From assembly GCA_023473585.1 (NCBI GenBank), contig JAMCYU010000011.1, positions 1 to 32,997 on the forward strand: a stretch of 32,997 bases of DNA. Reading direction: 5' to 3'. The stretch comes from Patescibacteria group bacterium (GTDB lineage Bacteria; Patescibacteriota; Microgenomatia; JAMCYU01). Shown piece by piece: positions 1-32,997 of this stretch (positions within the stretch are counted from its first letter, which is position 1; every line of letters starts with the position of its first letter). Position numbers and translations under genes: made by a program. The notes below the pieces were generated by a model. It was not told the DNA's origin. It made no database searches and saw nothing but the letters and a program-made list of their open reading frames with translations.

Positions 1-2
1 TA

Positions 3-161
3 TTTTCCAACAAGTACAACACCAAAAGATTCCATCAAAGTCTAGGTTACCTAACCCCTCAAGAATATGTTATATTGCAGAGGCAAAGAAAGGAGAACAA
101 CCGTTCTCTATCTATGGGTCCAGCACACTTATGTTGTATTTTGTGTCGTATGATATTATAA
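3..161 (+). mobile_element. Transposase C-terminal end (integrase core), 5' truncated by window edge
   Basis: The open frame runs into the window from the left. It reads YNTKRFHQSLGYLTPQEYV and then a basic tail before a TAA at 159-161. The Y-N-x-x-R-x-H-x-S-L-G-Y-x-T-P-x-E-Y pattern is the end of the DDE integrase core found in IS3/IS481-type transposases, just after the catalytic glutamate. Only about 52 codons are visible, so activity and exact family cannot be judged. The following gene starts 65 bp downstream with its own promoter. Confidence 0.75.
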
Positions 162-191
162 TGAGCGAAACGAATTAATCGAAGACATCAC

Positions 192-220
192 TTGTTTTGC
201 TTATTTATCTTCGATATAAT
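192..220 (+). promoter_or_regulatory. Promoter of the SurA-like gene, leaderless
   Basis: A -35 box TTGTTT (192-197) is followed by a 17-bp spacer and a perfect -10 box TATAAT (215-220). The ATG at 227 is 6 nt beyond the -10, where transcription should begin, so the mRNA is probably leaderless. This also argues against the upstream TTG at 197, which lies inside the promoter. Confidence 0.65.
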
Positions 221-226
221 AACCCA

Positions 227-871
227 ATGAAAATTAAATTAAATTTTGCCAAAGTTAAAAACTTACAAGATAATCTCCAAAAAAGAATAAAGCTTAACCG
301 CAAAATAACTGTTTTTTCCCTGGGTCTTCTTCTTTTACTTTTAACTCTTTATACCTTTAAGGGCCAATTTGTCGTTGCCCTGGTTAACGGCCGGCCGATT
401 TTTCGAACCACTTTAATTTCGGAATTGGAAAAACAAGCCGGGGCCAAAGTTTTGGACTCTTTAATTACGAAATCTTTAGTTTTTGAAGAGGCCGGTAAAC
501 AAAAGGTGAGCGTAAGTAACGACGAGATTAACCAGGAAATTAAAAAACTGGAAGATAATTTTAATAAACAAGGACAAAGCCTTGACCAGCTTTTATCGGC
601 TCAAGGGATGACGCGCAAGGATTTGGAAGAACAAATAAGATTGCAAAAAATCGTCGAAAAGATACTTGTCAAAGAAGTCACCGTTACCGATGGGGAAATC
701 AAAGATTATTTTGACAAAAATAAAACCAGTCTTTATAAAACTTCAAAATTTGAAGACGTTAAGGAAGCAATCAAAAAACAACTGGAGCAGGAAAAACTGA
801 GCGAAAAAATTCAAAGCTGGCTAAGCTCGCTTCGCGAGAGCGCCAAGATTAATTATTTTCTTAAACTTTAA
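227..871 (+). CDS. Membrane-anchored SurA/PrsA-type N-terminal chaperone domain protein
   Basis: A 214-residue protein. A basic N-terminal stretch (residues 1-26) precedes one transmembrane helix (about 27-45), so the rest should be extracytoplasmic. Next comes VNGRPIFRTTLISELE, the 'V-N-G-x-x-I' opening of the SurA N-terminal domain, followed by helices with the typical spacing (SNDEINQEI..., TRKDLEEQI..., VTDGEIKDYFDKNK). In full-length PrsA/SurA a parvulin prolyl isomerase domain follows DYFxxNK. Here the sequence jumps to a C-terminal helix (FEDVKEAIKKQLEQEK), so the isomerase domain is absent. The likely role is a chaperone for secreted proteins with no isomerase activity. ATG 227 was chosen over TTG 197 because the latter is inside the promoter. 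The gene stands alone, 64 bp before the suf cluster. Confidence 0.7.
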   Translation: MKIKLNFAKVKNLQDNLQKRIKLNRKITVFSLGLLLLLLTLYTFKGQFVVALVNGRPIFRTTLISELEKQAGAKVLDSLITKSLVFEEAGKQKVSVSNDEINQEIKKLEDNFNKQGQSLDQLLSAQGMTRKDLEEQIRLQKIVEKILVKEVTVTDGEIKDYFDKNKTSLYKTSKFEDVKEAIKKQLEQEKLSEKIQSWLSSLRESAKINYFLKL

Positions 872-883
872 ACGGTAAAATCC

Positions 884-935
884 TTGACAACCCCTCCCTC
901 TTTCTGTTAAACTGATACTATTGTAGTGTCAGTTT
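884..935 (+). promoter_or_regulatory. Promoter and palindromic operator of the rrf2-suf operon
   Basis: A consensus -35 TTGACA (884-889) is followed by an 18-bp spacer and TAAACT (908-913). Overlapping the -10 and reaching the ATG is a near-perfect inverted repeat: left arm AAACTGATACTA (909-920), 3-nt centre, right arm TAGTGTCAGTTT (924-935), with one mismatched pair. Its position would block polymerase, and it directly precedes an Rrf2-type regulator, so autoregulation is the simplest reading. No Shine-Dalgarno is present. Confidence 0.7.
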
Positions 936-1337
936 ATGAAAATCACCAAGCGCCAGGATTACGCCATTTTACTTATGACTAAGCTTTGCCTTGAGTGGCA
1001 AAAGCGCCTCGTGCCATTGTCGGAAATTGCTAAAACCTATCATCTTTCGCCGCTTTTTTTAAAACAGTTAGCCATTGATTTAAAAAGCGCCAAACTGATT
1101 AAAAGCAAAGAAGGGATGGGCGGCGGCTACTCTTTATCCCGTCGTCCGCAAACCATTAACCTGGCCGATATCCTGATAAGTCTTTCCGGGCAACAAATTT
1201 TATCGCCAAGTTGTTTGAAGAAAAACAGTCGTTGCGCGTTAATTTCGACTTGTCCGCCGAAAAGGATTTGGCAAAAAATCAATACGGAAATGACTAAAAG
1301 TCTTCAAAAAATCAGTTTAGCGGAGATCGCCAGATGA
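936..1337 (+). CDS. Rrf2/IscR-family Fe-S-sensing transcriptional regulator
   Basis: A 133-residue regulator with the Rrf2 winged-helix fold. It opens MKITKRQDYAI, followed by a helix-turn-helix (LSEIAKTYHLSPLFLKQLAIDLK) and the wing with the family glycine signature GMGGGYSLSR. Three cysteines follow in SPSCLKKNSRC...STC (C-x6-C-x5-C), close to the cluster-binding cysteines of IscR and related sensors, so it probably binds an Fe-S cluster and reports cell Fe-S status. It is first in an operon for Fe-S assembly, overlaps sufC by 4 nt (ATGA) and has a palindromic operator overlapping its own promoter, as expected for an autoregulated suf repressor. The ligand set is inferred; cluster type cannot be told from sequence. 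Confidence 0.88.
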   Translation: MKITKRQDYAILLMTKLCLEWQKRLVPLSEIAKTYHLSPLFLKQLAIDLKSAKLIKSKEGMGGGYSLSRRPQTINLADILISLSGQQILSPSCLKKNSRCALISTCPPKRIWQKINTEMTKSLQKISLAEIAR

Positions 1338-2044
1338 AAGACACTTTTGAAATCATCGGTTTAAAGGTGACCGTTGCGGGCAAAATAATCCTTAAGGGCC
1401 TTAATTTAAAAATTAAAAAGGGAGAAATGCATATTTTGATGGGGCCCAACGGTGCCGGTAAAACCAGTCTGGTCTTAGCCGCCATGGGGCACCCCGGCTA
1501 TAAGGTGACAAGCGGTCTAATGACAATCGGCAATCAGGAAATAACTAATCTTCCTTCGGAACAGCGTTCAAAATTAGGTCTTTTTGTTTCTTTCCAAAAA
1601 CCTCCGGAAATTCCCGGTGTTTCCGTCCGGAATTTATTAAGAATGGTTGTTAAGGACGATCTGGAAGAAAAAATCGCGAAGAATATGCATGATCTTCAAA
1701 TTAAAGAAGAATTCTTAAGCCGCTCGCTTAACGAAAATTTCTCCGGTGGAGAAATGAGAAAAATGGAATTGCTTCAGGCAAAAGTTTTAAAACCTCGCTT
1801 TTTGATTTTAGACGAAATCGACAGCGGTTTAGATATTGACAGTTTAAAGTTGATAACAAAAATCATCAGCCAAATGAGTCAAAACGCCGGCCTTTTGGTG
1901 ATTACTCATAATCCCAGACTCTTAAAATTTTTAAAACCCGACTACGTCCACGTCATGCTGGGCGGAAGAATCGTCAAGAGCGATGGTTTGAAATTAGGTG
2001 AAGAAATTGAAAGGAGGGGTTATTCGTGGTTGGCAAAAAATTAA
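1334..2044 (+). CDS. sufC: SufC, Fe-S assembly ABC-type ATPase
   Basis: A 236-residue cytoplasmic ATPase subunit of the SUF scaffold. The Walker A motif GPNGAGKTS is near residues 38-46, the SufC-typical FQKPPEIPGV follows the Q-loop, the ABC signature is FSGGEMRKMELLQ, and Walker B with its switch is FLILDEIDSGLD. The D-loop and H-loop (VITHN) are intact. SufC binds SufB and uses ATP to remodel the scaffold during cluster assembly. The start overlaps the regulator stop (ATGA) and its end overlaps sufB by 19 nt, so the three genes are translationally coupled. Length is normal for the family. Assignment rests on motifs and on the sufB/sufS/sufU neighbours. Confidence 0.95.
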   Translation: MKDTFEIIGLKVTVAGKIILKGLNLKIKKGEMHILMGPNGAGKTSLVLAAMGHPGYKVTSGLMTIGNQEITNLPSEQRSKLGLFVSFQKPPEIPGVSVRNLLRMVVKDDLEEKIAKNMHDLQIKEEFLSRSLNENFSGGEMRKMELLQAKVLKPRFLILDEIDSGLDIDSLKLITKIISQMSQNAGLLVITHNPRLLKFLKPDYVHVMLGGRIVKSDGLKLGEEIERRGYSWLAKN

Positions 2045-3330
2045 TTGAGGAAATCTCTTATCAAAAAAAAGAGCCCGATTGGATGAGAAAATTGCGTCTT
2101 AAGGCTTGGGAAATTTATGAAAAGAAACCCTTGCCCAATTTTGGTCCTGATTTACGTGATCTTGATTTGACGAAAATTAATTATTACCAAACTCCCAAAA
2201 CTCTTCCGCAAAGCCGCTGGCAGGATTTGCCCTTGGACATTCGGCAAACTTATGAAAAATTGAAAATTCCCGAAATGGAGAAAAAGTATTTAGCCGGCAA
2301 TTTAGCCCAATATGAATCCTCGGCCGTTTACGAAAAACTGAAGAAAACCTGGGAAGACAAAAAGGTCATTTTTCTGGATATGGATTCGGCTTTACAAAAA
2401 TACCCCGAGGAAGTCAAAAAATATTTCATGAATTTGGTTTCTTTTGACGAGCACAAATTCACTGCTTTGCACACGGCTTTTTGGTCGGGCGGCACTTTTA
2501 TTTATTTGCCTCAAGACGTTTGTCTTTGTTTGCCTTTACAGTCGTATTTTAGAATGCAATCAGCCAGATTAGGTCAATTTGAGCACACGATTATTGTGGC
2601 CGACCGGGGTTCCTTCGTGCATTACCTTGAAGGTTGTACGGCGCCTCAAGATTCCGAATTTTCCCTTCATGCCGGCGCGGTCGAAGTTTACGTTGGTAAA
2701 CAAGCCAGGGTGCGTTTTACGACCGTTCAGAATTGGAGTAAAAATATTTACAATTTGGCGACCAAAAGAGCTTTGGTTGGTGAGAACGGCCGCATCGAAT
2801 GGGTCAGCGGTTCCTTAGGCAGTAAAGTGACCATGCTTTATCCCACGAGTGTCCTTGGGGAAAAAGGGGCGAGCAGTTCCCATTTATCAATTTCCTGGGC
2901 GGGAAAAGGTCAGGTCAAGGATACCGGCGGCAAAGTCATTCACTTGGCCGAAAATACCAGCTCGACGATTACGGCCAAAAGCCTAAGTTCGGGCGGCGGC
3001 AAAAATATTTTCCGCGGCCAAATTAAAGTTCTCTCCGGCGCGAAAAATTGTCGAAGCTTGATGCGTTGCGATTCCTTAATTTTGGACAAAACGTCAGAGG
3101 CTGAAAGTTTTCCGAGTTTAGACATTAAAGAAAAAGACGTCGCCGTCGGTCATGAGGCAACGGTGGGCAGAATTTCCGAGGAACAATTATTTTATCTTCA
3201 ATCACGAGGGATTTCGGAGAAAGAAGCGACTAATTTAATAGTTGCCGGTTTTATCGAACCCATAATTTCGGAAATTCCCCTGGAATATTCAGTGGAATTA
3301 AACAGATTAATCGAAATGGAGTTAAATTAA
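2026..3330 (+). CDS. sufB: SufB, Fe-S cluster scaffold subunit
   Basis: A 434-residue scaffold protein. The start is GTG 2026, supported by a strong ribosome binding site AAGGAGGGG (2011-2019) inside sufC. The C-terminal half is the parallel beta-helix core shared by SufB and SufD. Family-typical elements are LEGCTAP (about 202-207), the GGK...FRGQI segment, RSLMRCDSL with a cysteine near 348, and the GHEATVGRISEEQLFYLQSRGI block. The last is characteristic of SufB and carries the conserved His-Glu pair (about 376-377). No sufD is present, so SufB probably forms a homodimer with SufC, as in reduced SUF systems. Nascent clusters would be built here from sulfur delivered by SufS and SufU. Confidence 0.93.
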   Translation: MVGKKLIEEISYQKKEPDWMRKLRLKAWEIYEKKPLPNFGPDLRDLDLTKINYYQTPKTLPQSRWQDLPLDIRQTYEKLKIPEMEKKYLAGNLAQYESSAVYEKLKKTWEDKKVIFLDMDSALQKYPEEVKKYFMNLVSFDEHKFTALHTAFWSGGTFIYLPQDVCLCLPLQSYFRMQSARLGQFEHTIIVADRGSFVHYLEGCTAPQDSEFSLHAGAVEVYVGKQARVRFTTVQNWSKNIYNLATKRALVGENGRIEWVSGSLGSKVTMLYPTSVLGEKGASSSHLSISWAGKGQVKDTGGKVIHLAENTSSTITAKSLSSGGGKNIFRGQIKVLSGAKNCRSLMRCDSLILDKTSEAESFPSLDIKEKDVAVGHEATVGRISEEQLFYLQSRGISEKEATNLIVAGFIEPIISEIPLEYSVELNRLIEMELN

Positions 3331-3331
3331 A

Positions 3332-4570
3332 ATGTTAGACACCCAAAAAATCAGAAGCGATTTTCCGATTTTAAAAAGAAAAATTAACGGTAAATTGCTT
3401 ATTTATCTTGATTCCACGGCTTCGTCTTTAAAACCGCAGCTGGTCCTTTCGGCGATGGACGAATATTACACCAAATTCGGGGTGAATATTTTCCGCGGTC
3501 TTTATAAGTTGTCTCAAGAGGCAACTGAAGCTTATGAAGAAGCGCGGCAGAAAGTCGCCTCTTTTATAGGCAGCCAAACGCCTAAAGAAGTTATTTTTGT
3601 CAGGAATACGACCGAGGCGGTTAACCTGGTGGCCACTGCTTGGGGAATGGCCAATATTGACAAACAAAGCGAAATTATCTGTACCGTGATGGAGCATCAC
3701 TCCAATTTTCTTCCCTGGCAGCAATTGGCCAAAAACAAGGGCGCGAGAATTAAATATCTGGATATAGATCAAGACGGAAAACTCAAAACTCAAAACTCAA
3801 AACTCAACGGAATCGTGACCAGAAAAACCAAATTAATCGCCTTAACTCATGTTTCTAACGTCTTGGGAACAATTAATCCTATAAGGGAAATTTCTCAGGC
3901 CGTGAAAAAGATTAATCCTGATTGTTTGGTTTTTGTTGATGCGGCCCAATCGGTTCCGCATTTGCCCATTGACGTTTGTGACCTGGGTTGTGATTTTTTA
4001 GCCTTTTCCGGGCATAAAATGCTCGGGCCGGTCGGGATCGGTGTTCTTTGGGGGAAAAAGAAACCCCTGGACGAAATGCCTCCCTATCAATACGGTGGCG
4101 AGATGATTAAAGATGTTTTTCTTGAACAAACGACCTTTGCCGAGTCTCCGGCCAAATTTGAAGCCGGGACGCCCAATATTGCCGGCGCCATCGGCTTAGG
4201 AGCCGCCGTTTCCTACCTTCAAAAAGTCGGTATGGAAAATGTCAGAAAGCATGAATTATTATTGACCGATTACGCTTTAAAACAATTAGGCAAAATCGCC
4301 AATTTAACTGTTTACGGACCCAAAAAAGCCGAAGAACGCGGAGGGGTTATCGCTTTTAATGTTTCAGGCATTCATCCTCATGATTTGGCGCAAATTCTAG
4401 ACGAAGACAATCTTTGCCTAAGATCCGGTCAACACTGCGCCATGCCCTTACATCAACGTTTGGGAATTTCGGCTTCGTGCCGGGTAAGTTTTTATGTTTA
4501 TAATACTGGTGAGGAAATTGATAAATTAATCAAGGGCATTAAAAAAGCCCAAAAGATTTTTAAAGTTTAA
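3332..4570 (+). CDS. sufS: SufS-type (group II) cysteine desulfurase
   Basis: A 412-residue PLP enzyme that removes sulfur from L-cysteine, giving alanine and a protein persulfide. The PLP-lysine motif SGHKMLGP is at about 226-233. MEHHSNFLPW and VDAAQSVPH carry cofactor-contacting residues. The active-site cysteine lies in LRSGQHCAMPLH (about 364-375), the short-loop form typical of group II enzymes that need SufE or SufU as acceptor. It starts one base after the sufB stop and its TAA overlaps the sufU ATG (TAATG). Odd feature: four tandem copies of a 7-bp unit AAAACTC at 3778-3805 encode part of a surface loop (KLKTQNSKLN). Unit gain or loss would shift the frame. Confidence 0.95.
   Translation: MLDTQKIRSDFPILKRKINGKLLIYLDSTASSLKPQLVLSAMDEYYTKFGVNIFRGLYKLSQEATEAYEEARQKVASFIGSQTPKEVIFVRNTTEAVNLVATAWGMANIDKQSEIICTVMEHHSNFLPWQQLAKNKGARIKYLDIDQDGKLKTQNSKLNGIVTRKTKLIALTHVSNVLGTINPIREISQAVKKINPDCLVFVDAAQSVPHLPIDVCDLGCDFLAFSGHKMLGPVGIGVLWGKKKPLDEMPPYQYGGEMIKDVFLEQTTFAESPAKFEAGTPNIAGAIGLGAAVSYLQKVGMENVRKHELLLTDYALKQLGKIANLTVYGPKKAEERGGVIAFNVSGIHPHDLAQILDEDNLCLRSGQHCAMPLHQRLGISASCRVSFYVYNTGEEIDKLIKGIKKAQKIFKV
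3778..3805 (+). repeat. Heptanucleotide tandem repeat (AAAACTC x4) inside sufS
   Basis: Four perfect head-to-tail copies of AAAACTC lie in the coding frame of sufS. The unit length is not a multiple of three, so the three reading phases give the local residues KTQNSKL. Gain or loss of one unit would frameshift the gene. Related AACTCA-rich words occur in loops of sufU, korA and lysS, so this may be the residue of a low-complexity insertion. Confidence 0.9.
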
Positions 4571-4947
4571 TGAATCTTTATAAAGACCGAATTCTTGATC
4601 ATTATCGAAAGCCGAGAAACTTCGGGAGAATCGTCAAACCGGACGCGTCTTATGAGCAGGAAAATTCTTTTTGTGGGGACAGAATTGGCATGGAGATAAA
4701 ACTCCTAACCCATAACCCCAAGCTCATAACTTTGGGTGAGATTAAATTTTGGGGCGAGGGTTGTGCGATTTCTCAAGCTTCGGCCTCGATGTTAACCGAA
4801 AAAGTCAAAGGAAAATCGTTAGGCGAAATCAAAAAACTTGGCAAAGAAGACATTTTATCCATGCTGGGGATTGAATTAAGTCCGGCCAGATTAAAGTGCG
4901 CGCTTTTACCTTTGGAGGTTTTACAAAAATTAATCACTCTGTTATAG
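4570..4947 (+). CDS. sufU: SufU/IscU-like Fe-S scaffold or sulfur-transfer protein
   Basis: A 125-residue protein of the IscU/SufU fold. The N-terminus LYKDRILDHYRKPRNFG is diagnostic. All metal/sulfur ligands are present: Cys and Asp in SFCGDRIG (about 35-37), Cys in EGCAISQASASM (about 65) and Cys in RLKCALLPL (about 111). SufU in Gram-positives accepts persulfide from SufS through a zinc-swap mechanism, which fits the direct TAATG overlap with sufS. It is slightly short because the loop between the second and third cysteines is trimmed, so it could act either as a zinc-dependent sulfurtransferase (SufU) or as a true scaffold (IscU-like). The first is preferred on context. Confidence 0.9.
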   Translation: MNLYKDRILDHYRKPRNFGRIVKPDASYEQENSFCGDRIGMEIKLLTHNPKLITLGEIKFWGEGCAISQASASMLTEKVKGKSLGEIKKLGKEDILSMLGIELSPARLKCALLPLEVLQKLITLL

Positions 4948-4954
4948 TTTGCTT

Positions 4955-6685
4955 ATGGAGAAAAGTATAACTTGGAAAATTGGCGGTCCGGCCGGTTTCG
5001 GCATCATGGTTTCCGGAACCATTTTAGCTAAGGCTTTTGCCCGCGCCGGTCTTTATCTTGCTTCAACGACCGAATACCCTTCCTTAATTCGCGGCGGCCA
5101 CAACACTTATATTATCAGAGCCTCGGCAGAGGAAATTTTTTCCCTGATTTTCTCCGTTGATCTTTTGGTAGCCTTAAACCAGGAAACGATAATTTTGCAT
5201 AAAGACGAACTGTCCCAGGGTGCCGGTTTAATTTACGATAGCGAAGACCCAGAGATTGGGAAGGATCTTTTACCGGAAGCAAATTGCCATCTTTTCCCCG
5301 TGCCCTTAGTGAAGTTAGCCACTCAAGACGGCGGGGCCAAACTCATGATGAATAATGTCGCTTTGGGTTCTTCGTGGGCGGTTATGAATCTGCCTTTTGA
5401 AATTTTAGCCGGTGTTGTTGCCGACGTTTTTAATAAAAAGGGTGAGGAAATCATTAAAGAAAACCTGCAGGCGGCCAAAGCCGGCTTCGAATATATCAAG
5501 AAAAATTTTCCTCATGATTTTGATTATCAGCTTCATGAAGGTCAGGCGCCGAAACGTTTGGTTTTATCGGGTAACGAGGCGATCGGTTTGGGAGCCATCA
5601 TGGCCGGCTTGGGTTTTGCCGCGCTTTATCCCATGACGCCCATTAACGGTCTTTTGCAATTTTTAGCCAGTAAAAGTGAAGAAGCGGGTTTTGTTTTTAA
5701 ACAACCGGAAGACGAAATTGCCGGTATCAATATGGCGATTGGCGCTTCTTATGCCGGGGCCAGAAGTTTGGTCGCGACTTCAGGCGGCGGTTTTTCTTTA
5801 ATGACCGAAGCTTATTCCATGGCGGCGATGACCGAGACACCTTTAGTTGTCGTGATGGGCATAAGACCCGGGCCCTCAAGCGGTTTGCCGACCTGGACCG
5901 GACAGGGCGATCTTAAATTTGTCCTGGGAGCTTCACCGGGTGATTTTACCCGGATTGTTTTAACGCCCGGAGATCCCCAGGAATGTTTTGAATTAACGCA
6001 GGTTGCTTTTAATTTAGCCGACCGTTATCAAACCCCGGTTATCCTTTTGGTGGACAAATTTTTATGCGAAAGCTTAGGCACAATCGAAAAAGCGAAAATT
6101 GCGACAGAGAGAATAGCTATTGATAGAGGTAAACTTCTGGATTTATCGGCGGCCGATTATAAAAGGTATCAGATAACCGAAGACGGGATTTCACCGAGAA
6201 TTTTGCCCGGGAAGATCTTTTTTGTGACCGACTCTTACGAACACGACGAAATGGGTTTGGCAACCGAAGACGCTTCAATGATCAAAAAGATGGTGGAGAA
6301 AAGAGGTCGTAAATTCTCCTTACTGGAAAAAGAGGTGCCCGAACCGCAACTTTTCGGGGATCAGGATGCCGAAATAACCCTGGTCGGTTGGGGGTCAACC
6401 AAGGGAGCGGCGAGAGAAGCGATAGGAAGACTTAAAACTCAACACGTAGGACTTAAAATCAATTATCTTCATTTAAATTGGATAAATCCGTTTCCCAAAG
6501 AAGCAGTGACGAAGATTTTATCAAAAGCCAAAAAAATCATCAGTTGCGAAGGCAACGCCACCGGTCAGATGGCTGGTTTTTTAAGGGAACAAACCGGCGT
6601 GGAAATTAAAAAGCAAATTTTAAAATATGATGGCCGGGCTTTTTTCCCTGAAGACATCATTGAAGGAGTGAAAAAATATGCTTGA
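4955..6685 (+). CDS. korA: 2-oxoacid:ferredoxin oxidoreductase, fused gamma-alpha subunit
   Basis: A 576-residue large subunit of a two-subunit 2-oxoacid:ferredoxin oxidoreductase. Residues 1-185 are the gamma domain (WKIGGPAGFGIMVSG, then EYPSLIRGGHNTY). Residues about 200-420 are the alpha pyrimidine-binding domain (PMTPINGLLQFLA; EDEIAGINMAIGASYAGAR; SGGGFSLMTEA). The C-terminal part is the transketolase-C-like domain. With KorB it oxidatively decarboxylates a 2-oxoacid to the acyl-CoA and reduces ferredoxin. The exact substrate (pyruvate, 2-oxoglutarate or branched-chain) cannot be read from sequence, so the symbol denotes the subunit type. ATG 4955 is preferred to TTG 4949. No ferredoxin-like delta subunit is nearby, so an external ferredoxin is needed. 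Confidence 0.9.
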   Translation: MEKSITWKIGGPAGFGIMVSGTILAKAFARAGLYLASTTEYPSLIRGGHNTYIIRASAEEIFSLIFSVDLLVALNQETIILHKDELSQGAGLIYDSEDPEIGKDLLPEANCHLFPVPLVKLATQDGGAKLMMNNVALGSSWAVMNLPFEILAGVVADVFNKKGEEIIKENLQAAKAGFEYIKKNFPHDFDYQLHEGQAPKRLVLSGNEAIGLGAIMAGLGFAALYPMTPINGLLQFLASKSEEAGFVFKQPEDEIAGINMAIGASYAGARSLVATSGGGFSLMTEAYSMAAMTETPLVVVMGIRPGPSSGLPTWTGQGDLKFVLGASPGDFTRIVLTPGDPQECFELTQVAFNLADRYQTPVILLVDKFLCESLGTIEKAKIATERIAIDRGKLLDLSAADYKRYQITEDGISPRILPGKIFFVTDSYEHDEMGLATEDASMIKKMVEKRGRKFSLLEKEVPEPQLFGDQDAEITLVGWGSTKGAAREAIGRLKTQHVGLKINYLHLNWINPFPKEAVTKILSKAKKIISCEGNATGQMAGFLREQTGVEIKKQILKYDGRAFFPEDIIEGVKKYA

Positions 6686-7481
6686 GGCAACTTGGTGTCC
6701 CGGTTGCGGCAATTTCGGTATTTGGCAGGCCCTGAAAAACGCTTTTGTTAATCTTTCTTTATCGGCCAAAGACGCGGTGGTCGTTTTTGACATCGGTTGC
6801 AACAGCAATATGTTCAATTGGCTTAAGATGACTTCTTTTGAAAGTCTTCACGGTAGGACCCTACCGGTGGCTTCCGGGATTAAAATTATCAATCCGAAGC
6901 TTGCGGTTTTGGCGGTGGCCGGTGACGGGGGTTGTTACGGTGAAGGCGGTAATCATCTTTTGCACGCGGCGAAACACAATCTGGATCTGACTTTATTGGT
7001 TCATAATAATCAGGTTTATGCCTTAACGACGGGTCAAACCTCACCGACCTCAGCTAGGGGATTTAAAAGCAAATCAACGCCCGCAGGCTCATTTGACCTA
7101 GCTTTAAATCCTTTGGCCGTGGCCATTGCTGCCGGAGCCAGTTTTGTGGCGCGCGGTTTTGCCGGAGATTTACCGCATCTTACGGATTTGATGACTCAAG
7201 CCGTCAAACATAAGGGTTTTGCGATTGTTGATATTCTTCAGCCTTGCGTTAGTTTTAACAACGTTAATACTTTTGATTGGTTCAGACAAAGAATTTACAA
7301 GATGGAACAAAAACCGGCCAACAAACTTGCGGCTTTGGAGAAAGCTTTGGAATTTCCTCAAAATGGTACGGATGCAAAAATACCCATCGGGATTTTTTTC
7401 CAGGAAGAAAGAGAAGTTTTTCAACCGGAGACGGTTGAATTTAAGCCCGAAATAGAGAGACTTTCAGCCGAATTTTTATGA
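6678..7481 (+). CDS. korB: 2-oxoacid:ferredoxin oxidoreductase, beta subunit (ThDP and 4Fe-4S)
   Basis: A 267-residue catalytic beta subunit. The thiamine diphosphate/Mg site is GDGGCYGEGG...NNQVYALTTGQ (about 82-120). Four cysteines match the cluster ligands of two-subunit enzymes: C7 and C10 in WCPGCGNFG, C41 in DIGCNSN, and C190 in LQPCVSFN. It therefore needs a [4Fe-4S] cluster, which makes its place in the suf operon sensible. The ATG lies 8 nt inside korA with a good ribosome binding site GAAGGAGTG about 10 nt upstream. Its end overlaps the next gene by ATGA. Confidence 0.92.
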   Translation: MLEATWCPGCGNFGIWQALKNAFVNLSLSAKDAVVVFDIGCNSNMFNWLKMTSFESLHGRTLPVASGIKIINPKLAVLAVAGDGGCYGEGGNHLLHAAKHNLDLTLLVHNNQVYALTTGQTSPTSARGFKSKSTPAGSFDLALNPLAVAIAAGASFVARGFAGDLPHLTDLMTQAVKHKGFAIVDILQPCVSFNNVNTFDWFRQRIYKMEQKPANKLAALEKALEFPQNGTDAKIPIGIFFQEEREVFQPETVEFKPEIERLSAEFL

Positions 7482-8161
7482 AAAAAGGCTCGGTTGTCAT
7501 TTTTGCGATTGTTATTTTTTTCTTAAGCTTTTTTTTGGCCCTTTTTAAGGGACCGTTAGTTGAAAGATTATTGTTGCGTCCCCCTCTTTCTGAATTAGAA
7601 AAACCCGAACTGGTCGAGGCGATCAAAAAACAATCCGGAGATTGGGAAGCCGGTTTTCCGCAACCGATCTTTCTTAACGCTCCGGTTTCTTATCCTTTAG
7701 CCCAAATCGTTGAAACTCAAGTTTTAGGGCAAGCCAGGGCTTCGGGAGAAAAATGGATTGAAATTGACCTTTCTGACCAAAAATTATCCGCCCACGAAGG
7801 GGACCAAATCGTTTACAGTTTTTTTGTTTCGACCGGCAAATGGGCGCCAACACCGACGGGCGATTTTCGTATTTGGATTAAGCTTCGTTATTCCACCATG
7901 AGCGGCGGTAATAAAGCCGACGGGACCTATTATTATCTACCGAATGTCCCTTACGTCATGTTTTTTCATAATGGTTTCGGACTGCACGGTACTTATTGGC
8001 ACAACAACTTCGGTTCACCCATGAGCCACGGCTGTGTTAATTTATCGACGATTGATGCCGAAAAACTCTTTTGGTGGGCCGAGCCGACCATGCCTTCGGG
8101 AAAAAATATGGCCTATCCGACCAAAGACAATCCGGGAACCAGAGTGGTCATCCACGAGTAA
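7478..8161 (+). CDS. Membrane-anchored L,D-transpeptidase (YkuD domain)
   Basis: A 227-residue protein with an N-terminal transmembrane anchor (about 4-24) and an extracytoplasmic YkuD domain (about 92-226). The catalytic motif is complete: HG in FGLHGTYWHNNFG, then SPMSHGCVNL with the nucleophilic cysteine. L,D-transpeptidases make 3-3 peptidoglycan cross-links or attach proteins to peptidoglycan, using a cysteine acyl-enzyme that resists most penicillins. It ends the suf-kor unit, overlapping korB by ATGA. That placement gives no obvious functional link and probably reflects shared transcription. No terminator is visible after it; the lon promoter follows at once. Confidence 0.88.
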   Translation: MKKGSVVIFAIVIFFLSFFLALFKGPLVERLLLRPPLSELEKPELVEAIKKQSGDWEAGFPQPIFLNAPVSYPLAQIVETQVLGQARASGEKWIEIDLSDQKLSAHEGDQIVYSFFVSTGKWAPTPTGDFRIWIKLRYSTMSGGNKADGTYYYLPNVPYVMFFHNGFGLHGTYWHNNFGSPMSHGCVNLSTIDAEKLFWWAEPTMPSGKNMAYPTKDNPGTRVVIHE

Positions 8162-8172
8162 ACTTATACCTC

Positions 8173-8206
8173 TTGACTTTTAGCACTTCTTTTGTTAGAC
8201 TGCTAA
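8173..8206 (+). promoter_or_regulatory. lon promoter with CIRCE-like (HrcA) operator
   Basis: A -35 TTGACT (8173-8178), 17-bp spacer and -10 TAGACT (8196-8201). Between and over them lies TTAGCACTT (8180-8188), exactly 9 nt, then GACTGCTAA (8198-8206). The known HrcA operator CIRCE is TTAGCACTC-N9-GAGTGCTAA; each arm here matches 8 of 9 positions and the spacer length is exact. This predicts heat-shock control of lon by HrcA. No hrcA gene is in the window. Confidence 0.75.
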
Positions 8207-8236
8207 TTGTTTCCAACAAAAGGAAAAACAAAGAAA

Positions 8237-10630
8237 ATGACAATTTTACTTGATTCTAAAAATCCAGCCTCCGGCGGTCAAACGGATTTTTTAAAAAGAG
8301 AAGCGATTGTGCCTGTCGCTCCCCTAAGAGACGGCGTTATCTTCCCCGGAACCGAAATGGTTTTAACTTTTGGCCGACCTAAATCTTTGGCGGCGATTGA
8401 GACCGCTTTTTCCCACGAAAAACTGGTGGTTTTAGTCATGCAAAAAGGCGCCAACGTCAGCGAACCGGTTCCCGATGATCTTTATAAAATCGGAACTTTG
8501 GCATCGGTCGAGCGCATGCTTAAAACAGACGGAGAGATTAATGCCTTAATCAAAGGGATCGTCAGAGTCGAAATCGTGGAGTATCCCCAAACCGAACCTT
8601 TCCTTTTAGGAAAAGTCAAAACGCTTTTTGACGAGATTGAAATCGGTGATGAGATTACCGCTTTATCCAATCATTTATCAGCCGAACTTAAAAAAGCCGT
8701 TAATTTAGGCAAACAGGTTGATTTTCTGGTTTTTATGAATATTATGTCCGGTTTGGAACCGGCGGAATTAGCCAATCAAATCGCCGGTGTTTTGGAAATT
8801 AAACCCGCCGAAAAACAAACCTTACTTGAGATCAAAAACGTTAAAGAGAAATTAGCCATAATTGCCGATTATCTGGCTCATGAGGTTAAGATTTTAGAGA
8901 TTGAGAAAAAAATAAGTAATAAGACCCAGGAAAAATTCGACAAATCAATAAGAGAAACCGTTTTACGGGAAAGATTAAAGACCATCGAAAAAGAATTGGG
9001 AGAAGAAGGAGAGAATAAAGAGATGAGGGAATTGAACGAAAAAATTAAAAAGGCGGGGATGCCAAAAGAAGTGCAGGAAAAAGCCGAAAAAGAACTTTCC
9101 CGTTTAGTCCAGATGGCTCCTTTTAACCCCGAAACTTCATATATCAGAGCTTATCTTGATTGGTTGGTCGAGTTGCCTTGGGTGACAGCTTCATCCAATA
9201 ATGTTGATATTAAAATGGCGCAAAAAATCCTGGACGAGGACCATTTCGGTTTAAACAAAATCAAGGAAAGAATTATTGAATACCTGGCGGTCATGAAGCT
9301 TAAGAAAAACAACCAATTAACAGCGGCGAAAACGAAAGCCGTTTCGCCGACGATTCTTTGTTTTGCCGGGCCTCCGGGGGTGGGTAAAACCTCGATCGGT
9401 AAATCAATTGCCCGGGCTTTAAATCGCAAATTTGTCAAAATCTCCCTGGGAGGGATTAGGGATGAAGCCGAAATCAGAGGGCATCGTCGTACTTATGTCG
9501 GAGCGCTTCCGGGTCGCATTATCCAAGGGATCAAACAAGCCGGAACACATAATCCCGTTTTTATGCTTGATGAAATTGATAAAGTCGGAGCCGATTTTCG
9601 GGGTGACCCCTCTGCCGCGCTTTTAGAGGCTTTAGATCCGGAACAAAATCACGCCTTTTCCGATCATTATCTTGAAGTCCCCTTTGATTTATCCGACGTG
9701 TTCTTTATTACAACCTGTAACGTTTTGGATACGATCCCGCCGGCTCTCAAAGACCGTCTGGAGGTTATTCATTTCCCCGGTTATACCGAAGATGAAAAAT
9801 TCCATATCGGCCGCGACTTTTTAGTGAAAAAACAAATCGAAGCCCACGCTTTAAAATCAAGTCAGGTGGAAATGAATGACACGACTCTCAAAACCATTAT
9901 CCAGAGTTATACCCGCGAAGCCGGTGTTCGGAATTTGGAAAGAGAAATCGCCGCTATTTTCCGCAAGGTGGCTAAAAGGGTGGCCGAAGGGTATAAAAAG
10001 AAAATTAAAGTTTCAGCCAAAAACCTGGCTAAATTTTTGGGGCCAGCCAAATTTACGGCCTATTTGGCGGAGAAAAAAGACGAAATCGGCATGTCAACGG
10101 GTTTAGCCTGGACCGAAGCCGGCGGCGACATTCTTTTTATTGAAGTTGCCCTAATGCCCGGGAAAGGTAATTTAACCTTAACCGGTCAACTGGGTGATGT
10201 CATGAAAGAATCTTGTCAGGCGGCGCTGTCTTATATTCGTTCCAGAGCGGAAAAGCTTGGTCTGCCGGAACGTTTTTACCAAAAAATTGATGTTCATGTC
10301 CATGTTCCCGAAGGAGCCGTACCTAAAGACGGACCGTCGGCTGGCATCGCTATCGCTACGGCTTTAACTTCGGCCCTAACGAAGATTCCGGTCAAAAAAG
10401 AAGTCGGAATGACCGGTGAAATCACCTTACGGGGAAGAGTCTTGGAAATAGGCGGCATTAAGGAAAAAATTATCGCCGCTCATCGAGCCGGTTTAAAAAT
10501 AATTATCATGCCCGAAAATAATAAAAAAGACCTTGAAGATATTCCGAAAAACGTTTTAAGGGATCTGAAATTTTTCTTCGTTACTCACATGGATGAGGTT
10601 TTGAAAATCGCCCTGAAGAAAAATCTTTAA
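8237..10630 (+). CDS. lon: Lon protease, ATP-dependent
   Basis: A 797-residue AAA+ serine protease that degrades misfolded and regulatory proteins in the cytoplasm. The order is an N-terminal substrate-binding domain ([14 protein letters not shown] near residue 25), a coiled-coil helical stretch (about 190-270), Walker [10 protein letters not shown] (about 377-385), Walker B FMLDEIDK (about 442-449), and the C-terminal protease with Ser701 in DGPSAG and Lys744 in GGIKEK as the catalytic dyad. ATG 8237 was chosen, with AAAGGA at 8218-8223. A TTG at 8207 in frame lies right at the expected transcription start and is a possible leaderless alternative adding ten residues. A CIRCE-like operator in its promoter suggests HrcA control. 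It converges on the next gene with a 7-nt gap. Confidence 0.96.
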
Positions 10631-10637
10631 GAAGTTT

Positions 10638-11576
10638 TTAATCACCCTGCATCCAGTCATAGACGAGTTTTGAGATTTGTCCAATTGTCTCCTTGGTAAT
10701 CTTTTCGTCGGTAATGTCACTGGTAAAAACACCCAAAATATAGGCGTGTTTTTCGGGATTAATAATGCCGATATCGTGGATAAGACCGATTTCGTCTCCG
10801 GTTTTATGATAAATTTTAACCGTTTTTGGTAAAAGAAGGCCAAGTCTGTCTTCAAAATCCGATTCGTCCATAAAACCCAGCATCTCTAAAGTTAAGGCTT
10901 TATTGGTAACCTCGCCGCGATACATTTTGCTTAAAATCTTCGTCATGTCCGAAAGTGAGGTTTTGTTATTTTCCATATCGGTTTGTGTTAAGCCCCAACT
11001 GTCTATTAATTTCTGAATCTTCTCAAAATTGAGAATTTCTCTGCCCAAAATATAAGAGGCGGTGTTGTCTGATTGTTCCATCATCAATCGAGCCAGGGTT
11101 TTAACGGAATAGGTAGTTCCCGGCGGATCATATCTTAGACTGCCGGTTCCGTAATCCTGAATATCAGAAGCCTGCAGTGTCACCTGTTGATCAAGATTAA
11201 TTTCGCCGGCATTGGCAAAATAATATAAACTGGCGAGGATCGGAATTTTATTGATGGAAGCGGCGGTAAAAATCGTCGTTTCGTTAATCCCAAAACCCTG
11301 ATTATTCGTGAGATCATAAACATAGAGACTGTAACTGCCGTTGTTTTTTTCCAACAGTTTTTTAATTTCGGCAATTAAGATTTGCGGATCTCTTTGTTTG
11401 GGGGTGATAAAAGAAAAAAAATTATCCGAAAGTGGGGAAGTGATTGCCTGGTTTTTTCCAGAGAAGAAATTCTTTTTGGCAAAGCCCAAAATTAGAAGGA
11501 TGAGAAAACCTAAAAAAATCCACTTCAGAAAATGAACTTGTTGACGATTTTCGTCCCCGAGAGCATAGTCCTGCAT
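10638..11576 (-). CDS. Membrane-anchored class A beta-lactamase-fold protein
   Basis: A 312-residue protein with one N-terminal transmembrane helix (about 17-33) and an external serine beta-lactamase/transpeptidase-fold domain. The three active-site motifs are present: SINK (S107-K110, the SxxK nucleophile), SDN (169-171) and KTG (258-260). The omega-loop glutamate (ExxLN) that lets class A lactamases deacylate is not recognisable in the stretch between LNFEKIQKL and SLSDM. It may therefore be a peptidoglycan-active or penicillin-binding enzyme rather than a resistance lactamase. It lies 42 bp downstream of tRNA-Glu on the same strand but also has its own leaderless-type promoter. Confidence 0.8.
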   Translation of the reverse strand: MQDYALGDENRQQVHFLKWIFLGFLILLILGFAKKNFFSGKNQAITSPLSDNFFSFITPKQRDPQILIAEIKKLLEKNNGSYSLYVYDLTNNQGFGINETTIFTAASINKIPILASLYYFANAGEINLDQQVTLQASDIQDYGTGSLRYDPPGTTYSVKTLARLMMEQSDNTASYILGREILNFEKIQKLIDSWGLTQTDMENNKTSLSDMTKILSKMYRGEVTNKALTLEMLGFMDESDFEDRLGLLLPKTVKIYHKTGDEIGLIHDIGIINPEKHAYILGVFTSDITDEKITKETIGQISKLVYDWMQGD

Positions 11577-11583
11577 GAGGTTA

Positions 11584-11612
11584 AGTCTAGCAGATTAAGC
11601 AAGATTTTTGAA
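11584..11612 (-). promoter_or_regulatory. Promoter of the beta-lactamase-fold gene, leaderless type
   Basis: On the minus strand: -35 TTCAAA (11612-11607), 17-bp spacer, -10 TAGACT (11589-11584), then 7 nt to the ATG at 11576. The -10 is identical to that of lon and of the metalloprotease gene. No ribosome binding site is present. Confidence 0.5.
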
Positions 11613-11618
11613 GGTTTT

Positions 11619-11693
11619 TGGTAGCGCATAGGGGAATCGAACCCCTGTTTCGTGGTTGAGAACCACGTGTCCTGACCGCTGGACGAATGCGCC
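11619..11693 (-). tRNA. tRNA-Glu (anticodon CUC), CCA encoded
   Basis: The minus strand folds into a full cloverleaf. The acceptor stem GGCGCAT pairs with ATGCGCT (first pair G-U), the anticodon stem is CGTGG/CCACG with loop TTCTCAA giving anticodon CTC (Glu, reads GAG), and the T arm is AGGGG/CCCCT with loop TTCGATT. It is followed by discriminator A and a genome-encoded CCA (11619-11621). It lies upstream of the beta-lactamase-fold gene and divergent from greA, with its own promoter. Confidence 0.96.
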
Positions 11694-11702
11694 TTAAAAC
11701 GT

Positions 11703-11731
11703 ATTTTACTCTAAATTCCCTCTCTTGACAA
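11703..11731 (-). promoter_or_regulatory. tRNA-Glu promoter (minus strand), divergent with greA
   Basis: On the minus strand: TTGTCA (11731-11726), 17-bp spacer, TAAAAT (11708-11703), with the tRNA 5' end at 11693. The -35 overlaps the -35 of the greA promoter on the other strand within a perfect palindrome (11719-11737). Confidence 0.6.
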
Positions 11732-11753
11732 GAGAGGCTAATTAAGCTATAAT
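11725..11753 (+). promoter_or_regulatory. greA promoter, full consensus
   Basis: A perfect TTGACA (11725-11730), 17-bp spacer and perfect TATAAT (11748-11753), the strongest-looking promoter in the window. Transcription should start near 11760. The -35 is inside a perfect 9-bp inverted repeat, CCTCTCTTG (11719-11727) and CAAGAGAGG (11729-11737), around a single A. Confidence 0.85.
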
Positions 11754-11773
11754 CTTACTCTGTCTTACATAGA

Positions 11774-11808
11774 AATCCCCACCGGTTTTTATAGGGGATT
11801 CTTTTTTT
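11774..11808 (+). terminator. Intrinsic-terminator hairpin in the greA leader
   Basis: The stem AATCCCC (11774-11780) pairs with GGGGATT (11794-11800), followed by a run of seven T (11802-11808). It lies between the consensus promoter and the greA start, so RNA starting near 11760 would end after about 48 nt unless polymerase reads through. The ribosome binding site AAAAGGA follows directly. Confidence 0.75.
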
Positions 11809-11823
11809 GAAAAGGAATATTTT

Positions 11824-12309
11824 ATGTTAAACCAAACGCCGCCAAACGGCGGGCAAGTTCTTCTAACCCGTGAAGGATTGGAAGATCTTAAAAAAGAATA
11901 TGATGAGCTGCTGACGATCAAACGTCCTGTCGCCGTGACGCGGATGGCGCAGGCGCGCGATTTAGGTGATTTGGCTGAAAACAGCGAATATACGGCGGCC
12001 AGAGAAGATCTGGCTTTTATTGATGGTCGAATTGCCGAACTTGAAGAAATCTTACATGGGGCTAAAATCATTACCACCTCGAAGAAAAATTGCCATAAGG
12101 TTGACGTTGGTTGTAAAGTCACGCTTCATCTTAACGGCAAAAAGGAAGTTTTTACGATTGTCGGTGAATGGGAAGCTGACCCGACGGCAAAAAAGATTTC
12201 CCATGCTTCACCTTTGGGTCAGGCCCTACTAGGTAAAAAAGTCGGGGAAAAAGCCGAAGTCGAAGCGCCGGCGGGTAAAATTACCTATACAATTCTATCA
12301 ATAGAATAA
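11824..12309 (+). CDS. greA: GreA transcript cleavage factor
   Basis: A 161-residue factor that enters the RNA polymerase secondary channel and rescues backtracked complexes by stimulating RNA cleavage. The N-terminal coiled coil (about 9-80) carries the acidic tip in DLAENSEY, which holds the residues that coordinate the catalytic Mg. The C-terminal FKBP-like domain runs from about 90 to 161 (HLNGKKEVFTIVGEWEAD...; SPLGQALLGKKVGE). Length is standard. The ribosome binding site AAAAGGA is 8-14 nt upstream. The leader holds an intrinsic-terminator hairpin, so expression probably depends on read-through. lysS follows with a separate promoter. Confidence 0.95.
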   Translation: MLNQTPPNGGQVLLTREGLEDLKKEYDELLTIKRPVAVTRMAQARDLGDLAENSEYTAAREDLAFIDGRIAELEEILHGAKIITTSKKNCHKVDVGCKVTLHLNGKKEVFTIVGEWEADPTAKKISHASPLGQALLGKKVGEKAEVEAPAGKITYTILSIE

Positions 12310-12314
12310 TCTTC

Positions 12315-12343
12315 TTGAGCACGCTTTCTAATTGTGCTAAACT
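12315..12343 (+). promoter_or_regulatory. lysS promoter, leaderless
   Basis: A -35 TTGAGC (12315-12320), 17-bp spacer and -10 TAAACT (12338-12343), with the ATG at 12350 only 6 nt further on. There is no Shine-Dalgarno, so the message should start at or next to the AUG. Confidence 0.6.
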
Positions 12344-12349
12344 TCCTTT

Positions 12350-13828
12350 ATGGCAACCCCTCTGGATGAATTGAAAAAAGTTCGTTTGGAAAAACTGGAA
12401 AAAATAAAAAAATTAGGAATTAATCCTTACCCAGCACGTTTAACGCGGGATCACGTAGTTGCTGAAGCTCTAAAAAAAGAAGGAAAAAATGTTTCCATCG
12501 CCGGTCGAATTATGGCCATTCGTGGTCATGGTGGTATCCAATTTTTTGATCTCCGTGACGAATCTGGCAAAATCCAATTGGTTTTTAAATCAGATAAACT
12601 CACTGCTGACAACCAACAACTCATAACCTTATTAGATATTGGTGATTTTATCGCCGTTTCTGGAAAAATTGAAAAAACAACTGCGGGTGAAATTTCCGTT
12701 TGGGTTGACTCTTTGCAAATTTTGACTAAATCAATCCGTCCGCTTCCATCCCAATGGCACGGCTTAAAAGATGAAGAAGAAAGAAGCCGTAAAAGATATT
12801 TGGACCTTATTTTTAATTCAGAAGTTAAAAAGACTTTCGAAACGCGAACCAAAATTATCAATGCGGTTAGGGAATTCTTAAACGAGAAAGGTTTTTTTGA
12901 AGTGGAAACGCCCACCTTGCAGGATATTTACGGTGGTGCTTCCGCCAGACCTTTTAAAACTCATCACAACGCTCTAGACTGCGATTTTTATTTAAAAATA
13001 TCTGACGAGCTTTATTTAAAAAGATTAATCGTTGGCGGTTTTGAAAAAGTTTATGAAATTGATAAAGACTTTCGCAACGAAGGCATGGACCGATCTCATA
13101 ATCCTGAATTTACCATGATGGAATGTTATCAAGCATATGCTGATTATCAGGATATCATGAAACTAACCGAAGAAATGTACGCGTTTATAGCCGAAAAAAT
13201 ATTGGGGACGTCGAAAATTAAATTTGGAGAACATGAAATTGACTTGAAACCGCCGTGGACGAGAATGACAATGAAAGAAGGATTATTAAAATACGCCAAA
13301 ATCGACATCGGTAAATTAAAAGACGAAGAAATTAAAAAATTATTAAAAGAAAATCATTTAAAAGCGGAAGAAAACCCTTCCTTAAGCGGAGTTGCGGCCG
13401 GATTTAACCGAGGGGTGGCGACGGCAACTTTATTCGAGTTAGTAGAGCCGTTTTTAATTCAACCGACTTTTGTGACCGATTTGCCGAAAGAAACAACCGC
13501 CCTGTGCAAGCAAAAAGAAGACGATCCGTCTTTAATTGAAAGGTTTGAACCCTATATTGCCGGTTTTGAAATAGGCAATGCTTATAGCGAATTAAATGAT
13601 CCGCAAGTTCAAAAAACTTTTTTTGAAGAACAGGTAAAAGCGGCAAAATCCGGTGATGAAGAGGCTCATCCGATGGACGAACAGTATCTTGAAGCCATGG
13701 AATACGGCATGCCGCCAACCGGAGGATTGGGATTGGGTATTGACCGAATGGTTATGCTTCTAACAAATACTCAAAATATTCGTGACGTTATTTTATTTCC
13801 GACTCTACGACCAGAAAAATCCAAATGA
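12350..13828 (+). CDS. lysS: Lysyl-tRNA synthetase, class II
   Basis: A 492-residue enzyme that charges tRNA-Lys. The N-terminal OB-fold anticodon-binding domain spans about 45-140 (VSIAGRIMAIRGHGGIQFFDLRD). The class II catalytic core follows, with motif 1 around FLNEKGFFEVETPTLQ, motif 2 in FRNEGMDRSHNPEFTM and motif 3 in GLGLGIDRMVMLL. The C-terminus RDVILFPTLRPE is typical of class II LysRS. Length is normal. It begins a three-gene unit: its stop overlaps the HD-domain gene by ATGA, and the XTP pyrophosphatase follows. The probable leaderless start at ATG 12350 agrees with the family N-terminus. Confidence 0.96.
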   Translation: MATPLDELKKVRLEKLEKIKKLGINPYPARLTRDHVVAEALKKEGKNVSIAGRIMAIRGHGGIQFFDLRDESGKIQLVFKSDKLTADNQQLITLLDIGDFIAVSGKIEKTTAGEISVWVDSLQILTKSIRPLPSQWHGLKDEEERSRKRYLDLIFNSEVKKTFETRTKIINAVREFLNEKGFFEVETPTLQDIYGGASARPFKTHHNALDCDFYLKISDELYLKRLIVGGFEKVYEIDKDFRNEGMDRSHNPEFTMMECYQAYADYQDIMKLTEEMYAFIAEKILGTSKIKFGEHEIDLKPPWTRMTMKEGLLKYAKIDIGKLKDEEIKKLLKENHLKAEENPSLSGVAAGFNRGVATATLFELVEPFLIQPTFVTDLPKETTALCKQKEDDPSLIERFEPYIAGFEIGNAYSELNDPQVQKTFFEEQVKAAKSGDEEAHPMDEQYLEAMEYGMPPTGGLGLGIDRMVMLLTNTQNIRDVILFPTLRPEKSK

Positions 13829-14409
13829 TTACCAGAGAACAGGCGCTTCTTTTTCTCAACGAAAAAATTACCAACGAGAATATTTTCAAACACATGTTGG
13901 CAACGGAAGCCTTAATGCGGGCTGTCGCCCGTGAATTAGAAAAAAGAAAAAAGGAATTAGGAATTAGTGAGGAGGAGTGGGCGATGGTGGGACTTTTACA
14001 TGACGGTGATTATTGTGAAGAAGTATTGCCAGAAAAACAAGGAGTGCAGATAAGCCAATGGTTAAAAGAAAAAGGTTATGAGATTCCCGAAGCGATCGAG
14101 CACGCGATGGCCGCCCATAATTGGCATAATACAGGGATAGAACCAGAATCCAAAATGGATTGGGCGATTTTTTGCGGTGATTCTTTAACCGGATTAATTG
14201 TGGCCGCGACCTTAGTTTTGCCCAGCCGAAAATTAAAAGACCTAACCGTTGAAAACATTTTTAACCGTTTTAAAGAAAAAAGTTTTGCGAAAGGGACAAG
14301 ACGCGAAGAAATTGCTCTTTGTGAAGAAAAATTAGGCATCCCCCTAACAGAATTTATGGAAATCGGTTTAAAAGCTATGCAGGAAATTGCCCCGGAATTA
14401 GGCTTATAA
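13825..14409 (+). CDS. HD-domain metal-dependent phosphohydrolase
   Basis: A 194-residue protein of the HD/HDIG superfamily. The metal ligands appear in order: His in FKHMLATEALM (about 22), His-Asp in GLLHDGDYCEE (about 57-58), His in AIEHAMAAHNW, and a downstream Asp in AIFCGDSLTG. The family hydrolyses phosphate esters, often nucleotides or cyclic dinucleotides; the substrate here is unknown. Its 4-nt overlap with lysS and closeness to an ITP/XTP pyrophosphatase hint at a nucleotide clean-up role, but this is inference from context. Related proteins in reduced genomes are annotated only as HD-domain proteins. Confidence 0.8.
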   Translation: MITREQALLFLNEKITNENIFKHMLATEALMRAVARELEKRKKELGISEEEWAMVGLLHDGDYCEEVLPEKQGVQISQWLKEKGYEIPEAIEHAMAAHNWHNTGIEPESKMDWAIFCGDSLTGLIVAATLVLPSRKLKDLTVENIFNRFKEKSFAKGTRREEIALCEEKLGIPLTEFMEIGLKAMQEIAPELGL

Positions 14410-14427
14410 GAAATTAAGTGACGAGTG

Positions 14428-15042
14428 ATGAAAAAATTATTAATCGCGACCACGAATCCGGGAAAGCTTAACGAAATAAAATCTTTTTTAAAAGATTTAC
14501 CCTTAGAACTGGTTAGCCTTACGGATTTAGGCATCAGCCAAAAAGCGACCGAAGACGGAGTTTCTTTTGAAGAAAACAGTTTAAAAAAGGCCAGTTTCTA
14601 CGCTCAGATTTCTCATCTGCCGACCATTGCCGATGACGGCGGTTTGGAAATTGATTACTTAAAGGGGGAACCCGGGGTTAAATCAAGGCGCTGGATCAAC
14701 GGTCTTGAAGCCAGTGATGAAGAACTTATCAATTTTACTTTAAAAAAATTAAAAGGTCTTCCCTTAAAAAACCGGAAAGCCCAATTGCGGGCGGTTTTAG
14801 CCCTTGTTTTGCCCGATGGGGAAAAATATTTAAGTGAAGGTAAAATCCGGGGCATTATTGCCGTCAAGCCTTATAACGAAAAAAGAACCGCCGGTTTTCC
14901 TTTCCGCTCGCTTTTGTATTTACCCGGACTTAAAAAATTTTACAACGAAGACGATCTGACCGAAGAAGAAAATTTAAAATATAATCACCGGGGAAAGGCC
15001 CTCGTAAAGCTGAAAAAAATCATTAAAAAACTTCTGATTTAA
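14428..15042 (+). CDS. rdgB: RdgB/HAM1-type XTP/dITP pyrophosphatase
   Basis: A 204-residue enzyme that hydrolyses non-canonical purine triphosphates (ITP, dITP, XTP) to monophosphates, keeping them out of nucleic acids. It opens with the family signature LLIATTNPGKLNEI, then EDGVSFEENSLKKA (metal-binding glutamates), IADDGGLEIDYL (catalytic Asp region) and KPYNEKRTAGFPF. Near the C-terminus it has KYNHRGKALVKL, the usual H-R-x-x-A-L ending. ATG 14428 is preferred over the adjacent GTG 14425. It is the last gene of the lysS unit; the next gene has its own promoter and operator. Confidence 0.93.
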   Translation: MKKLLIATTNPGKLNEIKSFLKDLPLELVSLTDLGISQKATEDGVSFEENSLKKASFYAQISHLPTIADDGGLEIDYLKGEPGVKSRRWINGLEASDEELINFTLKKLKGLPLKNRKAQLRAVLALVLPDGEKYLSEGKIRGIIAVKPYNEKRTAGFPFRSLLYLPGLKKFYNEDDLTEEENLKYNHRGKALVKLKKIIKKLLI

Positions 15043-15096
15043 TTTTGGCTTTTTTGCTTAGTGTTGGATACCGGAAGTCATTTTATTTTACGGCTA

Positions 15097-15125
15097 TTGA
15101 CTATATTACTTTAAAGCAATATAGT
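15097..15125 (+). promoter_or_regulatory. Promoter and palindromic operator of the TrpR-like gene (copy 1)
   Basis: TTGACT (15097-15102), 17-bp spacer, TATAGT (15120-15125), and ATG at 15132 (leaderless spacing). A 24-bp palindrome fills the promoter at 15101-15124, with arms CTATATTACTTT and AAAGCAATATAG and one mismatched pair. A near copy (22 of 24 identical) recurs at 15524-15547 downstream of the gene. This is the layout of an autorepressor site. Confidence 0.75.
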
Positions 15126-15131
15126 GAAGCT

Positions 15132-15515
15132 ATGACACCCGTTTCTAAGCGACTTTTAAATAGACAAATAAGGTACGATCTTATTAATGAATTTTGGTTT
15201 GCTCTGGGGAAATTAAACAGGAAAGAAACGGAAATATTTTTAAGAGATATTCTCTCACCTACGGAGATAATCATTCTCTCCAAAAGGATAGACATTCTCA
15301 AACAGCTTAGAGAAAAACATAACTATGGGGATATTAGAGATAACATTAAGGTAACTGATGCCACGATTGCCAAAATGAGCGAGAAACTACAAAAAGCTAA
15401 CGAAGTTTTTATAAAGATATTAGATTTTTTGATTAGGGATGAAAAAAGACGGTGGGAAGAAGTTATTGAAAGTCGTAAACCCAAGGGCCACGGAAAATTA
15501 ATTTTTGGCCGTTAA
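15132..15515 (+). CDS. TrpR/YerC/YecD-family transcriptional regulator
   Basis: A 127-residue all-helical DNA-binding protein. The region around 35-95 (FLRDILSPTEIIILSKRIDIL...; YGDIRDNIKVTDATIAKMSEKL) is the Trp-repressor-like core: a 'LSPTE' turn leading into a helix-turn-helix. The C-terminal tail is basic. Members bind palindromic operators as dimers; the ligand here is unknown, and YerC-type members lack the E. coli TrpR tryptophan context. ATG 15132 was chosen because it sits 6 nt after a clear -10; the longer frame starting at 15045 would run across the promoter. Matching palindromes before and after the gene make autoregulation plus control of the next transcript (serS) likely. Confidence 0.82.
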   Translation: MTPVSKRLLNRQIRYDLINEFWFALGKLNRKETEIFLRDILSPTEIIILSKRIDILKQLREKHNYGDIRDNIKVTDATIAKMSEKLQKANEVFIKILDFLIRDEKRRWEEVIESRKPKGHGKLIFGR

Positions 15516-15523
15516 GGAAATAA

Positions 15524-15547
15524 CTATATTACCTTAAAGCATTATAG
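15524..15547 (+). promoter_or_regulatory. Second copy of the TrpR-like operator, upstream of serS
   Basis: CTATATTACCTT joined to AAAGCATTATAG, differing from the operator at 15101-15124 at only two of 24 positions and also followed by TG. A TATAGT (15543-15548) is kept, but the -35 position reads ATAACT rather than TTGACT. It lies 8 bp after the regulator stop and about 100 bp before serS. Confidence 0.65.
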
Positions 15548-15592
15548 TGGAGTGACTTAATAAAAGACACAGGTGTTTTTTCAGGGAATTTT

Positions 15593-15625
15593 ATGGACAT
15601 GCAATGGATATTTTATGGATTATGA
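15593..15625 (+). other. Possible ten-codon micro-ORF in the serS leader
   Basis: ATG at 15593 gives MDMQWIFYGL followed by TGA, in the 100-bp gap between the second TrpR-like operator and serS. A weak AGGGA (about 15582-15586) precedes it. It contains one Trp codon. There is no clear terminator/antiterminator pair, so a leader-peptide role is only a possibility and the ORF may be chance. Confidence 0.2.
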
Positions 15626-15646
15626 TATTCTAATAAAAGAAGAAAG

Positions 15647-16906
15647 ATGTTAGACATAAATTTTATAAGACAAAATCCGGACCAGGTCAAAAAAGGTTTA
15701 AAGGCTAAACAGCTGGAAAGTCAGCTTGTTGATCAGGTTCTGGATTTGGATGAGAAAAGACGAAAATTCTTAAAAGAGATTGAGATCCTAAGAGCCGAAA
15801 GAAATAAAATCGCCCTGATGGGAAAAGTTTCTCAGGAGGGAAAAGCTCTAAAACTAAAACTCCAAAAATTAGAGCCGGATTTAAAAAAAGTGGAAGAATC
15901 TTTGTCTGATTTGCTGAGGCAAATTCCCAATCTTCCGGCTGCGGACGTTAAGACAGGCAAAGACGAGAGTGAAAATGAAATTATCAAAAAATGGGGAGAA
16001 CCGACTAAATTCCTTTTTGAGCCGAAGGATCACTTAGTTATCGGTGAAGCCTTAGGAATAATTGATATTGAAAGAGCAGCTAAAGTTTCAGGAACACGTT
16101 TTTATTATTTAAAAGGAGCAGGCGTTGTTTTAGAAATGGCTCTTATACAGTTGGCGTTGAAGACCCTAACCAAAGAGGGTTTTATTCCCGTTATTCCCCC
16201 GGTTTTAATTAAAAAACAGGCAATGGCCGGTATGGGTTATTTGGAACATGGCGGAGAAGAAGATATGTATGTTTTAGAAAAAGATGGTTTGGTTTTGGTT
16301 GGCACTTCCGAACAATCAATCGGACCAATGCACATGGACGAGGTTTTAGACGGAAAAAAATTACCGTTAAGGTATGTGGGATTTTCAACCTGTTTCAGGC
16401 GAGAAGCCGGTGCTTACGGTAAAGACACACGGGGAATTTTGCGTGTTCATCAATTTGATAAAGTGGAAATGTTTAGTTTCACCAAACCGGAAGAATCGGA
16501 CAAAGAACATGAATTTTTGCTTTCTTTGGAAGAAAAATTATTCCAGAGCCTTGGAATTCCCTACCAGGTTTTAAAAATGTGTTCCGGTGATTTAGGGGCG
16601 CCGGCGGCCAGAAAATATGATCTTGAGGGTTGGATGCCGGGACAAGGGAAATATCGAGAAGTCACCTCAACTTCCACCTGCACCGATTATCAATCCCGAA
16701 GACTTAATATCAAATATCAGGAGACTAATGACCAAAAACCAGCGACCAATTACGTCCATATTTTAAACGGGACGGCTTTTGCCATCGGCCGAACCATCAT
16801 CGCAATTTTGGAAAATAATCAGCAGGAAGACGGTTCCGTTTTAATTCCCGAGGTCTTACGTGATTATACCGGTTTTGAAAAAATTTCTCCCCCAAACTCT
16901 CGTTAA
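15647..16906 (+). CDS. serS: Seryl-tRNA synthetase
   Basis: A 419-residue class II synthetase that charges tRNA-Ser. The N-terminal antiparallel coiled-coil arm (about 25-105) clasps the long variable arm of tRNA-Ser. The core holds TSEQSIGPMH, motif 2 in FSTCFRREAGAYGKDTRGILR, the serine-site EVTSTSTCTDYQSRR, and motif 3 in LNGTAFAIGRTIIAILEN. Length is standard. ATG 15647 is preceded by AGAAGAAAG, a weak purine-rich ribosome binding site. Its end overlaps the next gene by about 47 nt. A TrpR-like operator lies upstream. Confidence 0.95.
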   Translation: MLDINFIRQNPDQVKKGLKAKQLESQLVDQVLDLDEKRRKFLKEIEILRAERNKIALMGKVSQEGKALKLKLQKLEPDLKKVEESLSDLLRQIPNLPAADVKTGKDESENEIIKKWGEPTKFLFEPKDHLVIGEALGIIDIERAAKVSGTRFYYLKGAGVVLEMALIQLALKTLTKEGFIPVIPPVLIKKQAMAGMGYLEHGGEEDMYVLEKDGLVLVGTSEQSIGPMHMDEVLDGKKLPLRYVGFSTCFRREAGAYGKDTRGILRVHQFDKVEMFSFTKPEESDKEHEFLLSLEEKLFQSLGIPYQVLKMCSGDLGAPAARKYDLEGWMPGQGKYREVTSTSTCTDYQSRRLNIKYQETNDQKPATNYVHILNGTAFAIGRTIIAILENNQQEDGSVLIPEVLRDYTGFEKISPPNSR

Positions 16907-17507
16907 AATTTCCTCACCCATAAACGGCGAAATTTCGGTGGTGGAACAATTCGGCCGCAGAAAAATTTTAATTGCCAATTTAACTCAGTCCGGGCCGATG
17001 GTGGAAAAAATCTGGGAACCGATTATTAAAAAAATCGCCAAAGACGAGAATAAAATTGCCGAGGTTTTAATTCTCGGGTTGGGCGGCGGTTCTTTGGTTA
17101 AGCTTGCCAATAATTATTTTAAAAAAATAAAAATTACCGGTTTAGAAATTGATCCAATAATCATTGATTTGGGGAAAAAATATTTTTATCTTGACAGTTT
17201 TTCCAATTTAAAAATTAAAAATGAGAGTGCCGATTTATTTCTTAACAAAAACAAACTTAAATTTGATTTAATTTTCGTTGATTTATATCTAGGTGATAAA
17301 GTTCCAAAAAATTGCGAAAGCGAAATATTTTTAGAAAATCTTAAAAAAAGTTTAACAAATAACGGCATGATTGTTTTTAATCGTCTTTACTATAAAAATC
17401 ACATTTTTGAAGCCAAAAAATTTCTTGACAAATTGCACAAAATATTTCATTATTTATCTTGTAGAAAGTATTTAACAAATTTTTTTATTTTGGTAAAAAA
17501 AGATTGA
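16860..17507 (+). CDS. Spermidine-synthase-like SAM-dependent methyltransferase fold protein
   Basis: Up to 215 residues. A short beta N-terminal part (ISSPINGEISVVEQFGRRKILIA) precedes a Rossmann-like core with LILGLGGGSLVKLA (glycine-rich nucleotide loop, about 70-83), ITGLEIDPIIIDLGKKYF (acidic end of strand 2) and FDLIFVDLYLGDKVP (motif IV region). This pattern is that of the spermidine synthase/SpeE-like family, which in reduced genomes often has unknown substrates. The start is uncertain: GTG 16860 overlaps serS by 47 nt, and a TTG at 16875 in the same frame is possible. No polyamine genes are nearby. A minigene and terminator follow. Confidence 0.65.
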   Translation: MIIPVLKKFLPQTLVKISSPINGEISVVEQFGRRKILIANLTQSGPMVEKIWEPIIKKIAKDENKIAEVLILGLGGGSLVKLANNYFKKIKITGLEIDPIIIDLGKKYFYLDSFSNLKIKNESADLFLNKNKLKFDLIFVDLYLGDKVPKNCESEIFLENLKKSLTNNGMIVFNRLYYKNHIFEAKKFLDKLHKIFHYLSCRKYLTNFFILVKKD

Positions 17508-17552
17508 AAAATATTTTCTGCAAAGGTTTAATCCAAAGGAGGTGACTGCCCC

Positions 17553-17582
17553 ATGGCCAAGAAAAAAAAGAAGAAGAAGTAA
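17553..17582 (+). CDS. Poly-lysine minigene (MAKKKKKKK) with ideal Shine-Dalgarno
   Basis: ATG at 17553, Ala, then seven lysine codons (AAG and AAA mixed) and TAA at 17580-17582. The 11-nt AAAGGAGGTGA at 17535-17545 is a full match to the 16S rRNA 3' tail and ends 7 nt before the ATG, giving one of the two best ribosome binding sites in the window for its smallest ORF. Poly-lysine runs are known to slow ribosomes. The ORF is followed at once by overlapping hairpins and a terminator (17583-17680). It could be a leader peptide that senses translation, a free basic micropeptide, or a chance pairing of SD and A/G-rich DNA; the first is favoured by the layout. Too short for homology. Confidence 0.5.
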   Translation: MAKKKKKKK

Positions 17583-17632
17583 TTGCAGTAGATTTTTCTT
17601 GCTGCAAGAAACGTCTGACGTTTCAAGAAAAA
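17583..17632 (+). repeat. Cluster of mutually exclusive hairpins after the poly-lysine ORF
   Basis: Several stems compete for the same bases: TTGCAG (17583-17588) with CTGCAA (17602-17607); TTTCTTG (17595-17601) with CAAGAAA (17605-17611); GAAACG (17608-17613) with CGTTTC (17619-17624); and TTTTTCTTG (17593-17601) with CAAGAAAAA (17624-17632). They start directly after the stop codon of the minigene and precede the terminator. Their stability was judged by eye only. Confidence 0.55.
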
Positions 17633-17646
17633 AGATAACTGCCCAG

Positions 17647-17680
17647 CCCTGGACCAATTGGTTCAGGGTTTTGGTTTTTT
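17647..17680 (+). terminator. Intrinsic terminator before the Tat-like gene and secA
   Basis: A stem of nine pairs at 17647-17668 (CCCTGGACC against GGTTCAGGG, one G-U, loop AATT) followed by TTTTGGTTTTTT (17669-17680). It may simply end the serS transcript, or act as the terminator arm of the preceding minigene/hairpin region. Confidence 0.8.
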
Positions 17681-17711
17681 AGTTAAATCGAAATTTAATT
17701 GCTCTTTGGTG

Positions 17712-17717
17712 TATAAT
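17712..17717 (+). promoter_or_regulatory. -10 element for the small Tat-like gene
   Basis: Perfect TATAAT at 17712-17717, with ATG 17730 12 nt downstream. No good -35 at 17-18 bp (best TCGAAA at 17688). It follows the terminator, so it is likely a fresh transcription start. Confidence 0.45.
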
Positions 17718-17729
17718 AGCGATGAAAAT

Positions 17730-17936
17730 ATGGTATTAAGCAGAAGAGAACTTTTAATCTATACGGGAGCGATCATCGGCGGCGGCGCAGCTTCTTATTT
17801 CCTGGATCGTCAGCGCCGACTTGATCAATGTGTGCAAAAAAATCTCCGAGTCTTAAGTAAAATAGTTGGTGGCCGACCCACGACCGAATACGAACAGCAC
17901 ACGGTGCGGCAATCCTGTGAGCGGCAAATTAAATAA
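17730..17936 (+). CDS. Small protein with Tat-like N-terminal signal, function unknown
   Basis: A 68-residue protein that I do not recognise. It begins MVLSRRELLIYTGAIIGGG, a twin-arginine pattern (S-R-R-x-L-L) followed by a short hydrophobic stretch, then a basic, partly helical tail (DRQRRLDQCVQKNLR) with two cysteines and no domain signature. It may be membrane-tethered or exported. ATG 17730 was chosen because the longer frame (from 17658) would start inside the terminator hairpin and before the -10. The gene lies 60 bp upstream of secA on the same strand, so a link with protein export is possible but only by position. Confidence 0.5.
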   Translation: MVLSRRELLIYTGAIIGGGAASYFLDRQRRLDQCVQKNLRVLSKIVGGRPTTEYEQHTVRQSCERQIK

Positions 17937-17980
17937 TTTTCTTCTTTAACTTCAAGCTGGTTTTGTCCCTTAAAAAATGC

Positions 17981-17986
17981 TAAAAT
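17981..17986 (+). promoter_or_regulatory. -10 element of secA
   Basis: TAAAAT at 17981-17986, 10 nt before the secA ATG at 17997, giving a 5' UTR of about 3-4 nt at most. The -35 is poor. No ribosome binding site is seen, so translation is probably (near-)leaderless. Confidence 0.4.
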
Positions 17987-17996
17987 CTACTCACTC

Positions 17997-20651
17997 ATGA
18001 TTCCGTTTCTTGCCAAATTTTTAGATTCCAACGAAAGGGAATTAAAAAAACTTTTACCTTTGGTTGCCAAAATAAATTCTTTGGCCGAAAAAACACAAAA
18101 ACTTTCCGACGAAAAACTTCTAAGTTTAGGGGCAGAATTTAAAATCAGAGTCAGCGGGGGTGAAAGTCTGGACGACCTCTTGCCGGAAGTTTACGCCACC
18201 GTCAGGGAGGCAGCCTACCGAACCATCAACGAGAGACCCTTTGACGTTCAACTCATGGCGGCGGTTACTTTTCATCAAGGGAGAGTAGCCGAACAAAAAA
18301 CCGGAGAAGGAAAAACCCTTTCGGCTTCACCGGCTTTATACTTAAATTCTTTAACCGGCCGGGGTGTTCATCTGGTAACCGTTAACGATTATTTGGCGCG
18401 GCGTGATTGCGGTTGGATGGGGCCGATTTTCCATGCCTTAGGGGCAACCTGCGCGGCCATGATTCACGATCAGTCTTTTCTTTATGATCCGACGTTTGAT
18501 GATCCGACAGCCCAGGATTGGCGTCTAAAACATTTACGCCCGATTACAAGAAAAGAAGCTTATTTGGCCGATATCACTTACGGGATCAATTCCGAATTCG
18601 GTTTTGATTACCTAAGGGACAATATGGTGACGGAGATTAAAGAGGTTACCCAGCGTGATTTGAATTTTGCCATTGTTGATGAGGTTGATTCTGTTTTAAT
18701 CGATGAAGCCAGAACCCCGCATATTATTTCCGCTCCGCAAGAAGAAGCGACCCAAAAATATTACGATTACGCCAGATTAATTGAAAGACTTCAGCCGGTT
18801 ATGGATTTTACCATTGACGAGAAAATGCGAACCGCCGCTTTGACCGAACATGGCATTGCCAAAATCGAAAAAATGCTGGGAGTGCCTAATCTTTACGAAA
18901 AAGATTTTGCGACGGTTCATCATCTGGAGGCGGCTTTAAAAGCGAAAAGTTTATTTCATCGCGATAAGGATTATGTCGTTAAGGATAATGAAGTTGTCAT
19001 TGTTGATGAATTTACCGGCAGGCTTTTGATGGGCCGGCGCTATTCCGAAGGTTTGCATCAGGCGATTGAAGCCAAAGAAGGCGTTTCGATTCAACGGGAA
19101 TCAAGAACGCTGGCGACGATTTCTTTACAGAACTATTTTCGGATGTACCAAAAACTGGCCGGCATGACCGGAACCGCGGCCACGGAATCGGAAGAATTCC
19201 ATAAAATTTATAAACTTGACGTTTTGATCATTCCCACCAATAAGGAGATGATCAGAATTGATCATGCGGATATGGTTTACAAAACGATGAGGGCCAAATA
19301 TGCGGCTGTTGCTCGTGACGTGGCGGCCTGTTATCAAAAGGGGCAGCCGGTTTTGGTCGGAACGACTTCAATTGAAAATAACGAAATTGTTTCCGATCTT
19401 TTGACTCATCAGGGGATTCCGCATCAGGTTTTAAACGCCAAACAGCATGAAAAAGAAGCCTCAATTATTGCTCAAGCCGGTAAAATAAAATCAGTCACTG
19501 TCGCGACGAACATGGCCGGCCGGGGTGTTGACGTGATTTTGGGTGGCACGCCCCCGGACAAATATACCGTGACCGACAAAAAACAGTTTGATGAGGAACA
19601 TAAACTTTGGCAAAAAGCTCACGAAGAAGTGGCTAGGCTTGGCGGTTTGCATGTGATCGGGACCGAACGGCACGAATCAAGAAGAATTGACAATCAACTG
19701 CGAGGTCGGTCGGGAAGACAGGGCGACCCTGGCTCTTCACGCTTTTTTGTCTCCCTGGAAGATGAAATTATGCGGCTTTTCGGCGGCGAGCAGATTGCCA
19801 AACTTATGGATACTTTTAAAATGCCCGAAGACGTGCCTTTGGAGCATCCGATGGTTTCCCGGGCGATCGAACAAGCGCAGGTTAAGGTCGAAGGTTTTAA
19901 TTTCGACGCCCGAAAACATTTGGTTGACTATGATGATGTTTTAAACAAACAAAGAGAAATTATTTATAAACGCCGGAAAAAACTTTTGTCAGGAGAAGCT
20001 TTAAAAGAAGAAATTTTAGAAAAAGTCAGTCAGGATATCACCAATTTTACCTTAATGTACTTTCCTGAAGGTTACACCCAGCCGGAATTGGAAAAAATCG
20101 TTCAGGAGTTTGTGAGTATTATCCCCTTTGATGAAAATTCGCAAAAACAACTTATGATTCAAGTTAGTCAACTTAAAACCAGTCAGGAAATTACCGAATT
20201 TTTGGTAAAAATCGCCCGCGATCTTTACGAACAAAAAGAAAAACAGGTAACGCCAGAGGTCGCGCGGCAAATTGAAAGATGGGTGGCGCTTTCTATCATT
20301 GATAATCTTTGGATGGATCATTTGGACGCGATTGATGATTTACGGGAAGGCATCGGTCTTCGCGGTTATGGGCAAAGAGATCCTTTAATTGAATATAAAA
20401 ACGAAGCCTACACGATGTTTGAAAGATTATTATCAACGATTGATTACGAAATCGTCCACCGGATTTTTAAAATCCAGGTTACCTCCCAGCCACAAGTCTC
20501 GCCGCAAAGAATAATGACGACATCTTCGGCCGGAGAAGTCAGTCAGGGAAGTCCAAAACCGATAAGTAAGCAAAAAATAGGGAGAAACGATCCCTGCTGG
20601 TGCGGCAGCGGCAAGAAGTGGAAAAAGTGCCATTATCCTCAATTAGGTTGA
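17997..20651 (+). CDS. secA: SecA preprotein translocase ATPase
   Basis: An 884-residue motor that pushes preproteins through SecYEG. Nucleotide-binding domain 1 has the Walker A TGEGKT (about 101-106) and DEVDSVLIDEARTP (Walker B/DEAD region). NBD2 contains VTVATNMAGRGVDVILGG and the arginine-rich GTERHESRRIDNQLRGRSGRQGDPG signature. The helical scaffold and wing regions follow, with LWMDHLDAIDDLREGIGLRGYGQ. The C-terminus has an intact SEC-C zinc motif, GRNDPCWCGSGKKWKKCH, which binds SecB or ribosomes in other bacteria. An insertion around residues 160-180 (YDPTFDDPTAQDW) resembles that of other candidate-phylum SecAs. The CDGSH gene starts 2 nt after the stop. Confidence 0.97.
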   Translation: MIPFLAKFLDSNERELKKLLPLVAKINSLAEKTQKLSDEKLLSLGAEFKIRVSGGESLDDLLPEVYATVREAAYRTINERPFDVQLMAAVTFHQGRVAEQKTGEGKTLSASPALYLNSLTGRGVHLVTVNDYLARRDCGWMGPIFHALGATCAAMIHDQSFLYDPTFDDPTAQDWRLKHLRPITRKEAYLADITYGINSEFGFDYLRDNMVTEIKEVTQRDLNFAIVDEVDSVLIDEARTPHIISAPQEEATQKYYDYARLIERLQPVMDFTIDEKMRTAALTEHGIAKIEKMLGVPNLYEKDFATVHHLEAALKAKSLFHRDKDYVVKDNEVVIVDEFTGRLLMGRRYSEGLHQAIEAKEGVSIQRESRTLATISLQNYFRMYQKLAGMTGTAATESEEFHKIYKLDVLIIPTNKEMIRIDHADMVYKTMRAKYAAVARDVAACYQKGQPVLVGTTSIENNEIVSDLLTHQGIPHQVLNAKQHEKEASIIAQAGKIKSVTVATNMAGRGVDVILGGTPPDKYTVTDKKQFDEEHKLWQKAHEEVARLGGLHVIGTERHESRRIDNQLRGRSGRQGDPGSSRFFVSLEDEIMRLFGGEQIAKLMDTFKMPEDVPLEHPMVSRAIEQAQVKVEGFNFDARKHLVDYDDVLNKQREIIYKRRKKLLSGEALKEEILEKVSQDITNFTLMYFPEGYTQPELEKIVQEFVSIIPFDENSQKQLMIQVSQLKTSQEITEFLVKIARDLYEQKEKQVTPEVARQIERWVALSIIDNLWMDHLDAIDDLREGIGLRGYGQRDPLIEYKNEAYTMFERLLSTIDYEIVHRIFKIQVTSQPQVSPQRIMTTSSAGEVSQGSPKPISKQKIGRNDPCWCGSGKKWKKCHYPQLG

Positions 20652-20652
20652 T

Positions 20653-20898
20653 ATGACAACAAAGAAAGTCGTGATTACCAAAAACGGCCCTTATCTGGTC
20701 TCGGGCAATTTACCCTTAGCCAAAGAGATTGCCACGACTGGAAAAGAACCAGAACCGGAAAAATGGGTTAAGGGGAAAAAATATCCACAAAAAAAATTTT
20801 ACGTTCTTTGCCGTTGCGGCCAGTCTCAAAATAAACCCTTTTGTGACGGTTCAAACCTTGAAGCTCATTTTAATGACGGGGATGAAAGCTTAAAATAA
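20653..20898 (+). CDS. CDGSH-type iron-sulfur domain protein with variant fourth ligand
   Basis: An 81-residue protein with one CDGSH-type motif, CRCGQSQNKPFCDGSN. The family pattern is C-x-C-x2-S-x3-P-x-C-D-G-S-H, whose three cysteines and final histidine bind a [2Fe-2S] cluster. Here the three cysteines are present but the histidine is asparagine (codon AAC, one base from CAC). A histidine three residues later (LEAHF) might substitute. The N-terminus (VVITKNGPYLVSGNLPLAKEI) is typical of bacterial single-motif members. It is probably cotranscribed with secA (2-nt gap). The role is unknown; redox or Fe-S handling is expected from the family, with altered cluster lability if the Asn is real. 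Confidence 0.82.
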   Translation: MTTKKVVITKNGPYLVSGNLPLAKEIATTGKEPEPEKWVKGKKYPQKKFYVLCRCGQSQNKPFCDGSNLEAHFNDGDESLK

Positions 20899-20905
20899 TC
20901 TGTGA

Positions 20906-20911
20906 TATAAT
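20906..20911 (+). promoter_or_regulatory. -10 element of the FKBP gene, leaderless spacing
   Basis: TATAAT at 20906-20911 lies 8 nt before ATG 20920. The -35 position (TGAAAG, 20883-20888) is weak. It overlaps the end of the preceding operon. Confidence 0.5.
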
Positions 20912-20919
20912 TAATTTTT

Positions 20920-21408
20920 ATGTCAAACGGGAAAAAATATTTAGTAGGTTTGATTTTTATTCTGATTGTTTTGGTCTCCTATTTGGTTATCGGGAGAAAT
21001 GATGACGAAAAAAAACCGGCGTCAAATCAAGAAGCAACAACGTTACCCACGAATAGCACTAATTTAAAAGAGGAAAAGAAAATGGAGTCTTTAGTCATCG
21101 AAGATCTTAAGGTCGGTGACGGTTTGGAGGCAACTAATGGTAAAAAAGTCACGGTTCATTATGCGGGAACTTTGACCGACGGGGAAAAATTTGACAGCTC
21201 TTATGACCGAGGGACTCCTTTTGCTTTTAATTTAGGCCAAGGCGAAGTGATTAAGGGTTGGGACGTGGGCGTTTTGGGGATGAAAGTCGGCGGGAAAAGA
21301 AAATTGAAAATTGCCCCGAATTTAGGTTACGGCGAACGAGGCGCCGGCGGGGTGATTCCTCCGAATGCGACTTTAATTTTTGAAGTCGAACTTCTTAAAG
21401 TCGAGTAA
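20920..21408 (+). CDS. Membrane-anchored FKBP-type peptidyl-prolyl isomerase
   Basis: A 162-residue protein with a signal anchor (about 7-24), a low-complexity linker (about 25-52) and a complete FKBP domain (about 53-162). The active-site residues are recognisable: VHYAGTLTDGEKFDSSYDRG, FNLGQGEVIKGWDVGV (the V-I-x-x-W pocket), LGYGERGAGGVIPPNATLIFEVELL. It should catalyse proline isomerisation of exported proteins outside the membrane, close in role to the SurA-like anchor protein at 227-871. It has a single-gene promoter with leaderless spacing. Confidence 0.92.
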   Translation: MSNGKKYLVGLIFILIVLVSYLVIGRNDDEKKPASNQEATTLPTNSTNLKEEKKMESLVIEDLKVGDGLEATNGKKVTVHYAGTLTDGEKFDSSYDRGTPFAFNLGQGEVIKGWDVGVLGMKVGGKRKLKIAPNLGYGERGAGGVIPPNATLIFEVELLKVE

Positions 21409-21412
21409 AAAA

Positions 21413-21442
21413 CTGGCAAGATAACCTAAAAAATGGTATAAT
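21413..21442 (+). promoter_or_regulatory. bipA/typA promoter
   Basis: TATAAT (21437-21442) with CTGGCA (21413-21418) 18 bp upstream. Transcription should start near 21449, giving a leader of about 58 nt that ends in a terminator-like hairpin. Confidence 0.55.
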
Positions 21443-21473
21443 AAGTTACTTCCATGGGAGATTTCCAAAGGTT

Positions 21474-21506
21474 AAATTCTGCGGAAAAACCGCAGAATTT
21501 TTATTT
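21474..21506 (+). terminator. Perfect 11-bp hairpin plus T run abutting the bipA start codon
   Basis: AAATTCTGCGG (21474-21484) and CCGCAGAATTT (21490-21500) form a perfect 11-bp stem with loop AAAAA, followed by TTATTT and the ATG at 21507. The U-rich tail overlaps the ribosome landing site and there is no Shine-Dalgarno. It can act as an intrinsic terminator, a translation block, or both. Confidence 0.75.
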
Positions 21507-23321
21507 ATGATACCTAATTTAAGAAATGTTGCCATTATCGCTCACGTTGATCACGGCAAGACGACTTTGGTCGATGCTTTACTTCGCCAGTCCAAAACCG
21601 AACTTAATAAAGACGTGGCGGAAAAGACCTGTATTTTGGACAGTAATGATTTGGAAAGGGAAAGAGGGATCACGATTTTTTCCAAAAACGCCTCCGTTGT
21701 CTGGAAAGGCACCAAAATCAATATTATCGACACGCCCGGCCATGTGGATTTTGGCGGCGAGGTTGAGCGGGTTTTAAGAATGGCTGACGGTTGTCTTCTT
21801 TTAATTGACGCCAAAGAAGGGCCGATGCCGCAAACCCGTTTTGTTCTAAAAAAAGCCCTGGATTTAAAACTGAAAATTATCGTGGTTATCAATAAAATCG
21901 ACAAAACGGATGCCAGAATTAATGAGGTTTTAAATAAAACCTTTGATTTGTTTATTGATCTTGACGCTAGCGAGGAAACCTGTAATTTCCCGATTATTTA
22001 CTGTTCCGCCAAATTAGGCAAGGCCGGACTGGAGCCGGATTTAAAGGCAATGACGGACATTTCGCCTCTTTTTGAAACGATTGTTAAAAATATCCCTGAA
22101 CCTAAGGGCAATCCGCAAAAACCCCTGCAGATGTTGGTCACGACTTTTACCGGTGATAATTATAAGGGAAGAATTGCCACGGGCCGCATTTATAACGGTA
22201 TTATGAAAACGGGACAGCAGTTTACTCATATTAACCGTCTGGGAGAAAAGAAAAATTGTTTTTTGTCTTCGGTTATGACTTTTGAGGGTTTAAATAAAGT
22301 TGAGGTCAAAGAAGTTTCGGCCGGAGAAATTGTCGCCATTGCCGGGATTCCGGATATTACCATCGGGGAAACCATCGCTGACGTTAATGAGCCCCAAGCC
22401 TTACCCCTTTTATCAATTGAAGAACCGACCGTGATCATGAATTTTCATGTTAATACGTCACCCTTGGCTGGAAAAGAAGGGACGTTTAGTACTTCCCGTC
22501 AAATCAGGGAAAGACTTTATAAAGAATTGGAAACCGATGTGGCTTTAAGGGTTGAAGACGATACCGGCGGTGGCTGGAAAGTTTCCGGGAGAGGTGAACT
22601 GCATTTGGCGATCATGATTGAAAGACTGCGCCGCGAAGGTTATGAATTTGAGGTCGGCCGGCCGCAGGTGATCACGAAAATCATTGACGGGCAAAAACTG
22701 GTTCCATATGAAAGAGTTTATATCGAAGTGCCTAAGGATTATAGCGGCATTGTTATCCAAAAATTAGGCAGCCGCTTTGGCGAGATGCAGAAAATGGAAA
22801 CGATTGACGATATCGTTTATCTGGAATTTGTGATTCCGACCCGGGGTCTTTTCGGTTTCCGGAGTCAGTTTTTAACCGATACGAAAGGCCTAGGCATTAT
22901 CAACACCGACTTTTATGAATTTGCCAAGGATAAAGGTAATTGGTCGGAAAGGGAAAAAGGTTCGTTGGTCGCGACCGATACCGGAATGACGGCTCTTTAC
23001 GGCTTGACGAATGTTCAGGATCGCGGCGAACTTTTTGTCGGCCCGGCCGTTTTTGTTTATGAGGGGCAGGTGGTTGGGCAAAACGCCAGGGGCAATGATA
23101 TCCATGTTAATGTTTGCAAGGAAAAAAGAGCGACAAATCAACGTTCCAAAGGACAAGGCGTTTCGGAACATTTCGACACGCCCAGAACCATGGATTTAGA
23201 AGATGCTTTAGATTATATTGCCGATGACGAACTGGTTGAGGTCACGCCGAAAAATGTCCGGATCAGGAAAAAAATTCTTAACGAAACCGAAGAAAAAAGA
23301 AGACTTCGGGGTATCGTTTAA
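21507..23321 (+). CDS. typA: BipA/TypA translational GTPase
   Basis: A 604-residue ribosome-binding GTPase of the EF-G family, used for ribosome assembly and growth at low temperature or under stress. The G domain has G1 AHVDHGKTTLVDALL, switch I with RERGITI, G3 DTPGHVDF, G4 NKIDK and G5 YCSAKLG. Domain II, the EF-G-like domains III and V (GRGELHLAIMIERLRREG...EFVIPTRGLFGFRSQFLT) and the TypA-specific C-terminal domain (DFYEFAKDKG...VTPKNVRIRKK) follow. Length is standard. Its expression is probably gated by the leader hairpin at 21474-21506. It converges on the next gene with a 7-nt gap. Confidence 0.96.
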   Translation: MIPNLRNVAIIAHVDHGKTTLVDALLRQSKTELNKDVAEKTCILDSNDLERERGITIFSKNASVVWKGTKINIIDTPGHVDFGGEVERVLRMADGCLLLIDAKEGPMPQTRFVLKKALDLKLKIIVVINKIDKTDARINEVLNKTFDLFIDLDASEETCNFPIIYCSAKLGKAGLEPDLKAMTDISPLFETIVKNIPEPKGNPQKPLQMLVTTFTGDNYKGRIATGRIYNGIMKTGQQFTHINRLGEKKNCFLSSVMTFEGLNKVEVKEVSAGEIVAIAGIPDITIGETIADVNEPQALPLLSIEEPTVIMNFHVNTSPLAGKEGTFSTSRQIRERLYKELETDVALRVEDDTGGGWKVSGRGELHLAIMIERLRREGYEFEVGRPQVITKIIDGQKLVPYERVYIEVPKDYSGIVIQKLGSRFGEMQKMETIDDIVYLEFVIPTRGLFGFRSQFLTDTKGLGIINTDFYEFAKDKGNWSEREKGSLVATDTGMTALYGLTNVQDRGELFVGPAVFVYEGQVVGQNARGNDIHVNVCKEKRATNQRSKGQGVSEHFDTPRTMDLEDALDYIADDELVEVTPKNVRIRKKILNETEEKRRLRGIV

Positions 23322-23328
23322 AATTAAC

Positions 23329-23994
23329 TTAGTCCAAAACAAGATGAATTCTTCTGGCCAAAATTAAGCCGGTTTCGTTTAAATCGCCGACCGCGGCCAT
23401 TCTTAAACCCACCTTTAGATCGGCCATCGTTTTGGTCTCTATCCCTTTAATTTTAATCAAAGTTTTGTCGTTGACGACAACCGAATATTGCGTTCTTTGT
23501 GGATAGATAGGGTGGCTGACGGTAATCGTGTTCTCGGAAATTGCGGTAATCACGCCGTAAACCGCCATGCGTTTGACGCCAGTAATCTTATTTTTAGAAG
23601 CCAAAGTAAAAGTCACGGTTTTTTCTTCACCCCAATCGTTAAAAGCCGTGACCGTCAGACGGCTGGAATCTTTTCCCAAAGTCAGTTTGCCTTCAAATTG
23701 GCCGCTTACGTCGCTTTGCGCCGAGCCCTGATTAGTTTCCGTATAAAAAACAACGGCTGAAGAAGGCAAGGTTTTTCCCTTGACGGTTATTTGATCGCCC
23801 GAAACAATTGTTTTTTCGGTCGGGCTTTCTAAAGATAAAAAGAGGGGGGTTTTTATGTTTTCAGGAAGAAGCGATTTTTCCAACGGTGTTTTAATGATAA
23901 GGTAAAAACTGACGCCGGCAAGAACGATTAATAAGAAATTCGCGATTAAAAAAAACCAAAATTTTTTGGTTGAAGTTTTTTCCTGATTTTCCAT
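23329..23994 (-). CDS. Membrane-anchored protein with Ig-like and OB-like domains, function unknown
   Basis: A 221-residue protein with a basic cytoplasmic start, one transmembrane helix (about 12-34), an Ig-like beta domain (about 48-128; SPTEKTIVSGDQITVKGKTLP...VTAFNDWGEEKTVTF, as in glucodextranase-B/Big repeats), and a C-terminal beta domain (about 140-220; VYGVITAISENTITVSHP...DLKVGLRMAAVGDLNETGLILARRIHL) that resembles DUF5666-like modules. It is probably anchored to the outer face of the membrane, perhaps binding wall polymers; no enzyme motif is seen. It is monocistronic and convergent with typA. Confidence 0.6.
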   Translation of the reverse strand: MENQEKTSTKKFWFFLIANFLLIVLAGVSFYLIIKTPLEKSLLPENIKTPLFLSLESPTEKTIVSGDQITVKGKTLPSSAVVFYTETNQGSAQSDVSGQFEGKLTLGKDSSRLTVTAFNDWGEEKTVTFTLASKNKITGVKRMAVYGVITAISENTITVSHPIYPQRTQYSVVVNDKTLIKIKGIETKTMADLKVGLRMAAVGDLNETGLILARRIHLVLD

Positions 23995-24024
23995 AACCCC
24001 ATCTTAATAGACCAGAAATCTCCC

Positions 24025-24039
24025 TGTCAAGGTTTGCTC
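24025..24039 (+). repeat. 15-bp direct repeat, copy 1 (before the NYN gene)
   Basis: TGTCAAGGTTTGCTC, identical to 24787-24801. The two copies bracket the broken NYN gene. This copy contains the -35 (TTGCTC) of the NYN promoter. Confidence 0.7.
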
Positions 24040-24062
24040 TAAAGGGAGAGAAGAAGTAAAAT
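24034..24062 (+). promoter_or_regulatory. Promoter of the NYN gene, leaderless
   Basis: TTGCTC (24034-24039), 17-bp spacer, TAAAAT (24057-24062), with ATG 24070 7 nt beyond. This intact promoter supports ATG 24070 as the true start of the now interrupted gene. Confidence 0.5.
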
Positions 24063-24069
24063 TAGACTA

Positions 24070-24723
24070 ATGGTAAAGAAAAAGATTTTTTCAAAAACAA
24101 TCATTTACGCTTTTATTGACGCTTCAAATTTGTTTTATGGCGGAGAAAAGAGCTTGGGGTGGTAAATCGATTACCGGAAACTCGCCTTGTATATTAAGGA
24201 AAAGTATCAGGTTGGAAAAATTTATTATTACGGTGGTATCGAAATTAACGACTTTCCTTATTCTGTCCTTGACAAAAAACCAATTAATTTAGATAAGCTT
24301 ATATCTCATCTGGGAATAAGAATGAAGCGGAAAGAGATGTCTGAGGGTTCAATCTTGGTTTTAGAGAAACATATTAAAAGAATCAAATTCTATCGTAAAC
24401 TTAGTCAGTTCGGTTACATCCTTAAACTGAAGCCGGTTAAAATATTCCGTGACGAGGACGGAAACACCACTAAAAAAGCCAATTGTGATGTCGACATGAC
24501 TTTCGACTTAATGAGATTAAAAGACGAATATAGAGGAGTTCTTGTTTTATCTGGAGATGGGGACTTCGCGGTCGTTTTGAAGTATTTAAAAGAAACCGGC
24601 AAAAAAGTTACGATTCTCGCTCGATCGGAAAGAACGGCTAGGGAAATCAAACAAATGGTTGGAGAAGATTTTAGGGACTTCAACAGGTTAAGAACTACCC
24701 TGGAATTCTTCGATAAAAAATAG
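24070..24723 (+). pseudogene. NYN (PIN-like) nuclease gene interrupted by one in-frame TAA
   Basis: Translation from ATG 24070 gives MVKKKIFSKTIIYAFIDASNLFYGG...SLGW, then TAA at 24163-24165, then IDYRKLALYIKEKYQVGKI in the same frame through to 24723 (217 residues if read through). Both halves match the NYN/LabA-like RNase family: the N-terminal FIDASN aspartate, a central CDVDMTFDLM and VLSGDGDFAVVLKYL with further catalytic aspartates, and the KVTILARSE strand. One base (AAA to TAA) explains the break. A restart at TTG 24187 would lack the first catalytic Asp. It may be a recent nonsense mutation, a sequencing error, or a rare read-through. Confidence 0.8.
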
Positions 24724-24747
24724 AGCAGACATACGAAATATCTGCTC
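24723..24747 (+). repeat. Hairpin at the end of the NYN gene
   Basis: GAGCAGA (24723-24729) and TCTGCTC (24741-24747) form a 7-bp stem, extended by two A-T pairs past a mismatch. No T run follows, so it is a weak terminator candidate or mRNA-end stabiliser. Confidence 0.4.
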
Positions 24748-24786
24748 CATGTTTAGTATCTAAATACTACTATAATTTCCTTCTTT

Positions 24787-24801
24787 TGTCAAGGTTTGCT
24801 C
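24787..24801 (+). repeat. 15-bp direct repeat, copy 2 (before lexA)
   Basis: TGTCAAGGTTTGCTC, identical to 24025-24039. It lies just upstream of the lexA promoter; here TTGCTC is not at a useful distance from a -10. Confidence 0.7.
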
Positions 24802-24809
24802 GTTCCTTC

Positions 24810-24838
24810 TTGACAACTGACTAAATAGTCAGTATGAT
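24810..24838 (+). promoter_or_regulatory. lexA/restriction operon promoter with perfect palindromic operator
   Basis: A consensus TTGACA (24810-24815), 17-bp spacer and TATGAT (24833-24838), with the ATG at 24845 6 nt further (leaderless). A perfect 18-bp palindrome, ACTGACTAA-ATAGTCAGT (24816-24833), fills the spacer. Its outer CTG and CAG triplets are 10 nt apart, the same geometry as the E. coli SOS box (CTGT-N8-ACAG). It should bind the LexA-type repressor encoded next. Confidence 0.8.
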
Positions 24839-24844
24839 GTAAAT

Positions 24845-25450
24845 ATGTCTGGGTTATCCATTTTGACTAAACGCCAAAAAGAAGTTTTAAAAGCAATTTA
24901 TAATTCCCTTAAGGACTCAGGTTACCCTCCGACTCTAGCCGATCTCCGCGATAAATTAGATGTTTCTTCAAATCAGGCGGTTTTGGACTTCTTAAAAATT
25001 CTTGAAGAAAAAGGCCTTATCAAAAAAGAAGAAGGCGCAGCTCGAGGATTAAAAATCCTAAAAGAAGGTTTTAACGCTCTTAACGTTCAGCCGATTATTC
25101 CTTATGTCGGAATTAGTGCGGCTGGTCCTTACACTCAAGCTTTTGAAGATATTCGATGGCAATCACATGGTCAAGTTGAGTTAACCAAAGATTTTTTAGT
25201 CAAGGTTAAAGGCGACTCAATGGTTGGAGCTGGTATTAATGATGGAGATATTATTTTGGTTCGTGAATCAAACGAATTTAAAAACGGTGATATTGTTTTA
25301 GCCAGAGATAACGATGGGACGACAATTAAACGATTAATACATAATCGTGGTAAAATTTACCTGAAACCAGAAAATTCAAAATATTCCAATGTTCCTATTT
25401 ATCCAGATACGCGCTTAGTCGGTAAAGTAATAAAGATTATTTCACAATGA
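24845..25450 (+). CDS. lexA: LexA-type self-cleaving repressor
   Basis: A 201-residue S24-family repressor. The N-terminal LexA winged helix spans about 6-70 (LTKRQKEVLKAIYNSLKDSG...PPTLADLRDKL; AARGLKIL). The C-terminal peptidase domain has the Ala93-Gly94 scissile bond in ISAAGPY, nucleophile Ser125 in KGDSMVGAGI and base Lys162 in TTIKRL, so RecA-stimulated self-cleavage should be intact. LexA represses SOS genes until DNA damage. Unusually, its stop overlaps the start of a DNA methyltransferase (ATGA), with a restriction enzyme after that, so the whole cassette is under its palindromic operator. It may be the chromosomal LexA or a cassette-specific controller; the window cannot tell. Confidence 0.92.
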   Translation: MSGLSILTKRQKEVLKAIYNSLKDSGYPPTLADLRDKLDVSSNQAVLDFLKILEEKGLIKKEEGAARGLKILKEGFNALNVQPIIPYVGISAAGPYTQAFEDIRWQSHGQVELTKDFLVKVKGDSMVGAGINDGDIILVRESNEFKNGDIVLARDNDGTTIKRLIHNRGKIYLKPENSKYSNVPIYPDTRLVGKVIKIISQ

Positions 25451-27060
25451 ATAATTTACAAGACATTAATGGCAACAAAATGGATTTTTTAACTTTGAAA
25501 CAAGCAAGTCTTTGGGCGAGTGAATATTTAAAAAAGAATGTCACCGTTTCTAATATTTCGTATCTAATTCAGTATGGAAAAGTTAAAAAAATTGGTGATA
25601 ATGGCAGTACCGTCATTGATAAGAATGAACTTATAAAATATTACGCTTCTCTTTATAAAAAGAGAGAAACCGACTGGAAAGATAAATTGGGAGATGATTT
25701 AAATTGCCATTTATCTTTTAGTAATCTTAGGGAAACGGAGACCACAAAACATGTTCATAGATTGCACCCTTATAAGGGTAAATTTATTCCCCAACTAGTT
25801 GAATATTTTCTTGATGGGCATACTGATGATTTTAAGGAAAATATTTACTTTCATAAAGGCGATATTGTTTTAGATCCTTTTTGCGGTAGCGGGACAACCT
25901 TAGTACAAGCTAATGAAATCGGTCTTCACTCTCTAGGGATTGACGTTTCCGCGTTTAATGCCTTCATCAGTAATAGTAAGGTTGGTAAATATAATCTTAA
26001 TGATTTGAGCCTAACGATAAAAAAAATAACGCAACAGTTAAAAGAATATATTGATAAATTTGAAAACAATATAATCAATTTTGACAAAGAATTGACTAGC
26101 GAACTAAATAAATTTAATAACACCTATTTTTCTGTTCCTGACTATAAATATAAGATAAATCGAAAAGAAATTAACGAACTGGAATATGGAAATAAATACG
26201 CTAATGATTTTTTGAAGATTTATAACCAGCTAGTCAGGAAATATCACATAGTTTTAACTCAGGATAAAAACGAGAACTTTCTTGACAAATGGTATTTAAG
26301 AAATATAAGAGAAGAAGCCGATTTTGTTTTTAATTTTATAAAGCAAGTTAAGAATCTTTCTGAGAAAAGGATCTTGGGTCTTATTTTGAGTCGTACTATT
26401 CGTTCCTGTCGTGCTACAACTCATTCCGATTTAGCAACTCTTAAGTCGCCAATAATCTCTACTTATTATTGTCACAAACACGGAAAAATATGTAAACCAC
26501 TTTTTAGTCTTTTTTCGTGGTGGCAAAGATATTGTTTGGACACCTTAGAAAGATTGGCCATTTTTGATAAGCTACGCACGAATACTTTTCAGTATTGCTT
26601 AACGGGTGATTCGAGAACAATTGATATTGACAAAGAACTCCAGAAAAGAAACCTATCCTTTGCCAATTTAGTAAAAAGGCAAAAAATCAAAGGAATTTTT
26701 TCTTCGCCTCCATATGTCGGTTTAATTGATTATCACGAACAACACGCTTACGCTTATGATTTATTTGGTTTTAAAAGAAATGACAATTTAGAAATAGGAC
26801 CTCTTTTTAGCGGTCAAGGAGAGGATGCAAGAAAATCCTACGTCGAGGGGATTAGTAAAGTGTTAATCAACTGCCAAAAACATTTTGTTCCTAATTATGA
26901 TATATTCTTAGTAGCCAATGATAAATTCAATCTTTATCCGACTATCGCCGAGAAAGCAGGAATGAAAATCGTTGAACAATTTAAACGGCCAGTTTTAAAC
27001 AGAACAGAAAGAGACAAGGGGGCATATTCAGAAATTATTTTTCATCTAAAACAGAAATAA
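25447..27060 (+). CDS. DNA methyltransferase (N4-cytosine/N6-adenine type) of a type II R-M system
   Basis: A 537-residue amino-methyltransferase. An N-terminal helix-turn-helix-like segment (about 13-65; LTLKQASLWASEYL...VIDKNELIKYY) is fused ahead of the enzyme, possibly for DNA binding or autoregulation. LHPYKGKFIPQLVEYF (about 107-121) is the motif X region, DPFCGSGTT (143-151) is the SAM-binding motif I, and SSPPY (419-423) is the catalytic motif IV. The roughly 270-residue gap between I and IV should hold the target-recognition domain, an alpha-class-like order. SPPY allows N4mC or N6mA. It overlaps lexA by ATGA and is followed 4 bp later by the restriction enzyme, which it should protect against. 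Confidence 0.88.
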   Translation: MNNLQDINGNKMDFLTLKQASLWASEYLKKNVTVSNISYLIQYGKVKKIGDNGSTVIDKNELIKYYASLYKKRETDWKDKLGDDLNCHLSFSNLRETETTKHVHRLHPYKGKFIPQLVEYFLDGHTDDFKENIYFHKGDIVLDPFCGSGTTLVQANEIGLHSLGIDVSAFNAFISNSKVGKYNLNDLSLTIKKITQQLKEYIDKFENNIINFDKELTSELNKFNNTYFSVPDYKYKINRKEINELEYGNKYANDFLKIYNQLVRKYHIVLTQDKNENFLDKWYLRNIREEADFVFNFIKQVKNLSEKRILGLILSRTIRSCRATTHSDLATLKSPIISTYYCHKHGKICKPLFSLFSWWQRYCLDTLERLAIFDKLRTNTFQYCLTGDSRTIDIDKELQKRNLSFANLVKRQKIKGIFSSPPYVGLIDYHEQHAYAYDLFGFKRNDNLEIGPLFSGQGEDARKSYVEGISKVLINCQKHFVPNYDIFLVANDKFNLYPTIAEKAGMKIVEQFKRPVLNRTERDKGAYSEIIFHLKQK

Positions 27061-27064
27061 ATAT

Positions 27065-27847
27065 ATGGCTTTATCCGAAGAACAAATTAGCAAGATTGAG
27101 AAGGTTTTAAAAGCAACCTTACGGAATAAGTTTCAAAATTATAAACCCGAACCAGCATCAATGCCTTTTCACACACGCCTACTTGGTAAAGATCGTCTTG
27201 CGCTATATTCTTTTATCCATTCCCTTAACACGAACTTCGGTACTAGTATTTTTGAACCCGTTGGTCTTGCTTTAGCACAAAAGAATTTTGAAAGGGCCTC
27301 TGCTCAAGCTATTGCAGGTGATCATATTAGCAGTGAGGCTCAAAAAGCAATTCAGAAAATTATCGACGGGCTTATTACTGCCGAGACAGTACCAGATAAA
27401 GAAAAAGAAATTGAAATAATCAGAAAGGTTTGCCAGCAAGGAACAATGATTAAAGTAAAACCGACGCGAATCGATTTGATGGTGAAATCAAAAGATGACG
27501 AGTATTTTCTTTTTGATATTAAGACTGCGAAACCCAATGCTGGTGGTTTCAAAGAATTCAAAAGAACACTCCTTGAGTGGGTTGCTATTTTTTTGGCCAA
27601 TAATCCTAAAGCAAATATTAATACGAAGATAGCTATTCCCTACAATCCTTATGAACCACAGAAGTATAATCGTTGGACAATGCGCGGAATGCTCGACCTT
27701 GATAAAGAATTACTTGTTGCAGAGGAATTTTGGGATTTTCTTGGGGGCAGAAATACATATCAAGATTTATTAGATTGTTTCGAAAGAGTGGGGATAGAGC
27801 TTAGAGATGAAATCGATAAAAGTTTCAGTCGTTTTGAAAAAATATAG
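27065..27847 (+). CDS. Type II restriction endonuclease, TdeIII/MjaII-like
   Basis: A 260-residue nuclease. The N-terminal pattern NYKPEPASMPFHTRLLGKDRLALYSFIHSLNTNFGTSIFEP matches, from memory, the TdeIII/MjaII-type restriction enzymes (reported specificity GGNCC for characterised members); I am fairly but not fully sure. A PD-(D/E)xK core is visible: Asp137 in TRIDLMV and Asp151-Ile-Lys153 in YFLFDIKTAKP. The gene starts 4 bp after the methyltransferase stop and shares its operon with lexA. Specificity must be treated as a prediction. The restriction site of this strain should be methylated by the preceding gene. Confidence 0.8.
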   Translation: MALSEEQISKIEKVLKATLRNKFQNYKPEPASMPFHTRLLGKDRLALYSFIHSLNTNFGTSIFEPVGLALAQKNFERASAQAIAGDHISSEAQKAIQKIIDGLITAETVPDKEKEIEIIRKVCQQGTMIKVKPTRIDLMVKSKDDEYFLFDIKTAKPNAGGFKEFKRTLLEWVAIFLANNPKANINTKIAIPYNPYEPQKYNRWTMRGMLDLDKELLVAEEFWDFLGGRNTYQDLLDCFERVGIELRDEIDKSFSRFEKI

Positions 27848-27887
27848 ATACTTTTCCTGACCCTTCTTAATTATATTTGCCGACCTT

Positions 27888-27995
27888 ATGATGCCCGCAA
27901 AAAAATCAAAAGAACTTCTCGAAGAAGCAAAAAGAAAAGTGGAGAAAATGATAGAGAGGGGAGGTGAAATAAATGAGTCCTACGCAATTTCATGA
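27888..27995 (+). CDS. Tiny charged helical ORF, first of an overlapping pair
   Basis: A 35-residue frame (ATG ATG at 27888-27893) reading MMPAKKSKELLEEAKRKV and then a further lysine/glutamate-rich amphipathic stretch. It starts 40 bp after the restriction gene and overlaps the next small ORF by 23 nt in another frame. No strong ribosome binding site. It resembles a short coiled-coil protein or the remnant of one. Support is the good start context of the partner and the helix-like composition only. Confidence 0.3.
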   Translation: MMPAKKSKELLEEAKRKVEKMIERGGEINESYAIS

Positions 27996-28083
27996 GATGA
28001 TGGGCGTTTTAAGAGAAATCCAACGACTATTAGGTGCTTTGGTTGGTTTCAAAGAACAAGAATTGGAAAAGGAACGAAATTAA
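27973..28083 (+). CDS. Tiny helical ORF with strong Shine-Dalgarno
   Basis: A 36-residue frame, MSPTQFHEMMGVLREIQRLL then GALVGFKEQELEKERN. It is preceded by GGAGGTGA (27960-27967) 5 nt before the ATG, a near-full match to the anti-Shine-Dalgarno. The sequence predicts one amphipathic helix, as in small oligomerising or partner proteins. It lies between a restriction enzyme and an HNH nuclease, so it may belong to the accessory cassette. No family recognised. Confidence 0.45.
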   Translation: MSPTQFHEMMGVLREIQRLLGALVGFKEQELEKERN

Positions 28084-28105
28084 AGCCCATAAGCGAAAAA
28101 GACAC

Positions 28106-28134
28106 TTGAAAATTTCGTAAATTTTTGATAAAAT
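28106..28134 (+). promoter_or_regulatory. Promoter opening the long leader of the HNH gene
   Basis: TTGAAA (28106-28111), 17-bp spacer, TAAAAT (28129-28134). Transcription would start near 28141, leaving about 163 nt before the HNH start. Confidence 0.5.
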
Positions 28135-28140
28135 ATTTAG

Positions 28141-28303
28141 GATTAAGTGATTGTGGCACGAAAGTAGTCGAAGACAGTTAAGTTTTCCCATAGTAATACA
28201 ATACTTCGGATTAGCAACAGATCGCAGACTCTTCGAATAGCCCAATTCAAACCAACTTTTAAGCCTTTTCTACCTAATTTTTAAAAAAAGGAGGTGATTT
28301 TAA
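28141..28303 (+). ncRNA. Long structured leader or small RNA upstream of the HNH gene
   Basis: No ORF of note occupies this stretch. TCGAAGA (28168-28174) can pair with TCTTCGA (28230-28236), and the same CGAAG can instead pair with CTTCG (28204-28208), so two exclusive folds are possible. No known riboswitch or ncRNA family is recognised. It is exceptional here because most first genes are leaderless. It ends in an ideal ribosome binding site (28287-28297). Confidence 0.3.
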
Positions 28304-28522
28304 ATGTTTAAATGTCAATTTTGCGGACACGAAGGCATAATTTCAGATTTTGAAATCGACCATTCAATTCCCAGAAGCAGGTTAAATGGATACATTCCAA
28401 ATAATCTTAAATGGGTTTGTTCTGGCTGCAATCGGCAAAAAAGCAACAAAACGGATTATGAATATATCCTCTGGCGAGCATTAAATCCTTTTTATGCAAA
28501 TTTCGGCCCAATTAAAAAATAA
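28304..28522 (+). CDS. Minimal HNH-type endonuclease
   Basis: A 72-residue protein that is little more than an HNH/beta-beta-alpha-Me nuclease module. CQFCGHEG supplies a first zinc pair, EIDHSIPRSR the catalytic His, NNLKWVCSGCNRQKSNK the central Asn, the second zinc pair and the final metal-binding position (Asn rather than His). The ribosome binding site AAAGGAGGTGA (28287-28297) is a full anti-SD match, 6 nt before the ATG. Free-standing HNH proteins occur in mobile elements, restriction islands and phage. Here it lies between a type II R-M system and an AbiEii-type toxin, supporting a defence or mobility role, but the target is unknown. Confidence 0.75.
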   Translation: MFKCQFCGHEGIISDFEIDHSIPRSRLNGYIPNNLKWVCSGCNRQKSNKTDYEYILWRALNPFYANFGPIKK

Positions 28523-28555
28523 TAAAACGAAATATAGCCTCATAAATTACTTAAC

Positions 28556-28611
28556 TTGACAAAAAATAGTTTTAGAGAGTAAGGTTATCTTCTCTCTAGA
28601 GAAAGGTGTAA
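28556..28611 (+). promoter_or_regulatory. Putative promoter and leader of the AbiEii-WYL gene
   Basis: TTGACA at 28556-28561; a -10 is unclear (TAAGGT 28580-28585 at 18 bp). An inverted repeat AGAGAG (28574-28579)/CTCTCT (28591-28596) and the palindrome TCTCTAGAGA follow, then the ribosome binding site AAAGGTG about 8 nt before the ATG. The repeats could be an operator for a self-regulating WYL protein. Confidence 0.35.
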
Positions 28612-28614
28612 AAG

Positions 28615-29781
28615 ATGATAACTGAGGATGAAATCAACCAAAAAGCAGTGGAGGATGAAATCAACCCTTCTAATATTGAAAAGGATTACGTTTTCGGTTG
28701 GTTGTTAAACGCTTTATATTCACACTCATCTTTAAGCAATCTACTCATTTTAAAAGGTGGCAATGGATTAAGAAAAGCGTATCTTCCTAACACTCGTTTT
28801 TCTAAAGATTTAGATTTTTCTTCTACAGAGCAAATTGACATAACATTTCTTCATGATGAGCTAAATAAAATATGTACAGTCATTAACGAACAAACAGGTA
28901 TTAAATTTGAGTTAGACAGAACGCTTGTTAGGCCAAAGAATATTCCAATCCCAAACAGCGATGTTTTAGAAGCTAGGCTATATTTTAAAGGATTTTACGG
29001 CGAAGAAACGATTTCTTTAAAAACACAACTAGACATAACACAATTCGATAAAATTTTCCTACCGATTCAATCTCGAGATTTAATTCATCCATACTCAGAT
29101 AAGAATCTGTGTACTGTAAACGTTAGATGTCAAAAAGCAGAAGAAATTCTTGCTTCAAAATTAAATAGTTTACTGCAAAGGCAAAAAGTCGCAGATCTCT
29201 TTGATTTACTGTATTCAGTGTTATTTTCAAAAGATTTTCCTGTAAACAAATCGGAGATCATTAGTACGTTTCTAAAGAAATACATTTACGAGTCGACCCC
29301 AAACCAGGCTAAACAACAGCTCTTAGAGGTTCAACTTGAATCATATAGACCCCTTTGGAACACATTGATAGCCCCTTTAGCAAGCCTTTTCCAATTCGAT
29401 GTAGTTATCGTAAACTTTAACCAACTGATTGATAGTCTTTTTGATCTCGTTTTGATTCCACAATCACCACGACCAGATTTTATTCTTTCTTATAATACAC
29501 CCAGTTACTTTTCATCTGATATTAGAAATACTATTATTGAAGCGGGTAGATCACAAAAAATGGTGGAATTGTCATATGAAGGGTACGATAGGCTAGTAGA
29601 ACCATATTCAATGAAATATTATATAAGAAAAGATGGTGTGGGTATGGAATACTTTTGGGGATATGATACGTCTGGTGGCAGATCAGGTGTGCGATCAATA
29701 AAAAGATTTATTTGTGATAAAATCCAATCTGTTCGATTCACTTCTCATAACTTCACACCTCGTTTTGTAGTAGAATTCTAA
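28615..29781 (+). CDS. AbiEii-type nucleotidyltransferase fused to a C-terminal WYL domain
   Basis: A 388-residue two-part protein. The N-terminal part (about 18-230) is an AbiEii/AbiGii-type nucleotidyltransferase: NIEKDYVFGWLL, then KGGNGLRKAY and RFSKDLDFS, where the G-G and the D-x-D pair (about 65 and 67) form the catalytic site, followed by CQKAEEILASKLNSLLQRQKVADLFDLLY. AbiEii toxins in abortive-infection systems modify tRNA or other targets. The C-terminal about 85 residues (302-388; MVELSYEGYDRLVEPYSMKYY...YFWGYDTSG...FTPRFVVEF) match the WYL ligand-sensing domain common in defence regulators. No AbiEi-type antitoxin is adjacent. A ligand-gated toxin that carries its own sensor is the attractive reading; which ligand is unknown. 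Confidence 0.78.
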   Translation: MITEDEINQKAVEDEINPSNIEKDYVFGWLLNALYSHSSLSNLLILKGGNGLRKAYLPNTRFSKDLDFSSTEQIDITFLHDELNKICTVINEQTGIKFELDRTLVRPKNIPIPNSDVLEARLYFKGFYGEETISLKTQLDITQFDKIFLPIQSRDLIHPYSDKNLCTVNVRCQKAEEILASKLNSLLQRQKVADLFDLLYSVLFSKDFPVNKSEIISTFLKKYIYESTPNQAKQQLLEVQLESYRPLWNTLIAPLASLFQFDVVIVNFNQLIDSLFDLVLIPQSPRPDFILSYNTPSYFSSDIRNTIIEAGRSQKMVELSYEGYDRLVEPYSMKYYIRKDGVGMEYFWGYDTSGGRSGVRSIKRFICDKIQSVRFTSHNFTPRFVVEF

Positions 29782-30101
29782 ATAAGCAACTTCGAGGCTG
29801 AATAAGAACCTACCTTAAAACAGAACCTTTTTTATGACGAAATAGCTTCCACTTTAAGGATTTTACCTCGTTGTGTTAAACTACGAGTTAATGAAAAGAT
29901 TCGGGAAACTGATTTTAAGTAGACAATATTCGGCAATATCTGGCAACATTTGGTAAGATATGGCAAGATTAGGTGATATGTTGTTACTACGACCATTTCA
30001 CATCTCGCCAATTTGTTTTTTTGATTTTTCTGGCAGCAGGATTTTATTGCGAAAGAATTTCCCTGTAAAATAGTTCTGTCGAGAGGTTGAACCCCATTAC
30101 A
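29782..30101 (+). other. 320-bp gene-free region
   Basis: No protein gene larger than about 21 codons is seen. It holds an inverted repeat CCTTAAA (29813-29819)/TTTAAGG (29853-29859), a TAAACT -10-like box (29877-29882) followed 8 nt later by a 21-codon frame (29891-29956, MKRFGKLILSRQYSAISGNI and W), and a 10-bp-phased repeat (29924-29973). The short frame is weakly supported and overlaps the repeat. Confidence 0.4.
29924..29973 (+). repeat. Degenerate 10-bp tandem repeat, five units
   Basis: Five consecutive 10-bp units: CAATATTCGG, CAATATCTGG, CAACATTTGG, TAAGATATGG, CAAGATTAGG. The shared pattern is (C/T)AA-N-AT-N-N-GG. The period is one helical turn, placing each unit on the same face of DNA. 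The next 10 bp (TGATATGTTG) may be a decayed sixth unit. Confidence 0.7.
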
Positions 30102-31271
30102 TTACTTCTGACAATCTAATTTTGCCGACATTAAATTATCTTCTTTCGTGGGTTCTTCGATGAGACTATTTTCACCGTAAGCGATTTCTACCCTAATATT
30201 CCTTCCGCATGTTATTTTATCAATGGTAAAATCATAATCTGTTGTCTGGCCGGGCTCAAGATAGACAAGTATCAGAGACCACTCATAGACAGATCCTCCT
30301 TCATCAAGAAATCTAAGAACTTTCATCGGTCCGCCATTGTGGTTAATAATATCAGGAAAGCCGTAGGCGGCCCCAAATCCTTCATTGACAACCGTGGCAA
30401 TGACCTTTACTTCCTCTCCGTTGCCAAAAACTGAAGGTTCAAACCTTAACCCGGTCACGACGAGATTAGGTAATTTAGAAAATTCCGCAACGATATCAAC
30501 CATCTCTTTTCCCAAAAAAGCATACCAGGGCTTGTCGGTAACCGAAGCTTTCCCATCCTGATCGGCGACGGTAACTTTACTGTTAATCTCAAGAGGAATA
30601 AAACCCAAAAGCTTTATGGGCTGTTTAACGGTTAACCAATAAACGGCTTTTCCGTTTAAAACATCGAGAGTAAAATCTCCAGTTGGCTTAATGTTATTCT
30701 TAAAGAATATCGAGTTAAGTCTTCGGTAAATAACGGTGGGAAGAGATTTTAATTCAAGTTCCTTTCCCTCGCTAAAAAGCAAGGTTTTGTTCCCGGAAAT
30801 CTTAAACTCTGGTTTAATCAGAAAATTTATGGTCCCCGAACTTCCGGAAAGCTTTTGGGGAATTTCCACCAAAGCACCTTCGGGGTTAAAAATAATATTT
30901 GATTTTACCGTCTCGAGGGAAGAAAAAGCCGGCCAAGTCAATGTTGAGGTTTTTTCCGTCTTTTTAATTTCGAGGGAGTCAAAAACAAAAATCGGAGGTT
31001 CGGGTTGGGGATTTAGCATCCTTTCCTGTCTGATTTTACTGGTGTCGATCTCAAGATTCTTCTCGTTAACCGTTGTGTTTAGCTTTCTTACGGCAGCGGG
31101 AAAAGGGGTTGGAGTTGGGGTCACAATACTCGTCTCAATTTGTCTTACGGGAATAAGGGTTGGCGTTGGCGTTGGAACGACCCTGATAGAATTAGTAACA
31201 ATCGCTTCTGCCGAATTTAAGCTAAGGAAAAAGAAGATGGATAAAAGCGTTATTACGAATATCTTTTTCAC
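30102..31271 (-). CDS. Secreted protein with Pro-Thr spacer repeats and CARDB domain
   Basis: A 389-residue exported protein. The N-terminal signal peptide runs MKKIFVITLLSIFFFLSLNSAEA with a likely cleavage after AEA. Two proline/threonine stretches (VVPTPTPTLIPVRQIE, IVTPTPTPFPAAVRKL) make an extended linker, and a unique middle region of mixed strands follows. The C-terminal about 120 residues (LPNLVVTGLRFEPS...VKVIATVVNEGFGAAYGF...LEPGQTTDYDF...NSLIEEPTKEDNL) are a CARDB-type Ig-like adhesion domain. The start is GTG 31271, with AAAGGTG 5 nt before it on the minus strand. It is divergent from the metalloprotease gene. Probably surface-exposed or released; no enzymatic motif. Confidence 0.72.
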   Translation of the reverse strand: MKKIFVITLLSIFFFLSLNSAEAIVTNSIRVVPTPTPTLIPVRQIETSIVTPTPTPFPAAVRKLNTTVNEKNLEIDTSKIRQERMLNPQPEPPIFVFDSLEIKKTEKTSTLTWPAFSSLETVKSNIIFNPEGALVEIPQKLSGSSGTINFLIKPEFKISGNKTLLFSEGKELELKSLPTVIYRRLNSIFFKNNIKPTGDFTLDVLNGKAVYWLTVKQPIKLLGFIPLEINSKVTVADQDGKASVTDKPWYAFLGKEMVDIVAEFSKLPNLVVTGLRFEPSVFGNGEEVKVIATVVNEGFGAAYGFPDIINHNGGPMKVLRFLDEGGSVYEWSLILVYLEPGQTTDYDFTIDKITCGRNIRVEIAYGENSLIEEPTKEDNLMSAKLDCQK

Positions 31272-31297
31272 AAAAACACCTTTCCAATACCAAGCAT

Positions 31298-31326
31298 ATT
31301 ATAATTCAACCCAAGAGGAATTACAA
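31298..31326 (-). promoter_or_regulatory. Promoter of the CARDB gene
   Basis: On the minus strand: TTGTAA (31326-31321), 17-bp spacer, TATAAT (31303-31298), then about 20 nt of leader with a ribosome binding site to GTG 31271. It is back to back with the metalloprotease promoter (31354-31382). Confidence 0.6.
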
Positions 31327-31353
31327 ATCAATCTCTAAAAAGCAAGCGGTGTT

Positions 31354-31382
31354 TTGCATTTTCTAAGCTTCTGTTTTAGACT
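31354..31382 (+). promoter_or_regulatory. Promoter of the metalloprotease gene
   Basis: TTGCAT (31354-31359), 17-bp spacer, TAGACT (31377-31382), with GTG 31395 12 nt beyond. The 5' UTR would be about 6 nt, too short for a ribosome binding site. Confidence 0.5.
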
Positions 31383-31394
31383 TTAGTTAAACAC

Positions 31395-32297
31395 GTGAGA
31401 AAAATTTTTGATTTACTATTACTTTTTTGCCTTTTCTTTTTTCTTTTTTGGCAAAAAGACAGACTTTTCTATAACTTCAATTATTTATTAGCCAGCCCCT
31501 GCGACCAACCAATTACTTACCGGGTGGGAGAAGTGGATTCCGGTTATGGGTTAACCAAGGAGAAATTTTTAGGCCAAATCGACGAGGCAAATCAAATTTG
31601 GAGCAAGGTGGTAAATAAAAATCTCTTCAGCTTTGACCCGCAAGGCAAAATCGTCATTAATCTTATTTATAGTCAGCGCCAGTCCATGGCCGATAAACTC
31701 AATTCCTTGGAAAATAATCTTAAAACCGGCAAACAATCCCTAGATTCTTCCGTTGCCCAATATCAAAATCTTCAGGCCGATTTTTCTAAAAAATTACAAG
31801 CCTTCAACGCGGAGGTAGAGAATTGGAATAAACTTGGCGGAGCTCCGGAAGAAGTCTTTAACCGGCTTAAAACCCAGCAGGAAGAATTAAAGGCCGAAGC
31901 CGATAAGTTAAACCAAATGGCCAACCAACTCAATCTTTCGGCTCAAGAATATAATTTGGGAGTTAGCCAGTATCAGCAGTCGGCGCAAACTCTTAACAAG
32001 GCTTTAAGCGTTAATCCCGAAGCCGGAGTTTATAACGGTTCTCTTCCCCAAATCGATATTTATTTAACTTCCAGTCAAAAGGAGCTTATCCATACTCTGG
32101 CGCACGAAATGGGACACGCGTTAGGCTTGTCTCATCTTGACAATCAGCAAGCGATTATGTATGCGTATACCAACGAAGTGATTAAGCCCGATAACCAGGA
32201 GGCCTCCCAACTGCAGGCTTATTGTCACCAAAGGAACTTTGATCTGACTCTTTCTTACTTTAAAGGTTTGCTGTCTAAACAACTGGGGATTAATTAG
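31395..32297 (+). CDS. Membrane-anchored matrixin-like metalloprotease with coiled-coil insert
   Basis: A 300-residue protein with an N-terminal transmembrane anchor (about 3-20) and an external metzincin-type zinc protease domain. The zinc site HEMGHALGLSH (His237, Glu238, His241, His247) is complete, and AIMYAY supplies the Met-turn (Met255). The N-terminal part of the fold (TYRVGEVDSGYGLTKEKFLG...IDEANQIWSKV) is split from the zinc helix by a coiled-coil segment (about 95-205; many Q, N, L, E heptads), an unusual insertion. GTG 31395 is the start supported by the promoter. Its end overlaps the convergent zinc-ribbon gene by 8 bp. The substrate is unknown; its neighbour is a secreted CARDB protein. 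Confidence 0.8.
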   Translation: MRKIFDLLLLFCLFFFLFWQKDRLFYNFNYLLASPCDQPITYRVGEVDSGYGLTKEKFLGQIDEANQIWSKVVNKNLFSFDPQGKIVINLIYSQRQSMADKLNSLENNLKTGKQSLDSSVAQYQNLQADFSKKLQAFNAEVENWNKLGGAPEEVFNRLKTQQEELKAEADKLNQMANQLNLSAQEYNLGVSQYQQSAQTLNKALSVNPEAGVYNGSLPQIDIYLTSSQKELIHTLAHEMGHALGLSHLDNQQAIMYAYTNEVIKPDNQEASQLQAYCHQRNFDLTLSYFKGLLSKQLGIN

Positions 32298-32814
32298 GGG
32301 GTAAAAATTCTTCGCCGCCGGAATCTTCTTTTGGGGCATAATCTCCGGCTTTAAGCCATTGAACATAAGGGCACCCGGTTGCTTCTCTTTTTTCCTTATC
32401 CCAACCAGCGGTCGAACATTTTTTCATTTTCTTGCCGCTATTGGTCGTAAAAAGGACCAGTTTTTGCCCGCAAGTCGGACAATCTTCATCCAGAGCTTCG
32501 GTGGTGCCGTTTAGCCATTCGATATAATCGCAGCCTTCGGCCATGCGTGTTTCTTTATTCCAAACATTCGTCGAACATTTTTTCATTTTCTTGCCAAATC
32601 TTGTGACAACCAAAAGAAGCGGCGCACCGCATTTCGGGCACTTTTCCTCCAAAGTCTGCGGTTCAACCGTAAACCATTTGACGTAATCGCAGCCCTCATT
32701 TTTATGAGTTTCTTTATTCCAGCTGCCTTTTGAACAGCGTTGCAATTTTCGGCCGCTTGCCGTTTGGGTAACTTCGGCTAAAGGCGCTTTGCACTTTGGA
32801 CATTTTTCTTCCAT
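32290..32814 (-). CDS. Protein with three topoisomerase-type zinc ribbons
   Basis: A 174-residue protein made of three near-identical zinc-ribbon repeats (starting at about residues 3, 58 and 113). Each has CPxCxxPL or CPTCGQKL, a G-(R/K)-K-(L/M) turn, then CS...WxKExxxxxGCxYVxW, giving four cysteines per repeat. This is the zf-C4 type found at the C-terminus of topoisomerase I, where it binds single-stranded DNA. Here it stands alone, so a nucleic-acid-binding accessory protein is likely. ATG 32814 was chosen, 7 nt after the -10 TATATT (32827-32822 on the minus strand), leaderless spacing; the longer start at 32841 would lie in the promoter. The acidic C-terminal tail is unique. Confidence 0.75.
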   Translation of the reverse strand: MEEKCPKCKAPLAEVTQTASGRKLQRCSKGSWNKETHKNEGCDYVKWFTVEPQTLEEKCPKCGAPLLLVVTRFGKKMKKCSTNVWNKETRMAEGCDYIEWLNGTTEALDEDCPTCGQKLVLFTTNSGKKMKKCSTAGWDKEKREATGCPYVQWLKAGDYAPKEDSGGEEFLPPN

Positions 32815-32821
32815 AGAAAAT

Positions 32822-32827
32822 AATATA
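32822..32827 (-). promoter_or_regulatory. -10 element of the zinc-ribbon gene
   Basis: TATATT on the minus strand, 7 nt before ATG 32814. No convincing -35. The spacing again fits a leaderless message. Confidence 0.4.
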
Positions 32828-32877
32828 GCAGAATTTAGCAAAGATAGACAGGGGGATAATTCAACATGAGGGTACGA

Positions 32878-32997
32878 TCACACAATAAGGTATACACTTT
32901 TGAACTCCGGAAACGATTGTAGTTTCTCCAACGGTGTTTTCCCATCCATGCCAAAACCCCAGTGTGGTCTTTCATTGTTGTAATGTTTAAGATAATT
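32878..32997 (-). mobile_element. Transposase C-terminal end, 5' truncated by window edge
   Basis: On the minus strand the frame enters from the right edge and reads NYLKHYNNERPHWGFGMDG then KTPLEKLQSFPEFKSVYLIV and TGA (32880-32878). Y-N-x-E-R-P-H-W-G-x-G...T-P-L-E is the end of the integrase core of IS481/IS3-like transposases. It differs clearly from the left-edge transposase, so two different elements bracket the window and face each other with their C-termini. Confidence 0.75.

Follow-up and report, generated by a model that had tools for sequence, protein, structure and literature searches.

We characterized the region upstream of secA in a 32,997-nucleotide stretch of DNA (hereafter, the window), in which the features given below with coordinates lie on the forward strand. 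The gene serS precedes a gene encoding a spermidine-synthase-like methyltransferase (16860–17507; PF01564, E = 7.8e-9), downstream of which lies a compact unit consisting of a Shine–Dalgarno (SD) sequence, a minimal open reading frame (ORF), hairpins and an intrinsic terminator. The best-scoring promoter site for the unit (17425–17453; TTGACA at 17425–17430, a 17-nt spacer and CATTAT at 17448–17453) falls within the 3′ end of the methyltransferase ORF. The SD sequence (AAAGGAGGTGA; 17535–17545), which is kept in relatives, stands 7 nt 5′ of the ATG of a micropeptide ORF that reads MAKKKKKKK-stop (17553–17582; codons ATG GCC AAG AAA AAA AAG AAG AAG AAG TAA). Hairpin 1 (17583–17607), the counterpart of the A:B hairpin of relatives, starts right at the end of the stop codon and is followed by hairpin 2 (17608–17624), a palindrome (GAAACGTCTGACGTTTC), and by the terminator (17645–17680), which has an 11-bp stem and a U-tract. 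A preliminary description of this DNA had listed the SD sequence, the Met-Ala-Lys7 ORF, the hairpins and the terminator, all of which are present at the coordinates checked. It had also placed a small Tat-like protein and then secA downstream; indeed, a 68-codon ORF (17730–17936) with a twin-arginine-like N terminus (SRRELLIYTG) and its own −10 box (TATAAT; 17712–17717) lies between the unit and secA (17997–20651). This ORF yielded no Pfam match and, in the relatives read, was not seen in the serS–secA interval. The secA gene has an extended −10 element of its own (TGCTAAAAT; 17978–17986), 10 nt 5′ of its ATG, that recurs in relatives.

Computational folding of the region in the window gave a better structure than shuffled sequences (z = −2.3; 5/200). 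The claim that the overlapping stems exclude one another was not upheld—an alternative stem (TTTTTCTTG/CAAGAAAAA) exists, but the two states are very unequal in the window (−9.0 kcal/mol versus −17.3 kcal/mol for the two hairpins together, that is, about 8 kcal/mol weaker). Two other candidate explanations were rejected: GAAACGTCTGACGTTTC is not a dispersed operator or repeat, as it occurs once in the genome of the window, and programmed frameshifting on the A8G stretch would enter +1 and −1 frames that are open for 32 and 17 codons, respectively, beyond the stop codon of the window but are unconserved.

In Levybacteria and in a sister family, the unit (SD sequence, short Lys/Arg-rich ORF, hairpin and intrinsic terminator) lies in the interval from serS to secA, and Curtissbacteria-type genomes carry a corresponding unit at a different locus. 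Searching relatives (drawn from outside the order of the window) with the raw DNA interval returned short, chance-like matches only, and it was pattern and model searches that found the related units. A pattern of SD sequence, ATG and six Lys codons matched 15 of 374 genomes of the class, and the reversed control pattern matched none; 13 of the 15 matches, including that of the window, precede secA and the other two precede a glycosyltransferase gene. The same pattern matched 89 stretches in the GTDB contig collection, where the short-ORF matches were mostly from Levybacteria, with one further Microgenomates record that has the ORF ahead of secA and one Curtissbacteria record that has it ahead of a glycosyltransferase gene. 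These matches, in the class genomes and the GTDB contigs alike, dispose of the objection that the ORF and SD sequence might not be conserved; the unit is kept. A combined RNA and sequence model, built from 38 elements with the window left out and run on the 374 genomes, located exactly the unit of the window in its genome (E = 2.3e-6) and also matched 34 genomes of family f16, four of f29 and seven of f7 (E of about 1e-4 or lower). Outside f1, f7, f16 and f29, the model gave weak matches that were discarded as mostly rplL or other genes with a common SD sequence and MAK start, and a phylum-wide sample of 380 genomes (about 350 of other classes) gave no match outside the class. Among the secA upstream regions of 40 further class genomes, picked across families, only the two from f29 contained the unit.

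In f7, the units lie between two glycosyltransferase genes and not near secA; this second context has its own terminator, in a region that is different but internally conserved, and the neighbouring gene has its own −10 element. At six of the f7 loci (L201, L202, L203, L204, L007 and L008), a AGACTTTGCAAAGTCT-type hairpin stands behind the minigene, followed by GCCCACCTTAACGG...AACGGAAGGTGGG and a T-run, with a conserved internal motif. A SecA tree placed f16 and f29 as sister groups with full support; a larger clade without resolved branching contained the window together with the other Microgenomates record. Given that this clade includes families without the unit, a single origin followed by losses is possible.

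Eight amino acids (K, R, A, T, P, G, S and V) make up all 37 distinct peptides, 9–26 residues long, that the 52 distinct ORFs encode. Although a single transition turns a Lys codon into a Glu codon, the 52 ORFs specify no acidic residue, whereas within-ORF nucleotide shuffles produced a mean of 85 (minimum, 53); the K+R fraction was 0.875 compared with 0.64 in the shuffles. Peptide length changes by whole codons, with K/R swaps and insertions of A, G, S and T; variants at the secA loci of f16 include MAKKRKKRK, MPAKKKAAKKKKK and MARKKAKRKKRKKRKK. Because acidic residues are absent and K/R is retained through frame-preserving changes, selection seems to act on the peptide, and protein-level selection for positive charge is strongly supported by these sequences. 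In composition, the one property on which the likeness is based, the longest forms linked to secA (MPAKKKTTKRKTTTKRTTKKTTKKRK and MAAKAKKRTTKKTATKRTTKKRK) are similar to histone-H1-like tails, and a Pfam search with the three longest secA-linked forms gave no match. At locus L233 (about 1015–1110, read on the minus strand; G258:C45), we observed a separate 31-amino-acid H1-tail-like gene (MPVKKKAKKKTVRKVAKKKVTKRKVAKKKRK) with an SD sequence as in the MAK7 unit. The genome with this gene also has a MAK7 unit, and the 31-amino-acid gene is possibly a longer relative of the micropeptide.

Lysine codon choice in the minigenes departs from that of the surrounding genes. AAA accounts for 0.35 of Lys codons in the minigenes and for 0.80 in the genes beside them, the minigene share being the lower one in 50 of 51 loci, and the longest A-run is at most 8, compared with a mean of 12.9 simulated under random synonymous choice. 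In Escherichia coli, ribosomes slide on runs of at least 11 A, and iterated AAG is translated slowly but with the frame kept and a full-length product (PMC4363877). Runs of three or more Lys in ordinary genes of these loci (few cases) are also richer in AAG (0.43–0.44, with AAA at 56–57%), so that part of the shift in the minigenes is general. With its A-runs short of the 11-A threshold, the ORF looks tuned for complete synthesis rather than for stalling.

Transcription of secA appears to be separate from that of the unit. A promoter-like TTGACA-17-CAYNAT element recurs about 30–120 nt 5′ of the micropeptide ORF in relatives, including those without the methyltransferase gene; as it is kept in f16, in which serS ends too close for that gene, the element is not kept for coding. 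In several families of the class (the window and L151–L190), serS, the methyltransferase gene and secA apparently follow directly on one another, and f16 has no room for the methyltransferase gene. Past the terminator, an extended −10 element (TGNTAAAAT) stands mostly 6–13 nt before the secA ATG in 45 of 49 loci, compared with 3% of shuffles, and a −10 element at the corresponding place is also found in many secA genes that lack the unit. In unit-bearing loci, the secA mRNA is probably transcribed separately and probably leaderless. More widely in the class, secA start codons often lie 6–13 nt past a −10 box (L151–L190 and the f16 and f29 loci), suggesting leaderless secA mRNAs.

On the basis of these features, the interval is probably a complete, stand-alone gene for a polycationic micropeptide that is selected for its charge and its complete synthesis, with secA transcribed separately. 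The sequence contains what a stand-alone protein-coding gene needs—its own promoter, an SD sequence, an ORF under protein-level selection and a terminator—and the basic micropeptide that the preliminary description had offered as one of two readings is strongly supported by charge conservation, by these dedicated signals and by the two genomic contexts. The gene would have its own sigma-70-type promoter, a near-perfect SD sequence, a nine-codon ORF (9–26 in relatives), and a hairpin and an intrinsic terminator, and would yield a short polycation selected for positive charge and for synthesis to completion; secA would be transcribed from its own promoter, and its adjacency would reflect a shared locus and not control in cis. 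We infer from composition that the peptide most likely acts as a very small nucleic-acid-binding or charge-neutralizing agent of the histone-H1-tail type, presumably transcribed, translated and made in large amounts. A functional protein of only nine residues would be extremely short, and this counts against reading the interval as a gene.

The RNA may matter in its own right. A segment B has two alternative partners in most f16 members: A, which extends from the stop codon, and C, with which it forms a hairpin that has the loop UGAUCA. In f16, this UGAUCA hairpin immediately behind the ORF is more strictly conserved than the peptide. Alternative distal A:B stems differ in sequence with pairing kept (L012, L019, L020 and L038). 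An 18-nt palindrome (ACCAATTGATCARTTGGT) behind the ORF occurs in exactly one copy in 40 of 73 f16 genomes, and all parsed copies precede secA; a dispersed DNA operator or repeat was rejected on the grounds of this single copy. In f29, both the B:C pairing and the UGAUCA loop are kept while the stems change (GAAUACCA/UGGUAUUC and UCCAAAG/UUUUGGA), and at one locus (L212) the loop has moved into the terminator loop. The unit could thus encode a dual-function or regulatory RNA of about 200 nt that acts in trans through the UGAUCA hairpin, with translation of the ORF controlling RNA folding or lifetime; the constancy of the loop and the single-copy palindrome favour such an RNA, and a protein or a second RNA could bind at the loop. 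However, f7 and the window lack the UGAUCA hairpin and have other hairpins in its place, yet retain the SD sequence and basic ORF; Rfam searches at gathering and relaxed thresholds gave sub-threshold matches only and nothing credible; and an RNA role alone does not explain why charge is kept as peptide length and sequence vary. As an explanation of the unit, an RNA of this kind is rather unlikely, and a dual role, in which the peptide gene also carries an active RNA hairpin, may apply.

A translation-sensing attenuator of secA, the other reading in the preliminary description, would work as a functional analogue of secM: slow translation of the Lys run would shift the hairpins and hence read-through into secA. 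The position of the unit before secA is conserved in three families, a terminator stands before secA, and because B in most f16 members pairs with either C or with A, which includes the stop codon, a ribosome at the stop codon would alter the fold. Against this, the leaderless-type secA promoter lies past the terminator, and a further gene with a promoter of its own stands in between in the window; the B:C hairpin stops short of the terminator stem, which no hairpin overlaps; and at least 9 of 41 secA-linked elements have lost the exclusivity of the pairings, as B is duplicated in L013, L014, L021, L117 and L137 (so that both hairpins can form) and the A arm is missing or the hairpins are separate in L022, L141, L150 and L172. 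Codon choice avoids stalling, and the f7 units lie away from secA. A fold switch may be present in some lineages and is not part of the conserved core of the unit, and we regard attenuation of secA as possible but quite unlikely. As the peptide appears to be kept by selection for positive charge, the unit resembles a genuine micro-protein gene rather than a stalling switch for secA.

The very strong SD sequence and minimal ORF would also suit a mere device for loading ribosomes, by which the transcript is protected or punctuated, with the peptide as a by-product; the lack of acidic residues and the retention of K/R across frame-preserving changes indicate selection on the peptide and make such a device very improbable. 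A chance A-rich stretch beside a good SD sequence, conceivable in a low-GC genome, is refuted by the empty reversed control set against 15 genomes with forward matches, by model matches across families and by the acid-free peptides.

If the interval is a polycationic micropeptide gene, conservation over several uncultured families, with promoter, SD sequence, terminator and charge all selected, gives it a strong claim to a place among the shortest protein genes known to be conserved. Gene finders ignore ORFs under about 30 codons, and such a gene would therefore be missing from annotations; nothing relevant to polylysine micropeptides of these bacteria emerged from our search of the open literature. 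More tentatively, and with some doubt, we propose that a Microgenomates lineage depends on a near-pure polylysine peptide (at least nine residues, from its own unit) that works as a polyamine or protamine encoded in the genome and controls the charge of the nucleoid or ribosome; its gene would rank among the smallest conserved protein genes put forward for bacteria. The longer relatives of H1-tail type that share these genomes would, on this view, mark the polylysine peptide as the reduced end of a series. A real micropeptide gene would make nucleic-acid packing in ultra-small cells directly testable, and would illustrate that an attenuator-looking sequence beside secA can be an ordinary separate gene.

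Several known systems share features with the unit. In E. coli, SecM likewise involves a small ORF and hairpins between an upstream gene and secA. A SecM-type monitor has an arrest motif near its C terminus and an export signal, and secA lies on the shared mRNA with its SD sequence masked by a hairpin. Neither an arrest motif nor a signal sequence was found in the 9–26-residue peptides, which are limited to K, R, A, T, P, G, S and V and are too short to exit the ribosomal tunnel; instead of a shared mRNA, a terminator and then a separate predicted secA promoter intervene (extended −10 in 45 of 49 loci), and the unit also occurs at non-secA loci. Attenuators of the trp/his leader-peptide type similarly combine a run of a single regulatory amino acid (here, Lys), alternative hairpins and a terminator. 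The unit differs in that the downstream gene is outside lysine metabolism, no antiterminator shares the terminator stem, and stalling-prone codons are avoided (AAA is depleted and A-runs are at most 8). Bacterial histone-H1-like proteins (Hc2 of Chlamydia, AlgP and lysine-rich tails) also consist only of K, A, R, T, P, V, S and G, vary in length and lack acidic residues, and the micropeptides have the same acid-free, K/A/T/P/V/R-rich composition; the three longest secA-linked forms match no described family in Pfam, however, and the micropeptides have 9–26 residues with no folded part, in contrast to more than 100 residues in the histone-H1-like proteins. Bacterial minigenes and uncharacterized small ORFs share the very short ORF and strong SD sequence, whereas the unit has a conserved dedicated promoter and terminator, spans several families and shows the signature of selection for charge.

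Follow-up and report, generated by a model that had tools for sequence, protein, structure and literature searches.

Accounts of restriction-modification (R-M) systems usually present them as constitutive or as timed by C proteins, which are small activator/repressors from a family other than LexA and carry no peptidase. C.AhdI and its relatives resemble the LexA-type protein described here (LexA2) in being dedicated DNA-binding regulators, encoded at the head of the R-M operon and acting at a palindrome in their own promoter. LexA2 differs from them in that it belongs to the LexA family, is predicted to be a pure repressor, and could be inactivated by self-cleavage. With the SOS repressor LexA (TIGR00498) it shares the A-G cleavage site, the Ser/Lys dyad, and an operator in its own promoter. 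What sets LexA2 apart is that its operator is found essentially once in each genome, in front of a defence operon and not of repair genes.

In E. coli the SOS box is CTGT-N8-ACAG (PMC8565304). LexA of E. coli also represses SymE, a stress-linked and potentially toxic gene, from a site that overlaps the promoter (PMC1891008, PMC3874152); there the housekeeping LexA acts on a toxin gene, whereas in the present case a private LexA paralogue inside the operon would act on R-M genes. That LexA can be duplicated and acquire a new binding motif has been described as a path of its evolution (PMC8565304). The duplicated LexAs in SOS studies of Bacteroidetes and Patescibacteria were proposed to take over SOS genes, in contrast to the paralogues reported below (LexA-C and LexA-A), which are tied to defence operons. 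Precedents thus exist for C-family controllers of R-M genes, for SymE under SOS control, and for a duplicated LexA whose motif has changed. A search of the open-access literature found no report of a LexA-headed R-M or Cas12a operon, a scope that makes priority uncertain.

Here we analysed one such locus and its relatives. Our main reading, to which we assign a probability of about 65%, is that LexA2 is devoted to repressing the three-gene R-M operon it belongs to, and is relieved through self-cleavage that RecA stimulates.

Results

Organization of the lexA2 operon

The window, meaning the whole stretch of DNA analysed (32,997 nucleotides), is contig C11 of an 810-kb draft genome of a Patescibacteria group bacterium, with 95% completeness. 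Positions 24810 to 27847 form a single, tightly packed plus-strand unit of a promoter with an embedded palindrome, lexA2, a methyltransferase (MTase) gene, and a TdeIII-family restriction endonuclease (REase) gene:

24810..24815, plus strand: −35 hexamer TTGACA (from the sequence; TTGAC stands at the matching place in other promoters of the LexA-C clade)
24816..24833, plus strand: operator ACTGACTAAATAGTCAGT, proposed LexA2 binding site in the −35/−10 spacer (from the sequence and its conservation in LexA-C)
24833..24838, plus strand: −10 hexamer TATGAT (from the sequence and a promoter scan)
24845..25450, plus strand: lexA2, 201 aa, of the LexA-C clade (TIGR00498, Pfam domains, cleavage residues, clade tree)
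25447..27060, plus strand: DNA methyltransferase, 537 aa, partner of the TdeIII-family REase (N6_N4_Mtase domain, PADLOC model)
27065..27847, plus strand: type II restriction endonuclease of the TdeIII family (RE_TdeIII match)

The initial annotation had read this stretch as a consensus promoter, its 17-bp spacer taken up by a perfect palindrome, followed by an intact LexA, a methyltransferase, and a restriction enzyme. The sequence bears out the promoter: TTGACA-17-TATGAT, with 11 of 12 matches, is the top promoter-like site of the region, and the palindrome occupies its 17-bp spacer. The palindrome reads ACTGACTA-AA-TAGTCAGT; its 8-bp arms pair exactly, and "perfect" is slightly too strong only because the central AA is not self-complementary. 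The gene order likewise agreed with sequence and domain matches, the MTase start overlapping the lexA2 stop through ATGA and the REase starting 4 bp past the MTase. Since the lexA2 start codon lies 6 nt past the −10 hexamer, a near-leaderless mRNA is expected. A promoter inside lexA2 that drives the R-M genes alone had also been considered; the promoter scan revealed no plus-strand promoter-like site better than chance within the gene. There is no C-protein gene before or between the MTase and REase genes, as promoter, lexA2, and the two enzymes leave no space for one.

Several features flank the operon. Just upstream, an NYN-domain gene (24070-24723) is interrupted in frame by a stop codon (24163-24165), and intact relatives of it exist elsewhere. 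We left it out of the operon because of this stop and because some 90 bp separate its end from the promoter. On the minus strand, 24720-24792 holds a promoter-like TTGACA-17-TAGTAT with a terminator-like hairpin directly after it, possibly a very short transcript or a two-way terminator. Downstream lie a small HNH-like ORF from 28304, recognized by eye, and an AbiEii-like gene (28615-29781), which together with the R-M operon make up a small defence island.

The TdeIII-family R-M genes

The REase matched RE_TdeIII (PF09520) at 7e-94, and a PD-(D/E)XK-like core, D137...D151-x-K153, was apparent by eye. The MTase matched over its length a type II MTase model of PADLOC (1e-237); it has the motifs DPFCGSGT and SPPY and, by eye, an HTH-like N-terminus. 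The locus resembles other TdeIII-type R-M systems in its REase family and in the usual neighbouring methyltransferase, a PF09520 enzyme with an adjacent MTase being a pair that recurs in many genomes. It differs from most TdeIII-type relatives found in that lexA heads the operon, where they have no regulator gene.

TdeIII-family enzymes were present in 22 of 380 phylum genomes, and most of these loci consist of the MTase and REase genes only. LexA control is accordingly not needed for TdeIII R-M to work; that such systems always require LexA was rejected on the same grounds, the closest REase relative (L060) being among those without lexA. A scan of GTDB genomes revealed 12 TdeIII loci with a LexA-type gene directly before the MTase gene, and among the best 80 matches no other named phylum had a lexA-headed TdeIII locus.

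We take the specificity of TdeIII to be GGNCC. This sequence occurs 55 times in the window (1-32997) against 89.5 ± 9.8 expected, while the control CCNGG occurs 100 times against 92.7. Depletion of GGNCC without depletion of CCNGG is the pattern expected if a GGNCC restriction system were active, and is suggestive only.

LexA2 and the second LexA of the genome

LexA2 scored 143.2 bits to TIGR00498, above the curated LexA equivalog cut-off of 110.95, and is a full-length protein with winged-helix (LexA_DNA_bind) and Peptidase_S24 domains. The cleavage site A93-G94 and the catalytic pair S125/K162 are all present, in agreement with the initial annotation of an intact and presumably self-cleavable LexA. 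These residues are intact in all members of LexA-C (28/28) and of two further clades, LexA-A (11/11) and LexA-B (5/5). The cleavage-site Gly, the Ser, and the Lys were also retained in every other LexA compared, so their presence in LexA2 does not show that cleavage matters here. An intact recA gene is present in the genome. Searches of IMG/VR, phages, and plasmids yielded no full-length relative of more than 39% identity, and a phage or plasmid origin of LexA-C was rejected.

The genome does contain a second lexA, a point raised at the outset, which adjoins uvrB on contig C4 (L001). Its promoter has TTCGGGTTTTTTATGGT and lacks the LexA2 palindrome, and several housekeeping LexA promoters of the class carry, by eye, similar TTCGGGTT...TTTGGTA repeats. 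We therefore rejected the palindrome as the SOS box of this genome. The initial annotation had held that its CTG-N10-CAG geometry matches the SOS box; this stands for the spacing, which is that of E. coli, and fails for the sequence, which is CTGA-N8-TCAG in the window operator and CTGT-N8-ACAG in the E. coli-type box. Of that interpretation, LexA control through the palindrome is supported by comparison, and the identity of the palindrome with the genome's SOS box is not.

The exact 18-mer operator is unique in the 810-kb genome; one other match at ≤3 mismatches lies within coding sequence, and a degenerate 16-mer version gave one further match, in an rfbB-like gene. The candidate second sites C1:46502 and C1:117737 were rejected, each being within coding sequence. 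By its sequence LexA2 is thus a LexA family member and not the SOS master, because its operator occurs once in the genome outside coding sequence.

LexA2 might cleave itself in response to another signal, such as a phage protein or another co-protease, and not to RecA filaments. That the cell already owns another LexA for classical damage control would fit this idea, but LexA2 is an ordinary full-length LexA above the equivalog cut-off and the genome has an intact RecA, and we regard it as improbable next to relief through RecA.

A LexA clade linked to defence operons

A phylum-wide protein search with the window LexA returned eight complete relatives of 46-69% identity, and two further genes were recovered through a separate search. 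A profile of these 11 genes, the window's own included, was then run on 374 class genomes without reference to R-M genes. It found 20 loci at 268-316 bits, with all other LexAs at ≤156 bits, and the 17 new genes from this class sample provided an independent test of linkage. LexA-C as a whole comprises 28 distinct genes in 27 Patescibacteria genomes, window included, and is monophyletic with a branch support of 100/100 in a tree of 125 LexAs. No same-genus or same-family relative of the window's genome was found, and hence no clean empty site.

Directly downstream of LexA-C were R-M genes of at least five types in 27 of the 28 cases, one of them beside a remnant, and a Cas12a-Cas4-Cas1-Cas2 operon in the remaining one. 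In the phylum sample, each of the eight complete loci leads an R-M operon: one has an N6/N4 MTase with a MutH-like enzyme, and in the other seven HSDR_N and N6_Mtase are fused in one protein while the specificity (S) subunit stands apart, a BcgI-like layout (assigned by Pfam on representatives and by sequence similarity for the rest). Both genes from the separate search precede R-M operons as well. In the independent class sample (n=17), 16 stand before R-M genes (one beside a remnant) and one before the Cas12a operon; the R-M types are mostly BcgI-like, with MvaI/BcnI-type, BsuBI/PstI-type, and M.TdeIII-type in addition. The M.TdeIII-type case (L291) has the MTase without its REase. The Cas12a locus (L284:513-8258) starts with LexA-C and its operator, followed by NYN, Cas12a, Cas4, Cas1, Cas2, and a CRISPR array of nine repeats.

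Some members of the clade are composed differently. A tandem pair of LexA-C genes with slightly different operators occurs in L286 (G610:C2:171000-183500), where the first gene precedes a BcgI-like R-M remnant. Between their R-M and S genes, the BcgI-like operons in L202-L208, L287, L288, and L293 accommodate additional genes of various kinds, which encode DUF6119, DUF3800, NYN, PemK-like, and OLD/AriA-like or SMC-like ATPase proteins. NYN genes lie within the LexA-C operons of both L206 and L284.

The linkage bears on whether LexA2 could regulate only itself, with the R-M genes downstream by accident. Many TdeIII-family R-M loci do without lexA, as such an accident would allow. Against it, all 28 LexA-C genes lie ahead of defence genes or a remnant; under a strict automatic test for MTase motifs, 23 of 27 LexA-C genes were positive, compared with 2 of 52 other LexAs (p = 9e-14). 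The spacing between genes is mostly ≤15 bp, and two other LexA clades behave likewise. A lexA standing alone behind the same operator in relatives had been named initially as a pattern that would refute the reading, and we found no LexA-C gene that has the operator and lacks defence genes. A chance neighbourhood therefore seems close to negligible, in favour of LexA2 as the repressor of its own operon.

Conservation of the operator

All 28 LexA-C promoters, the window's included, have TTGAC, then a palindrome, then a −10-like hexamer, so that the search of relatives for the lexA-MTase-REase layout, proposed at first, led to a common architecture of promoter, palindrome, and defence genes. LexA2 has each trait of the group: membership of the clade, a promoter-embedded palindrome, and defence genes directly downstream. 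The operator consensus, CYGACYA-NN-TRGTCRG or a relaxed form of it, was present in 28/28, and the core GA..GTC is invariant; one subclade has a degenerate left arm (CAGAATA).

The arms showed compensatory change at pair 2/15, which is T-A in 12 cases and C-G in 6. This pair matched in 18 of 28 operators against 9.8 with shuffled arms, a value reached in 1 of 10,000 shuffles. Over all positions the same test was weakly significant (176 paired cells against 169, a value reached in 436 of 10,000 shuffles), since most operator positions are invariant and the signal sits in pair 2/15.

The strict consensus matched in 16 of 18 LexA-C genomes, with a single site in 14. The two-site genomes are G610, which has two LexA-C genes, and the window's genome, where one site is in coding sequence. 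Occurrence of the operator essentially once per genome points to each LexA-C as a private repressor with a single target, its own operon.

Other LexA lineages before R-M genes

Two more clades, LexA-A and LexA-B, independently precede R-M operons. The LexAs of the 12 lexA-headed TdeIII loci belong to them, ten to LexA-A and two to LexA-B. LexA-A (support 100/100) has 11 genes, including one in L234, all before MTases. Their promoters contain a near-invariant TTGTTTAGGTTATSTTTAGGTAKTATAMT, the repeat again lying in the −35/−10 spacer, and this site occurs once per genome in 7 of 8 genomes, the eighth having one extra 2-mismatch match. The LexA-A of G324 stands before a C5 methyltransferase. In L083 (1084-4316) an unrelated N6/N4 MTase comes after LexA-A, with a TdeIII-type REase behind it that shares 72% identity with the window's enzyme; this reads as an exchange of partners behind the same promoter. 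LexA-B (support 100/99) precedes a DUF6996/6997 protein plus an MTase in G392, and a PIF1-like helicase in two other genomes. The convergence of three LexA lineages on defence operons argues for selection over accident.

Five genomes yielded no LexA other than the R-M-linked LexA-A: G161 and G274, each with a completeness rating of 100%, and G389, G391, and G395. A classical SOS repressor may be missing from these bacteria. LexAs outside the three clades also precede MTase-like R-M genes in L160 and L159, possibly further independent captures. In L141, L142, L143, L146, L161, L162, and L047 a LexA domain is N-terminal in ORFs of about 485-630 aa and fused to a further domain.

Discussion

As far as comparative genomics can speak to it, there is strong support for control of the R-M operon by LexA2 via the palindrome: the operator is found clade-wide, LexA-C stands before defence genes or a remnant in 28/28 cases, and there is a single site per genome. 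We strongly infer that LexA2 would repress the operon: the position of its proposed site, across the spacer of a strong promoter, agrees with steric repression, in which a LexA2 dimer bound to the palindrome between −35 and −10 would block RNA polymerase and keep lexA2, MTase, and REase at a low, self-limited level. Single-stranded DNA arising from damage, stalled forks, phage replication, or incoming DNA would lead to RecA filaments, and these would stimulate self-cleavage of LexA2 at A93-G94. Cleavage would derepress the operon and raise MTase and REase together until RecA activity ended and repression was restored. Because the cleavage residues and RecA are intact, it is reasonable to expect that DNA damage would raise both enzymes. 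E. coli lowers type I restriction during DNA damage (restriction alleviation), and more REase at such a time could harm the cell, which speaks against induction by damage.

An unlikely alternative, though one that deserves attention, is that LexA2 works as an establishment timer in the manner of a C protein: on entry into a repressor-free cell the operon would be strongly expressed and then settle to a safe low level, cleavage being incidental. The position of lexA2 as first gene with an operator in its own promoter suits this, as do the frequency of dedicated controllers in R-M systems (PMC3874152) and the presence of LexA-A and LexA-C in unrelated Patescibacteria families, which is consistent with transfer. 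However, with MTase, REase, and lexA2 on one promoter the REase would not be delayed behind the MTase as in C-protein systems, and incidental cleavage would allow losses, whereas none of 28 LexA-C proteins has lost the residues. The Cas12a operon, which needs no M-before-R timing, argues against a pure timing role for LexA-C. Induction could instead serve self-restriction, as an altruistic or addiction device in which induced REase kills the cell, for example one that is lytically infected. The REase would indeed be co-induced if RecA relieves LexA2, and R-M systems can behave as toxin-antitoxin units (PMC3874152). Yet the MTase gene stands ahead of the REase gene and both enzymes would increase together, and the Cas12a and S-subunit systems under LexA-C are sequence-specific defences and not obvious suicide devices, so that we consider self-restriction quite improbable.

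We favour RecA-relieved repression, under which defences headed by LexA-C would probably stay at a low level until DNA damage or invasion turns them on. Its recurrence before other R-M systems and one Cas12a operon suggests that LexA-C is a module for induction that can be exchanged among defence operons and works apart from the other LexA of the cell. It seems more likely than not that, through this clade and the two further lineages, several R-M types and Cas12a have become RecA-inducible, making innate and adaptive immunity responsive to damage or infection while insulated from SOS. A LexA-C gene with CYGACYA-NN-TRGTCRG in its promoter offers a sequence handle for new defence operons in Patescibacteria. 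A damage-response repressor would have been captured repeatedly, together with its own operator, as the private switch of R-M and CRISPR operons. LexA-C control predicts inducible defences, and the induction of immunity by DNA damage or infection becomes a testable question.
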